Origin: Roseococcus sp.
Lineage (GTDB): Bacteria > Pseudomonadota > Alphaproteobacteria > Acetobacterales > Acetobacteraceae
Reading direction: 5' to 3'
DNA: 52,344 nt
Assembly (NCBI GenBank): GCA_026414745.1
Contig: JAOAIK010000035.1
Location: 1 to 52,344, forward strand
The stretch's first letter is position 1, and every line of letters begins with the position of its first letter. The notes below the pieces were generated by a model, which did no database searches, had not been told where the DNA came from, and was given only the letters and a program-made list of their open reading frames with translations. Shown in pieces: positions 1 to 52,344 of this stretch. Position numbers and translations under genes: made by a program.

Positions 1-1
1 G

Positions 2-112
2 TCGCACACGCAAAGCCGAATCCGCAGCCCGCAGCCGGCGGCGCGACAGACCGAACAGCCTGTTGCGGCGGCGGAAAGCCCGCGCCGCTATTCCGCCGCC
101 TGGCGCGGGTAG
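2..112 (+). other. Possible C-terminal tail of a plus-strand gene cut by the left edge
   Basis: One plus-strand frame is open from base 2 to a TAG at 110-112. It gives about 36 residues rich in Ala, Arg, Pro and Gln and ending in AAWRG. If real, it would be the end of a gene converging on the amidotransferase, with a 25-base overlap. No motif is recognisable and such a short open stretch is common in GC-rich DNA, so this is a weak call. Confidence 0.2.
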
Positions 113-861
113 CGCCGCGCCGCCCAGGCCGCGCAGGCCGCCCCGAAGGCCTCGAAGATGCGGCGGCTGAAGCCATCCCGCTCCCAGTCGTATTCCGGGT
201 GCCACTGCACGCCCCAGGCGAAGCCGGGCGCGCCGCGCACCTGCACCGCTTCGATGGTGCCGTCGGGCGCCCAGCCCATCGCCTCCAGCCGTGGGGCGAG
301 GCGCTGCACACCCTGGTTGTGCAGGGAGTTCACCGGCACCTCCTCGGCCCCCGCCAGCTCGCGCAGCAGGCCGTGGGGCGCGAGGCGCACGGCATGGGCC
401 TTGCCCGTCCGCACCAGCGGAATGGGCTGGTCGCTCGGGGTGGAGTGGTCCATCCGCCCCGGCAGATCCTGGATGCGCTGGTCGAGGCTGCCGCCCAGCG
501 CCACGTTCAGCTCCTGCATGCCGCGGCAGATCGCGAGCAGCGGCAGCCCGGCCTGGATCGCGGCGCGGATCAGCGGCAGGGTGGTGGCGTCGCGCTGGAG
601 ATCCTCGGGCGTGCCCTCGGCATGGGCGGGGCCGTCATAATGGCCCGGCCAGACATTGGAGCGGCTGCCGGTCAGCAGCAGCCCGTCGAGTCGCGGCAAG
701 ATCTCGGGCACCAGCGCCTCGCCGGCCGCGGGCAGCAGCACCGGCACGCCCCGCACCGGGCCGAGCACGACGCGCACATAGTGATCGGAGGCGGCGTGAT
801 TCGGGGTCTGGAAGAGCCCGAACGGCTTCACGCAGCAGGAGATGCCCACCATCGGTCGCAT
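88..861 (-). CDS. Class-I glutamine amidotransferase, gamma-glutamyl-GABA hydrolase type
   Basis: A 257-residue cytoplasmic enzyme of the peptidase C26 (PuuD-like) family, whose members hydrolyse gamma-glutamyl amides such as gamma-glutamyl-GABA. The sequence shows the nucleophile elbow AICRGMQELNVALGG with its Cys, and the His-Glu pair in GVQWHPEYD near the C-terminus. The start is placed at MRPMVGISCC because the family begins just before this strand; an upstream Met 38 codons earlier adds a low-complexity stretch and overlaps lolA. It is last in a minus-strand run after lolA, 64 bases downstream. No putrescine or GABA genes are nearby, so the substrate is unknown. Confidence 0.85.
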   Translation of the reverse strand: MRPMVGISCCVKPFGLFQTPNHAASDHYVRVVLGPVRGVPVLLPAAGEALVPEILPRLDGLLLTGSRSNVWPGHYDGPAHAEGTPEDLQRDATTLPLIRAAIQAGLPLLAICRGMQELNVALGGSLDQRIQDLPGRMDHSTPSDQPIPLVRTGKAHAVRLAPHGLLRELAGAEEVPVNSLHNQGVQRLAPRLEAMGWAPDGTIEAVQVRGAPGFAWGVQWHPEYDWERDGFSRRIFEAFGAACAAWAARRYPRQAAE

Positions 862-925
862 TCCCGCAACAAAACGCCCGTTCGCGGCGCTTTCAAGGCG
901 GAAAAGGCGCCACGCCGCGCCTTTT

Positions 926-1549
926 TCAGCGCCGCTGCTCGAGTTCTTCGCGGAACCGGGGGTCGTTGAAGGCAAACAGGAAGGGATCGAAGCGCTCCCC
1001 GGTGCGGATCTCGGAGAGGGCGACGCGGGTGGTGAGGCCCTGCGCGTCCACCACCGCCCATTGCCGCAGCGCGAGCGGCTCCTCGCTGAGGGCGAGCTGG
1101 ATGCGCCCCTCCGCCGCCCGCCCGGTGCGGTGGACGGTGACGCGCAGGAAGCCGCCCGAGCGCTCCACCCCCGCCACGGTCAGCTCGCCCGCAAGGCGCA
1201 GCGGGTTCTGCAGCAGCACGCCGAGCGGGGTGGAGGAGAGCGGCACGATGCTGGGCTGGCGCAGCTCCCGGTCGTAATGGAAGAACTGCCCGTCGGCGGC
1301 GATCAGAAGGGTGGGCTCGGGCGGATCATACTCGAAGCGCATGCGCGAGGGCCGCCAGATCCAGGCCGTGCCCTGGGCGCTGGCACCGTTCTGCGCGGTC
1401 TGCAGGAAGCGGGCGCGCAGCGTGGTCAGGCCGTTGAAATAGGCCTCGACCCGGGCGATGGCGGCGGCGCGCTCCGGCTCCGGCAGGGGTTGCGCGCGGG
1501 CCGGGAGGGCGACGAGCACGGGTGTGGCGAGCAGGGCGCGACGGAACAT
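926..1549 (-). CDS. lolA: Outer-membrane lipoprotein carrier LolA
   Basis: A 207-residue periplasmic chaperone that takes lipoproteins released at the inner membrane to the outer membrane. Residues 1-19 form a short signal peptide ending ARA-QP. The mature part has the LolA beta-barrel pattern: RARFLQTAQNG, then GTAWIWRPSRMRFEY, a surface strand with FFHYDRELRQ, and a C-terminal PFLFAFNDPRF. The length is normal for the family. It follows the ABC-2 permease by 39 bases on the same strand, but whether the two are functionally linked is not evident, since those ABC genes are not LolCDE-like. Confidence 0.88.
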   Translation of the reverse strand: MFRRALLATPVLVALPARAQPLPEPERAAAIARVEAYFNGLTTLRARFLQTAQNGASAQGTAWIWRPSRMRFEYDPPEPTLLIAADGQFFHYDRELRQPSIVPLSSTPLGVLLQNPLRLAGELTVAGVERSGGFLRVTVHRTGRAAEGRIQLALSEEPLALRQWAVVDAQGLTTRVALSEIRTGERFDPFLFAFNDPRFREELEQRR

Positions 1550-1588
1550 GCCCCCCTTGTGGGGTGTGCCGGGGCGCGGGGGAAGGGG

Positions 1589-2398
1589 CTACTCGCCGAT
1601 GCTGAGCAGTGCGCCCCGCAGCCGCGCCGCGCGCAGCTGCGCCAGGAACAGCGCCGCCATGCCCGCGATCCAGGCCGCGTTCAGCGCCCAGGCGGCGGCG
1701 AGATGCCCCGAGGCCGTGCGCCCCTCGATCAGCGCCGCGCGCATCCCCTCGAACACATGCGCCGCGGGCAGCAGCAGCGCCACCGGCTGCAGCCAGCCGG
1801 GCAGCACGCTCACCGGGTAGAACACGCAGGCGAAGGGGGTGAGGCCGAACAGCACCGACCAGGCGAGCGCCTCCGCCCCCGCGCCCCAGCGCAGGATCAT
1901 GGAGGTGACGCCCAGCGCCACCGCCCAGCCCATCACGATCAGCGCCGCGAAGAACAGCACCAGCACCGGGCCGATGGCGAGGATGTTGAAGGCGTAGAGC
2001 AGGAAGGCCAGCCCCATGGCCGGCAGCACCCCTACCAGGGTGCGGATCAGGCTCATCGCCATCAGCGCCGCCACCAGCTCCGCCGGCCGGATGGGCGAGA
2101 CGAGCAGATGCCCGAGGTTGCGCGACCAGATCTCCTCGAGGAAGGAGAGCGAGAAGCCCATCTGGCTGCGCAGCGCCGCCTCCCACAGCAGCACGCCGCC
2201 CAGCAGCACGCCCGCGGCCGCGCTCGCCACGTTGTTCTGCAGCCCCGCGAGATAGGCGGTGACGAAGCCCCACACCACCATCTGCAGGATGGGCCAGTAC
2301 ATCAGCTCGATGACGCGCGGCGGCGAGCGGCGATAGAGGGCGAGATGGCGGAAGCACAGGCCCCAGACGCGCTCGGCCGCGGCGAGCAGCGGGCTCAT
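1589..2398 (-). CDS. ABC-2 type transporter permease
   Basis: A 269-residue integral membrane protein with about six hydrophobic segments and the ABC-2 fold (NodJ/DrrB-like). Features include YWPILQMVVWGF early, an amphipathic stretch EEIWSRNLGHLLVSPIRPAE typical of the cytoplasmic coupling loop, and PFACVFYPVSVLPGWLQ, the conserved ABC-2 signature near the C-terminal membrane segments. Its ATG overlaps the stop codon of the ATPase gene (ATGA), so the two subunits are translationally coupled. The substrate cannot be told from sequence; lipids, drugs or glycolipids are typical of the family. Confidence 0.88.
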   Translation of the reverse strand: MSPLLAAAERVWGLCFRHLALYRRSPPRVIELMYWPILQMVVWGFVTAYLAGLQNNVASAAAGVLLGGVLLWEAALRSQMGFSLSFLEEIWSRNLGHLLVSPIRPAELVAALMAMSLIRTLVGVLPAMGLAFLLYAFNILAIGPVLVLFFAALIVMGWAVALGVTSMILRWGAGAEALAWSVLFGLTPFACVFYPVSVLPGWLQPVALLLPAAHVFEGMRAALIEGRTASGHLAAAWALNAAWIAGMAALFLAQLRAARLRGALLSIGE

Positions 2399-3141
2399 GC
2401 CACGCCCTCCGCCCGCGTGCCGCGCGCGATGTCGAGGAACACCTGCTCCAGATCCTCGCGCCCGTAGCGCGCGACGAGGCGCGCCGGCGCGCCCTGATCC
2501 ACCACCCGCCCCTGCTTGAGCATCAGCACATGGCCGCAGAGGCGCTCCACCTCCGCCATGTTGTGGCTGGCCAGCAGGATGGCGCAGCCCGTCTCCTCCC
2601 GATAGGCCTCGAGGCGCGTGCGCACCCAGTCCGCCGTGTCGGGGTCGAGGCTCGCGGTCGGCTCGTCGAGCAGCAGCAGCTCGGGCGTGTTGATCAGCGC
2701 CTTGGCCAGCGCCACGCGCGTCTTCTGCCCGGCGGAGAGCTCGCCCGCGGGGCGGTCGAGGAACTCGGTCAGCTGCAGCTCCTCGGCCAGCCGCGCGATG
2801 CGCGCGGACAGCCCCCGCACGTTGTAGAGATGGCCATAGACCTGCAGGTTCTCGCGCACCGAGATGCGGTGCGGCAGCGCGATGTAGGGCGAGGAGAAGT
2901 TCATCCGCGCCAGCGCGGCGAAGCGGTCGGTCGCCATGTCATGGCCCAGCGCCAGGATGCGCCCCGATGTGGGCAGCAGCAGGCCGAGCAGCATGGCGAT
3001 GGTGGTGGTCTTGCCCGCCCCGTTGCCGCCGAGCAGCCCGAGCGTCGCGCCGCGGGGCAGGGAGAAGGAAAGCCCCTCCACCGCCGGCGGACGGTCGGGG
3101 CGGTAGCGCTTGGTCAGGTTCTCGACGAGCAGCGCGGTCAT
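2395..3141 (-). CDS. ABC transporter ATP-binding subunit
   Basis: A 248-residue cytoplasmic ATPase that powers the permease encoded next to it. All nucleotide-binding motifs are present: Walker A GGNGAGKTT near residue 40, signature ELSAGQKTRVALAKAL, Walker B LLLLDEPTASLDPD and the switch His in LLASHNMAEVERLC. The signature is LSAGQ instead of LSGGQ, which occurs in NodI/CcmA-type subunits. With the overlapping permease it forms a two-gene ABC-2 exporter; a further partner is not visible. The next gene upstream, arsJ, ends 55 bases before its start on the same strand. Confidence 0.92.
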   Translation of the reverse strand: MTALLVENLTKRYRPDRPPAVEGLSFSLPRGATLGLLGGNGAGKTTTIAMLLGLLLPTSGRILALGHDMATDRFAALARMNFSSPYIALPHRISVRENLQVYGHLYNVRGLSARIARLAEELQLTEFLDRPAGELSAGQKTRVALAKALINTPELLLLDEPTASLDPDTADWVRTRLEAYREETGCAILLASHNMAEVERLCGHVLMLKQGRVVDQGAPARLVARYGREDLEQVFLDIARGTRAEGVA

Positions 3142-3196
3142 GCCCGCTCGATAGGCCGGCGCGGGCCGCGCGGCCAGCGCCCTGCGTCCGCGCCCG

Positions 3197-4459
3197 TCAG
3201 GGGGCGGGCCTGCGCGCGGGGAAGGCCAGCGAGATCAGCCAGCAGACCAGCAGCATCGCCGCCGCGCCCAGAAGGCAGGCCAGAAGCCCCCCCCAGAGGG
3301 CGAGCAGCCCCGACAGCAGCGTGCCGAGGAAGCGCCCCGCCGCGTTGGCCGCGTAGTAGAAGCCCACATCCTCGGCCGCCTTCTCGCTGCCCGCATAGGC
3401 GAGCACGAGATAGGAATGCACCGAGGAGTTCACCGCGAAGAGAACCCCGAAGACGCAGAGCCCGAGCGGCACGTAGAGATCGGGCCGCGGCACGCCGCCC
3501 AGCATCAGCCCCGCCAGGGCGAGGGGCACCAGCGCCAGCGCCAGCGACCAGGCGCGCGCCGCCGGCACCTCGCTGGCCAGCCCGTCCGCGCTGCGGCGCA
3601 CCAGCGCCGGGGCGCTGGCCTGGATCACGCCATAGCCGATGGTCCAGAGGGCGAGGAAGCCGCCGACCAGGGTGAAGCTCCAGCCGCTCGCATAGAGAAA
3701 GACAGGCAGCCCCACCACGAACCACACGTCGCGCGCGCCGAAGAGGAACACCCGCGCCCCCGCCAGCAGGTTGATGCCGGCGTTCTTGGCGAAGAGTTCC
3801 CGCGCCGAGCGCGAGGCGCGCGCCTTGCCCATCAGCGGCGGCAGGGAGAGCAGCACGCCGGCCAGCACCAGCCCCAGCGCCGCCGCCATGAGCCAGAGCG
3901 CGGCGCGGAAGCCGAAGGCCTCGAGCAGCAGCCCGCCCAGGAAGAACCCCGCCCCCTTCATGGCGTTCTTCGAGCCGGTGAAGAAGGCGACCCACTGGAA
4001 GAGCCGCCCCGCGCCCTCGCCGGAGGCGGCGCCGGCGAAGGCCGCGTCATGCGTCAGCTTGATGGCGGATTTCGAGGCGGTCTTGGTCAGATCCTTCGCC
4101 ACGCCGCAGATGCCCTGCGCCACCACCACCCAGGCGATCGACAGCGCCGCGCCCCAGCCCGGCGAGACGGCCGAGAGCAGCAGGAAGCCCAGGATCTGCG
4201 TGGACAGCCCGACGGCCAGCATGCGCGCGATGCCGAAGCGCACCGCCAGCCAGCCGCCGATGAGGTTCGCCGCGATCCCCGCCGCCTCGTAGAGCAGGAA
4301 GAGCAGGGCGAGGGTGAAGGGCGAGAAGCCGAGCCGGTAGAAATGCAGCAGCACCAGCATGCGCAGCGCGCCGTCGGTCAGCGTGAAGCCCCAGTAGGCC
4401 AGCGTCACGATCAGGTAGTTGCGCGCGCCCGCGGCGGCGGGAAGGGTGCTGCTGCTCAT
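3197..4459 (-). CDS. arsJ: Organoarsenical efflux MFS transporter ArsJ
   Basis: A 420-residue major-facilitator protein with about 12 membrane segments. ArsJ exports 1-arseno-3-phosphoglycerate, the unstable product made when GAPDH uses arsenate in place of phosphate. The call rests on N-terminal ARNYLIVTLAYWGFTLTDGA, FYRLGFSPFTLALLFLLYE, the loop DLTKTASKSAIK and, above all, position: it lies 4 bases after a GAPDH gene and behind an ArsR-ArsC gene. I start at MSSSTLP; the longer frame reads into the GAPDH gene and looks like shadow sequence. It is the last gene of the ars operon. Confidence 0.9.
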   Translation of the reverse strand: MSSSTLPAAAGARNYLIVTLAYWGFTLTDGALRMLVLLHFYRLGFSPFTLALLFLLYEAAGIAANLIGGWLAVRFGIARMLAVGLSTQILGFLLLSAVSPGWGAALSIAWVVVAQGICGVAKDLTKTASKSAIKLTHDAAFAGAASGEGAGRLFQWVAFFTGSKNAMKGAGFFLGGLLLEAFGFRAALWLMAAALGLVLAGVLLSLPPLMGKARASRSARELFAKNAGINLLAGARVFLFGARDVWFVVGLPVFLYASGWSFTLVGGFLALWTIGYGVIQASAPALVRRSADGLASEVPAARAWSLALALVPLALAGLMLGGVPRPDLYVPLGLCVFGVLFAVNSSVHSYLVLAYAGSEKAAEDVGFYYAANAAGRFLGTLLSGLLALWGGLLACLLGAAAMLLVCWLISLAFPARRPAP

Positions 4460-4463
4460 CGCC

Positions 4464-5507
4464 TCACAGCCCCACGGCGCGCATGTGGCAGGCGAGGTCC
4501 ACCATGCGGCAGGCGTAGCCCATCTCGTTGTCGTACCACGCATAGACCTTGAGCAGCGTGCCGTCGGTCACCATGGTCGAGGGCCCGTCCACGATGGAGC
4601 TGCGCGTGTCCTGCGCGTAGTCGCAGGAGACGAGCGGCCGCGACTCGAAGCCCAGGATGCCGGCGAGCGGCCCCGCCGCCGCGGCGGCGAAGAGGCCGTT
4701 CACCTCCTCCACGCTCGTCTCGCGGGAGAGCTCGAACACGCAGTCGGTGAGCGAGGCGTTGAGGATGGGCGCGCGCACGGCATGGCCGTTCAGCTTGCCC
4801 TTCAGCTCCGGATAGATCAGCGCGATGGCGGTGGCGCTGCCCGTGGTGGTCGGCTGCAGCGAGAGCATGGCCGAGCGCGCGCGGCGCAGGTCCTTGTGCG
4901 GCGCGTCCACCACGACATTGGTGTTGGTGGGCGCGTGGATGGTGGTGATCTGCCCGTGGCGGATGCCGATGCCCTCATGCACCACCTTCACCACTGGCGC
5001 GAGGCAGTTGGTGGTGCAGGAGGCGGCGGTGACGATCGGGTGCCGCGCCGGGTCGTAGAGCTGCTCGTTCACCCCCACCACCACGTTCAGCACGGACTCG
5101 AACTTGACCGGCGCGGCCACGATCACGCGCTTCGCCCCGCGCGCAAGATGGCCGCCCAGAGTCTCGGGGTCGAGGAACTTGCCGGTGCACTCCAGCACCA
5201 CATCAACGCCGAGATCGCCCCAGGGGATGAGATCGGGGCGCGCATGCTCGGAGAAGCCGAGCCGCGCGGCGCCGATGCGCAGCGCGTCCTTCCCCTCGGC
5301 GGCGATGCTCTCGCGCCAGCGGCCCTGCACGCTGTCGAACTCGAGCAGATGCGCGGTGGCCGCCGCCCCGCCCTTGATCTCGTTCAGGTGGACGACCTCG
5401 AGGCGGTTGCCCGCGCGCGGATCCTCCGCCGGGCGATGCGCCCCGCCCAGGGCGGCCCTCAGCGCGAGCCGCCCGATCCGCCCCATTCCGTTGATTCCGA
5501 CCCTCAT
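4464..5507 (-). CDS. gap: ArsJ-associated glyceraldehyde-3-phosphate dehydrogenase
   Basis: A 347-residue NAD-dependent GAPDH. N-terminal [14 protein letters not shown] is the dinucleotide fold; [11 protein letters not shown] carries the catalytic Cys at about residue 164; [15 protein letters not shown] is the conserved C-terminal NAD-site motif. Dedicated GAPDHs beside arsJ convert glyceraldehyde-3-phosphate plus arsenate to 1-arseno-3-phosphoglycerate, which ArsJ then exports. That role is inferred from position between the arsR-arsC fusion (14 bases upstream) and arsJ (4 bases downstream); the sequence alone does not exclude ordinary glycolytic function. Confidence 0.93.
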
Positions 5508-5521
5508 CTCTCTCCTTGGCC

Positions 5522-6394
5522 TCAGGCGCGTTGCAGGTGGGGGTTCGCCAACTCGTCCAGCCGCGCCTTGAGGGCCATGCGGTCGAGCGAGGCGAAGGGC
5601 AGGCTCACGAAGATGCCGATGCGCCGGTGCAGCCCGGCATAGAGCTCGTTGAGCAGGGTGGCGCGCTCGGCCGGGCTGCCGGTGAACTTCGCGGGGTCCG
5701 GCAGGGGCCAGCCGGCGGTCACCACCGTCTCGCCGAAATCGGGGCAGGTCTGGCCCGCCAGCACGTCGCAGAGGGTGATGACGAAGTCCATCTTCGGCGC
5801 GCCCGGCTCCATGAACAGGCTCCAGGACTTGCTGCTCAAGCTCGAGACATCGTGCCCGAGCGCCTTGAGCTGGGCCAGCACCTCCGGCATCGGCCCCTCG
5901 GGGGCGGGATCGGAGCCGGCGGAGAAGGCGCGGAAGCGCCCGCCGCCGAGCTTGTTCAGGATCGCCTCCGCCATGATGGAGCGGGCGGAGTTGCGCGTGC
6001 AGAGGAACAGCACGTTGAAGGCGGGCTCGGACATGACGCTTGCCTCTCTCTCTGTGTTGTTGTCGAACGCGGTGTCGAGGAGCCGCGCGAGATCGCCGCA
6101 GCGGGCGGGTTGGCCGCCGCAGCAGACCTCGGCGAGATGGGCGAACAGCGCGCGCAGCCGCGCGATCTGCGGCGCATAGACCAGCTGCCGGCCCTGGCGG
6201 GTGGGGGCGATGAGCCCCGCCTGCTCCAGGGCGCGCAGATGGAAGGAGAGGGTGGAGGGCGCGACGCAGAGGCGCTGCGCGATCGCACCGGCCGGCAGGC
6301 CGTTCGGCCCCTGCGCGAGCAGCAGCCGCAGCAGCCCGAGCCGGGTGGGCTGGCCCAGGGCAGAGAAGGCGGCGGCGGCCTCATCGCTTTCCAT
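5522..6394 (-). CDS. arsC: ArsR repressor fused to LMW-phosphatase-type arsenate reductase ArsC
   Basis: A 290-residue two-domain protein. Residues 1-100 are an ArsR/SmtB winged helix ([17 protein letters not shown], then [18 protein letters not shown]) with a Cys-rich tail, [10 protein letters not shown], the likely arsenite sensor. Residues 121-290 are a low-molecular-weight phosphatase fold with P-loop CTRNSARS (catalytic Cys132, CX5R) and the DP loop WPLPDPAKF. The product should repress the ars operon and reduce arsenate to arsenite. Codon 121 is an ATG preceded eight bases upstream by AGAGAGAGG, so free ArsC may also be made by internal initiation. It heads the arsRC-gap-arsJ operon. 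No arsenite pump is seen in the window. Confidence 0.92.
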
Positions 6395-6395
6395 G

Positions 6396-6413
6396 TTTCC
6401 AGAATAATGGAAG
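6396..6413 (-). promoter_or_regulatory. Candidate ArsR operator at the ars operon start
   Basis: Directly before the arsR-arsC ATG is an inverted repeat TTCCA-N6-TGGAA (6397-6401 and 6408-6412) in a locally AT-rich pocket of an otherwise very GC-rich region. ArsR proteins bind such short dyads over the promoter and release them on binding arsenite. The dyad ends just four bases before the start codon, so repressor binding would also block any short leader. Binding itself is inference. Confidence 0.45.
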
Positions 6414-6449
6414 CAGGCGCGCCGCGCCCGTGAAACTTCCGTGACCGGG

Positions 6450-7895
6450 CTATTCCGCCGCGAGCCCGGGACGCGCCAGCCGCGCCGGGTCCAGCTCCAC
6501 CTGCTTCACGTCATAGGCGCGCAGCTCAGCATAGAGGCGCGGCATCTCCTGCGCGAAGAGGCCGCGCGTCACCCCCGCCGCCAGCCGCGGCGCGCTGATC
6601 GCCATGGCGTTGATGGAGCTGCCCGAGGGGCCGAAGCTCATCGTCGTGCCGATGCCGAAGAGGTGGATGTCCGCGATCCAGGGCGTCTCGCCCGGGCGCT
6701 TCTCGGTGAAGGCGCTGTTCTGGTCGAGATAGGGGAACAGGCCGAGGCGCGGGTTCGCCTCCTCGGGCGGCGGCGTGTAGCGGTCCTGCCACTGCGCGAT
6801 GTTGTGCGCGCAGTGGGCGAGTTCGGGCCGCGCGGCGGGGTCCATGCGCACGCCCGTGCCGATGATGAGGTAATCCGCGCGGAACTCGCCCGCGGGCGTG
6901 CCCAGCACCACGCGCCCCTCCTCGATGCGCGCGCTCTCCCAGGGGCGGCCGAGATGCATGGTGAAGTTGGCGTGCTTCATCACGCGGTCGTAGTGGTCCT
7001 GCGCGAAGCCCTCGCGCAAGCCGAGGATGTAGGACATGAAGCGCCAGCGCCATTCATCGGGCATCTCGCCCAGGTGGCGCAGGAAGCCCGCGAAGGTCAG
7101 CCAGCGATAGGGCTGCACCACCATGGGCTCGGCGCGGCGGCAGAAGAGGTGGACCTCCGCCGCGCCCTCCTCCAGCGCCACGGCGGCATTGTCCATCGCC
7201 GAGGCGCCGGCGCCCAGCACCGCCACCACCTTGCCGCGCAGGGCGCGGAAATCGATGTCATCGGCGGTGTGCGCGCGGAAGGCGGGGGGCAGGGCGGCCA
7301 GGTGCTCGGGCATCCACCAGTGGCCCACGCCTTCCTGGCCGGTGGCGAGCACCACCTTGCGGGCGTGCAGGGGCCCCGCGCTGGTCTCCACGCGCAGGGC
7401 GGGCAGCCCGGCATCGGTGCGGGCGGGCGAGATGGCGCCGGCCTCCACCTCGTTGCGCACGGGGATGCGCGTGACGCGGCGGAACCAGAGCAGGTAGTCG
7501 TTCCACAGCTCCTTCGGGATCCAGCGCATCCGCTCCCAGTCCTCGCGGCCGAAGGCGGCCTCATGCCAAGCCTGGTAGGTGAGCGAGGGCAGCCGCAGGT
7601 CGGGACCGGTCTGGTCCTTCAGGCTGCGCAGCGCCTTCATGCGGCCGTAGGTGGTCCAGGGGCCCTCGCGGCCATGGGCCGCGCGGTCGATCACGAGGAG
7701 GTTGTCCACCCGGTCGCGCTTCAGCGCATGCGCGACGGCAAGGCCGCATTGCCCGCCGCCGATGATCAGCACGTCCAGGATGGGCGCGCCGGCGATGGTC
7801 TGCGGCGGCAGCCAGGGCTCGCGCGGGTGGGCGGTGAGGGCGAGGTCGCGAAGCACGTCGGCTTCGAGTTCGGCGAGGCTGCGGGGCGCGGGCAT
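6450..7895 (-). CDS. FAD-dependent NAD(P)-binding monooxygenase-type oxidoreductase
   Basis: A 481-residue flavoprotein. It has an FAD-binding Rossmann motif (LIIGGGQCGLAVAHAL, near residue 45), a second nucleotide fold for NAD(P) (VVAVLGAGASAMDNA), and the ATG-like motif LIIGTGVRMD, the layout of flavin-containing monooxygenases. The start is MPAPRSLAELEAD; the 76 codons before it run into the divergent gene and are Arg/His-rich shadow. It sits 56 bases upstream of the arsenic operon on the same strand, but it is longer than ArsO and separated by the ars promoter, so an arsenic role is not supported. Substrate unknown. Confidence 0.85.
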   Translation of the reverse strand: MPAPRSLAELEADVLRDLALTAHPREPWLPPQTIAGAPILDVLIIGGGQCGLAVAHALKRDRVDNLLVIDRAAHGREGPWTTYGRMKALRSLKDQTGPDLRLPSLTYQAWHEAAFGREDWERMRWIPKELWNDYLLWFRRVTRIPVRNEVEAGAISPARTDAGLPALRVETSAGPLHARKVVLATGQEGVGHWWMPEHLAALPPAFRAHTADDIDFRALRGKVVAVLGAGASAMDNAAVALEEGAAEVHLFCRRAEPMVVQPYRWLTFAGFLRHLGEMPDEWRWRFMSYILGLREGFAQDHYDRVMKHANFTMHLGRPWESARIEEGRVVLGTPAGEFRADYLIIGTGVRMDPAARPELAHCAHNIAQWQDRYTPPPEEANPRLGLFPYLDQNSAFTEKRPGETPWIADIHLFGIGTTMSFGPSGSSINAMAISAPRLAAGVTRGLFAQEMPRLYAELRAYDVKQVELDPARLARPGLAAE

Positions 7896-7970
7896 GGGTG
7901 CAGTGTGGCGATCCTCTGCCGCGGCGCAACATTCCTTGCGCGGGCGGGGCGGGCGGACCATGTCCCCGCC

Positions 7971-8252
7971 ATGGTCACGCTGCGTCCCTCCCTCTCCCGC
8001 AAGGTGGTGGGCTTCGGCGCGCTGGCGCTGGGGCCGGTGGGGCTGCTCCTGCCGCTGATGCCGGGGCTGCCCCTCCTCGCCCTCGGCGTGTGGGTGCTGC
8101 GCGACCAGTATGTGTGGGCGCATCGCGGCGTGGACGCCATCCGCCGCCGCTGGCCGCAGGCCATCCCGGCCATCGAGGCGCGCGAGCAGCGTGCGCTCGA
8201 CTGGTTCGCGCGCAGGATGGCGCCGCTCAGGCGGGTGTTCCGGCGGGGGTAG
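7971..8252 (+). CDS. Small two-helix membrane protein
   Basis: A 93-residue protein. Residues about 12-45 form a hydrophobic hairpin broken by PLMPGLP (GALALGPVGLLLPLMPG then LPLLALGVWVLRD), followed by a basic amphipathic tail rich in Arg. The Pro-Gly turn between two hydrophobic helices recalls the DUF454/PGPGW class of small bacterial membrane proteins. It is transcribed divergently from the flavin monooxygenase (75 bases apart) and its stop abuts the convergent SDR gene. The ATG follows no clear ribosome-binding site. Function unknown. Confidence 0.6.
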   Translation: MVTLRPSLSRKVVGFGALALGPVGLLLPLMPGLPLLALGVWVLRDQYVWAHRGVDAIRRRWPQAIPAIEAREQRALDWFARRMAPLRRVFRRG

Positions 8253-9017
8253 CTACCCCTTGAACTGCCCCCCGCCGTCGATGTCCACCACCGTCCCGGC
8301 GAGGTAGCCCGCGCGCGGCGAGGCGCCGAACACCGCCATGGCCGCGATCTCGGCCGGCTCGATGGGCCGGTCGAAGGGCAGGCCGGTCAGCATCTCGCGC
8401 CAGCGTTCGGCATCGCCCAGCGCCTGGGCGGCGCGGAAGCGGGCCTGGGTCTCCATGCGCTCGGTGCGCGTCACTGCCGGGTTGATGCCGAAGACGCGCA
8501 CGCCGTCCTTCTGCGCCTCCGCCCCCACCGCGCAGGTGAAGGCGATCAGCGCGGCATTGCCCGCGGTGCCGGCGATGTAGCCGGGCTTCCAGGCCCGCCC
8601 CGCCATGCCGATGATGTTCACGATCACGCCCGATTTGCGGGCGCGCATCTCCGCCAGGAACATCTGCGTCAGGTGGAAGTAGCCGAAGACCTTGAGCTGC
8701 CACGCCTCCATCCAGCGCGCCATGGTGATGTCGGCGATGCCGCCCGAGGGGATGGCGCCGGCGTTGTTCACCAGGATGTCGGCCCCCGTGGCGGCGGCAT
8801 GGAGCTTCTCGCGCTCCTCGGGGCGCGAGAGATCGGCCGCGAGCGCCTGGATGGGCACCTGATACTGCGCGCGCAGCCGCTCGGCCGCGGCCTCGGGCGC
8901 GCGGGCGCAGAGCAGCACCGCGCAGCCCTCGGCGGCGAAGGCCTCCGCGCAGGCGTAGCCGATGCCCTTGGAGGCGCCGGTCACCACCACGCGCTTGCCG
9001 GCCAGGTGCAGGTCCAT
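8253..9017 (-). CDS. SDR-family protein with a non-canonical active site
   Basis: A 254-residue Rossmann-fold protein. The cofactor motif VVVTGASKGIGYACAEAF (near residue 10), the NNAG motif and the C-terminal VVDIDGGGQF are all intact. The catalytic residues are not: where classical SDRs have Ser, Tyr and Lys, this protein has Gly137 (VNIIGMAG), Gly150 and Asn154 (IAGTAGNAALIAFT). It may therefore bind NAD(P) without standard ketoreductase chemistry, or use other residues. A GNAAL-type SDR subgroup probably exists elsewhere. It lies 3 bases after the PaiB-like gene on the same strand, suggesting co-expression. Confidence 0.85.
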   Translation of the reverse strand: MDLHLAGKRVVVTGASKGIGYACAEAFAAEGCAVLLCARAPEAAAERLRAQYQVPIQALAADLSRPEEREKLHAAATGADILVNNAGAIPSGGIADITMARWMEAWQLKVFGYFHLTQMFLAEMRARKSGVIVNIIGMAGRAWKPGYIAGTAGNAALIAFTCAVGAEAQKDGVRVFGINPAVTRTERMETQARFRAAQALGDAERWREMLTGLPFDRPIEPAEIAAMAVFGASPRAGYLAGTVVDIDGGGQFKG

Positions 9018-9020
9018 CGC

Positions 9021-9638
9021 TCACTCTCCCCCTTGCACGCCGCGCATCGCGGCCGCCAGTTCCGCCGCCTCGGGCCCCAGCCCGGCCAGCGCGCCCGCCT
9101 GGTCGGCCGCGCTGCGGTTCTGCGACAGCTTCCGCTTGCCCGTCAGCCGCTCGATGGTCAGCACCACGCCGAGGATGCCCTTGAGCTGCCCGGCGATGAA
9201 GGGCTCCGGCGCGTCCTCCACGCGCCAGGGCGCGGGGCGGGTGGCCTCGTGGTGATCGGTCAGGCGGCTCACGAGGTCGTGCAGCCGGGCCGCGTCCTCC
9301 ACCACCTCGACCGGGCCCTCGGCGTGCACGGCCTCGTAGTTCCAGGTGGGGACGACGCGGTGGTGCTCGGCCTTGGAGGGGTAGCTGGAGGGCGAGATGT
9401 AGCCCTCCGCCCCCTGGAACACCGCGATGGCGCGGCCGGCGGCGCGCAGCGCGGCGGCCTGCGGGTTGGCGCGCGCGAGGTGGCCGAGGATCACCCGCCC
9501 ATCGGTGAGCAGCGGCAGCAGCGTGACGAGCGGCACGCCCTCCGGCCCGTGGCAGGCCAGCAGCGCGAGGCGCGGGGCGCGCATGATGGGCAGAAGGCGC
9601 TCCAGGCGGTCTTCGCGGAAGGCGGGCGGCGTGTACAT
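9021..9638 (-). CDS. PaiB-family FMN-binding protein
   Basis: A 205-residue split-barrel flavin-binding protein. Family hallmarks are the start MYTPPAFREDRLERLL and the central block GYISPSSYPSKAEHHRVVP followed by TWNYEAVHAEG. Bacillus PaiB was described as a negative regulator of sporulation and protease genes; most relatives are annotated only as FMN-binding and may act as pyridoxamine-oxidase-like enzymes. It is likely the first gene of a two-gene unit with the SDR. The partner acetyltransferase PaiA is not present. Confidence 0.88.
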   Translation of the reverse strand: MYTPPAFREDRLERLLPIMRAPRLALLACHGPEGVPLVTLLPLLTDGRVILGHLARANPQAAALRAAGRAIAVFQGAEGYISPSSYPSKAEHHRVVPTWNYEAVHAEGPVEVVEDAARLHDLVSRLTDHHEATRPAPWRVEDAPEPFIAGQLKGILGVVLTIERLTGKRKLSQNRSAADQAGALAGLGPEAAELAAAMRGVQGGE

Positions 9639-9786
9639 GCGGCGCAGCCTGCCAAGCGCGAGAGGGCGCGCAAAGGGGCAGGGAGTGCCCGCCCCGCCCC
9701 TTCCCGGCCGGCCCGGCCAGGGTGGCGGCGCCGAGAGAGGGCGGCCGCCGCCGCCGGCAGAGGGCGGAATGGCCGCACCAGCCGCC

Positions 9787-10566
9787 TCAGACGCCCTCGT
9801 TCGGGATGTTCAGCAGCGCCCCGCAGGCCTTGCAGTGCACCGCATCGGGCTCATGCCGCTGCAGCCCGCAGGCCTGGCAGGGGTGGCGCAGCTTCTGCGG
9901 GCGGAACAGCGCCTGGGCGAGGCGCAGGAACAGCGTCACCCCCGCCAGCATGATGAACACCGCGAGCAGCCGGCCCGCCGTGTCCGTCGGCGTGAAGTCG
10001 CCGAAGCCCGTGGTGGTCAGCGCGGTGATGGTGACATAGAGCGCATCGCCGTAGTTCTCGATCTCCGGCCGGAACAGCGCACGCGCCTCATAGACCGTGC
10101 CGGTCATCACGAACATGAAGACGAGCAGCTGCGCACCGGCCAGCATCGCGTCCTCGTTGCGGCGGAACAGGCGCCAGTCCTCGCGCAGGCTGGCGGCGAG
10201 CCGCGCCGAGTTGAACAGGCGCAGCGCCCGCAGCACCCGCAGGAAGCCGAGCACATGCTCGAGCAGCGGCGAGAGCAGCAGGGTGAGGATGGCGAGCAGG
10301 TCCGCCACCTCCAGCGGCCGGGTGGCGCTGCGCAGCGGATGGTCGCGGATCCAGTGGCGCGCGGCGAACTCCGCCATCAGCACCGCGCCCAGCACCACAT
10401 CCACCACCACCACCAGCCCGCGCGAAGGCAGGAAGGAGGCCAGCACGATCCAGAGCACGCTCAGCAGATCGAGCGCGAGCAGCCCGTAGCGGAAGCGCCG
10501 GCCCGCCCCGCCGCGGCCCGTGTAGAGAAGGCGCAGCCGCGCCCGCAGCCCGTGCGAATGCTCCAT
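9787..10566 (-). CDS. Voltage-gated-type potassium channel with C-terminal zinc ribbon
   Basis: A 259-residue six-helix channel: S1 about 26-46, S2 51-70, S3 86-103, a voltage-sensor-like S4 with regularly spaced Arg (FLRVLRALRLFNSARL, 108-123), S5 141-160, pore loop with selectivity filter TTTGFGD (184-190), and S6 199-220. The filter core TGFGD is potassium-type. After S6 is a small ribbon with C230-x2-C233 and C245-x2-C248, unusual in place of an RCK or cyclic-nucleotide domain. The start MEHSHGLRAR is chosen because the longer frame reads through the repeat-rich spacer. Location: inner membrane. Confidence 0.87.
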   Translation of the reverse strand: MEHSHGLRARLRLLYTGRGGAGRRFRYGLLALDLLSVLWIVLASFLPSRGLVVVVDVVLGAVLMAEFAARHWIRDHPLRSATRPLEVADLLAILTLLLSPLLEHVLGFLRVLRALRLFNSARLAASLREDWRLFRRNEDAMLAGAQLLVFMFVMTGTVYEARALFRPEIENYGDALYVTITALTTTGFGDFTPTDTAGRLLAVFIMLAGVTLFLRLAQALFRPQKLRHPCQACGLQRHEPDAVHCKACGALLNIPNEGV

Positions 10567-10613
10567 GCACCCCAGCGTGGCGCGACGGCGCGCGGGTGGC
10601 CAGGGGGGCTGCG

Positions 10614-10830
10614 CCGGAGAGGGGCGCCGCCCCTCTCCGGATCTCTCCCCGCCAGGAGCCAGTGGGCTCCTGGACCTCGAGCCATGGGGCGGGCTTGGCG
10701 GGAGGGGGCGGGAGGGCGTTCCGGGCGGCGCAGTCCCGTGGCCCCCTCCCGCCAAGCCCGACACGGTTCCGGGTTCCGAGGGGCCACTGCCCCTCGGCGG
10801 GTGGGGTTCGGGGAGGGCGGCGCCCTCCCC
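10614..10830. repeat. GC-rich intergenic element of five tandem perfect hairpins
   Basis: Between argG and the channel gene lie five consecutive inverted repeats: 10614-10625/10629-10640 (12 bp), 10652-10660/10665-10673 (9 bp), 10690-10709/10741-10760 (20 bp, perfect), 10776-10784/10789-10797 (9 bp) and 10810-10819/10821-10830 (10 bp). There is no coding signal. It probably terminates or processes the argG transcript and may be one copy of a dispersed repeat family. It starts 13 bases beyond the argG stop on that strand. Confidence 0.75.
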
Positions 10831-10842
10831 GGCCTCAGCCCC

Positions 10843-12078
10843 TCACAGCGCCCCGCCGCGGCGGCCGGCCATGGCGCCGAGGCGCAAGCGCAGCGCGTTG
10901 AGCTTGATGAAACCCTGGGCGTCGAACTGGTCGTAGGCGCCCTGGTCGTCCTCGAAGGTGACGTGCTTCATCGAGTAGAGCGAGTGGGGCGAGCGCCGGC
11001 CGGTCACGATCACATTGCCCTTGTAGAGGGTGAGGCGCACCTCGCCCTCCACATGCGCCTGGCTGGTGTCGATCAGCGCCTGCAGCATCCGCCGTTCGGG
11101 GCTGAACCAGAAGCCGTTGTAGATCAGCTCCGCATAGCGGGGCATCAGCGAGTCCTTCAGGTGCGCGGCCTCGCGGTCGAGGGTGATGCTCTCCATGGCG
11201 CGGTGCGCGACGTGCAGGATGGTGCCGCCCGGCGTCTCGTAGCAGCCGCGGGACTTCATCCCGACGAAGCGGTTCTCCACCAGATCGAGCCGGCCGATGC
11301 CGTTGGCCCTGCCGAGCGCATTGAGCTTCGTCAGCAGCGCGGCGGGCGAGAGCGCCTCGCCGTTGATGGCCACGGGGTCGCCGGCCTTGAAGGCGATGAC
11401 GATCTCGGTGGGCTGATCGGGCGCGGCCATGGGGCTCAGGGTGCGCTGCCAGACCATCTCGTCCGGCGCCTCCCAGGGCTCCTCCAGGATTTTTCCCTCG
11501 CTGCTGCTGTGCAGCAGGTTGGCGTCCACGCTGAAGGGGGCCTCGCCGCGCTTGTCCTTGGCGATGGGGATCTGATGGGTCTCGGCGAACTCGATGAGCT
11601 TGGTGCGGCTGGTGAGGTCCCACTCGCGCCAGGGGGCGATGATCTTGATGTCGGGCTTCAGCGCGTAATAGCTGAGCTCGAAGCGCACCTGGTCATTGCC
11701 CTTGCCGGTGGCGCCGTGGGAGACGGCGTCGGCGCCCACCTGCTCGGCGATCTCGATCTGGCGCTGGGCGATGAGCGGGCGGGCGATGGAGGTGCCGAGA
11801 AGGTACATCCCCTCATAGAGCGCGTTGGCGCGGAACATGGGGAAGACGAAGTCCTTCACGAAGGTCTCGCGCAGGTCGTCCATGAAGATGTTCTCGGGCT
11901 TGATGCCGAGCATCAGCGCCTTCTCGCGCGCCGGGCCGAGCTCCTCGCCCTGGCCGAGATCGGCGGTGAAGGTGACCACCTCGCAGCGGTAGGTGGTCTG
12001 GAGCCACTTGAGGATGACGGAGGTGTCGAGCCCGCCGGAGTAGGCGAGGACGACTTTCTTGATGTTGGCGACGGACAT
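10843..12078 (-). CDS. argG: Argininosuccinate synthase
   Basis: A 411-residue cytoplasmic enzyme joining citrulline and aspartate with ATP hydrolysis to AMP in arginine synthesis. The N-terminal PP-loop [17 protein letters not shown] binds ATP; downstream are [20 protein letters not shown] (ATP/citrulline site), [15 protein letters not shown] and the C-terminal SPHSLYS. Length matches the family. The start is MSVANIKK; the longer frame extends through non-coding leader. argH is not in the window. A 20-base palindrome lies 51 bases upstream and the five-hairpin element follows the stop. Confidence 0.97.
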
Positions 12079-12128
12079 TCCGTGAGGATCCTGAGCGACG
12101 AGGATGGCGGCGGGCGCCCGCCGGTTCA

Positions 12129-12148
12129 TGGCACAGTTCGTTGTGCCA
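12129..12148. promoter_or_regulatory. Palindrome in the argG leader
   Basis: A dyad TGGCACA-N6-TGTGCCA with 7-bp arms is centred about 60 bases before the argG start. A second palindrome, GGCGGGCGCCCGCC, lies between it and the gene (about 12109-12122). The first could be an operator or a leader hairpin. No known arginine regulator site is recognised, so this is only a candidate. Confidence 0.3.
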
Positions 12149-12181
12149 GGCGAGGTGGCGGCCCAGGGACGGAACGCGGGA

Positions 12182-12430
12182 TCAGCGGCCCCACTCCTCC
12201 ACCGCGAGCCCCTCGATCCGCCCGCACTCCTTGCCGTTTGCGGAAACCAGGACGAGGCGGCGCGCCAAGGCCTGCCCGCGCCATTCCCGCGGCCCGCGCA
12301 TCCTTCCGACGGAACTCCAGCACGCCGCAGCGCAGCCGCACCACCACCGGCAGGTTCCGCTCCACCCGCGCGCGCTCGACCGCAGCGGAGAACGGCGCGT
12401 GCAGCACGAGAGGGGGGGGAGGATGACCAC
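12182..12430 (-). pseudogene. Small frameshifted ORF upstream of argG
   Basis: Two overlapping minus-strand frames each look coding over only part of the stretch. About 12300-12410 reads [16 protein letters not shown] then [17 protein letters not shown] with high third-position GC and AT-rich second positions. About 12182-12290, in another frame, reads [18 protein letters not shown] then [15 protein letters not shown] and a stop. Joined across a frameshift near 12295 they would give a protein of about 75 residues. It could be a decayed gene, a sequencing error or chance. An 8-C run lies near its start. No family recognised. Confidence 0.35.
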
Positions 12431-12566
12431 CTCGCCGGAGCCCCGCGCCCCGCGCGAGTCCGCCTGCGCGTCCGGCTCTCCGCCATGGCAGAGAGCCAGC
12501 CCGTTTCCCCGGCACGGGTTCCAGCATCATCCCCACCCGGCCGCGTCGCCGGGTTCGGTCTCCCCC
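12431..12566. other. Non-coding spacer with small hairpins
   Basis: This is the rest of the 488-base gap between the MFS gene and argG. It holds an inverted repeat GGCTCTC-N10-GAGAGCC (12474-12480/12491-12497) and a weaker CCCGT/ACGGG pair just after. These may terminate the MFS transcript. No promoter consensus or coding frame is convincing here. Confidence 0.4.
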
Positions 12567-13715
12567 TCACCCCCGCGCCCACCAGGCCAACCCCGCCACC
12601 CCCGCCGCCGCCAGCAAGAACGCCATCCGGTAATCCGCCACCCCGATCAGCGTCCCGAACAGCAGCGCCCCCAGCGTCTGGCCCAGGAACAGCGCCATCG
12701 CGAAGGCGCTTACGGCCGTGCCCCGCGCCTCGGGCAGCGCCTCCGTCGCGCGCGCCTGCAGCACCCCGTGGAACATGAAGAAGGCGAGGCCGATGCAGAG
12801 CTGCGCCAGCAGCACCACCCACCACGCCCAGGCCAGGGCGATCAGCCCCAGAAGCCCCGCCAGCGCCGCGCCGCCGAGCCCGAGCAGCCCGCGCTCGCCG
12901 AAGCGCCGCACCAGCCGCCGGGCCAGCCGCGTGTAGGCGAAGGCCCCCACGCCGAAGCCCGCCATCACCAGCCCCGCCTCGCCCGCGCTCAGGCCGAAGC
13001 GCTCGATCAGATAGCTCGCCACGAAGGGAAAGGCGCCACCGAAGAGCAGCGCGCCGTCGAGGGCGGCCAGCGCCAGCAGCCGCCGCCCCGCCGGCGCACG
13101 CAGCAGCGCCGCATAGCCCGCGAAGGGCCCGCCCGCAGCGCGCCGCCGCAGCTCGGCGCGCCCGCCGGTCAAGGCCAGCGCCACCCCCGACGCGACAGCG
13201 ATGGCCCCCGCCGCGAGAAAACTCGCCCGCCAGCCGAAATGCTGCCCGAGCACCCCCGAGAGCGGCCCCGCGAGCAGCTGCGCGAACACCATGCCCGTCA
13301 GGAAGCGGCCGATGGCCGCCTGGCGCTCGGCATAGGGCACGCTGTCGCCGATCTGCGCCATCAGCAGCGGGATCACCGCCCCCGCCGCCAGCCCCGCCAG
13401 CGCCCGCGCCCAGGTCAGCTCCGACAGCCCCTGCGCCAGCGCCGAGGCCATGGTGATCAGCCCGTAGAGCATCAGCGCGCCGGCCGCCACGCGCAGCTTG
13501 CCCAGCCTGTCGCCCAGCGGCCCGGTGGCGATCTGCCCCACGCCATAGGGCAGCATGAAGGCCGCCACCAGGATGGCCGCGGCCGAGACCGAGGTGCCGA
13601 AGCCCAGCGCGATCATCGGCAGCAGCGGGTCGAGCAGCCGCATCCCCACCCCCGAGGCGAAGCCGCCCAGGGCCATCAGCCCCAGCGGCAGGGGGCTGGG
13701 GGGCGGGGCGCTCAC
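12567..13715 (-). CDS. MFS transporter, drug/metabolite efflux type
   Basis: A 382-residue membrane protein with about 12 hydrophobic segments. The motif between helices 2 and 3 is [13 protein letters not shown] (MFS motif A), and helix 5 has the antiporter-type pattern [21 protein letters not shown] (motif C-like), which suggests drug or metabolite efflux. The start is a GTG overlapping the rlmN stop (GTGA, 13712-13715), so it is translationally coupled to rlmN; an internal Met 13 codons on is the alternative. The substrate is unknown. Confidence 0.85.
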
Positions 13716-14926
13716 GCCCGCCGCGCCCGCTCGCTCTCGGTCTTGAGCTGGCCGCAGGCGGCCAGGATGTCCCGCCCGCGCGGCCGGCGGATGGGCGAGG
13801 AATAGCCCGCCGCGTTCACGATCTCGGCGAAGCGGCGCAGCGCCTCGGGGGTGGAGGTGCGGTAGGCGCTGCCCGGCCAGGGGTTGAAGGGGATCAGGTT
13901 CACCTTGGCCGGGATGCCGCGCAGCAGCCGCACCAGTTCGCGCGCATCGGCCTCGCTGTCGTTCACGCCGCGCAGCATCACGTATTCGAAGGTGATGCGC
14001 CGCGCATTGGAGGCGCCGGGATAGCGCCGGCAGGCCGCCAGCAGCTCCGCGATCGGGTATTTGCGGTTCAGCGGCACCAGCTCGTCGCGCAGATCGTCCG
14101 TCACCGCATGCAGCGAGACGGCGAGGTTGACGCCCAGCTCCGCCCCGCACTTGTCCATCATCGGCACCACGCCCGAGGTGGAGAGGGTGATGCGCCGGCG
14201 CGACAGCCCGATGCCCTCATGGTCCATGATGATGGTGAGCGCCTTGGCGACGTTCTCGTAGTTGTAGAGCGGCTCGCCCATGCCCATGACGACGATGTTG
14301 GACAGCAGCCGCCCCTCGCCGCCGGCATCCTTGTTCCCCGACCCGCCCTTGGGTGTCGGCCATTCGCCGTAGGCATCGCGCGCCGCCATGAACTGGCCGA
14401 CGATCTCGGCCGCGCCGAGGTTGCGCACCAGCTTCTGCGTGCCCGTGTGGCAGAAGCGGCAGGAGAGGGTGCAGCCCACCTGGGTGGAGATGCACACCGC
14501 GCCGCGGTCCTCCTCCGGGATGAACACCGTCTCCACCTGCTGCCCGTCGCGCCAGGAGAACAGCCATTTGCGCGTGCCGTCCTGGCTGGTCTGCTCGGCG
14601 GCGATGGCGGGGCGGCCGATCACGAAGCGCTCGGCGAGCTTGGCCTGGGTGGGCCGCGCGATGGTGCTCATCCGCGCGAAGTCGCGCTCGCCCTGGTGAT
14701 AGATCCAGTGCCAGAGCTGCCTCGCACGGAAGGGCTTCTCGCCCAGCGCCACCATCTCGGCCTCGAGCTCGGCGCGCGAGAGGCCGAGCAGATCGCGCCG
14801 CCCGTCGGCATCGACCATGGGCGGGGGCGGGAAGAGGGCGGCCTTGGCCAGGATGCGCGCGCGTTCCGCCTCGGTCATCCCGTCGGCGGGGGGCAGGCTG
14901 CGCTGGTGCGGGGGGAAGGCGTTCAT
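13712..14926 (-). CDS. rlmN: Dual-specificity rRNA/tRNA adenine-C2 methyltransferase RlmN
   Basis: A 404-residue radical-SAM enzyme that methylates C2 of A2503 in 23S rRNA and A37 in some tRNAs. The iron-sulfur motif CX3CX2C is at Cys152, Cys156 and Cys159 ([15 protein letters not shown]). [15 protein letters not shown] and [12 protein letters not shown] bind SAM, and the second catalytic Cys is in ILAACGQL near the C-terminus. An N-terminal helical domain precedes the barrel. An insertion rich in Gly around [15 protein letters not shown] is longer than in E. coli. It is coupled to the downstream MFS gene by a 4-base overlap. Confidence 0.96.
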
Positions 14927-14932
14927 GGCCGC

Positions 14933-15454
14933 TCAGCGCCGCGCCGGCGCGGGACATTCGCGCGAGATGGCGTCATAGGCGGCCGAGAAGCCGGCCAGGG
15001 GGAAGATGTCTGCGGTCTGGCCGCGGTTGTTGGGCCCGGGCCCGCGCGCGAGCGCCTCGCGCCCGGCACGCAGCGCCTGCACCGTGGCGCGCCCGTCGCG
15101 GGCGAAGGCGGTGTCCTGGGCGGTGAAGAAGGGCAGCTCCGTCTGGCCCACGATGAGCCGCGCCTCCGCCCCGCGGGGGAAGCTGTAGCCGGCGCGCACC
15201 GCCACCTGGTCGCGCGAGTGCGGGCGATGGGTGACGAGCAGCATCACGTTCTGCGCCTCGCGCCCCGGCACCCCGTCGATGCTGCGGGCGCGGACGAAGG
15301 CATAGCAGATCTTCTGGCCCTGCTCGATGTGGGTGGCCGCGGTCCAGGCCTGGAACTCGCCCAGCCGGGCCGGGCCGCCGCGCTGCTGCGCCGCCGCGCC
15401 GAGGCAGACCAGCAGCGGCGGGAGGAGCGCGGCCAGGATCGGGAGGCGTCGCAT
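14933..15454 (-). CDS. IalB-family exported protein
   Basis: A 173-residue secreted protein with a signal peptide at residues 1-22 (MRRLPILAALLPPLLVCLGA). The mature domain matches the invasion-associated-locus-B family: FQAWTAATHIEQGQKICYAF, then VMLLVTHRP, a paired Cys (CYAF and ECPAPARR at the end) and SAAYDAISRECP. IalB was named for Bartonella erythrocyte invasion, but the family is widespread in free-living alphaproteobacteria and its biochemical role is not settled. It lies 6 bases before rlmN on the same strand. The start is set at the signal peptide Met. Confidence 0.85.
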   Translation of the reverse strand: MRRLPILAALLPPLLVCLGAAAQQRGGPARLGEFQAWTAATHIEQGQKICYAFVRARSIDGVPGREAQNVMLLVTHRPHSRDQVAVRAGYSFPRGAEARLIVGQTELPFFTAQDTAFARDGRATVQALRAGREALARGPGPNNRGQTADIFPLAGFSAAYDAISRECPAPARR

Positions 15455-15523
15455 GGCGCCGTTGCATAGGCCCGCGCGCCGCCGGGGGCAATGCGCGCGA
15501 GGCACGGGCGGGCCGGGCGGGCC

Positions 15524-15847
15524 TCAGCCCTCCTCGTCGCGGTCGCCCTCGACCTCGATCTCCTCGCCGATCGCCTCGTCCTCGTCCTCGAGCTCGTCGG
15601 CGTCCTCCAGCGCGGCGTCCGCCTCCACGTCCACCAGCTCCACCTCGTCGGCCTCCATCTCCGGGCCGGCGCCGGCGCGCTTCTTGAGCTTCTCGTCGGC
15701 CGGGGCCGCGGCGCGGCGCAGGCGCGGCTGCTCGGCGGGCTGTTCGGCGCCGCACTTCGGGCAGATCGCGGGCTGGCGCATCAGGTCGTAGAACTTCGCG
15801 CCGCAGGAGACGCAGACGCGCTTCAGTCCGAGTTCCGGCTTGGCCAT
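15524..15847 (-). CDS. TIGR02300 (FYDLN acid) family protein
   Basis: A 107-residue protein with a small ribbon and an acidic tail. The N-terminus [20 protein letters not shown] matches the TIGR02300 family and contains CxxC; a second CPKC follows [10 protein letters not shown], so a zinc site seems intact, whereas many rhizobial members have lost these cysteines. Residues about 60-107 are mostly Asp and Glu and probably disordered. The family is near-universal in alphaproteobacteria and its function is unknown. It is divergent from aroA with 84 bases between. Confidence 0.88.
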
Positions 15848-15931
15848 GGAGCCTTCATTCCTCTGCGCGGCCAGGGGGCCGCGGGCGGCGCGCATTGCCA
15901 TGGGCCGCGCATCGGTGTCAAACCCGCGGCC

Positions 15932-17281
15932 ATGCCGCACGACTCCGCGCCCCAGCCGCTCCGCGCCCGCGCCGCCCCGGCCCCCCTCTCCGGCCGGCTG
16001 CGCGTGCCGGGCGACAAGTCCATCAGCCACCGCGCGCTGATGTTCGGCGCGCTGGCCGTGGGCACGACGCGCATCGAGGGGCTGCTGGAGGGCGAGGACG
16101 TGCTGCGCACCGCCGCCGCCATGCGCCTGCTGGGCGCGGAGGTGGAGCGGCTCGGCGAGGGATCCTGGCGCGTGGCCGGGCGCGGCATCGGCGGCCTGAC
16201 CGAGCCCTCGGACGTGCTCGACATGGGCAATTCCGGCACCGCTGCCCGGCTCCTCTGCGGGGTGCTCGCCGGCCACCCGCTCTTCGCGGTGATGACCGGC
16301 GACGCCTCGCTGCGCCGCCGCCCGATGCGGCGCGTGACCGAGCCGCTCGCCGCCACCGGCGCGCGCTTCACCACCCGCGCGGGCGGGCTGCTGCCGCTCG
16401 CGGTGGAGGGGGCGCGCGAGCCGCTGCCGCTCGACTACCGCCTGCCCGTCGCCTCCGCCCAGGTGAAGAGCGCCTGCCTGCTGGCCGGGCTCTGCGCCCC
16501 CGGCGTCACCCGCGTCATCGAGCCGGAGGCCACGCGCGACCACAGCGAGAACATGCTGCGCCATTTCGGCGCGGAGGTGCGCGTCGCGCCGGAGGGGACG
16601 GGGCGCGTCATCGAGCTCACCGGCCAGCCGGAGCTGCGCGCCGCGCCGGTGACGGTGCCGGGCGACCCCTCCTCGGCCGCCTTCTTCGCCGTGGCGGCGC
16701 TGGTGGTGCCCGGCTCGCGCCTCGTCGTCGAGAATGTGGGGCTCAATCCGCTGCGGACCGGCCTGTTCGAGACGCTGCGCGAGATGGGCGCGGCGCTGAC
16801 CGTCTCCAACGCCCGCACCGAGGGGGGCGAGCCGGTGGGCGATCTCGTCGTCCGCCAGGGGGAGCTGCGCGCGGTGGAGGTGCCCGCCGCCCGCGCGCCC
16901 GCGATGATCGACGAATACCCGGTGCTGGCCGTGGCCGCCGCTTTCGCCCGGGGCGTCAGCCGCTTCCGCGGCCTGGCGGAGCTGCGGGTGAAGGAGAGCG
17001 ACCGCCTCGCCGGCACCGCCGCGCTGCTCTCGGCCAACGGGGTGAAGGCGGAGGTGGAGGGCGATGACCTGATCGTGCACGGCACGGGCGGCGCGGTGCC
17101 CGGCGGCGGGGTTGTGGCGACGCGGATGGACCATCGGCTGGCCATGTCGGCGCTGGTGATGGGCCTCGCCGCGCGGGCCCCCGTGGCGGTGGACGATGGC
17201 GCCTTCATCGCCACGAGCTTCCCGGGCTTCGTCGGTCTCATGAACCGCGCCGCGGGCGGCGAGGCGATCGGCCCGGCATGA
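15932..17281 (+). CDS. aroA: 3-phosphoshikimate 1-carboxyvinyltransferase (EPSP synthase)
   Basis: A 449-residue enzyme of the shikimate pathway that transfers enolpyruvate from PEP to shikimate-3-phosphate. [18 protein letters not shown] carries the catalytic Lys29; [22 protein letters not shown] and [14 protein letters not shown] resemble class II (Agrobacterium CP4-like) enzymes. At the PEP-site loop it has GNSGTAARL (Gly102), the glycine found in typical enzymes, not the Ala of CP4. [16 protein letters not shown] and LRVKESDRL are also conserved. The start is the Met before HDSAPQPL. The gene overlaps cmk by 4 bases (ATGA) in the conserved aroA-cmk-rpsA order. Confidence 0.96.
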
Positions 17282-17931
17282 GCGCCCCGCTGATCATCGC
17301 GGTGGACGGGCCCGCGGCCGCCGGCAAGGGCACGCTGGCGCGGCGGCTCGCGGCGCATCTCGGCCTGCCCTACCTGGATACCGGGCTGCTCTACCGCGCC
17401 ACCGGCCGGCGCGTGCTGGACGCGGGCGGCGACCCGGCCGATCCCGCGGCCGCCGAAGCCGCCGCCCGCGCGCTGACCGAGGCGGACATGGCGCGGCCCG
17501 ACCTGCGCGGCCCCGAGGCCGATGCGGCGGCGAGCAAGGTGGCCGCCATCCCCGCCGTGCGCGCCGCCCTGCTCGACTTCCAGCGCCGCTTCGGCGCGGC
17601 CCGCGGCGCCGTGCTGGACGGGCGCGATATCGGGACCGTGGTCTTCCCCGAGGCGCCGGTGAAGCTCTTCGTCACCGCAAGCCCCGAGGTGCGCGCCGCC
17701 CGCCGGCACGCGGAGCTGCGGGGCAAGGGGGTGGCCGCCCGGCTCGAGGAGGTGGCGGCCGAGATGGCCGAGCGCGACGCCCGGGACTCCGCGCGCGGCG
17801 TGGCCCCGCTGCGCCCGGCGGAGGATGCGCTGATCCTCGACACCAGCGCCCTCGACGCCGAGGCCGCCTTCGCCGCCGCCCTCGCCCTCGTGGACTCCGC
17901 CCGGGCGCGCCGGGAATCCGCAGCAGGCTGA
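17278..17931 (+). CDS. cmk: Cytidylate kinase
   Basis: A 217-residue nucleoside monophosphate kinase making CDP and dCDP. The P-loop is [15 protein letters not shown] near residue 10; [12 protein letters not shown] and [20 protein letters not shown] are the CMP-binding and central motifs, followed by the lid with ARRHAEL and [19 protein letters not shown]. Its ATG overlaps the aroA stop (ATGA), so translation is probably coupled. rpsA follows after 234 bases. Confidence 0.96.
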
Positions 17932-18165
17932 CGCTTTTCCCTTGACCTGCCGCGCGAGTCGGCGGATGAAGCGCGGGCCATGCGAGGGCATGGTCGGCAT
18001 CGGGGTGCGCCGCAAGCGCCCCATCCACCAGGCCGCCCCAGCTTCCTCGGCACGAGGCCGAGCCTCTCGGGCGTGCAAGCCGTGACGGCCCCGCCGGGCG
18101 CCGTGGCGCAGGACCGGACCACCGGGGCCATCGGCCCCGACGCTGACCCAGGAACCACCCTCTAC
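17932..18165 (+). promoter_or_regulatory. rpsA promoter and leader
   Basis: The spacer before rpsA starts with TTGACC (17942-17947), a reasonable -35 box; a -10 near 17966 (ATGAAG) is weak. The leader then carries inverted repeats, including CGGGGCC-ATC-GGCCCCG at about 18122-18138, shortly before the AGGA ribosome-binding site at 18149. rpsA leaders are often autoregulated by S1; whether this one is cannot be read from sequence. Confidence 0.35.
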
Positions 18166-19884
18166 ATGGCCAATGCCAACGCCCCCGCCACGCGCGCGGG
18201 CACCGAAGATTTCGCCGCCCTGCTCGACCAGATGCTGGGCGCCAACACCGGCTTTGCCGGCTCCGTCGTGACCGGCAAGGTGATCCGCATCGACGACGAC
18301 GTCGCGGTGGTGGATGTGGGCCTCAAGAGCGAAGGCCGCGTGCCGCTGAAGGAGTTCGCCCCGCCCGGGCAGAAGCCCGAGGTGAAGGTGGGCGACGTGT
18401 TCGACCTCTTCGTCGAGCGCTACGAGGACAAGGACGGCTCGATCGTGCTTTCGCGCGAGAAGGCGCGGCGCGAGGAGGCCTGGACCAATCTCGAGAAGGC
18501 CTTCCAGGCCAACCAGCGGGTGAACGGGGTGATCTTCGGCCGAGTGAAGGGCGGCTTCACCGTCGATCTCGGCGGTGCGGTGGCCTTCCTGCCGGGCTCG
18601 CAGGTGGACATCCGGCCGGTGCGCGACGTCGCGCCGCTCATGGGCCAGTCCCAGCCCTTCCAGATCCTCAAGATGGACCGTGCGCGCGGCAACATCGTCG
18701 TCTCCCGCCGCGCGGTGCTGGAGGAGACGCGCGCCGAGCAGCGCGCCGAACTCGTCCAGGGCCTGAAGGAGGGCATGGTGCTGGACGGCGTGGTGAAGAA
18801 CATCACCGACTACGGCGCCTTCGTGGACCTGGGCGGCGTGGACGGGCTGCTGCATGTCACCGACATCGCCTGGCGGCGGATCAACCACCCCTCGGAGGCG
18901 CTGAGCATCGGCCAGCACGTGAAGGTGCAGGTGATCCGCTTCAACCAGGACACCCAGCGCATCAGCCTCGGCATGAAGCAGCTCATGTCCGACCCCTGGG
19001 ACGGCGTGGCGCTGAAGTATCCGGTGGGCGCGCGCTTCTCCGGCCGGGTCACCAACATCACCGACTACGGCGCCTTCGTGGAGCTCGAGCCGGGTGTGGA
19101 GGGCCTCGTGCACGTCTCCGAGATGTCCTGGACGAAGAAGAACGTGCACCCGGGCAAGATCGTCTCCACCTCCGAGCAGGTGGACGTGATGATCCTCGAC
19201 GTGGACGAGCCGAAGCGGCGCATCTCGCTCGGCCTCAAGCAGGCGCAGGGCAACCCCTGGGAGCTGTTCCTGCAGGCGCATCCGCTCGGCAGCGTGGTGG
19301 AGGGCGAGATCCGCAACATCACCGAGTTCGGGCTGTTCATCGGCGTGGGCCCGGACATCGACGGGATGGTGCACCTGTCCGACCTCTCCTGGGACGAGCC
19401 GGGCGAGGTGGCGATCCAGCGCTACAAGAAGGGCGACGTGGTCAAGGCCAAGGTGCTGGACGTGGATGTGGAGAAGGAGCGCATCTCGCTCGGCATCAAG
19501 CAGCTCGAGGCCGATCCGGCCGCCGAGGTGCTGGACCGCGTGCGCAAGGGCGACATCGTGACCTGCGTGGTGACGAAGATCGAGCCCAACGGCATCGAGG
19601 TGAAGGTGGAGGATGTGCTCACTGGCTTCATCCGCCGCTCGGAGCTGGCGCGCGACCGGCAGGACCAGCGGCCGGACCGCTTCGCCGTGGGCGAGAAGGT
19701 GGACGCGAAGGTGACGGCGGTGGACCGCGCCGCCCGCCGCCTGTCGCTCACCATCAAGGGCAAGGAGATCGAGGAGGAGCGCGAGGCCGTGCGCGAGTTC
19801 GGCAGTTCCGACAGCGGCGCCTCGCTTGGCGACATCCTCGGCGCGGCCATCCGCCGCCGGCGCGAAATGGCCGGGGAGGAGTGA
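18166..19884 (+). CDS. rpsA: 30S ribosomal protein S1
   Basis: A 572-residue RNA-binding protein built of repeated S1 (OB-fold) domains. Two ribosome-binding domains lie in the first 190 residues (GSVVTGKVIRIDDDVAVVDV, GVIFGRVKGGFTVDLGG). Four canonical repeats follow, each with the pattern NITDYGAFVDL or NITEFGLFIGV and ending RISLGMKQL or RISLGLKQ. S1 brings mRNA to the ribosome. The start MANANAPATR has AGGA 13 bases upstream; the longer frame extends into the leader. The C-terminus ends RRRREMAGEE. A factor-independent terminator follows. Confidence 0.97.
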   Translation: MANANAPATRAGTEDFAALLDQMLGANTGFAGSVVTGKVIRIDDDVAVVDVGLKSEGRVPLKEFAPPGQKPEVKVGDVFDLFVERYEDKDGSIVLSREKARREEAWTNLEKAFQANQRVNGVIFGRVKGGFTVDLGGAVAFLPGSQVDIRPVRDVAPLMGQSQPFQILKMDRARGNIVVSRRAVLEETRAEQRAELVQGLKEGMVLDGVVKNITDYGAFVDLGGVDGLLHVTDIAWRRINHPSEALSIGQHVKVQVIRFNQDTQRISLGMKQLMSDPWDGVALKYPVGARFSGRVTNITDYGAFVELEPGVEGLVHVSEMSWTKKNVHPGKIVSTSEQVDVMILDVDEPKRRISLGLKQAQGNPWELFLQAHPLGSVVEGEIRNITEFGLFIGVGPDIDGMVHLSDLSWDEPGEVAIQRYKKGDVVKAKVLDVDVEKERISLGIKQLEADPAAEVLDRVRKGDIVTCVVTKIEPNGIEVKVEDVLTGFIRRSELARDRQDQRPDRFAVGEKVDAKVTAVDRAARRLSLTIKGKEIEEEREAVREFGSSDSGASLGDILGAAIRRRREMAGEE

Positions 19885-19919
19885 GCTCTTTCCGCCTCCG
19901 GGAGGCGGGATGGCAGCAG

Positions 19920-19950
19920 GGGGCGCGCCGGCGAGGCGCGCCCCTTTTCC
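19920..19950 (+). terminator. Rho-independent terminator of the aroA-cmk-rpsA unit
   Basis: A perfect 10-bp stem GGGGCGCGCC (19920-19929) and GGCGCGCCCC (19935-19944), with a 5-base loop, is followed by TTTTCCTT. It lies 36 bases past the rpsA stop. A smaller hairpin, CGCCTCC/GGAGGCG, lies just upstream. Confidence 0.85.
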
Positions 19951-20215
19951 TTGCCGGGCCCCCAGGGACGTCTCTTTTTGCCCGGCAATCGCGCGTCGAG
20001 CGGGATAGACCCGCCTTTCTCCTCAAACGACGCGACAAGCTCGCCGCATGATCCTTCTCGGCGATCCTTGCCACAGGGTTTCTCTCCTCCGGGGGCGTTA
20101 ACGCTTCTTTATTGACGAATATCTTTTTAAATACACAAAAATCGGCAAATCGTCCTTGGCCTGGACACGCGCAGGTGGTATCACCCGCACACGCAAAACG
20201 TGTGGAGAGTGAGCA
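19951..20215 (+). promoter_or_regulatory. AT-rich control region of ctrA with a CtrA-like box
   Basis: Within this spacer, 20098-20145 is strikingly AT-rich for the genome. It contains GTTAA-N7-TTAT (20097-20112), close to the CtrA box TTAA-N7-TTAA, overlapping a TTGACG that could be a -35 element (20112-20117). Further down, a hairpin CACACG-CAAAA-CGTGTG (20188-20204) ends on the ribosome-binding site GGAG (20204-20207), eight bases before the ctrA ATG. CtrA autoregulation is known in Caulobacter; here it is inferred. No GANTC methylation site was seen in this stretch. Confidence 0.5.
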
Positions 20216-20947
20216 ATGCGCATCCTTCTGGTGGAAGATGACCGCTCGGCTGCCCGCGGCATCGCCTTCCAGCTTCAGCAGCACCGGATGGTCGTGGACG
20301 TCGCCGATTGCGGCGCCGAGGCGCTGGAACTGGCCCGCCTCTACGACTATGACGCGGCCATCGTCGACCTCATGCTGCCCGACATGGAGGGCTACGAGGT
20401 CGTCTCCAAGTTCCGTGCCGCCCGCATCGAGGCGCCGGTCCTCATGCTCTCTGCCAATGGCCGGACCCAGGCCAAGGTGCGCGGCCTCTCCGTCGGCGCC
20501 GACGACTATCTCGCCAAGCCCTTCGAGCCTGACGAGCTGGTGGCCCGCCTGCAGGCGATGATCCGCCGCTCCAAGGGGCTCAGCCAGCCGCGCATCCAGC
20601 TCGGCCCCCTCTCGCTCGACCTCGCCGCGAAGGAGGTCACGGTGCAGGGCCGCCCGGTGCACCTCACCACCAAGGAATACGCCATTCTCGAGCTGCTGCT
20701 GATGCGCCGCGGCACGGTGCTCTCGAAGGAGAACTTCCTCGATCACCTCTATGGCGGCATGGACGAGCCGGACGCGAAGATCATCGACGTCTTCGTCTGC
20801 AAGCTGCGCAAGAAGCTGCAGCAGGCGGGCGCGGCCAACGTCATCGGCACGGTCTGGGGTCGCGGCTACATCGTGCGCGACACCGCGGGGCCCGGGATGC
20901 CCCCGGCCTTCCGTCAGCCGCTCCCGGAATCCCGGCCCGCTGCCTGA
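20216..20947 (+). CDS. ctrA: Cell-cycle response regulator CtrA
   Basis: A 243-residue OmpR-type regulator. The receiver domain has the acidic pair EDD, phosphoacceptor Asp51 (AAIVDLMLPDM) and Lys in GADDYLAKPFEPDE. The DNA-binding domain contains the nearly invariant CtrA block HLYGGMDEPDAKIIDVFVCK and TVWGRGYIVRD, which separates it from other OmpR-type regulators. In Caulobacter CtrA controls replication, division and motility; in Rhodospirillales it mainly governs motility and related traits. The C-terminus carries a Pro-rich extension of about 20 residues. Start fixed by GGAG eight bases upstream. Confidence 0.93.
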   Translation: MRILLVEDDRSAARGIAFQLQQHRMVVDVADCGAEALELARLYDYDAAIVDLMLPDMEGYEVVSKFRAARIEAPVLMLSANGRTQAKVRGLSVGADDYLAKPFEPDELVARLQAMIRRSKGLSQPRIQLGPLSLDLAAKEVTVQGRPVHLTTKEYAILELLLMRRGTVLSKENFLDHLYGGMDEPDAKIIDVFVCKLRKKLQQAGAANVIGTVWGRGYIVRDTAGPGMPPAFRQPLPESRPAA

Positions 20948-20955
20948 TCTCCCCG

Positions 20956-20996
20956 CCCATGTTGCGCCGCACAGTGACGCGGCGCCGCAACATGGG
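20956..20996. repeat. 15-bp hairpin between ctrA and the CBS gene
   Basis: Arms 20956-20970 and 20979-20996 pair over 15 bp (outer part CCCATGTTGCG with CGCAACATGGG), with a 3-base bulge in the right arm and an 8-base loop. It starts 9 bases after the ctrA stop. There is no T-tract, so it may protect or attenuate the ctrA transcript or be a protein-binding dyad. Confidence 0.55.
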
Positions 20997-21069
20997 AAGT
21001 GGTTGCACCCGCCGCGTGCCGGGGCCCAAGCTGGGCGGGCTGCGATCCGCCGGGAGGGAGGGCGTCGAC

Positions 21070-21507
21070 ATGCTGATCAGTCAGGTGCTCAAGGCCAAGG
21101 GAACCCAGGTCATCTCCGTCCGGCCCGGGGATGGCATCGCCTCCATCACGCGCACCCTGGCCCAGCACCGCATCGGCGCGGTGCTGGTGGTGGAGGGGGA
21201 TGGCACGGTGCTCGGCATCGTCAGCGAGCGCGACATCGTCCGCGCCCTGGCCGGCATGGGCGAGGCGGTGATGCGCATGACCGCCGGCCAGCTGATGACG
21301 CGGGTGCTCTTCACCGTCACCCCGGCGAGCCTGGTGCAGGACGCGCTGCAGCTCATGACCGACCGCCGCGTGCGCCACCTGCCCGTGCTGAAGGAGGACG
21401 GCACCCTCGCCGGCCTCGTCTCCATCGGCGACCTCGTGAAGGCGCGCATCGCCGAGGCCGAGCAGGAGGCGGAGGAGCTCAAGGCCTACGTGGCCACCGC
21501 GGGCTGA
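21070..21507 (+). CDS. CBS-pair domain protein
   Basis: A 145-residue protein made almost entirely of two CBS motifs: residues about 8-60 (IGAVLVVEGDGTVLGIVSER DIVRAL, written here as two parts) and 72-125 (VRHLPVLKEDGTLAGLVS, IGDLVKARI). CBS pairs bind adenine nucleotides and act as energy or redox sensors; stand-alone forms like this occur widely in alphaproteobacteria. The C-terminus is a short acidic helix. The ATG follows a strong GGGAGGGAGGG site. It lies downstream of ctrA past a hairpin, so co-transcription is possible. Specific partner unknown. Confidence 0.9.
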   Translation: MLISQVLKAKGTQVISVRPGDGIASITRTLAQHRIGAVLVVEGDGTVLGIVSERDIVRALAGMGEAVMRMTAGQLMTRVLFTVTPASLVQDALQLMTDRRVRHLPVLKEDGTLAGLVSIGDLVKARIAEAEQEAEELKAYVATAG

Positions 21508-21575
21508 GGGGCGCCTCGGCCAAGGGGGGATCTCCCGGCCCCCGGTGCGGCCGTGGCCGGCGACGGAACGGCCCG

Positions 21576-22841
21576 TTATCCCCGCACCTGCCCCGTGCCG
21601 ATGACGCGGTAGCGGAAGGTGCAGAGCTGTTCGAGCCCCACCGGCCCCCGCGCGTGCAGGCGGCCGGTGGCGATGCCGATCTCCGCGCCGAACCCGAACT
21701 CCCCGCCGTCGCAGAACTGGGTGCTGGCGTTCCACATGCCCACCGCCGAGTCGAGCCCGTCCAGGAAGGCCTCGGCCGCCGCGGCATCCTCGGTGATGAT
21801 CGCCTCGGTGTGCTCGCTGCCGTAGCGGCGGATATGCGCGAGCGCCGCCTCCACCCCGTCCACCACCGCGATGTTCAGCACCGCATCCAGCCATTCCGTG
21901 GCGAAATCCTGCTCGGTGGCGGCGGGCAGCTCCGGGCAGATGGCGCGGGCGCGCGCGTCGGCGCGGAAGGCGCAGCCCCGGGCCGCGAGGTCCTGCACCA
22001 GCAGCGGCAGCAGGGCCGGGGCGATGGCGGCGTCGATCAGCAGGGTCTCGGTGGCGCCGCAGATGCCGGTGCGGCGCAGCTTCGCGTCCAGCAGCACGCG
22101 GCGCGCCATGGCGAACTCCGCCGCCGCATGGATATAGGTGTGGCAGAGCCCCTCGGCATGGGCCAGAACCGGCACCCGCGCCTCCTCCAGCACGCGCGTC
22201 ACCAGCCCCTTGCCGCCGCGCGGGATGATCAGGTCGATCAGCCCCGCCGCGCGCAGCATGGCGCCGACAAAGCCCCGGTCCTGCGTGGGGGCGAGCTGGA
22301 TGGCCGCCTCGGGCAGCCCCGCCTCGGCCAGCCCGGCGCGCAGGCAGGCGGCGATGGCGGCGGAGGAGCGCGCGCCCTCGCTGCCGCCGCGCAGGATCAC
22401 CGCGCTGCCGGCCTTGAGGCAGAGCGCCCCGGCATCGGCCGTCACGTTCGGGCGGCTTTCGAAGATCATGCCGATGACGCCGAGCGGCTGCGCCACGCGC
22501 TGGATCCGCAGACCGTTGGGCCGGGTCCACTCGCTGAGCAGCCGTCCCACCGGGTCGGGCAGGGCGGCGATGTCCTCCAGCCCCCGGGCCATCGCCTCCA
22601 CCCGCGCGGAGGTCAGCGTCAGCCGGTCGCGGAAGGCAGGGGTGAGGCCGGGGGCGGCGGCGAGGTCGGCCGCATTGGCGGCGAGGATCTCCGCCTCCCG
22701 CGCGCGCAGCAGGGCCGCGGCGGAGAGCAGGGCGGAATCCTTCGCTGCGCGCGGGGCGCGCGCCAGCCTCTGGGCGGCGGCACGGGCCGCGCGGGCGGCC
22801 TGCTCCAGCAGGCGGGCGGTGTCGTCGGTGATCGCATTCAC
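21576..22841 (-). CDS. proA: Glutamate-5-semialdehyde dehydrogenase (gamma-glutamyl phosphate reductase)
   Basis: A 421-residue NADPH-dependent enzyme, the second step of proline synthesis. Family motifs: QPLGVIGMIFESRPNVTADA (N-terminal NADP domain), ALCLKAGSAVILRGGSEG, the catalytic Cys in KLRRTGICGATETLL, and the C-terminal FCDGGEFGFGAEIGI and VGLEQLCTFRYRVIG. The length is standard. proB is not in the window. It is convergent with the CBS-pair gene and is followed on its own strand by nothing; a small lipoprotein gene starts upstream. Confidence 0.96.
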   Translation of the reverse strand: MNAITDDTARLLEQAARAARAAAQRLARAPRAAKDSALLSAAALLRAREAEILAANAADLAAAPGLTPAFRDRLTLTSARVEAMARGLEDIAALPDPVGRLLSEWTRPNGLRIQRVAQPLGVIGMIFESRPNVTADAGALCLKAGSAVILRGGSEGARSSAAIAACLRAGLAEAGLPEAAIQLAPTQDRGFVGAMLRAAGLIDLIIPRGGKGLVTRVLEEARVPVLAHAEGLCHTYIHAAAEFAMARRVLLDAKLRRTGICGATETLLIDAAIAPALLPLLVQDLAARGCAFRADARARAICPELPAATEQDFATEWLDAVLNIAVVDGVEAALAHIRRYGSEHTEAIITEDAAAAEAFLDGLDSAVGMWNASTQFCDGGEFGFGAEIGIATGRLHARGPVGLEQLCTFRYRVIGTGQVRG

Positions 22842-22872
22842 GGCGGCGGTCCTCGAAGGCGGAGGCTGGGGC

Positions 22873-23244
22873 TCAGATCCCCTCCAGCCGGCGCAGCCGC
22901 GGCCGCGCCTCGGCGGTCACGGCCACGCGGTCGCCCACGCGCAGCCCGGGGTCGGCCTCGACGAGCAGGGCGAGGTCACGCCCCGTGCGCTCCAGCCGCA
23001 CCAGCACCTCCAGCATCGGCGGCGACGGGCCGGAGTCCGGTCCGTGGGCGACGCGCAGAAGCTGCGCGGCGAGCCGCTCCCGCCCCGCATCAGGGGGAGG
23101 CAGCGGGCGCAGGGCCAGGACCCGGCCGGTGTCCGGCACCGGCCTCGCCGTCAGGGCGGGCGCGTCCGGCACGCCCTCGCCCGGCGGGGAGGGTGCGGCG
23201 CAGGCCGTGAGCAGGACCGCAGCCAGGAGCAAAGAGCGACGCAT
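22873..23244 (-). CDS. Small outer-membrane-type lipoprotein
   Basis: A 123-residue lipoprotein: signal peptide MRRSLLLAAVLLTAC with lipobox cysteine at residue 15, then a Pro/Ala-rich linker. The C-terminal half, VLVRLERTGRDLALLVEADP then GLRVGDRVAVTAEA, resembles the beta-rich tail of SlyB/17-kDa-antigen lipoproteins but without their glycine-zipper helices. The start at the signal peptide Met is preferred to an upstream Met 12 codons earlier. It lies 31 bases before proA on the same strand. Function unknown. Confidence 0.7.
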   Translation of the reverse strand: MRRSLLLAAVLLTACAAPSPPGEGVPDAPALTARPVPDTGRVLALRPLPPPDAGRERLAAQLLRVAHGPDSGPSPPMLEVLVRLERTGRDLALLVEADPGLRVGDRVAVTAEARPRLRRLEGI

Positions 23245-23474
23245 TTGCAAAATCCTAAGGCAAAGCCGCCACACCCCCAAGTGGCAGCGCCGCCTTCAGC
23301 CGAGTTCGCTTGCCTTGACACCGGGGCCGGGCCTAGGGTGGGGACGGTGATGCTCCGGCTTGCCGGGGGCGTCGCTGTTGCCGTTCGCGGCCGAGGCCAT
23401 GGGGGTGGCCCAGGCCCCGAGGGTCGGCGTGCGAATGGCCGGCCCGGCGGCAAGCCAGGGGGAGTGTATCGGGG
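23245..23474. promoter_or_regulatory. Divergent spacer between lipoprotein and transglycosylase genes
   Basis: The spacer carries TTGACA (23315-23320), a good -35 match for the plus-strand gene; the nearest -10-like TAGGGT (23334) is too close, so the promoter is uncertain. Downstream, GGCTTGCCG (23357-23365) and CGGCAAGCC (23448-23456) are a perfect 9-bp long-range pair that would fold the leader. GGGGAG just before 23475 is the ribosome-binding site of the transglycosylase. Confidence 0.4.
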
Positions 23475-24941
23475 ATGTTCCTTCTTCCCGTCCCGCGCGC
23501 GCGCGGCCTCGCGCCGCTGCTCATGGCCGTGCTGGCACTGGCGCTGCTCTCGGCCTGTGCCCAGGCGCCGCAGCGGGGCGCCAGCGCGCCGCAGCCGCGC
23601 AGCTACGCCCCGCCCGGCCCGCCGCACGATCCCTGGGGCCCCTGGATCCGCGAGGCCTCGCGCCGCTTCGACGTGCCCGAGCGCTGGATCCGCGAGGTGA
23701 TGCGCCAGGAATCCGGCGGCCGTGCCACCGCCACCTCGCCCGTGGGCGCCATGGGCCTGATGCAGGTGATGCCCGGCACCTATCGCGAGTTGCAGCGCCG
23801 CTACGACCTGGGGGACGACCCCTACCACCCCTACGACAACATCATGGCGGGCACGGCCTATATCCGCGAGATGTACGATCTCTACGGCTCGCCCGCCTTC
23901 CTTGCGGCCTACAATGCGGGGCCGCGCCGCCTCGAGGACTATCTCTACAACAACCGCGGCCTGCCGGCCGAGACGCGCAACTACGTCGCGCGGGTGGGGC
24001 CGGGTGTGATCCGGGCCAGCCCGGTGCGGCGTGCCCCGCCCGAGGTCTATGCGGCGGCGGAAATCCCGCTGAACATCCCTCCGGGACCGCGGCGGATGGA
24101 CCGGGCCACCCAGCTCGCGCTCGCCGAGCAGCGCAGCATCCGCGAGCAGAACGCCCGCTCGGCCAGCCCGGCCCCGGCCGAGCCCACGCCCGCGCCGACG
24201 CGTCTCGCCGCTGCCCCCGCCTCCAACCCGGTGGTGGGCGGCTCCATCCTGCGCGCGGGCGGGGTCGTGGCCATGGCGCCCATCCCCGACGGCGCCACCC
24301 CGGAGGGTGCGGCGCGCCTCGCGGAGGCGGAGGCCCGGGCGGCCGGCGGCGCGGCCCCGCCGGCCGGCGGCGAGCTCTTGCCCGATGGCCGGATCATCGT
24401 GGCGCGCATGGACCCCATCCCCGACGGCGCCACCCCGGAGGGCGCGGCGCGCTTGGCGGAGGCGGAAGCCCGGGCGGCGGGCGGCGCGCCCATCACCGGC
24501 GCGCCCCCCGCGCGCGATCCGTCCGGCATGACCGACCGGCGCGACCTCACGGGCCGGCCCGGCGAGCGCGACATCGCGGCGGCGCGGCTGGTTCCCCTCC
24601 CCCCGCCGCCGGTCGCGGCCCGGCCGGAAGGGCGGCGCCTCGGTCTCATCGGCGCGGCCCAGGCCAGCACCCTGCCGGCCGGCTTCCGCCCCGCCTCCGC
24701 CCCGGCGGGCGGCCAGTGGGCCATCCAGGTGGGCGCCTTCGGCTCGCCCGAACAGGCGCGGCAGGCGGCCCAGGCGGCGGCTCATGCCAGCGGCGGGCGG
24801 GTGCAGGTGACTCCGGTCCAGGCCGGCCGCGCCACCCTGTTCCGCGCCCGCGTGGTCGGCCTCAGCCAGTCCGGCGCGCAGCAGGCCTGCCAGCGCATGC
24901 GCGGCCCGTGCAACGTCCTCGCGCCGGGAGCCCAGGGCTAG
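23475..24941 (+). CDS. Lytic transglycosylase lipoprotein with C-terminal SPOR domain
   Basis: A 488-residue envelope enzyme. Signal peptide with lipobox LLSAC (Cys28); SLT catalytic domain about 50-175 with catalytic Glu79 (MRQESGGRATATSPVGAMG), LMQVMPGTY and AAYNAGP; a long Pro/Ala linker; then a SPOR domain from about 412 (GGQWAIQVGAFGSPEQARQA) which binds denuded septal glycan. It should cleave peptidoglycan, probably at the division site. The linker holds a 25-residue sequence twice (269-293 and 314-338). Its TAG is seven bases before the apparent rlmJ start and in the same frame. Confidence 0.92.
   Translation: MFLLPVPRARGLAPLLMAVLALALLSACAQAPQRGASAPQPRSYAPPGPPHDPWGPWIREASRRFDVPERWIREVMRQESGGRATATSPVGAMGLMQVMPGTYRELQRRYDLGDDPYHPYDNIMAGTAYIREMYDLYGSPAFLAAYNAGPRRLEDYLYNNRGLPAETRNYVARVGPGVIRASPVRRAPPEVYAAAEIPLNIPPGPRRMDRATQLALAEQRSIREQNARSASPAPAEPTPAPTRLAAAPASNPVVGGSILRAGGVVAMAPIPDGATPEGAARLAEAEARAAGGAAPPAGGELLPDGRIIVARMDPIPDGATPEGAARLAEAEARAAGGAPITGAPPARDPSGMTDRRDLTGRPGERDIAAARLVPLPPPPVAARPEGRRLGLIGAAQASTLPAGFRPASAPAGGQWAIQVGAFGSPEQARQAAQAAAHASGGRVQVTPVQAGRATLFRARVVGLSQSGAQQACQRMRGPCNVLAPGAQG
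24279..24488 (+). repeat. Two 75-base direct repeats inside the transglycosylase gene
   Basis: Bases 24279-24353 and 24414-24488 encode the same 25 residues, starting PIPDGATPEGAARLAEAEAR. The DNA copies differ at only a few third positions, so the duplication looks recent or is kept homogeneous. The copies lie in the linker between the SLT and SPOR domains and lengthen it by 45 residues per unit. Confidence 0.85.
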
Positions 24942-24947
24942 CGCGCC

Positions 24948-25766
24948 ATCAACTACCGCCACGCCTTCCACGCCGGGAACTTCGCCGACTGCGTGAAGCA
25001 CGCGCTGCTCGTGTGGCTGCTGCGCGCGCTGCTGCGCAAGTCCGCGCCGCTGCGCGTGCTGGACACCCATGCCGGCATCGGCCGCTACGACCTCGCGGGC
25101 CCCGAGGCCGCGCGCACCGGCGAGGCCGCCCGCGGCATCGCCCGGCTGATGGACATCTCCGAGGGTCCGCTCGCCGATTATGTGGCGCTGGTGCGCGCCG
25201 ATGGCGGCTATCCCGGCTCGCCGGCCCTGGCCGCCGCCCTGCTCCGCCCGCAGGACCGGCTGGTTCTGGTGGAGCTCCACGAGGAGGATCACGCCCGGCT
25301 GCGCGCCCTGTTCCGCGCCGACCCGCGCGTCGCCGTGCACCGGCGCGACGGCTGGGAGGCGGTGCGCGCCCTCACCCCCTTCCCCGAACGGCGCGGCCTG
25401 CTGTTCATGGATCCTCCCTTCGAACAGCCCGGGGAGTTCGAACGCATGGCGGCCGCGATCAAGGAGGCCAATCGCCGCGCCCGCGGCCTCGTGCAGGCCG
25501 CCTGGTATCCGGTGAAGGGCCGCGCCCCGGTGCGCGCCTTCCACGCCGCGCTGCGGGACTCGGGTGTGCGCGACATCCTGGCCGCCGAGCTGCATCTGCG
25601 CGAGCCGACGGATGCGGCGCGCCTCAACGGCTGCGGCCTGATCGTGGTGAACCCGCCCTTCGGCTTCGCCCCGGCGGCGGAGGCCATCCTCGCCGCCCTG
25701 CACGCCCGGCTGGCGGAGGGCGAGCCCGGCGCGGGCTGGGCGCTGACGCGGCTGGCCGATGAGTGA
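24948..25766 (+). CDS. rlmJ: 23S rRNA A2030 N6-methyltransferase RlmJ, with apparent ATC start
   Basis: A SAM-dependent enzyme modifying A2030 of 23S rRNA; 272 residues if begun here (E. coli about 280). The family N-terminus YRHxFHAGNxADxxKH is encoded from ATC at 24948 (NYRHAFHAGNFADCVKHALL). VLDTHAGIGRYDL binds SAM and LLFMDPPFEQPGEF is the catalytic motif. No ATG, GTG or TTG precedes this block after the upstream TAG (24939-24941), which is in the same frame; the first GTG (24993) would remove the conserved Tyr and His. Either ATC initiates, TAG is read through, or the gene is impaired. Stop overlaps gpsA by 8 bases. Confidence 0.88.
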   Translation: MNYRHAFHAGNFADCVKHALLVWLLRALLRKSAPLRVLDTHAGIGRYDLAGPEAARTGEAARGIARLMDISEGPLADYVALVRADGGYPGSPALAAALLRPQDRLVLVELHEEDHARLRALFRADPRVAVHRRDGWEAVRALTPFPERRGLLFMDPPFEQPGEFERMAAAIKEANRRARGLVQAAWYPVKGRAPVRAFHAALRDSGVRDILAAELHLREPTDAARLNGCGLIVVNPPFGFAPAAEAILAALHARLAEGEPGAGWALTRLADE

Positions 25767-26736
25767 CCTCGCCATCCTCGGCGCCGGGGCCTGGGGCACC
25801 GCGCTCGCCATCCACGCGGCGCGGGCGGGGCGGCGCGTCACGCTCTGGGCGCGTGACCCCGCGCTGGCGGCGGAGATGGCGGCCGTGCGCGAGAACCGGC
25901 GCCGTCTGCCCGGCGCCCCCTTCCCCCCCGGGCTTTCGGTCACTGCCGAGGCGGCGGCGGCGCTGGCCGCGCCGATGGCGCTGCTCGCCTCTCCCATGCA
26001 GCCGCTGCGCGCCCTGCTCGGCGCCCTGCCCGCCGCGCTGCCGCCGGTGATCCTCGCCTGCAAGGGGATGGAGGCCGAGACCGCTCTGCTGCCGCTCGAG
26101 GTGCTCGCCGAGGCGCGGCCGGGCCTCCCGGCGGCCGTGCTCTCCGGCCCGAATTTCGCGCATGAGGTGGCGGCCGGCCTGCCGGCGGCCAGCGTGGTGG
26201 CGAGCAGCGACGGCGCCCTCTGCGCCGCCGCGCAATCCCTGCTCGCGGGCCCGGCGCTGCGCCTCTATGCGAGCGAGGACGTGGTGGGCGTGCAGCTCGG
26301 CGGCGCGGCGAAGAATGTGCTGGCCATCGCCGCGGGCGTGGCCATGGGCGCGGGGCTCGGCGAGAACGCCCGCGCCGCGCTGGTCACGCGCGGACTGGCC
26401 GAGCTCTCGCGCCTCGTGGTCGGCCTGGGCGGGCGGGCGGAGACGGCGGCGGGGCTGTCGGGCCTCGGCGATCTGCTGCTGACGGCGACGGGGCCCGGGA
26501 GCCGCAACACCTCGCTCGGCCTCGCCCTGGGCCGGGGCGAGCGACTCGCCGACATCCTGGCCGGGCGCAGCGCGGTGACCGAGGGCGTGAGCACCGCCGC
26601 GCCGCTGCTGCGCCGCGCGGCGGCGGCGGGGGTGGAGCTGCCCATCTGCGCCGCCGTGGCCGGGCTGCTGGAGGGGCGGCTGGACGTGCCCGGCGCGGTG
26701 CGGGCCCTGCTCGAGCGCCCGCTGCGGCGCGAGTGA
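25759..26736 (+). CDS. gpsA: NAD(P)-dependent glycerol-3-phosphate dehydrogenase
   Basis: A 325-residue cytoplasmic enzyme making sn-glycerol-3-phosphate for phospholipids. The Rossmann motif ILGAGAWGTALAIHAARAG is at the N-terminus; VLSGPNFAHEVAAGLPAASV and the catalytic Lys in GVQLGGAAKNVLAIAAGVA are typical, followed by LSGLGDLLLTATGPGSRNTS and VTEGVSTA. Its ATG overlaps the end of rlmJ by 8 bases, so it belongs to the transglycosylase-rlmJ-gpsA unit. It converges directly, without spacer, on the hemY-like gene. Confidence 0.96.
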   Translation: MSDLAILGAGAWGTALAIHAARAGRRVTLWARDPALAAEMAAVRENRRRLPGAPFPPGLSVTAEAAAALAAPMALLASPMQPLRALLGALPAALPPVILACKGMEAETALLPLEVLAEARPGLPAAVLSGPNFAHEVAAGLPAASVVASSDGALCAAAQSLLAGPALRLYASEDVVGVQLGGAAKNVLAIAAGVAMGAGLGENARAALVTRGLAELSRLVVGLGGRAETAAGLSGLGDLLLTATGPGSRNTSLGLALGRGERLADILAGRSAVTEGVSTAAPLLRRAAAAGVELPICAAVAGLLEGRLDVPGAVRALLERPLRRE

Positions 26737-27606
26737 TCAGCCCGCCTCGGCCGCGGTCAGCCTCTCGCGCAGCGACTGCCAGCGCGGATCCGCCGCGCCG
26801 CCGGTGGATTCCCAGCCCGAGAGCTCGAGCCGCGCGCGGATCAGGTGGCGGGCCGCCAGCGCCGCCTCGGTGCGGAGCACCCGGCTTTCCGGGTGCGTCA
26901 CGGTGCTGCGCGTCAACTCGTCCACGAGGCGCAGCCGCAGCAGGGGGTCGGACTCCCCCTCCAGGTAACGCGCGGCGATCTCGGGGGAAGGGCCGGCCTC
27001 CCAGGCCCGGGCCAGCGCCGCGCGATCGGGCGCCGGCGGGGCGAGCGCGGCGGCAGGGGAGTCACCGGTGGCGGCCTCGGCGGCGAGGGCGGCGGCCCGC
27101 TCGGCATCGCCCCTGGCCTCGGCCAGCCGCCGCAGCCCCTCGAGCCCGAGGAGGCGCGCCTCCGGCAGGGCGGCCAGCGCCTCATAGGCGCGGGCGGCGG
27201 CAGCCTCATCCCCGGCGGCGCGGGCGGCCTCGGCCTCCAGGTGCAGGGCCAGCGGGCTGTCCCCGGCGTGGCGGCGGGCGCGGGCCGCCTCCTCGCGCGC
27301 CACCGCCGCCTCGCCGGTGGCCAGCGCCACCAGGGCACGGGTCATCGCCAACTCGGCCATGGCGCGCTCGTCGAGCGCCACGCGCAGCCGCCGCCGCTCC
27401 GGCGTCGCGACCACCCAGCCATAGAGGCGCAGCCCGAGATGGAAGAGGAGGAAGGCCAGCGCGCCCAGGCCCACCGCGGCGGCGAGCGACAGGCCGATCC
27501 AGTAGTCCCCCGTGCGGATTTCGACATAGCCGCGAAGGCCGGCCACCCAGGCGGCGAAGGCCGCGGCGGCGGCCAGCGCGATGCCGGCGTTGACGAGCGC
27601 GCGCAT
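26737..27606 (-). CDS. HemY-like inner-membrane protein
   Basis: A 289-residue protein with two N-terminal membrane helices (about 5-24 and 38-60) and a helical Ala/Glu/Arg-rich cytoplasmic or periplasmic part with TPR-like repeats (RALVALATGEAAVAREEAAR). GYVEIRTGDYWIGLSL and FHLGLRLYGWV match the N-terminal HemY domain found after hemD in many proteobacteria. It is not the Bacillus HemY oxidase; its role in haem synthesis is undefined. It is last in the hemC-hemD-Mic60-hemY run, 4 bases after the Mic60-like gene. It is shorter than E. coli HemY (about 400). Confidence 0.82.
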   Translation of the reverse strand: MRALVNAGIALAAAAAFAAWVAGLRGYVEIRTGDYWIGLSLAAAVGLGALAFLLFHLGLRLYGWVVATPERRRLRVALDERAMAELAMTRALVALATGEAAVAREEAARARRHAGDSPLALHLEAEAARAAGDEAAAARAYEALAALPEARLLGLEGLRRLAEARGDAERAAALAAEAATGDSPAAALAPPAPDRAALARAWEAGPSPEIAARYLEGESDPLLRLRLVDELTRSTVTHPESRVLRTEAALAARHLIRARLELSGWESTGGAADPRWQSLRERLTAAEAG

Positions 27607-27610
27607 CGCC

Positions 27611-28384
27611 TCAGCCCCCCCAGAGGGCGCGCAACGCCGCGCGGGCGGCGATGAGCGCCTCGGCCTCGCTCGTCCAGGCGGCGAAGGCGGCGCGGTGCGC
27701 CTCCGGCAGCTCGCGGAGCTGCGCCAGGGCGGAGGCGAGGTCGCCCGCCTCGAGGGCGCGGCGGGCGCGCTCCAGCGTGGCTTCGGCGGCGTCGCCCCAG
27801 AGCACCTGGTCGCCGCGGCGGATGGTGAAGAGGCTGCCGAGCCCCGGCGGGCGCGCCTCGGCCGCGCGGGCGCGGGCCTCGCGCAGCGCCGCCTCGAAGG
27901 CGAGGCGCAGCGCGGCCTCGGTGGGCGCACCGGCGTCGCGGAAGCGGGCCAGCGCGGGCGGGGCCTCGGCGCCGAGCCGGGCGAGGGCGGGGGCCAGAGG
28001 CGCGCCCGCCTCCAGCCGGCCGCGCAGCGCCTCCAGCGCAGCCAGGCGCTCGGTGCGCGCCTCGGCGGCGGAGAGGCGCTGGGTGAGGGCGGCCAGCTCG
28101 CTCTGGCGCTGGGCGGCGGCACGCTCGGCGGCCTCCAGGCGGGACTGCAGCGCCGCCACAACCTCGGCCGGCACGCCGGGGGCCGGGGCCGCGACCGGGG
28201 CCTGGGTCGGGGCCGGCGCGGCGGGCTGGGCGGGCGCGGCCGGGGCCGCCGCCATGGGCGGGGGCGCGGGCGGCGCCTCGCTGCGCATCATGGAGAGCCC
28301 GGTGCCCACGAGCACCGCCCCCGCCACCCCGATGGCGAGCCAGGCGGGGTCGAAGGGAAGCTTGTCCAGCGCGTTCTCGCTCAT
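27611..28384 (-). CDS. Mic60/mitofilin-like inner-membrane protein
   Basis: A 257-residue protein with a single N-terminal membrane helix (about 15-33), a Pro/Ala linker, a coiled-coil segment about 75-125 (AALQSRLEAAERAAAQRQSE) and a C-terminal mitofilin-type helical domain (ARRALEAGDLASALAQLREL ending with AEALIAARAALRAL). Alphaproteobacterial Mic60 proteins encoded between hemD and hemY can bend membranes and are the ancestors of the mitochondrial crista-organising protein. Position supports the call strongly. The ATG overlaps the hemD stop (ATGA). Length is short for the family, with little coiled coil. Confidence 0.82.
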   Translation of the reverse strand: MSENALDKLPFDPAWLAIGVAGAVLVGTGLSMMRSEAPPAPPPMAAAPAAPAQPAAPAPTQAPVAAPAPGVPAEVVAALQSRLEAAERAAAQRQSELAALTQRLSAAEARTERLAALEALRGRLEAGAPLAPALARLGAEAPPALARFRDAGAPTEAALRLAFEAALREARARAAEARPPGLGSLFTIRRGDQVLWGDAAEATLERARRALEAGDLASALAQLRELPEAHRAAFAAWTSEAEALIAARAALRALWGG

Positions 28385-29106
28385 GGGGTGTCCAGCAGCT
28401 CCAGCAGATGGTCCTGATCCGGGCAGGGCGCGACGCGGATCGCCTTCCAGGGCAGTTCCGCCAGCGCGGCGGCCACGCGCGGGCTGATCGCGAGCGCGGT
28501 CATGCCCCGCGCCTGCCCGCCCAGCCCCGCCTCGCGGATGAGGCGGACGCTACACGCCGCGCTGCGCGGGGAAAAGAAGAGCGCATGTGACGTTTCCGAT
28601 GCCTGAAGCGCGGCGCGGGCGTCGGGCGGCAGGGCCTCGGCCTCGCGCGCCACATAGACCACGCGGCGGATCACGCGGAAGCCGCGCGCCCGCAGCCGTG
28701 CCGCGAGCTCGAGCGAATAGCCCCGCCCGACGGCGAGCAGCAGCGCTCCCGCCGCGGGGTCGAGCCGCGCTGCGCAGAGCGCGGCGAGGGCGGCGGCATC
28801 CCCCCCGGCCGCCTCGACCCTGGCGAAGCCGCGAGCGCGCGCGGCCTCGGCCGTCGCCTCGCCGACCGCGAAGACCGGCAGCGGCAGGGGCGGCAGGGCG
28901 CGGGCGGCGGCGCGGCTGGCGAGCAGAAGGGCCTGGGCGCGCGGCGGCGCGGCGAAGGGGCGCGGGGCGAGCAGCAGCGCTGGCGCCAGCACCGCCCGCC
29001 AGCCGCGCTCGGCCAGCCGGGCGGCGGTCTCCTGTGCCCCGGGCTCGGGGCGCGTCACCAGCACCGCACCGCGGAGGGGGCCGCGCGAGGGGCCGGAGGC
29101 CGCCAT
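28381..29106 (-). CDS. hemD: Uroporphyrinogen-III synthase
   Basis: A 241-residue enzyme that cyclises hydroxymethylbilane to uroporphyrinogen III. This family is weakly conserved in sequence; visible marks are the start GAVLVTRPEPGAQETAARLA, PVFAVGEATAEAARARGF and the C-terminal HALFFSPRSAACSVRLI. It follows hemC by 3 bases and overlaps the Mic60-like gene by 4, in the usual alphaproteobacterial order. The position makes the assignment secure. Confidence 0.93.
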   Translation of the reverse strand: MAASGPSRGPLRGAVLVTRPEPGAQETAARLAERGWRAVLAPALLLAPRPFAAPPRAQALLLASRAAARALPPLPLPVFAVGEATAEAARARGFARVEAAGGDAAALAALCAARLDPAAGALLLAVGRGYSLELAARLRARGFRVIRRVVYVAREAEALPPDARAALQASETSHALFFSPRSAACSVRLIREAGLGGQARGMTALAISPRVAAALAELPWKAIRVAPCPDQDHLLELLDTP

Positions 29107-29109
29107 GGA

Positions 29110-30105
29110 TCAGCCGAAGATGTCGGCAGGGCTGTCGGCGCGCAGCTCCTCGCCCAGCGCGCGGCCGATGCGCGCCGCCTCGGCGGCGGGGCCGCGCAGC
29201 TCCCGCCGCAGCAGGAAGCTGCCATCGGGCCGGGCGACGAGGCCGGTGAGGTGCAGCTCGCCCCCCGGCAGCAGCCGCGCATGGCCGCCGATGGGCGTGC
29301 GGCAGGAGCCGTCGAGCGCGGCCAGCAGCGCGCGTTCGGCCTTGGAGACGGCGGCCGCCGCCCGGTCCTCGATGCCGGAAAGGAGTTCGAGCAGCTCCAC
29401 ATCGTCCGCCCGCACGGTGACGCCGACGATGCCCTGGCAGGCGGCGGGCAGCATGGTGTCCGTCTCCAGCACCAGGGCGGCCTGCCCCTCCAGCCCGAGC
29501 CGCCTCAGCCCGGCGAGCGCGAGCAGGCTGCCCGCCACCTCGCCGCCGGCCACCTTGGCCAGCCGCGTCTGCACATTGCCGCGCAGCGTCACCACCCGCA
29601 GGTCGGGGCGGGCGGCGAGAAGCTGCGCCTGCCGCCGCAGCGAGGCGGTGCCGATCACCGCCCCGGGCGGCAGGCAGGCATAAGGATGGGCCGGATCGGG
29701 CGGGGCGGCGCCGGGGGAAAGGATCAGCGCATCCCGCGCATCCTCGCGCGCCAGGGTGCAGGCGAGCACGATGCCGGGCGGCAGCTCCGTCTCCAGGTCC
29801 TTCAGCGAATGCACGGCGAAATCCACCCGCCCGTCGAGCAGCGCCTCGTGGATTTCCTTCGCGAACAGGCCCTTGCCGCCGATCTCGGCGAGGCGGCGGT
29901 CCTGGATGGCGTCGCCCGAGGTGGTGATGGCGTGCTCCTCGAAAGCGTTCATCCCCCGCAGCACCGGACAGAAGCCGGTCAGGATGTCGAGGAAATGCCG
30001 CGTCTGCCACAGCGCGAGCGGCGAGCCGCGCGTGCCGACGCGCAGCGGAAGGGGGCGCATCCGGCCATGGGCGGGCTGCGCCGGGGTGGCGGTGGCGGAG
30101 GACAT
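29110..30105 (-). CDS. hemC: Porphobilinogen deaminase (hydroxymethylbilane synthase)
   Basis: A 331-residue enzyme polymerising four porphobilinogens. LRVGTRGSPLALWQT begins the fold; DFAVHSLKDLE contains the catalytic Asp (about residue 103); IGTASLRRQAQLL and RGNVQTRLAK bind substrate; Cys268 in LDGSCRTPIGGHA carries the dipyrromethane cofactor. The start MSSATATPAQ is chosen; an upstream in-frame Met (30126) adds seven residues. It is the first gene of the hem unit and diverges from tsaD with 48 bases between starts. Upstream ORFs in this frame are shadow. Confidence 0.95.
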   Translation of the reverse strand: MSSATATPAQPAHGRMRPLPLRVGTRGSPLALWQTRHFLDILTGFCPVLRGMNAFEEHAITTSGDAIQDRRLAEIGGKGLFAKEIHEALLDGRVDFAVHSLKDLETELPPGIVLACTLAREDARDALILSPGAAPPDPAHPYACLPPGAVIGTASLRRQAQLLAARPDLRVVTLRGNVQTRLAKVAGGEVAGSLLALAGLRRLGLEGQAALVLETDTMLPAACQGIVGVTVRADDVELLELLSGIEDRAAAAVSKAERALLAALDGSCRTPIGGHARLLPGGELHLTGLVARPDGSFLLRRELRGPAAEAARIGRALGEELRADSPADIFG

Positions 30106-30153
30106 CGGCGCGTCATATAGGCGCATCGCGATGAACGAAACCCGACCGCCCGC

Positions 30154-31185
30154 ATGCCCGATGCGCCCGTCCTGCTGAAACCCGTCCTCGGGATCGAGAC
30201 GAGCTGCGACGAGACGGCGGCCGCCGTGCTCGACGGGGCGGGCCATGTGCTGGCCGAGGCCGTCTTCACCCAGGCCGAGGAGCATGCCCGCTTCGGCGGC
30301 GTGGTGCCCGAGATCGCCGCGCGCGCGCATCTCCAGCGCCTGCCCGCCCTGGTGGCGCGGGTGCTGGACGAGGCGGGGCTCGGCCTGGGCGAACTGGGCG
30401 GCGTGGCGGCGACGGCGGGGCCGGGGCTGATCGGCGGGCTGATCGTGGGCGCGAGCCTGGCCAAGGGCCTCGCGCTCGGGGCCGGGCTGCCCTTCCTGGC
30501 GGTGAACCACCTGGAGGCGCATGCGCTGACCGCGCGGCTGCCCGGGCTGTTCCCTGCGCCGCCCCCCTTTCCCTATCTGCTGCTGCTGCTCTCGGGCGGG
30601 CATTGCCAATGCGTCGCGGTGGAGGGGCTGGGGCGCTATCGCCGCCTCGGCACCACGCTGGACGACGCGGTGGGCGAGGCCTTCGACAAGGCGGCGAAGC
30701 TGATGGGCCTGCCCTGGCCGGGCGGGCCACATCTGGAGCGGCTGGCGGCGGGCGGCGATGCGCGCGCGGTGGCGCTGCCGCGCCCACTGCTCGGCCGGCC
30801 GGGCTGCGACTTCTCCTTCTCCGGGCTCAAGACGGCGGTGGCCCAGGCGGTGGCGAAGGGCCTGCCGCACGCCGACATCGCCGCCGCCTTCCAGGCCAGC
30901 GTGGCCGCCGTGCTGGCCGACCGCGCGCGCCACGCCCATGCCCTGCTGCCCGAGGCGACGGCGCTGGTCGTGGCGGGCGGGGTGGCCGCGAACCGGGCGC
31001 TGCGCGCCGCCCTGGCCGAGGCCACGCCGCTGCCGCTGCTCGCGCCGCCCCAGCGCCTGTGCACCGACAACGCGGTGATGGTGGCCTTCGCGGGGCTGCT
31101 GCGCCTCGCCGCGGGCGAGCGCCACGGCATGGAGGTCGCCCCGCGCCCGCGCTGGCCGCTCGAGGAGTTGGCCCCACCCGGATGA
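30154..31185 (+). CDS. tsaD: tRNA threonylcarbamoyladenosine synthase subunit TsaD
   Basis: A 343-residue ASKHA-fold enzyme that, with TsaB and TsaE, places threonylcarbamoyl on A37 of ANN-decoding tRNAs. [16 protein letters not shown] begins the nucleotide site, NHLEAHALT holds the metal-binding histidines, [20 protein letters not shown] and [17 protein letters not shown] are family blocks, and [12 protein letters not shown] lies near the end. Length is normal. The start is [10 protein letters not shown]. It is divergent from hemC, as in many alphaproteobacteria. Confidence 0.96.
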
Positions 31186-31248
31186 CCTCCCCGCCCCCTC
31201 GCGCGCGGATGCATTGACCGCCCGCGCCACCGCGGCCAGTGTCGGCGG

Positions 31249-32469
31249 ATGCGCGACGCGGCCCTCACCCCCCGGCGGGACTGGCAGATCTGCGGCCTGA
31301 TCGGCACGGGGCACTTCCTCAGCCATTTCTACATGCTCTGCCTGCCGCCGCTGTTCCTGGTTTGGCGGGAGGAGTTCGGCGTCTCCTTCGCCATGCTCGG
31401 CCTGGCGGTGGCGCTGATGAGCGGCGTGACCGCCGCGCTGCAGACACCGGTGGGCTTCCTGGTGGACCGCTACGGCGCGCGGCCCTTCCTGGTGGGCGGC
31501 ACGCTGCTGATGGCGCTCTCCATCAGCGCCATGGCCTTCGTGCAGGACTACCGGCTCATCCTGCTGCTCTGCGTGCTCTCGGGCATCGGCAACTCGGTGA
31601 TCCACCCGGCGGACTACGCGATCCTCGCCGGCTCGGTGCGCAAGGAGTTCATGGGGCGCGCCTTCGCGCTGCACACCTTCACCGGCAATCTCGGCTTCGC
31701 GCTGGCGCCGCCGGTGGTGGCGCTGCTGCTGCTGGCGATGGACTGGCGCATGGCGCTGCTCCTCCTCGGGCTGCTCGGCGTGCCGGTGGTGGGGGCGATC
31801 CTGTGGCAGTCGCGCGTGCTGGCCGACCAGCCGCGGGCACGCAAGGCCGAGGGCGCGGCGGGCGGGGCGCGGCTGCTGCTCTCCCGGCCCATCCTGGCCT
31901 TCTTCGCCTTCTTCCTGCTCTCGGCCATGGCGGGCTCGGGCGTCTCGGCCTTCCTCATCACCGTGCTCGGCAAGCTGTGGGACACGCCGGTGGCCGTCGC
32001 CTCCATGGCGCTGACGGGCTACATGGCCGGCGCCACCGGGGGCACGCTGATCGGCGGCTGGTGGGCGGACAAGCGCGGCGGCAACCTGCTCGGCATGGTG
32101 GTGGCGCTGACGGGCGTGTCCATCGCGCTGATCCTCTCGCTCGGCCTCTATCCCTGGGGCGAGTGGCTGCTGCCCTCTGTGGCGCTGCTCGCCGGGCTGT
32201 GCCTCGGCGCCTCGCGCACCCCGCGCGACGTGATGCTGAAGGAGGCCTGCCCGCCCGGCGAGGTGGGCAAGGTGTTCGGCTTCGTCAGCGCGGGGCTGCC
32301 GCTCGGCTCGGCGGTGGTGCCGGTGCCGATGGGGCTGCTGATCGACCTCGGCCAGCCCGGCTTGGTGCTGCCCGCCGTGGCGCTGCTGCTCGCGCTGTCG
32401 CTGCTCTGCGCCGGCGCGGCGCGCGGGATGACGGCGCCGGCCGCGGCGCGCGCCCAGCCCGCGGAGTAG
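31249..32469 (+). CDS. MFS transporter, fosmidomycin-resistance-like
   Basis: A 406-residue 12-helix protein. [37 protein letters not shown] (motif A) and [15 protein letters not shown] mark a subgroup related to the Fsr-type transporters. A clear paralogue lies at 46262-47455, sharing the HFxSHxxxLxLPPLF and [12 protein letters not shown] blocks. The gene follows tsaD by 63 bases. The ATG at 31249 has no strong ribosome-binding site. Substrate unknown; family members export small drugs or metabolites. Confidence 0.86.
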   Translation: MRDAALTPRRDWQICGLIGTGHFLSHFYMLCLPPLFLVWREEFGVSFAMLGLAVALMSGVTAALQTPVGFLVDRYGARPFLVGGTLLMALSISAMAFVQDYRLILLLCVLSGIGNSVIHPADYAILAGSVRKEFMGRAFALHTFTGNLGFALAPPVVALLLLAMDWRMALLLLGLLGVPVVGAILWQSRVLADQPRARKAEGAAGGARLLLSRPILAFFAFFLLSAMAGSGVSAFLITVLGKLWDTPVAVASMALTGYMAGATGGTLIGGWWADKRGGNLLGMVVALTGVSIALILSLGLYPWGEWLLPSVALLAGLCLGASRTPRDVMLKEACPPGEVGKVFGFVSAGLPLGSAVVPVPMGLLIDLGQPGLVLPAVALLLALSLLCAGAARGMTAPAAARAQPAE

Positions 32470-32472
32470 CGC

Positions 32473-33123
32473 GTGGAGGCGCTGGACGCCTGGCTGCGCG
32501 CCGTGGATGTGCTGGCGATCGCGGCCTTCGCCGCCTCGGGGGCGCTGGTGGCGGCGCGCAAGCGGCTCGACCCCGTGGGGTTCATCCTCATCGGCTGCGC
32601 CACCGGCTTCGGCGGCGGCACGGTGCGCGACCTGCTGATCGGCCGCACCCCCGTGTTCTGGCTGTCCGAGCCGCTGCTGATGGGGGTGGGGGTGGGCGCC
32701 TCGGTGCTCGTCTTCTTCCTCGCCCCCCTGGTGCAGAACCAGTATCGCGCGCTGCTCTGGGCCGATGCGGCGGGCATGGCGATCTACGCGGTGCTGGGCA
32801 CGGAGATCGCGCTGCGCATGGGCGCGGAGGCCTGGGCGGCGGTGCTGATGGGCGTGGTCACCGCGAGTTTCGGCGGCGTGCTGCGCGACGTGATCTGCAA
32901 CGACATCCCCCTGATCCTGCGCCAGGAGATCTACGCCACCGCGGCCGCGGCGGGGGCGGCGGCCTTCGCCCTGCTGCTCTGGCAGGGCGCGCCGCGCGAG
33001 CCCGCCTTCCTGGCCGGGGTGGCGGTGGCCTTCGCCATCCGCGCCGCCGGCATCCTCAGGGGCTGGAGCCTGCCGGTCTACGGCGCCCGGCCCGGCCAGG
33101 GGCGCGAGCATCGCGACAGGTGA
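32473..33123 (+). CDS. TRIC-type cation channel / UPF0126 membrane protein
   Basis: A 216-residue protein with two homologous halves of three helices each. The repeat signature is seen twice: CATGFGGGTVRDLLIGRTPV in the first half and TASFGGVLRDVICNDIPLIL in the second, with the conserved GG-x-x-RD. Bacterial members are related to trimeric intracellular cation channels. The start is GTG at 32473, three bases after the MFS stop, so the two genes are probably co-translated. Inner membrane; the physiological ion is not known. Confidence 0.9.
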   Translation: MEALDAWLRAVDVLAIAAFAASGALVAARKRLDPVGFILIGCATGFGGGTVRDLLIGRTPVFWLSEPLLMGVGVGASVLVFFLAPLVQNQYRALLWADAAGMAIYAVLGTEIALRMGAEAWAAVLMGVVTASFGGVLRDVICNDIPLILRQEIYATAAAAGAAAFALLLWQGAPREPAFLAGVAVAFAIRAAGILRGWSLPVYGARPGQGREHRDR

Positions 33124-33270
33124 TGGCCGCCCTGCACGCGGACGGCCTTGGAGAAGGCTTGCGCCGCGCCGATCTCTGCGCCGATGATTCACCCACAGCC
33201 GCGCCCGCGCGCCCCGAGTCGGCGCCCCCGGCCCCGGGGCGCGGCGCGCAGGGAAGACGCCGCGACCTCC

Positions 33271-34347
33271 ATGCCCTCCTCCTTCTCCCGCCTCTCGCGC
33301 CGCCATGCGCTACTCGCGGGGCTCGCCGTGCCGGGCGTGCTCGCCGGCTGCGGCGGCGGCCCGGCCAGCGCCCAGCGCGGCCTGCTGCCCGATTTCGCCG
33401 ATCTCGCGGAGCGCGTCCTGCCCGCCGTGGTCAACATCGCCGTGATCGGCGAGCAGACCATCCTGCCCCCGCCCGAGTTCCGCGGCACGCCCTTCGAACG
33501 CTATTTCCGCGGCCGGCGCGAGCGCATCCAGGGCGCAGGCTCGGGCTTCATCACCGACGCCGCGGGCTTCATCGTCACCAACAATCACGTGATCGGCCAG
33601 GCGCAGCGCGTCACCGTCTCGCTGCACACCGGGCAGGAGCTGCCGGCCCGGGTGGTGGGCAGCGACGAGCTGACCGACCTTGCGCTGCTGCGCATCGATC
33701 CGCGCCCCGGCCTCGTCGCCGTGCCCTGGGGCTCCTCGGCCGCGGTGCGGGTGGGGAGCTGGGTGCTGGCGGCGGGCAACCCCTTCGGCCTCGGCGGCAG
33801 CGTCACCTCCGGCATCGTCTCGGCGCGCGGGCGCGACATCAACGTGGGGCCCTTCGACGACTTCATCCAGACCGACGCGGCGATCAACCCGGGCAACTCG
33901 GGCGGCCCGCTGTTCAACCTCGCGGGCGAGGTGATCGGCGTGAACACGGCCATCTACTCGCCCTCCGGCGCCAATGCGGGCATCGGCTTCGCCACGCCCT
34001 CCGATCTCGCGCGGCCGGTGATCGAGACGCTGCGGCGCGAGGGACGGGTGGAGCGCGGCTGGCTCGGCGTGCAGGTGCAGGACGTGATCGCCGAGGATGC
34101 GCGCGCGCCGCGCCGCGCCGTGCTGATCGCGGGGGTGGAGCGCGGCGGGCCCGCGGCGCGCAGCGGGCTGCGCCCGGGCGATCTCGTCACCGCCATCAAC
34201 GGCGAGCGGGTGGAGAGCTCGCGCAGCCTGGTGCGCGCCATCGCGGCGATCGCGCCCGGCCAGTCCGTGCGGCTCACCATCCAGCGCGAGGGCCGCACCA
34301 GCGAGGTGAGCCTGCAGGTGGGGCGCCGCCCCGCCGGGCCGGGTTGA
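33271..34347 (+). CDS. HtrA/DegP-type serine protease with one PDZ domain
   Basis: A 358-residue envelope protease. The N-terminus has a twin-arginine-like SRRHALLAGLA and a lipobox LAGC, so it may be an exported lipoprotein. The trypsin-like domain has the triad His (FIVTNNHVIG), Asp (ELTDLALLRID) and Ser (NPGNSGGPLFN). One PDZ domain follows (RGWLGVQVQD to RPGDLVTAING), a DegS-like layout; DegP has two. It precedes a two-component system by 30 bases, a common envelope-stress arrangement. The start is MPSSFSRL; 41 upstream codons lack a plausible signal. Confidence 0.92.
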   Translation: MPSSFSRLSRRHALLAGLAVPGVLAGCGGGPASAQRGLLPDFADLAERVLPAVVNIAVIGEQTILPPPEFRGTPFERYFRGRRERIQGAGSGFITDAAGFIVTNNHVIGQAQRVTVSLHTGQELPARVVGSDELTDLALLRIDPRPGLVAVPWGSSAAVRVGSWVLAAGNPFGLGGSVTSGIVSARGRDINVGPFDDFIQTDAAINPGNSGGPLFNLAGEVIGVNTAIYSPSGANAGIGFATPSDLARPVIETLRREGRVERGWLGVQVQDVIAEDARAPRRAVLIAGVERGGPAARSGLRPGDLVTAINGERVESSRSLVRAIAAIAPGQSVRLTIQREGRTSEVSLQVGRRPAGPG

Positions 34348-34377
34348 GGAACAACGGGGAAAGGCACAGACACGACG

Positions 34378-35058
34378 ATGCGCATCCTGCTGGTCGAGGA
34401 CGACGTGGAGGTGGCCCGCTTCGTGAAGAAGGGGCTGCAGGAGGCCGGGCACAATGTCGAGCAGGCGAACAACGGGCGCGACGGCCTGTTCCTCGCCGCC
34501 TCGGAGAGCTTCGACCTTCTCGTGCTCGACCGCATGCTGCCCGGGGGCGTGGACGGGGTGCGCATCGTCGAAACCCTGCGCCAGCAGGGCAACCGCACGC
34601 CGGTGCTGTTCCTCTCCGCCCTCTCGGGCGTGGACGAGCGGGTGCGCGGCCTCAAGGCCGGCGGCGACGACTATCTCGTGAAGCCCTTCGCCTTCGCCGA
34701 ACTCCTGGCGCGCGTCGAGGCGCTGGGCCGCCGCCCCTCCTCCGAGGCGCCGGTGACGAAGCTGAAGGTGGCGGATCTCGAGCTCGACCTGCTCTCGCGC
34801 ACCGTCACGCGCGCGGGCAGGAAGATCGACGTGCAGCCGCGCGAGTTCCGCCTGCTCGAGCACCTGATGCGCCACGCCGGCCAGGTGGTGACGCGCACCA
34901 TGCTGCTCGAGAAGGTGTGGGACTACCACTTCGACCCGCAGACCAACGTGATCGACGTGCATGTGAGCCGGCTGCGCCAGAAGCTCGACAAGGGCTTCGA
35001 CAGGCCGCTGATCCACACGGTGCGCAACGCCGGCTACATGATCCGGGCCGAGGGCTGA
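34378..35058 (+). CDS. OmpR-family response regulator
   Basis: A 226-residue regulator. The receiver has EDD at residues 7-9, phosphoacceptor Asp51 (LLVLDRMLPGG) and Lys in GGDDYLVKPF; the winged-helix domain has VQPREFRLLEHLMRHAGQVV and TNVIDVHVSRLRQKLDKGFD, with recognition turn TVRNAGYMI. It resembles CusR/CzcR-type regulators. It lies between the htrA-like gene and the sensor kinase in the same direction, 16 bases before the latter, so the three probably form one operon and regulate each other. Confidence 0.93.
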   Translation: MRILLVEDDVEVARFVKKGLQEAGHNVEQANNGRDGLFLAASESFDLLVLDRMLPGGVDGVRIVETLRQQGNRTPVLFLSALSGVDERVRGLKAGGDDYLVKPFAFAELLARVEALGRRPSSEAPVTKLKVADLELDLLSRTVTRAGRKIDVQPREFRLLEHLMRHAGQVVTRTMLLEKVWDYHFDPQTNVIDVHVSRLRQKLDKGFDRPLIHTVRNAGYMIRAEG

Positions 35059-35074
35059 GCGCCGGGCCCCGGCC

Positions 35075-36484
35075 GTGCATGCCCGCCCTCCCCGGGGCCG
35101 CGCCGGCCCGCCGCGCCTGCTGCGCTCGGCCGCCTTCCGCATCGCCCTGCTGTTCATGGCGGTGTTCTCGATGGCGGCGGGCTTCCTCGTCGCCGTGCTG
35201 TGGTGGGCGACCGCCGGCGCGCTGGACCGCCAGACCATCGCCGCCATCCGCGCCGACAGCGCGGCCCTGGTGGAGCGCTACCGCGACGCCGGCGCGCAGG
35301 GGCTGATCGAGGCGATCGAGGAGCGCCTCGCCCTCGATGTCTCTGCCGAGAGCATCTACCTGCTCGTCGATGCGCAGGGGCGCAAGCTGGCCGGCAACCT
35401 CGACGCCTGGCCCGCCGCGCTGCGCGAGGAGGGGGCCTGGTTCCGCGCCCGCATCCAGCATGACGGGGCGGTGGCCGAGGCGCGCGTGCACCGGCGCGAC
35501 CTGCCGGGGCTGCGCCTGCTGGTGGGCCGCGACGAGAGCGAGCGCGTGCAGCTTCGCCTGCTGCTGACCGAGGGGGTGGTGTGGTCGCTCGGCGCGGTCT
35601 TCGTCTTCGCGGTGATGGGCGCGGCGGTGATGCGCCGCGCCATCGAGCGGCGGATGCGCCCGGCGATGGTGACGGCGCAGACCATCGCCACCGGCGATCT
35701 CTCGCACCGCGTCCCCCTCTCGGAGCAGGACGACGAGTTCGACCGGCTGGGCCGCACCATGAACGCGATGCTCGACCGCATCGCCACGCTGATGGCGGCG
35801 GTGCGCGGCGTCTCGGACGCCATCGCGCACGATCTGCGCACGCCCATCGCCCGCGCCCGCGGCAAGCTCGAGGAGAGCCTGGCCACCGCCGCGACGGAGG
35901 AGGAGCTGCGCGCCGCCGTCGAGCAGGGCATCCAGGACCTCGACAACATCAGCCGGATCTTCCAGGCCCTGCTGCGCATCGCCGAGGCCGAGGCGGGCGC
36001 GCGCCGCGCCGCCTTCGCGCCGCTCGACCTCACGCCCCTGCTGCGCGACGCGGCCGAGTTCTACGAAGCCATGGCGGAAGCGCGCGAGCAGCGCCTGGAG
36101 ACGGACCTGCCAGAGACGCTGCCCATGGTGGGGGATCGCGACCTGCTGCTCCAGGCGGTGGCGAACCTGCTGGACAACGCGATCAAGTTCACCCCGCCGG
36201 GCGGGCTCGTGCGGCTCTCGGCGCGCGAGGAGGAGGAGGGCGGGATCGAGATCGCCGTCAGCGATTCCGGCCCGGGCATGCCGCCCGCGGACCGCGCCCG
36301 GGCGCTCGAGCCCTTCTTCCGCGCCGATTCCTCGCGCGGCACGCCGGGCTCGGGGCTCGGCCTCTCGCTGGTGCGCGCGGTGGCGCAGCTCCATGGCGGG
36401 GAGGTGGAGCTCTCGGACGCCATGCCGGGCGCCGATCCGCCGGGGCTGCGCGTCGCGCTGCACCTGCGCCCCGAGAGGGGGTAG
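35075..36484 (+). CDS. Sensor histidine kinase, partner of the upstream regulator
   Basis: A 469-residue inner-membrane kinase: TM helix 1 about 22-46, periplasmic sensor about 47-164, TM helix 2 about 165-187, HAMP linker, dimerisation helix with phospho-acceptor His252 (DAIAHDLRTPIARARG), and ATP domain with N-box LLDNAIKFTPPGG, G1 SDSGPGMPP and G2 GSGLGLSLVRAVAQLHGG. The start is GTG at 35075; an ATG four bases later is out of frame. The signal is not known. Context suggests envelope stress or metals. Confidence 0.93.
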   Translation: MHARPPRGRAGPPRLLRSAAFRIALLFMAVFSMAAGFLVAVLWWATAGALDRQTIAAIRADSAALVERYRDAGAQGLIEAIEERLALDVSAESIYLLVDAQGRKLAGNLDAWPAALREEGAWFRARIQHDGAVAEARVHRRDLPGLRLLVGRDESERVQLRLLLTEGVVWSLGAVFVFAVMGAAVMRRAIERRMRPAMVTAQTIATGDLSHRVPLSEQDDEFDRLGRTMNAMLDRIATLMAAVRGVSDAIAHDLRTPIARARGKLEESLATAATEEELRAAVEQGIQDLDNISRIFQALLRIAEAEAGARRAAFAPLDLTPLLRDAAEFYEAMAEAREQRLETDLPETLPMVGDRDLLLQAVANLLDNAIKFTPPGGLVRLSAREEEEGGIEIAVSDSGPGMPPADRARALEPFFRADSSRGTPGSGLGLSLVRAVAQLHGGEVELSDAMPGADPPGLRVALHLRPERG

Positions 36485-36496
36485 GGGCGCGGCGGA

Positions 36497-37213
36497 TCAC
36501 CCGCCCGGCGGCTGCAGCACCTTGTCGCGGTAGTTGCAGTGGGCGCGGGCGGCGCAGCGCCAGCACTCCGGCGCGCGCGCCTTGCACACGTAGCGCCCGT
36601 GCAGGATCAGCCAGTGATGCGCATCGCGCAGCAGCTCGGGCGGGATGCGCTTGACCAGCGCCTCCTCCACCGCGCGCGGCGTCCTGCCGGGCGCGAGGCC
36701 GGTGCGGTTGCCGAGGCGGAAGATGTGCGTGTCCACCGCCATGGTCGGCTCGCCGAAGGCCACGTTGAGCACGACATTCGCCGTCTTGCGCCCGACGCCG
36801 GGCAGCGCCTCCAGCGCCGCCCGGTCGCGCGGGACGGCGCCGCCATGCTTCTCGACGAGCTGCGCGGCCAGGGCGGCGAGGTGGCGCGCCTTGGCCTGCC
36901 ACAGCCCGATGCGGCGGATGTGCGCGCCGATGCCCTCTGCCCCCAGCGCGGCCATGGCGGCCGGGGTGGGCGCGGCGGCGAAGAGGCCGGGCGTGACCTT
37001 GTTCACCATCGCGTCCGTGGTCTGCGCCGAGAGCACCACGGCCACCAGCAGGGTGAAGGGATCGCGATAGTGGAGCTCCGTGCGCGGCGCCGGGTTCGCC
37101 TCGGCCAGGGCGCGCAGGAAGGCGGCGGCCTGGTCGCGCGACATGAGCCGGGCGCGGCGGGGCGCGGCGGCGCTGCCGTGCAGGGGGCGAGGGGTTTTCA
37201 CGGCCGCCGACAT
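36497..37213 (-). CDS. nth: Endonuclease III
   Basis: A DNA glycosylase/AP lyase removing oxidised pyrimidines; 238 residues from this start. The helix-hairpin-helix LPGVGRKTANVVL has the catalytic Lys, VDTHIFRLGNRTGL the catalytic Asp, and the C-terminus the 4Fe-4S ligands CX6CX2CX5C (VCKARAPECWRCAARAHC). The region around LLVAVVLSAQTTDAMVNKVT is standard. A second in-frame Met at 37144 (MSRDQAAAFL) gives 215 residues and fits E. coli Nth; the longer basic N-terminus occurs in alphaproteobacteria. Neither start has a clear ribosome-binding site. Confidence 0.94.
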   Translation of the reverse strand: MSAAVKTPRPLHGSAAAPRRARLMSRDQAAAFLRALAEANPAPRTELHYRDPFTLLVAVVLSAQTTDAMVNKVTPGLFAAAPTPAAMAALGAEGIGAHIRRIGLWQAKARHLAALAAQLVEKHGGAVPRDRAALEALPGVGRKTANVVLNVAFGEPTMAVDTHIFRLGNRTGLAPGRTPRAVEEALVKRIPPELLRDAHHWLILHGRYVCKARAPECWRCAARAHCNYRDKVLQPPGG

Positions 37214-37229
37214 TCTATCTGATGGAGGG

Positions 37230-37718
37230 ATGGTCAAGGCCCGTACCCTCTTCGTGGCGCGCTCCGCCCCGCTCGACAGCCTCGGGCCGCGCGGCTTCCG
37301 CACCCTGGCCTGGCTGATCGGGGCGCTGCTCGCCGGCACGGGGCTCGTCTTCACGCTGATGGGCGCCTGGCCGGTGATGCTGTTCCTGGGCGCCGAGGCG
37401 CTGCTGGTGCTGGTGCTCATGGCCGCCTACCGCAGCACGGCGGCGCGCAGCAGCGAGTGCATCACCCTGACCGAGGAGGCGATCACGGTGCGGCGCCGCG
37501 AGGGCGCGCGCGTGAGCGAGGCGCGCTTCGAGCCCTTCTGGGTGCGGCTGGTGTGGGAGGGGGGGCGGCTCCGCCTCGTCCATCGCGGGCGGGAGATGGA
37601 GATCGGCCTCTTCCTCGGCCCCGAGGAGCGCGAGGCGCTGGCCGAGGCGCTCGGCCGCGCGCTGCACGCCCTGCGCCACCCGGTCTTCGACAACCCGCAG
37701 CTGCGCGAGCCGGGATAG
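37230..37718 (+). CDS. DUF2244 membrane protein
   Basis: A 162-residue protein with two adjacent membrane helices (about 25-45 and 48-66) and a cytoplasmic beta-rich domain (ITLTEEAITVRRREG, FEPFWVRLVWE, REMEIGLFLGPEEREALAEA). This is the alphaproteobacterial DUF2244 layout and its location beside nth is frequent. The ATG follows GGAGGG immediately; the longer upstream frame overlaps nth and is shadow. Function unknown. Confidence 0.85.
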   Translation: MVKARTLFVARSAPLDSLGPRGFRTLAWLIGALLAGTGLVFTLMGAWPVMLFLGAEALLVLVLMAAYRSTAARSSECITLTEEAITVRRREGARVSEARFEPFWVRLVWEGGRLRLVHRGREMEIGLFLGPEEREALAEALGRALHALRHPVFDNPQLREPG

Positions 37719-37921
37719 TGGTTGTGCGCGCGCGACGTGATGACACCTCGGCGCGTCATCCGACCCTCCGGCACGGGACGATGGATGGCGCGCTTGTTCC
37801 GGCCGGGTGCGTGACGGCCGCGTGATGGGGACATGGTCGCGCCCGCCCGCCGCGACCGTCATGCCGGCGGCCGGGCGACCCCGCGTCTTGGCCCGCTCGC
37901 CCCCGGGCCAGCGCCGGAGCG
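37719..37921. other. Non-coding spacer after the DUF2244 gene
   Basis: Nothing here looks coding. An inverted repeat GATGAC-N10-GTCATC (37738-37743/37754-37759), shortly after the DUF2244 stop, could act as a transcript end. The right part merges into the degraded insertion sequence described next. Confidence 0.4.
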
Positions 37922-38480
37922 GTGCGCGCACGCGCGGGTCGTGCCGGGACGGCGGCGCGACGAGGGCGTGGAGCTCCTCTGCCGCGAACTCGCCGTCCCC
38001 GTCTTGACGCTCGCGCAGTGGCGCGAGAAGGCGGACGCCGCCCTCGAGGGCGCGCTCAAGGCGCGCGAGGCGGTGCCGCCGGCATCGAGCAGCTCGACGC
38101 CGCCATGAGGCGCATCGGCGCGCCCAGCATGGGAAACGAGCTGCTGTGCGCCCGCATCGAGCGCCCCGGCCCTCTGGTCCGGGACCGCCGGATCGTCACC
38201 CCGCGCCGGACATCATGCGGGCGACCGACGCCACACAGGTCACCATCGCTCAGGATGGCGAGGTCGGCCGGTCCGGCGTCGCCGAGCGCTGGCATGCCGA
38301 ACCTCTCGGCGGGCATGTGGCGAAGCGCAGCGCCCGGTTCGAGGCAACCCAGGCGCGCGCATGGCCGTCTGTCGGCAGTTCGGCGATCTGCGGCCGGGCG
38401 GCGCCCGGGGCGGGCGGGCGCATATCCCCACCCAGCGCGACCGGAAGGTGCAAGGCTCGGTCCCTCTCGAGCTCTGCCAG
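37922..38480 (+). mobile_element. Degraded IS3-type insertion sequence (orfA and orfB fragments)
   Basis: Transposase fragments are scattered over three frames. Frame one (37968-38072) reads VELLCRELAVPVLTLAQWRE, the HTH of an IS3-type OrfA. A second frame (38072-38191) continues it with EQLDAAMRRIGAPSMGNELL, the OrfA leucine-zipper region. A third (38206-38355) reads IMRATDATQVTIAQDGEVG then VAERWHAEPLGGHVAKR, matching the first catalytic-Asp block of an OrfB integrase, and a fourth frame (38361-38411) adds VCRQFGDLRPGGARG. The N-terminal part of OrfB and the later catalytic residues are missing. Clearly non-functional; ends not defined. Confidence 0.7.
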
Positions 38481-38543
38481 ACTCGCCGGACGCCACCTCG
38501 CCGCCGCTCGCCTCCGGACACGCGCTTATGCGGTCCACAACCC

Positions 38544-38567
38544 AGCGGAACATCCTAGCGGAACATC
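38544..38567. repeat. 11-base direct repeat at the end of the hydrolase gene
   Basis: AGCGGAACATC occurs at 38544-38554 and again at 38557-38567, the second copy encoding the last residues of the 3-hydroxyisobutyryl-CoA hydrolase. It sits at the right border of the decayed insertion sequence and may be a scar of insertion or deletion. Confidence 0.45.
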
Positions 38568-39565
38568 GCGCGGATCGCCGCGTGGTCGACCTCCTCGAGG
38601 GTGGGCGGCGTCCAGCGCGGGCTGCCGTCCTTGTCCACGAGCACGCTGCGCACCCCCTCGCGGAAATCCGGGTGGTCGTTCACCACCGTGCGCGTCAGCC
38701 TCAGCTCCTCGTCGAGGCAGCCGCGCAGGTCGAGCGCCGCGCCGCGCTTGAGGAGTTCGAGCGAGACGCAGAGGCTGGTCGGCGACATGCGGCGCAGCAC
38801 GCGCACCTGCTCACCCGCCCATTCCGTGCCCTCGCGCTCCAGCGCGGCGATCATGTCGAGCACCGAGGGCTGGCTGAAGCAGCGGTCGATCGCGGCGCGA
38901 TGCGGCGCGAAGGAGGGGGCGGGCGGTGCTTCGGCGAAGCGCTCCACCGCCGCGGCGTCGCCCGTCTCCACCAGGGCGGCGCGCAGCGCGGGCAGGCGCG
39001 CGCGCGGCACGAAGTGGGTGGCGAGGCCGGCATGCACGCAGTCCCCCCCCTTGAGCCGCGCCCCGGTCAGGGCGAGCCAGGTCCCGAGCGCCCCGGGCAG
39101 GCGCGGCAGCACGTAGGAGGTGCCGACATCGGGGAAGAGCGCGATGGCCGTCTCGGGCATGGCGAGCAGCGCGTGCTCGGTCACCACGCGCGGGCCGTTG
39201 TGCACGGCAAGACCGATGCCGCCGCCCATGCAGATGCCGTCGATGAGCGAGACCCAGGGCTTGCCGAAGCGCGCGATGCCCTCGTTCACCGCGTATTCCT
39301 CGCTGAAGAAGGCCTCCACCGCCGCGCGGTCGCCGGCGATGGCGGCCTCCCGCACCGCGCGCACGTCGCCGCCCGCGCAGAAGGCCTTGCCGCCCGCCCC
39401 CTCGAGGATGACGAGCTTCACCTCCGGGTTGTTGCGCCACTGGCCGATGGCGTGCGCGAAATCGCGGATCATCGCCAGATCCAGCGCGTTGAGCGCCTTG
39501 GGGCGGTTCATCAGGATGGTGCCGGCATGGCCCTCGCGGGCGAGGATCAGGCTCGGTTCGCTCAT
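38555..39565 (-). CDS. 3-hydroxyisobutyryl-CoA hydrolase (enoyl-CoA hydratase family)
   Basis: A 336-residue crotonase-fold enzyme. The oxyanion-hole motifs AFCAGGDVRAVREAAIAGD and SLIDGICMGGGIGLAVHNG, then TEHALLAMPETAIALFPDVG and GTSYVLPRLPG, are those of HIBYL-CoA hydrolases of valine degradation, distinguished from plain hydratases by FFSEEYAVNEGIARF and the longer C-terminal region. It would release 3-hydroxyisobutyrate from its CoA ester. The start is MSEPSLILAREG. No other branched-chain genes adjoin it. Its 3' end lies against the degraded insertion sequence but reads intact. Confidence 0.9.
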   Translation of the reverse strand: MSEPSLILAREGHAGTILMNRPKALNALDLAMIRDFAHAIGQWRNNPEVKLVILEGAGGKAFCAGGDVRAVREAAIAGDRAAVEAFFSEEYAVNEGIARFGKPWVSLIDGICMGGGIGLAVHNGPRVVTEHALLAMPETAIALFPDVGTSYVLPRLPGALGTWLALTGARLKGGDCVHAGLATHFVPRARLPALRAALVETGDAAAVERFAEAPPAPSFAPHRAAIDRCFSQPSVLDMIAALEREGTEWAGEQVRVLRRMSPTSLCVSLELLKRGAALDLRGCLDEELRLTRTVVNDHPDFREGVRSVLVDKDGSPRWTPPTLEEVDHAAIRAMFR

Positions 39566-39685
39566 GGGCTTCCTCCGTCGTGCCGGGGGGCGGTAACCCG
39601 CGCCCCCGGCCCTGTCCAGGAGCCTTGCGGAACGGCCGGCGCTTCATCAGCTTAGCGGGCGGAAACACCCGCACGGGAGAGAGCC

Positions 39686-40408
39686 ATGTCCATGCTGCAT
39701 CGCCGCGCCCTTCTGCTCGGCGGGGGCGCCGCCCTCGCCGCCGGCCTTGCCCGCCCGGCCGCCGCGCAGGCGCCCCAGGGCCCGCACAGCCTGCCCCAGC
39801 TGCCCTACGCCTTCGACGCCAACGAGGCGGCGATCGACGCGCGCACCATGGAAATCCACTGGCGCTTCCACCATGGCGCGCAGGTGAACGGGCTCAACGC
39901 CGCCCTGCAAGGGCAGGAGGCGCTGGCGCGCCTGCCGCTGGACGAGCTGCTGATGAACCTCTCGCGCGTGCCGGAGAACATCCGCACCGCGGTGCGCAAC
40001 AATGGCGGCGGCCACGCCAACCACAGCATGTTCTGGGAGATCATGGGCGGGCGCGGCGGCGAGCCGGAAGGCGCGCTGGCGGCGGCCATCAACCGCGATC
40101 TCGGCGGCTCCTTCGGCGAGTTCCGCAACCGCTTCAACGCGGCGAGCATGAGCGTCTTCGGCTCGGGCTGGGCCTTCGTCACCGTCACCCCCGCCGGCAC
40201 GCTCGCCATCACCACCCGGCCCAACCAGGACAACCCGCTGATGAACGGCGAGCGCGTGCTGATGGGCAACGACCTGTGGGAGCACGCCTACTACCTGCGC
40301 TACCAGAACCGCCGGGCCGAGTATGTGGGCAACTGGTGGAACGTGCTGAACTGGACGCGCATCGCCGAGCGCTACGCGGCCGCGATGGGCGGCACGCTGC
40401 GGGTCTGA
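39686..40408 (+). CDS. Exported Fe/Mn superoxide dismutase with atypical active site
   Basis: A 240-residue SOD preceded by a twin-arginine-like signal (MLHRRALLLGGGAALAAGLA), so it acts outside the cytoplasm. Metal ligands are seen: His58 in MEIHWRFHHG, His in GGGHANHSMFW, and Asp/His in GNDLWEHAYYLRYQNRRAEY. GGGH plus NQDNPLM points to a manganese-type arrangement. Where nearly all family members have Tyr34 (numbering of E. coli MnSOD) this protein has Gln66, and the neighbouring His27 and Lys29 are Trp and Phe. The ATG follows GGGAGAG. It is followed by metW after 103 bases. Confidence 0.92.
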   Translation: MSMLHRRALLLGGGAALAAGLARPAAAQAPQGPHSLPQLPYAFDANEAAIDARTMEIHWRFHHGAQVNGLNAALQGQEALARLPLDELLMNLSRVPENIRTAVRNNGGGHANHSMFWEIMGGRGGEPEGALAAAINRDLGGSFGEFRNRFNAASMSVFGSGWAFVTVTPAGTLAITTRPNQDNPLMNGERVLMGNDLWEHAYYLRYQNRRAEYVGNWWNVLNWTRIAERYAAAMGGTLRV

Positions 40409-40511
40409 CCCCGCCCCGCCGGGCGCGTCCCTGGCGCGCCCGGCCCCCCTGCGCTTGGCCCCTGCGTCCGGCCCCCTGCGGCGGGCCGCCCCGCCGGGCT
40501 ATGATGGTCGC

Positions 40512-41156
40512 ATGGACACCGCCGCCCCCCCGCCCGTCCGCTACGTCGCCAAGAACATGCGCCTCGACCTCCGCCTCATCGCGGAGATGATCCCCGAGCG
40601 CGCGCGGGTGCTCGACATCGGCTGCGGCGACGGCGCACTGATGGCCCATCTCGCCGCCGAGAAGGGTGTGGACGCGCGCGGCATCGAGATCGACATGCAG
40701 GCCGCGACCGAGGCGGTGGCGCAGGGCCTCGCCGTCATCCACGGCGATGCGGACAGCGACCTCGCCTTCTACCCGGACGACGCCTTCGACTACGTGGTGC
40801 TGAGCCGCACGCTGCAGGCCGTGGAGCGCCCGCGCGAGGTGCTGCGCCAGATGCTGCGCATCGGCCGCCACGCCATCGTCAGCTTCCCGAACTTCGGGCA
40901 CTGGGAGGTGCGCTGGAAGCTGCTGGTGACCGGCCGCATGCCCGACACCGAGACCTGGGACCGCCCCTGGTACGAGACGCCCAACATCCACCCCTGCACC
41001 ATCCGCGACTTCTTCGACCTCGCCGACCGCGAGGGCTATGTGATCGAGCGCTGGCTGGCGGTGGACGAGAAGGGCCTGAAGGCACCCTGGCGGCGCTCCA
41101 CCTGGCTCGCCAACCTCTTCGGCCAGCAGGGGCTGTTCCAGCTGCGCCGACGCTGA
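40512..41156 (+). CDS. metW: Methionine biosynthesis protein MetW
   Basis: A 214-residue SAM-methyltransferase-fold protein. RVLDIGCGDGALMAHLA is motif I; SFPNFGHWEVRWKLLVTGRM, PWYETPNIHPCTIRDFFDL are diagnostic for MetW. In many proteobacteria MetW works with the homoserine acetyltransferase MetX, and the two genes usually overlap. Here metX is absent: the gene upstream is the superoxide dismutase and downstream is phaB. The start MDTAAPPPVRYVAKNMRLDL is supported by homology. Confidence 0.93.
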   Translation: MDTAAPPPVRYVAKNMRLDLRLIAEMIPERARVLDIGCGDGALMAHLAAEKGVDARGIEIDMQAATEAVAQGLAVIHGDADSDLAFYPDDAFDYVVLSRTLQAVERPREVLRQMLRIGRHAIVSFPNFGHWEVRWKLLVTGRMPDTETWDRPWYETPNIHPCTIRDFFDLADREGYVIERWLAVDEKGLKAPWRRSTWLANLFGQQGLFQLRRR

Positions 41157-41223
41157 GCGGAAAAATGCTTGGCGACGCGGGCCGCCGGGCAAGTGCTGGG
41201 AGGAAACGCTCAAGGGAGAGGCC

Positions 41224-41244
41224 GTCACGGCAGGACGCCGTGAC
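41224..41244. terminator. Hairpin after metW
   Basis: GTCACGGC (41224-41231) pairs with GCCGTGAC (41237-41244) across a 5-base loop, 68 bases beyond the metW stop. There is no T-run, so it may be a weak terminator or a protein-binding dyad in the metW-phaB spacer. Confidence 0.35.
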
Positions 41245-41287
41245 ATGCACAAGGATGCGCGCCCGCGCGGCTTTGCGCCTTGATCCG

Positions 41288-41327
41288 CCGCAAACCGCAA
41301 AACACTTGCGGAAACGGCACATTGCGG
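41288..41327. promoter_or_regulatory. Four CCGCAA/TTGCGG half-sites upstream of phaB
   Basis: CCGCAA occurs at 41288-41293 and 41295-41300 and its complement TTGCGG at 41306-41311 and 41322-41327, giving nested inverted repeats 44 to 83 bases before the phaB start, in a comparatively AT-rich pocket. This looks like a multi-site operator. PhaR, which controls PHB genes in alphaproteobacteria, is a candidate, but its published sites are not an exact match. Confidence 0.45.
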
Positions 41328-41370
41328 CTTTGGATGGGATGGTCCGGCACTCGGGAGGGAGGCAGCAGCC

Positions 41371-42093
41371 ATGGCACGTTTGGCGCTCGTCACGGGCGGG
41401 CAGCGCGGGATCGGCGCGGCCATCAGCGAGGCCTTGCTGGCGGCGGGGCGGCGCGTGGTGGCAAGCTATGCCGGCAACGACGCGGCCGCGGCCGAGTTCA
41501 CCGCCCGCACCGGCATCCCCTGCGTGAAGTTCGACGTCTCGGATTTCGACGCCTGCCAGGCCGCCGTGGCCAGGATCGAGGCCGAGCACGGGCCGATCGA
41601 GATCCTCGTCAACAACGCCGGCATCACCCGCGACGCCATGATGCGCAAGCAGACGCGCGAGATGTGGGACGCGGTGATCGACACCAACCTCGGCTCCTGC
41701 TTCAACATGTGCAAGGCGGTGTGGGAGGGTATGATCGAGCGCAAGTTCGGGCGCATCGTGAACATCGGCTCGATCAACGGCCAGGCGGGGCAGCTCGGCC
41801 AGGTGAACTATGCGGCCGCGAAATCGGGCATCCACGGATTCACCAAGGCGCTGGCGCTCGAGGGGGCGCGCTATTCCATCACCGTGAACGCCGTGGCCCC
41901 GGGCTATGTGGACACGGAGATGGTGCGCGCCGTGCCGGCCGATGTGCTGGAGAAGATCGTCGCGCGCATCCCGCGCGGGCGGCTGGGCACCGCGCAGGAC
42001 ATCGCGCGCGGCGTGGTGTTCCTCACCGCCGACGAGGCCGACTTCATCACCGGCAGCACCCTCTCGATCAACGGCGGGCAGCACATGTATTGA
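41371..42093 (+). CDS. phaB: Acetoacetyl-CoA reductase PhaB
   Basis: A 240-residue NADPH-dependent SDR that makes (R)-3-hydroxybutyryl-CoA for polyhydroxybutyrate. Motifs: LVTGGQRGIGAAISEAL (cofactor), NNAGITRDAMMRK, the catalytic Ser in NIGSINGQAGQLGQ, and the YxxxK in VNYAAAKSGIHGFTKALA, followed by VAPGYVDTEMV. GSINGQ...GQVNY is the PhaB signature compared with FabG. GGGAGGGAGG precedes the ATG. phaA and phaC are not in the window. Contrast the active site with that of the SDR at 8253-9017. Confidence 0.92.
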   Translation: MARLALVTGGQRGIGAAISEALLAAGRRVVASYAGNDAAAAEFTARTGIPCVKFDVSDFDACQAAVARIEAEHGPIEILVNNAGITRDAMMRKQTREMWDAVIDTNLGSCFNMCKAVWEGMIERKFGRIVNIGSINGQAGQLGQVNYAAAKSGIHGFTKALALEGARYSITVNAVAPGYVDTEMVRAVPADVLEKIVARIPRGRLGTAQDIARGVVFLTADEADFITGSTLSINGGQHMY

Positions 42094-42100
42094 CGCGGGC

Positions 42101-42121
42101 GGCGGGGCTCACCGCCCCGCC
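42101..42121. terminator. Bidirectional hairpin between phaB and the hydrolase gene
   Basis: GGCGGGGC (42101-42108) pairs with GCCCCGCC (42114-42121) around TCACC. It lies 8 bases past the phaB stop and covers the stop codon of the convergent hydrolase gene, a position suited to ending both transcripts. No T-run follows on either strand. Confidence 0.45.
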
Positions 42122-43158
42122 AGCCACGCCCGCCCCGCCGCCTCGCGCGGGCGGGGCGCGGCAGGGTCGGCGAGGAAGCCCAGGATGTCCTCCACCACCT
42201 CGCCGCGCACCTCGTCGCGCAGCAGCAGATGCCAGCCCGAGGGGTAGAAGATCACGCGCGGCACGCCGGCCTCGCGCAGGGCGCGGCGCGCGGCGCGCGT
42301 CGGGATCACCTGGTCGCGCCCGCCGAACAGCACGAGGGTGGGCACGGCGCGGCAGCAGCCGGGCAGCGCGGCCACCGCCGCGTCCATGGTGGCCACCACG
42401 CCGCGCAGCAGGTCGAGCCGCACCTCGCGCAGCGTCAGCGGGTCGCGCGCGAAGCGCTCCAGCGCGGCGCGGTTGTCCGAGGCGGCGAGCGGCCCCGCGC
42501 TCGCCTCCACCGCGAGCGGCCCGAGCAGCGAGGAGCCGAGGCGCAGCGCCGGGCGGAACAGCGCCGGCAGATAGGGCCCGCCCCAGATGGCGGGCGAGGA
42601 GAGGATGAGGCCCGAGACGCCCTCGGGCGCGGCGAGCAGCGCCACCGCCCCGCCCAGGCTCTCGCCCAGCAGGAAGACGGGCAGGCCGGGATGGCGCGCC
42701 GCGAGCAGCCGCACGGCGGTGCGCGCATCCTCCACCAGCGCCTCCAGCCCGGGCCAGAGGCCGCGATGCGCCGTCCAGCCGAAGCCGCGCTGGTCGTAGC
42801 TGTAGAGCAGCACGCCGCCGGCGGCCAGCGCGGGACCGCTCTCCACCAGGAAGGTGCCGCCGTGATCGCCCATGCCGTGCAGCGCCAGCAGCACGGCGCG
42901 CGGTGCGCCCTCCGGCCGCCAGGCGCGCAGCGGCAGGCGCATGCCGTCGGCCATCACGAGGTCGGCCTCGGGCGTGGGCCCGGCAGGGCGCGGGGCGGAC
43001 GGCGGCGGGCCGAAGGCGGTGGTGGGCAGCACGGTGCGCGGCAGCGGCCCCGGCGCGAAGCCCTCGATGGCGGGGGCCCGGATGGCCGGGCCCGGCGGCC
43101 GCTCCACCGGCCCGCAGGCCGCCAGCAGCAGAAGCAGCAGGATCAGCGCGCGCGGCAT
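42109..43158 (-). CDS. Alpha/beta-hydrolase lipoprotein (monoacylglycerol-lipase-like)
   Basis: A 349-residue hydrolase with signal peptide MPRALILLLLLLAAC and lipobox Cys15, so anchored in the envelope. The catalytic triad is Ser in FLLGESLGGAVALLAA, Asp in LFGGRDQVIP and His in YPSGWHLLLRD; ALHGMGDHGGTF and YDQRGFGWTAHRG match serine-aminopeptidase-S33/monoglyceride-lipase proteins. Substrate is not known. An alternative Met three codons upstream (43167) is equally possible. It diverges from the zinc-finger gene. Confidence 0.88.
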   Translation of the reverse strand: MPRALILLLLLLAACGPVERPPGPAIRAPAIEGFAPGPLPRTVLPTTAFGPPPSAPRPAGPTPEADLVMADGMRLPLRAWRPEGAPRAVLLALHGMGDHGGTFLVESGPALAAGGVLLYSYDQRGFGWTAHRGLWPGLEALVEDARTAVRLLAARHPGLPVFLLGESLGGAVALLAAPEGVSGLILSSPAIWGGPYLPALFRPALRLGSSLLGPLAVEASAGPLAASDNRAALERFARDPLTLREVRLDLLRGVVATMDAAVAALPGCCRAVPTLVLFGGRDQVIPTRAARRALREAGVPRVIFYPSGWHLLLRDEVRGEVVEDILGFLADPAAPRPREAAGRAWLAGR

Positions 43159-43229
43159 GGGGGCCATATGGCCCATCCCCGCCCCGGGCGGTATCCTGCG
43201 CGCGATCAGCGCCAGGACACCCACCCGCG

Positions 43230-43499
43230 ATGCGCGACCCGCAGCTCACCGGCTATGGCCCCAAGCTCACCCCGGGCGTGACGCCCGAGGAGGTGATCCC
43301 CGTCGAGACGCGCACGGTGCGCTGCGACGGGACCCCAGCCGCGGCGCAGCGCGGCGCGGCAGGGAACCCGGACGGGGGCGGCGGGGCGCTCGGCCACCCC
43401 GCCATCTACATGCGCATCGAGGACCGGCAGATCACCTGCCCCTACTGTTCGCGCACCTACCGCCTGAAGGAAGGCGCGGGTGACGACCCCCACCACTGA
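43230..43499 (+). CDS. NDUFS6-like CHCC zinc-finger protein
   Basis: An 89-residue protein ending in a CHCC zinc finger: the first Cys in TVRCDG, His in ALGHPAIYMRIEDRQ and the CxxC pair in ITCPYCSRTYRL. This is the family related to mitochondrial complex I subunit NDUFS6 that is near-universal in alphaproteobacteria; its bacterial role is little studied. An Ala/Gly-rich insert separates the first Cys from the His. Its 3' end overlaps polA by 20 bases. Confidence 0.85.
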   Translation: MRDPQLTGYGPKLTPGVTPEEVIPVETRTVRCDGTPAAAQRGAAGNPDGGGGALGHPAIYMRIEDRQITCPYCSRTYRLKEGAGDDPHH

Positions 43500-46260
43500 G
43501 GCCGCCGGAACGGCGGAGAAGCACCTCATCCTGGTGGACGGCTCGGGCTACATCTTCCGCGCCTTCCACGCCCTGCCGCCGATGACGCGCCCGGACGGCA
43601 CGCCGGTGAACGCCGTCTTCGGCTTCGCGCAGATGCTGGAGAAGTTCCTCACCCAGCACGCGGCGACGCACCTCGCCGTGGTCTTCGACAGCGCGCGCGA
43701 GACCTTCCGCAACCAGATCTACCCCGCCTACAAGGCCCACCGCCCCGAGCCGCCGGAGGAGCTGGTTCCCCAGTTCGCCCTGATCCGCGAGGCGACGGAT
43801 GCGTTCGGGGTGTGCCGCGTCGAGCAGCCCGGCTGGGAGGCCGACGACCTGATCGCGAGCTATGCGCGCGCCTTCGAGGCCGAGGGCGGGCGCGTCACCA
43901 TCGTCTCCTCGGACAAGGATCTGATGCAGCTCATCCGCGAGCGGGTGATCATGCTCGATCCCATCAAGCAGAAGCCCATCCGCGAGCCGGAGGTGATCGA
44001 GAAGTTCGGCGTGCCGCCCGCCAAGGTGGTGGAGGTGCAGGCGCTCGCCGGCGACTCCACCGACAATGTGCCCGGCATCCCGGGCATCGGCGTCAAGACC
44101 GCGGCGCAGCTCATCACCGAGTACGGCGACCTCGAGACGCTGCTCCAGAACGCCGGCGAGATCAGGCAGCCCAGGCGGCGCGAACTGCTGCTGACCCACG
44201 CGGATTCCGCGCGCCTCTCGAAGCGGCTCGTCGCGCTGGACGACCACGCGCCGCTGCCCGTGCCGATCGCGGCGCTCGAGGCGAAGCCGCCCGATCCCGC
44301 GCGGCTCATGGCCTTCCTGCGCGAGAACAACTTCCGCTCCATCCTCGCGCGCATGGGGGGCGGCGATGGCGGGGCGCCGCAGCGCCCGCGCCCCGCGCCC
44401 GACCACGCCCCCGCCCCGCCCCCGCAGGAGGCGCCCTTCGGCCCCTATGCCTGCATCCAGGACATGGCCGCGCTGCGGGCCTGGATCGAGGAGGCGCGCA
44501 CCGCCGGCGTGATCGGCCTCGACACCGAGACGGACAGCCTCGATGCGCTGAACGCCCGGCTGGTGGGCGTCTCGCTCGCCGTCGCGCCGGGCCGCGCGGC
44601 CTACATCCCGCTGCGCCACGCCGCCCCGGACATGCTGGCCGCGGCGCCGGTGCAGATCCCGCTCGAGGAGGCGATGGCCGCGCTGCGCCCGCTGCTGGCC
44701 GACCCCTGCGTGCTCAAGGTGCTGCACAACGCGAAATACGACCTCGAGGTGCTGGCGAACCCGGCGAATGGCGGCCTCGAGGTCGCGCCGGTGGACGACA
44801 GCATGATGATCTCCTACGCGATGGAGGCGGGCGCGCACGGCCATGGGCTGGACGAGTTGGCGAAGCTGCACCTCGGCCACGACACCATCCCCTATGACGC
44901 GGTGACGGGGACGGGCAAGGCGCGCATCCCCTTCGCCCAGGCGCCGCTCGAGCGCGCCGCCGCCTATGCCGCCGAGGATGCGGACGTGGCGCTGCGCCTG
45001 TGGCACCTCCTCAGGCCGCGGCTGCGCCCGGCCCGCGCGCTCGCGCTCTACGAGCAGGTGGAGCGGCGGATGGTGCGCGTGCTGGCCGGGATGGAGCAGG
45101 CGGGCATCAGGGTGGACGCGGCGGAACTCGCGCGCATCGGCGAGGATTTCGCGCAGCGCCTCGTGCTGCGGGAGGCGGAGTGCCACCGCCTCGCCGGGCG
45201 CGCCTTCAACGTCGGCAGCCCGAAGCAGCTCGGCGAGATCCTGTTCGAGGAGATGGGCCTCAAGGGCGGGAAGAAGGGCAAGTCCGGCGCCTATTCCACC
45301 GACGCCGCGGTGCTCGAGGAACTCGCCGCGCAGGGGGTGGAGCTGGCGCGCGCCGTGCTGGACTGGCGGCAGATCGCCAAGCTCAAGTCCACCTATGTCG
45401 AGGGGCTGGCGCAGCGCATCGCCGCCGACGGCCGCGTGCACACGGATTTCTCGATGGCGGTGACCAGCACGGGCCGGCTCTCCTCCACCGAGCCCAACCT
45501 GCAGAACATCCCCGTCCGCACCGAGGAGGGGGCGCGCATCCGCCGCGCCTTCGTGGCCGAGCCGGGGCATGTGCTGGTCAGCGCCGATTACAGCCAGATC
45601 GAGCTCAGGCTGCTCGCGCACATGGCCGAGGTGCCCACGCTGCGCGAGGCCTTCGCCCGCGGCGAGGACATCCATGCCCGCACCGCGGCGGAGATCTTCG
45701 GCCTCGATCCGAAGCATGTGGACAAGGAGGCGCGGCGCCGCGCCAAGACCATCAACTTCGGCATCATCTACGGCATGAGCGCCTACGGCCTCGCCGCCCG
45801 GCTCGGCATCCCGCCGGCCGAGGGGCGGGCCATCATCGAGGCCTATTTCGCGCAGTATCCCGGCATCCGCGCCGAGATGGAGCGGGTGAAGGAGGAGGCG
45901 CGGGTGAACGGCTACGTCCTCTCGCCCTTCGGCCGGCGCCTCTGGATCCCCGACATCGCGGCGAAGGACCCCGTGCGCCGCGCAGCGGCCGAGCGCCAGG
46001 CGATCAACGCCCCCTTCCAGGGCGGCGCGGCCGAGGTGATCAAGCGCGCCATGGTGCGCCTGCCCGGGGCGCTGCGCGAGGCGGGGCTGCGCGCGCGGAT
46101 GCTGCTGCAGGTGCATGACGAGCTGGTGCTCGAGGCACCCGAGGCCGAGGCGGAGGCCACCGGCGCGCTGCTGCGCCAGGTGATGGAGGGGGTGGCCAGC
46201 CTGCGCGTGCCGCTGCGCGTGCAGGTGGGCCATGGACGATCCTGGGCGGAGGCGCATTGA
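43480..46260 (+). CDS. polA: DNA polymerase I
   Basis: A 926-residue polymerase with all three domains: N-terminal 5'-3' exonuclease (about 15-300; [36 protein letters not shown]), 3'-5' exonuclease (about 325-520, with [10 protein letters not shown], so the proofreading DxE is present), and the polymerase domain with motif A ([17 protein letters not shown]), motif B ([20 protein letters not shown]) and motif C ([14 protein letters not shown]). It starts at GTG, inside the end of the zinc-finger gene. It fills Okazaki gaps and repair patches. Confidence 0.96.
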
Positions 46261-46261
46261 G

Positions 46262-47455
46262 ATGAGCGGCTTCACGGGCGCCGAGCGCCGCACTCTGGCC
46301 GCCATCTCCGGCGCGCATTTCGTCAGCCACCTGCACATCCTCGCCCTGCCGCCGCTGTTTCCGCTGCTGCGCGAGGAGATGGGGGTGAGCTTCGTGGAGC
46401 TGGGCCTCGCGCTCACGCTGTTCAACGTGGTCTCGGCGCTGACCCAGGCGCCGGTGGGCTTCCTGGTGGACCGCTGGGGGCCGCACCGCGTGCTGGTGGC
46501 GGGGATGGCGCTGGGCGGCCTCGCCCTGGCGGCGGCGGGGCTGGGCGGCGGCTATGTCACGCTGCTGGTGGCGGCGGCGCTGCTCGGCCTCGCCAACAGC
46601 GTCTATCACCCGGCCGACTACGCCATCCTCGGCCGCGACATCGGCGAGGGGCATGTGGGGCGCGCCTTCTCCATCCACACCTTCGCGGGCTATCTGGGCG
46701 GGGCGGTGGCGCCCGCCTTCATGCTGGGCAGCGCCTGGGCCTTCGGGCTGGGGGGCGCGCTGGTGGCGGCGGGGCTGCTGGGCCCGCTGCTGGCGCTGCC
46801 GCTGCTGCGCCCGGCCCTGGCCGAGCGCCCTGCCCCGCCGCGCCCGCCCAAGGCGGCCGGCGCGCCGCGGCTGATCTCGCCCACCGTGCTGGTGCTGACG
46901 GGCTTCTTCATCCTCATCGCGCTCTCGGCCGGGGCGGTGCAGGGTTTCGGCGTCTCGGCCTGGGCGGCCTGGCGCGATCTGCCGCTGGCCACCGCCAACA
47001 TCGCGCTGACCGCCTGGCTCGCGCTGAGCGCGGCCGGGGTGCTGCTGGGCGGCGTCATCGCCGACCGCACGCGGCGGCACGGCCTCGTCGCCGCCCTGGG
47101 CTTCGGCGCGGCGGGGGGGCTGATCCTGCTCGCGGGGACGGTGCCCATGGGCGCGGTGGCGCTGGTCGGGGTGATGGGGCTGGCGGGGCTGCTCTCGGGC
47201 ATGATCATGCCCTCGCGCGACATGCTGGTGCGCGCGGCCGCGCCGCCGGGCCAGGCGGGGGCGGTGTTCGGCCTGGTCAGCACCGGCTTCAACATCGGCG
47301 GCATCGCGGGGCCGGTGCTGTTCGGCGCGCTGCTCGATCACGGGCAGCCGCAGGCGGTGTTCCTGCTCTCGGCCGGCTTCATGGCGCTGGCGGTGGCGGT
47401 GACGCTCTGGCAGGACCGGCGCGCCGCGCGGGCGCGGCTGGCGGCGGCGGAGTAG
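46262..47455 (+). CDS. MFS transporter, paralogue of the tsaD-linked one
   Basis: A 397-residue, 12-helix protein. [38 protein letters not shown] (motif A) and [18 protein letters not shown] closely match the transporter at 31249-32469, so the two arose by duplication or belong to one expanded subfamily. The ATG at 46262 is one base after the polA stop; the longer frame overlaps polA. Substrate unknown. It converges on the YjbH gene with 9 bases between. Confidence 0.86.
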
Positions 47456-47464
47456 CGCCGCGCC

Positions 47465-49732
47465 TCACCACGCGAAGGCGCGGAACCCCCGGCGCAGCGC
47501 GGCCTCGCGCCCCTCGCGCGTCGCCTCCCACAGCGGGTTGTCCACCGCCAGGCGCTGCCCGCCGTCGCGCTGCACGGGGCGGATGTTGAGCGAGGCGCGC
47601 GACCGGGTCTCCAGCCCCAGGAAGTCGAAGGGCACGCGCACGTAGATGCCCTTGTCGAAGCTGCCCTCGCCGAAGCGCCGGAAGGGCACGTTGGTGAAGG
47701 TGGCGAAGCCGCCCACCTCGATGCCGGAATCGAAGCGCCGGCCCAGCTCGACGGTCCCGCCCCAGTCGCCCGCCAGGTAGCGCCCGCCGCGCAGCACCGC
47801 GTAGAGGTTCCACACCGGCAGGTCGGCGTAGAGGGAGAGGTGCCCGGTGGTGACGCTGTAGCCCAGCGCGCCGAACATCCCGTCATAGGCGCGCTGGACG
47901 ACGTGGTTGAGGTCGAGCCCGATGGCGAAGCCGCGCCCCGCCGGCCGCCACAGAACCTCGCCCGAGACGCCGGCGAACATCGGCTCCAGATAGCCGGCGG
48001 TGACGCGGCCGAAGAGGTCGGGCGCCAGGGTCCACATCCCCTCGGCGTAGAGGGCGGGGATGGAGGTGCGCCCCTCGCGCGCGTAGCGGGCATAGTCGCT
48101 GCGCACGCGCGGCAGCACGGAATCGCTCGGCAGCCCCCCGTCGAGGTTGCCGGCCAGCGCCCGCTGCACCGCCCCAGCGAGGGCGAGCCCGCCGCCCAGC
48201 TCCAGCCGCCCGCCCGCCGCCAGCCCCGCCTGCCAGCGCACCGAGGCCTGCGGGTCGCCCACCTGCAGGGTCAGCCGCGGCTCGATGCCCCAGGAGAGGC
48301 GCGGCGGCGCGAGGCGCGCCGCGCTGCCCGGCGGCTCGCCCAGGGCGGGCAGCAGATGGGTGGCGGCCAGCACCTCCTCCGCGCTGCCCTGGCCGCGCGC
48401 CAGCGCCTCATGCGCCTCGCGCAGCGTGACGAGGCGCGCGATCACGGCGCCGTCGCGCTCCCACAGCAGGCGGATGCGCTCCACCCGGGCGGGCAGATGC
48501 GGCTGGGCGGCGCGCACCACCCGCGCCGTGGTCTGCGCGAGCGTGCGGTGCCGCCCGCCGGAGACGGTGATGCGCGCCTCCTCGCCGCGGATGTCGAGGG
48601 CGATGGGGGTGAAGCCCGCCTCGCGCAGCGCGGCGAAAAGGGCCGGGGCGAGGGCGATGTTCTCCTCCGCCGCGCCCTCCTCCTCCGGCGCGCCGGCGCG
48701 CAGCGTGCCGCCGAGCCCGGCCGTCAGCGCCGTGGCCGCGCGCCGCCGCCAGGAGGGCTCCCAGCCCGGCGGCACGGGCGGCGCGCCGGGCGCCGCCTCG
48801 CCCACCGGCGGCGGGCGCGGCACCATGGGCGGCGGGGGCTGGCGCGGCAGCGCGGGCGGCGCGTCGGGCTCGAGGCGCAGCGAGGCGCGCAGCAGCAGAT
48901 CCGTGCCGTGCAGGAAGGAGAGGCCGAGGTCGAGGTGCCGGTTCGGCTGCCACTGCAGCCCGGCATTGAGGCGCGAGGCCGCCTGGCCGCGCAGGTTCCT
49001 GGTGCGCGCGGGATAGCCGCCGCGCTCGTCGCGCAGCGCGTCGGCGCTGTATTCCAGCTTGGCGCGCAGCCCCTCGATGGGGCCGAGCGGCGTCTCGAAG
49101 GCGGGCACCGACCATTCCAGCCCGGCGAAGACCCCCGTGTGCGGCCCGCGGAAGAAGGAGGTGAAGGCCACCGTGCCGCCCGCCCCCACATTGCGCGGGC
49201 GGAGGTTGAATCGCTGGCTGATCTCGCCCAGCGGGTTGGGCAGATCGCGCCCCGTGGCCAGCCGCCCCCAGCCCATGCCCAGCGTCGCGTCCAGCGACCA
49301 GAAGCGCTTGGAGGCGACGATGTATTCGCCCTGGTAGATGCCGGTGCCGATCAGGTCCTGGAAGCCGAGGGCGAGGGCGGGCCGCCAGTCGTTCTCGGTC
49401 CAGAGCTGCAGCTTGACGTCGAAGGCGCGGTCGGTGGTGCGGCCGCGGCCGAGCGTGCCGTTCAGCCGGTCGGTCAGGCGGAAGCTCGTCTCCAGGAAGG
49501 GCAGGGCCTGGAAGTTCACGAACCAGAAGCTGCGCTGGCGGCGGATGGCCACCCCCGTCTCGATGGCGCCATCGGGGCGGAAGCGGGCGTTGGGCATCTC
49601 GAGCAGCCCGACCCGGCCGAAGTTGGAGCCGCTGGGGGCGAAGCCGGGGTCGAACTCCTGCGCGCCGAGGGGAGCCGTCGCCGCGCCGAGCGCGCAGCAC
49701 AGGCCGAGCAGCGCGCGCCTCAGCCCGGCCAC
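47465..49732 (-). CDS. YjbH-type outer-membrane exopolysaccharide protein
   Basis: A 755-residue exported protein (signal peptide residues 1-24, ending LGAQ). GFAPSGSNFGRVGLLEMPNA and SFWFVNFQALPFLETSFRLT are the typical start of YjbH-domain proteins, and many alternating strands with aromatic ends, plus a final segment ending FAW, suggest beta-barrel character. YjbH in E. coli belongs to the yjbEFGH exopolysaccharide operon. It follows the SLBB export protein by one base and starts with GTG, so both form an export unit. A Pro-rich linker lies near residue 290. Confidence 0.85.
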   Translation of the reverse strand: MAGLRRALLGLCCALGAATAPLGAQEFDPGFAPSGSNFGRVGLLEMPNARFRPDGAIETGVAIRRQRSFWFVNFQALPFLETSFRLTDRLNGTLGRGRTTDRAFDVKLQLWTENDWRPALALGFQDLIGTGIYQGEYIVASKRFWSLDATLGMGWGRLATGRDLPNPLGEISQRFNLRPRNVGAGGTVAFTSFFRGPHTGVFAGLEWSVPAFETPLGPIEGLRAKLEYSADALRDERGGYPARTRNLRGQAASRLNAGLQWQPNRHLDLGLSFLHGTDLLLRASLRLEPDAPPALPRQPPPPMVPRPPPVGEAAPGAPPVPPGWEPSWRRRAATALTAGLGGTLRAGAPEEEGAAEENIALAPALFAALREAGFTPIALDIRGEEARITVSGGRHRTLAQTTARVVRAAQPHLPARVERIRLLWERDGAVIARLVTLREAHEALARGQGSAEEVLAATHLLPALGEPPGSAARLAPPRLSWGIEPRLTLQVGDPQASVRWQAGLAAGGRLELGGGLALAGAVQRALAGNLDGGLPSDSVLPRVRSDYARYAREGRTSIPALYAEGMWTLAPDLFGRVTAGYLEPMFAGVSGEVLWRPAGRGFAIGLDLNHVVQRAYDGMFGALGYSVTTGHLSLYADLPVWNLYAVLRGGRYLAGDWGGTVELGRRFDSGIEVGGFATFTNVPFRRFGEGSFDKGIYVRVPFDFLGLETRSRASLNIRPVQRDGGQRLAVDNPLWEATREGREAALRRGFRAFAW

Positions 49733-49733
49733 C

Positions 49734-52344
49734 TCACCGCCCGCTGCCGCGCGCGATCACCGCCAGCGCGGCGGCCGAGATGGCCACCTGGCTGGCCACC
49801 TGGGTGATGTCGCGCAGGAAGCCCCAGTTCTCGAAGGGCGAGGGGTCATTGGGCACGATGACGAGGCTGCCCGGCGGCACCGGCGGCCCGCCCTGCTGCC
49901 AGGCGCCCAGCCCCGCCGCGACCGACTGCCCGTTCGGCAGCACGATGAAGGCGCGCGAGGGGTCGGCGAAGCGCTGCGCGCCGCCGGCCGCGGCCACATA
50001 CTGCGCCGCGCGCCAGCCGCTCACGAACTGCAGCGAGCCCGGGTTCTGCACCGCGCCGACCACCGTCACCTCGTTCGGCCGCTTGGGCATCACGATGAGG
50101 TCGCCCGGCTCGAGCAGCACGTCGAGCTCGGGGCGGCCGGCGAGCACCACCGGGTTCGCCTCCACCACCATGCGCCCGGCCGCGCGCGCCTCGCGCAGCG
50201 CGGCGGCCATCTCGCGCCCCGCCGCGATGGCGCCCGCGATGTCGGTGCGCGCGCCGCTGCCGATCACCGCCTGCCCGGCGGCCATCTGCAGCAGCCCCTG
50301 CTCCATCTCGCGCGCCGTGCGCTGGAACCCCTCCTGCTGGCGGATCCGCACGCTCTCGCGCGTGAACACGGCGCCATAGGGATAGGCCTGGGGCGTGAGG
50401 CCGCCGGCGCGCGCGATCACCTCCGAGAGGCGCTCGCCGCGGCGGATGTCGTAGACGCCGGGGCGCAGGAACTCGCCGAGCAGGGTGACGGGCCCGCTGT
50501 CGCGGTCGCCGAAGCCGCGCGGGATGCGGATGCCGTCCCGCGGCGAGAGGCGCACGGCCGCGAAGTTGCGGCTGCGCAGGTCGAGCACGCTGCGCGCGAG
50601 GGGGATGGCGCTGGTCTGGTCCGCCGGCTCGCGCGCCAGCTCCACCGAAGAGAGGTCGGCCGTGTCGGTCACGCCGCCGGCCATGGCCAGCACCGCATCC
50701 AGGCCGGTGTTGTCGGTGATGGGATAGAGGCCGGGCAGCCGCACCTCGCCCGTCAGCAGCACGGTCTGGTCGAGCAGGAAGGGCAGCAGCATCGGGTGCT
50801 CGACGAACACCGGCGGGCAGGGCGTCGCGCCGATCTCGGGGAAGCCCGCCACCCGCGCATGGGCGAAGCGCTGCGGGCTGGAGCGCGCCGCGACCGCGAG
50901 CTGCGTCAGCGCGAGGCAGTCGAGCCCCGGCGGGGCGCCGCCCGGGGCGCTCGTCGGCACCTGGGCCGCTGGTGGCTGGGCAGGGGCGAAGCCTGGCGGG
51001 GTGGCGGCCATGGGCGTGGCCGAGGGCATGGCCATGGGGGGCGCGGCCGCCCCGCGCGGCTGCGGCTGGGCCGCCGGCAGGCCGGGCGGGGGCGGCGCGC
51101 CCTCCGCCTCGCCGCGCAGGGCCCGCTGCACGGAGGGGCTGGCGAGCCAGGCGATGTCGCTCATCGCCAGGATGATCACCTCATCGCCCTCGGCGAGGGC
51201 GAGGTCCGCGCGCCCCTGCAGCACGGCGGCGAGGTCGAAGGGCTGGATGCGCCGCCCGCGGGTGCGCGGATCGAGCCGCAGCACCACGCCCATGCGGGCG
51301 TAGGGGTCGGGCCGGACGAGGCGCGGGTCGGCGAGCAGCCCGCGCAGGGTGGAGCCGCGTCCGCCCAGCGCCCGGGTGGTGGGCTGCGCCACATGCCCCG
51401 AGAGGCGGATCTGGCGCGAGACCACGTCGCTGCCCGGCTGCACCAGCAGCGCATCCCCGCGCCGGATCAGATTGGCCGGCGAGATTTCGCGGAAGGCGCG
51501 GCGGCCCGCGGAATCCGTGGTTTCCAGCAGGTAGCGGTTGCCCTCGGGGCGCAGCGCGTCGCCGGCGAGGCGCAGCATCTCGGCCAGCGGCGCGCCCGGT
51601 TGGCCGGGCGGCAGCTCGTAGATGGCGGGCCGCGCCACCTCGCCGCCCAGCGCCACCACGCCGCCGATGGGCGGCACCAGGATGCGCTCGCCCTCGCGCA
51701 GCGAGAGGTCGGGCGGCGCGCCCTCGCCGGCCAGCACGGGGTAGAGGTCGAGGCTGCGCCGGCCCTGGGGCCCCTCCACCCGCACGGCGCGCAGCGTGCC
51801 GGATTTCCGCACGCCGCCGGCCGCCACCAGCGCATCGAGCACGGTGGCGAGCGGCGAGAGGCTGACCGCGCCGGGCCGCGCCACCTCGCCGCCCACGAAG
51901 ACGCTGACCTGCCGCAACTGGCCCAGGGTGACGAAGACCTCGCTGCCCGCCAGCTCCCGCGCCGCGCGGGATTCCAGCTCCGCGCGCAGGTCGCGCAGGG
52001 TGCGGCCGGCGGCGGGGATGGGCAAGAGGTCCGGCAGAACCAGCATGCCCTCGCGCGTCACGCGCAGGCTCAGCGTGCTGCGTGCCCGGCCGCGGAAGGC
52101 GACGATGACCTCGTCGTCGCGGCCGATCACATAGTCGTCGGGCACGGCGCCGAAGGCCGGCGCGGCCGGGGCGCCGGCGCGGAAGGTCTCGTAGCCGAAC
52201 TGGCGCAGCGGCACGGTGAGCCGGGCGGCGAAGAACTGCTCGACGGGCGAGAGCGGCTCCTCGGCCGTCGGGGGCGGCGGGACGGGCTGCGGGGCGGCCG
52301 CCGCGGGGGGCGGGGGGAGGGCGGGGCTCGCGGGCGGGGCGGGG
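49734..52344 (-). CDS. SLBB-domain polysaccharide export protein (5' end outside window)
   Basis: At least 869 residues; the frame stays open to the right edge, so the true start is missing. The visible N-terminus is Pro/Ala-rich, then VEQFFAARLTVPLRQFGY. A poly-export (Wza-type) domain follows (DYVIGRDDEVIVAFRGRA) with several SLBB repeats, such as VFVGGEVARPGAVSLSP, VVALGGEVARPAIYELP, VLLTGEVRLPGLYPI, VTLLGEFLRPGVYDI and VTVVGAVQNPGSLQFV. A Met/Pro-rich linker sits in the middle and a hydrophobic helix (AISAAALAVIARG) ends the protein. It should form the exopolysaccharide exit channel together with YjbH. Confidence 0.88.
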   Translation of the reverse strand, partial: PAPPASPALPPPPAAAAPQPVPPPPTAEEPLSPVEQFFAARLTVPLRQFGYETFRAGAPAAPAFGAVPDDYVIGRDDEVIVAFRGRARSTLSLRVTREGMLVLPDLLPIPAAGRTLRDLRAELESRAARELAGSEVFVTLGQLRQVSVFVGGEVARPGAVSLSPLATVLDALVAAGGVRKSGTLRAVRVEGPQGRRSLDLYPVLAGEGAPPDLSLREGERILVPPIGGVVALGGEVARPAIYELPPGQPGAPLAEMLRLAGDALRPEGNRYLLETTDSAGRRAFREISPANLIRRGDALLVQPGSDVVSRQIRLSGHVAQPTTRALGGRGSTLRGLLADPRLVRPDPYARMGVVLRLDPRTRGRRIQPFDLAAVLQGRADLALAEGDEVIILAMSDIAWLASPSVQRALRGEAEGAPPPPGLPAAQPQPRGAAAPPMAMPSATPMAATPPGFAPAQPPAAQVPTSAPGGAPPGLDCLALTQLAVAARSSPQRFAHARVAGFPEIGATPCPPVFVEHPMLLPFLLDQTVLLTGEVRLPGLYPITDNTGLDAVLAMAGGVTDTADLSSVELAREPADQTSAIPLARSVLDLRSRNFAAVRLSPRDGIRIPRGFGDRDSGPVTLLGEFLRPGVYDIRRGERLSEVIARAGGLTPQAYPYGAVFTRESVRIRQQEGFQRTAREMEQGLLQMAAGQAVIGSGARTDIAGAIAAGREMAAALREARAAGRMVVEANPVVLAGRPELDVLLEPGDLIVMPKRPNEVTVVGAVQNPGSLQFVSGWRAAQYVAAAGGAQRFADPSRAFIVLPNGQSVAAGLGAWQQGGPPVPPGSLVIVPNDPSPFENWGFLRDITQVASQVAISAAALAVIARGSGR

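Follow-up and report, generated by a model that had tools for sequence, protein, structure and literature searches.

The stretch of DNA analysed here, referred to as the window, comprises 52,344 nucleotides of a Roseococcus sp. contig and carries a gene of the 23S rRNA m6A2030 methyltransferase family, rlmJ, whose inferred start codon is ATC, one that hardly ever opens a bacterial gene. All features considered lie on the forward strand. The gene upstream (positions 23475-24941) encodes a protein of 488 amino acids with an SLT transglycosylase domain (PF01464, 85.1 bits) and a C-terminal SPOR domain (PF05036, 35.1 bits); a segment of 24 residues, PIPDGATPEGAARLAEAEARAAGG, is encoded twice within it (24279-24350 and 24414-24485). 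Its TAG stop codon (24939-24941) stands in the frame of rlmJ, six bases before the ATC (24948-24950). Read from this ATC, the rlmJ coding sequence (24948-25766) comprises 272 codons and a stop codon, and its end overlaps by eight bases with gpsA (25759-26736), which the ORF list and profile searches assign to an NAD(P)H-dependent glycerol-3-phosphate dehydrogenase. The rechecked letters of the window run from the TAG over CGC-GCC to ATC and from there over AAC-TAC-CGC-CAC-GCC-TTC-CAC-GCC-GGG-AAC-TTC-GCC-GAC-TGC to GTG (24993-24995), and no ATG, GTG, TTG or CTG is found in frame between the TAG and this GTG. The GTG is codon 16 and the first ordinary in-frame start codon of rlmJ; the ORF list begins the gene there, with 257 amino acids. 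AGGG (24934-24937), a candidate Shine-Dalgarno core seen in the letters and in a scan with the anti-Shine-Dalgarno sequence, lies ten bases before the ATC. A first-pass annotation of the window had described the missing canonical start with ATC in its place, the AGGG at this distance and the transglycosylase gene in the same frame, and the letters agree with it on each of these observations.

The protein read from the ATC matches PF04378 with 215.7 bits (cut-off 27, E-value 8e-64); NCBIfam gave no match for it at an E-value of 0.001. It aligns with E. coli RlmJ (YhiR, 4blu) from the first residue, and both have the N-terminal motif X tail and the DPP motif. The E. coli gene starts with ATG. 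Concerning the relatives, rlmJ was found in 19 of the 21 genomes of the genus set, and its start column reads ATC in seven, ATG in six, GTG in four and TTG in two of them. The ATC genomes are the window's own (G000), G007, G009, G010, G015, G016 and G019. The start region of G010 is identical to that of Rubritepida flocculans DSM 14296 (L031), that of G009 to Roseococcus sp. SDR (L033), and that of G015 matches the metagenome-assembled genome H1_MAG_00044 (L035), while G016 is assembled in two contigs. Thus, the ATC at 24948 is genuine and shared with several relatives. The conservation of ATC, which the first-pass annotation had proposed to look for, was found in part: the codon recurs in seven of 19 genomes, whereas the other 12 carry ATG, GTG or TTG in the exact column. 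Outside the 21 genomes, ATC was absent from the start column of all 184 distinct loci sampled. One part of these, mostly from Acetobacteraceae, gave 86 ATG, 34 GTG, 26 TTG, three CTG and one region with no readable start (L050), and the other part, a wider sample, gave 27 ATG, four GTG and three TTG. The family sample consists of 110 loci read from a search that matched 344 family genomes, together with loci from further searches; in the phylum sample 29 loci were read, and 76 phylum genomes besides G000 had a match. Three loci outside the genus (L060, L066, L204) carry CTG in the start column. L050, from a metagenome-assembled relative, shows at about position 2000 an apparent duplication of seven bases just after the rlmJ ATG, with no start left in frame with the conserved block.

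The ATC genomes differ in how clearly they speak for this codon. In G000, G010, G009 and G007, the reading frame offers no ATN or NTG codon other than ATC after the nearest stop and ahead of codon 16. In G015, G016 and G019 a CTG stands in frame two codons before the ATC, and G015 has an in-frame ATG 20 codons before it as well; these three genomes are therefore no proof of ATC use. As the start common to the ATC genomes, CTG was rejected: G009 and G007 have it in another frame, G000 and G010 lack it, and GAGGG ends one base before it; in G015, G016 and G019 it may still serve. The constant third base C of the ATC weighs little, since several neighbouring C-ending codons are invariant in the ATC rows too. 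A frameshift divides rlmJ in G019 (L093, L094), a draft genome with a listed contamination of 7%.

The segment that pairs best with the anti-Shine-Dalgarno sequence ends seven to eight bases before the ATC in five of the seven ATC rows, at -4.9 to -6.4 kcal/mol. The fit is poorer in the window and G010, with AGGG at a spacing of 10 and the scanned optimum at spacings of 13 and 5. Two relatives that start with ATG, G013 and G008, have GAGGG spaced as in those five ATC rows, so that the ATC occupies the very place of their ATG. Regarding the initiator tRNA, five genomes were searched by pattern, and all eight initiator-like loci found, in G010, G016, G009 and G006, carry the anticodon CAT. In the G000 draft, of whose 37 tRNA matches 30 were read, neither pattern gave an initiator-like tRNA, and the E. 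coli form of the motif matched in none of the five genomes. An initiator tRNA with an Ile-type anticodon was considered and set aside, as a motif permitting CAT or GAT gave only CAT (these eight loci, in four of the five genomes); a GAT tRNA with another stem would escape this motif. Moreover, the apparent start codon of infC is ATA at all 23 loci from the 21 genomes (L095-L117), six to seven bases behind AGGAG and with the next in-frame ATG five codons further on. The genus thus probably already uses one ATH start.

Taken together, we consider it very probable that rlmJ is a working 23S rRNA (A2030-N6) methyltransferase gene and that its translation starts at AUC by means of the ordinary initiator tRNA. 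Initiation at ATC had been one of several options in the first-pass annotation; it is well supported and the best of them.

An explanation which overlaps with this one is termination-reinitiation, by which ribosomes ending at the TAG would restart at the nearby AUC; the start would still be ATC, reached by coupling and not by free binding of the 30S subunit. The distance between upstream stop and ATC is short enough to invite this reading in several genomes (six bases in G000 and G010, 12 in G009, 24 in G016 and G019), but it reaches 63 bases in G007 and 129 in G015. Furthermore, a start codon that overlaps the upstream stop, the close-coupled arrangement, was seen with NTG starts alone: in all six GTG and TTG rows and in G004, an ATG genome, hence in seven of 12 NTG rows versus none of seven ATC rows (one-sided Fisher test 0.016, on rows that are related). 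This count depends on the upstream gene chosen, with G005 and G006 left uncounted (there the ATG overlaps the stop of an unassigned frame, 93 and 97 codons long respectively), no upstream gene identified in G008 and only 186 bases upstream in G001. We regard reinitiation as possible though rather unlikely. Coupling with a rare start, as suggested by the first-pass annotation, holds good as a possibility for the six bases of the window and is poorly matched by the span of gaps, from six to 129 bases, in the ATC genomes.

Preference for a start at AUC over one at GTG 24993 depends on the codons between the two. Initiation at codon 16 would give a shortened, probably inactive protein. It has in its favour that the GTG is the first in-frame NTG codon here and that all seven ATC rows have an ordinary start codon, ATG or GTG, as codon 16. 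However, such a start loses Tyr3, His5 and Asp14, which correspond to Y4, H6 and D15 of E. coli RlmJ. In the E. coli enzyme the changes Y4A, H6D, K18A and D164A are each stated to abolish activity (Punekar et al., PMC3814359), in accordance with the residues Tyr4, His6 and Lys18 named in the first-pass annotation. The counterparts of the four essential residues, Y3, H5, K17 and D155 (the Asp of the DPP motif), are all present in the protein started at ATC. As the annotation had anticipated, beginning at the GTG removes Tyr3 and His5, and because these are the counterparts of Y4 and H6, that start should cost activity.

The pattern of substitutions likewise speaks against a start at codon 16. 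Codons 2-14 of the seven ATC rows contain eight variable columns, distributed 0/1/7 over the three codon positions, and the lone replacement is Phe/Tyr at residue 7. By Nei-Gojobori counts summed over pairs and ignoring relatedness, pS is 0.422, pN 0.0091 and pN/pS 0.022. In G000, G010, G009 and G007, the four genomes with ATC as the sole candidate, the variable columns are 0/0/4 and pN is 0. From codon 17 to the end, the aligned set gives a pN/pS of 0.27 for the ATC rows and of 0.34 for the NTG rows. Since codons 2-14 vary almost only at third positions, selection on the protein, judged from this pattern, constrains the codons right behind the ATC and maintains the stretch ahead of codon 16. 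That these codons are translated follows from this constraint indirectly. In a control comparing the window with G010 for other genes without an NTG start, antisense ORFs passed the third-position filter as well, so that this comparison carries no weight. With this constraint and the loss of essential counterparts, initiation at codon 16 appears very improbable, and we infer that reading begins at the AUC itself. The gene is without sign of decay and the enzyme looks intact; from its sequence RlmJ can be expected to work. The inactive enzyme put forward as an option in the first-pass annotation does not agree with the retained catalytic residues and the strong constraint.

A further possibility is readthrough of the TAG, which would give a fusion of transglycosylase and RlmJ. 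In the window and in G010, whose upstream protein has the same C-terminus as the SLT-SPOR protein of the window, both genes are in one frame, and in other ATC genomes as well the gene before rlmJ terminates in its frame, the gaps being divisible by three. Yet the neighbouring gene itself differs between relatives. Nine of the 19 genomes were scanned for it; it encodes a short-chain dehydrogenase in G017, G009, G016, G007, G015 and G013, four of which are ATC genomes, an ABC transporter in G011 and G004, and RibD_C in G020. The stop codons before the ATC vary also, being TGA or TAG, and there are two in-frame stops in G009 and G007. In addition, the upstream SLT-SPOR protein of the window has a lipoprotein-like N-terminus, and a fusion would accordingly leave the cytoplasm. 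With upstream genes, stops and distances differing between ATC genomes, the fusion raised by the first-pass annotation can be given up as highly improbable. An assembly error or a pseudogene is hardly conceivable: the source genome is a draft of 63 contigs with 91.5% completeness and one RlmJ match, and the ATC relative G019 is frameshifted, but the same codon stands in seven assemblies, including two that match named isolates and one in two contigs, and constraint extends along the whole gene. A single-base error in this assembly, named by the first-pass annotation as what would overturn its reading together with relatives having an ordinary start, does not explain the data; some relatives do start ordinarily, but six others also carry ATC.

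The fewest changes between ATC and NTG in rlmJ are five, whether counted on the tree of the rlmJ protein, of rlmJ DNA or of rpoB, the last of which is without G000 and G014 and includes G007 as a fragment. ATC as one inherited clade was rejected: a tree of rlmJ DNA holding the seven rows together has a p-AU of 1.4e-8, where the trait had defined the group before any tree was made. Either ATC was gained several times, or one early gain was followed by several returns to NTG. Where start and stop overlap as xTGA, the third base of the start codon has to be G, and loss of the overlap may be what frees this codon. In G005 and G006 (L023, L019) an inverted repeat, GAGGGGC and GCCCCTC separated by three bases, ends one base before the rlmJ ATG and overlaps the Shine-Dalgarno segment. 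Both genomes have ATG and fall within a group rich in ATC, so that here a weak start with an open site may have given way to a strong one whose site is masked.

Mechanistically, the upstream Shine-Dalgarno site would place the 30S subunit, and the ordinary fMet-tRNA with its anticodon CAU would pair with A and U of the AUC, the third base being mismatched. By our own reading, AUC with CAU belongs to a weak class of pairs, which counts against strong expression; initiation at AUC is therefore expected to be weak and to result in low RlmJ output. This output would increase if IF3 ran short or were defective, as analogy with infC and with sigR of Streptomyces suggests. A dependence on IF3 as in infC is plausible by this analogy. 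In its most far-reaching form, which we consider doubtful and offer only tentatively, IF3 would control rlmJ of Roseococcus and Rubritepida through the AUC start, the methylase varying inversely to free IF3 and together with infC; repeated switching between ATC and NTG would tune this link, and such tuning would be open only to lineages without overlap with the upstream stop.

Among known systems, infC is the closest. Both genes belong to the translation apparatus and have an AUH-type start, which in rlmJ follows a Shine-Dalgarno segment at usual spacing in five of the seven ATC rows, and rlmJ shows the infC-type pattern, an ATH codon in place of NTG in the start column that is common to relatives, in seven of 19 genomes. 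They differ in that infC encodes IF3, the factor which rejects AUH starts, and so regulates itself, whereas RlmJ is a 23S rRNA methylase, for which we know of no role in start selection. Moreover, infC is uniformly ATA in the loci of this genus that were read, whereas rlmJ switches between ATC and NTG. Elsewhere infC is stated to start with ATT in E. coli and with ATC in Streptomyces (PMC5472188). The same source describes Streptomyces sigR, which has a GTC start codon and is subject to repression by IF3 (mBio 2017, PMC5472188). Like rlmJ, sigR is one gene whose rare start, not of the NTG type, is misplaced by annotation, and it hints at an effect of ATC on expression; unlike rlmJ, it encodes a sigma factor and starts with GTC, and its IF3 dependence was measured, that of rlmJ being proposed. 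For 61,358 ancestral AUG starts, switches to GUG, UUG, CUG and a single AUU are described, and AUC does not occur in the main text (Belinky et al., PMC5622118). A paper on the Neisseria T6SS contains an ATG-to-ATC change, in a disrupted gene. We found no ATC start in rlmJ among the papers listed on rlmJ start codons, on ATC or AUC starts and on Rubritepida and Roseococcus, a search outside which subscription literature mostly lay.

With the start at AUC, rlmJ joins the few genes that start at an AUH codon, among which its recurrence within one genus and its link to a ribosome-assembly enzyme are special. Gene finders limited to ATG, GTG and TTG would trim catalytic residues off a working enzyme, as the ORF list does here. 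With ATC and NTG exchanged at least five times in one gene within one genus, these close relatives form a natural series for measuring the effect of AUC on a conserved enzyme.
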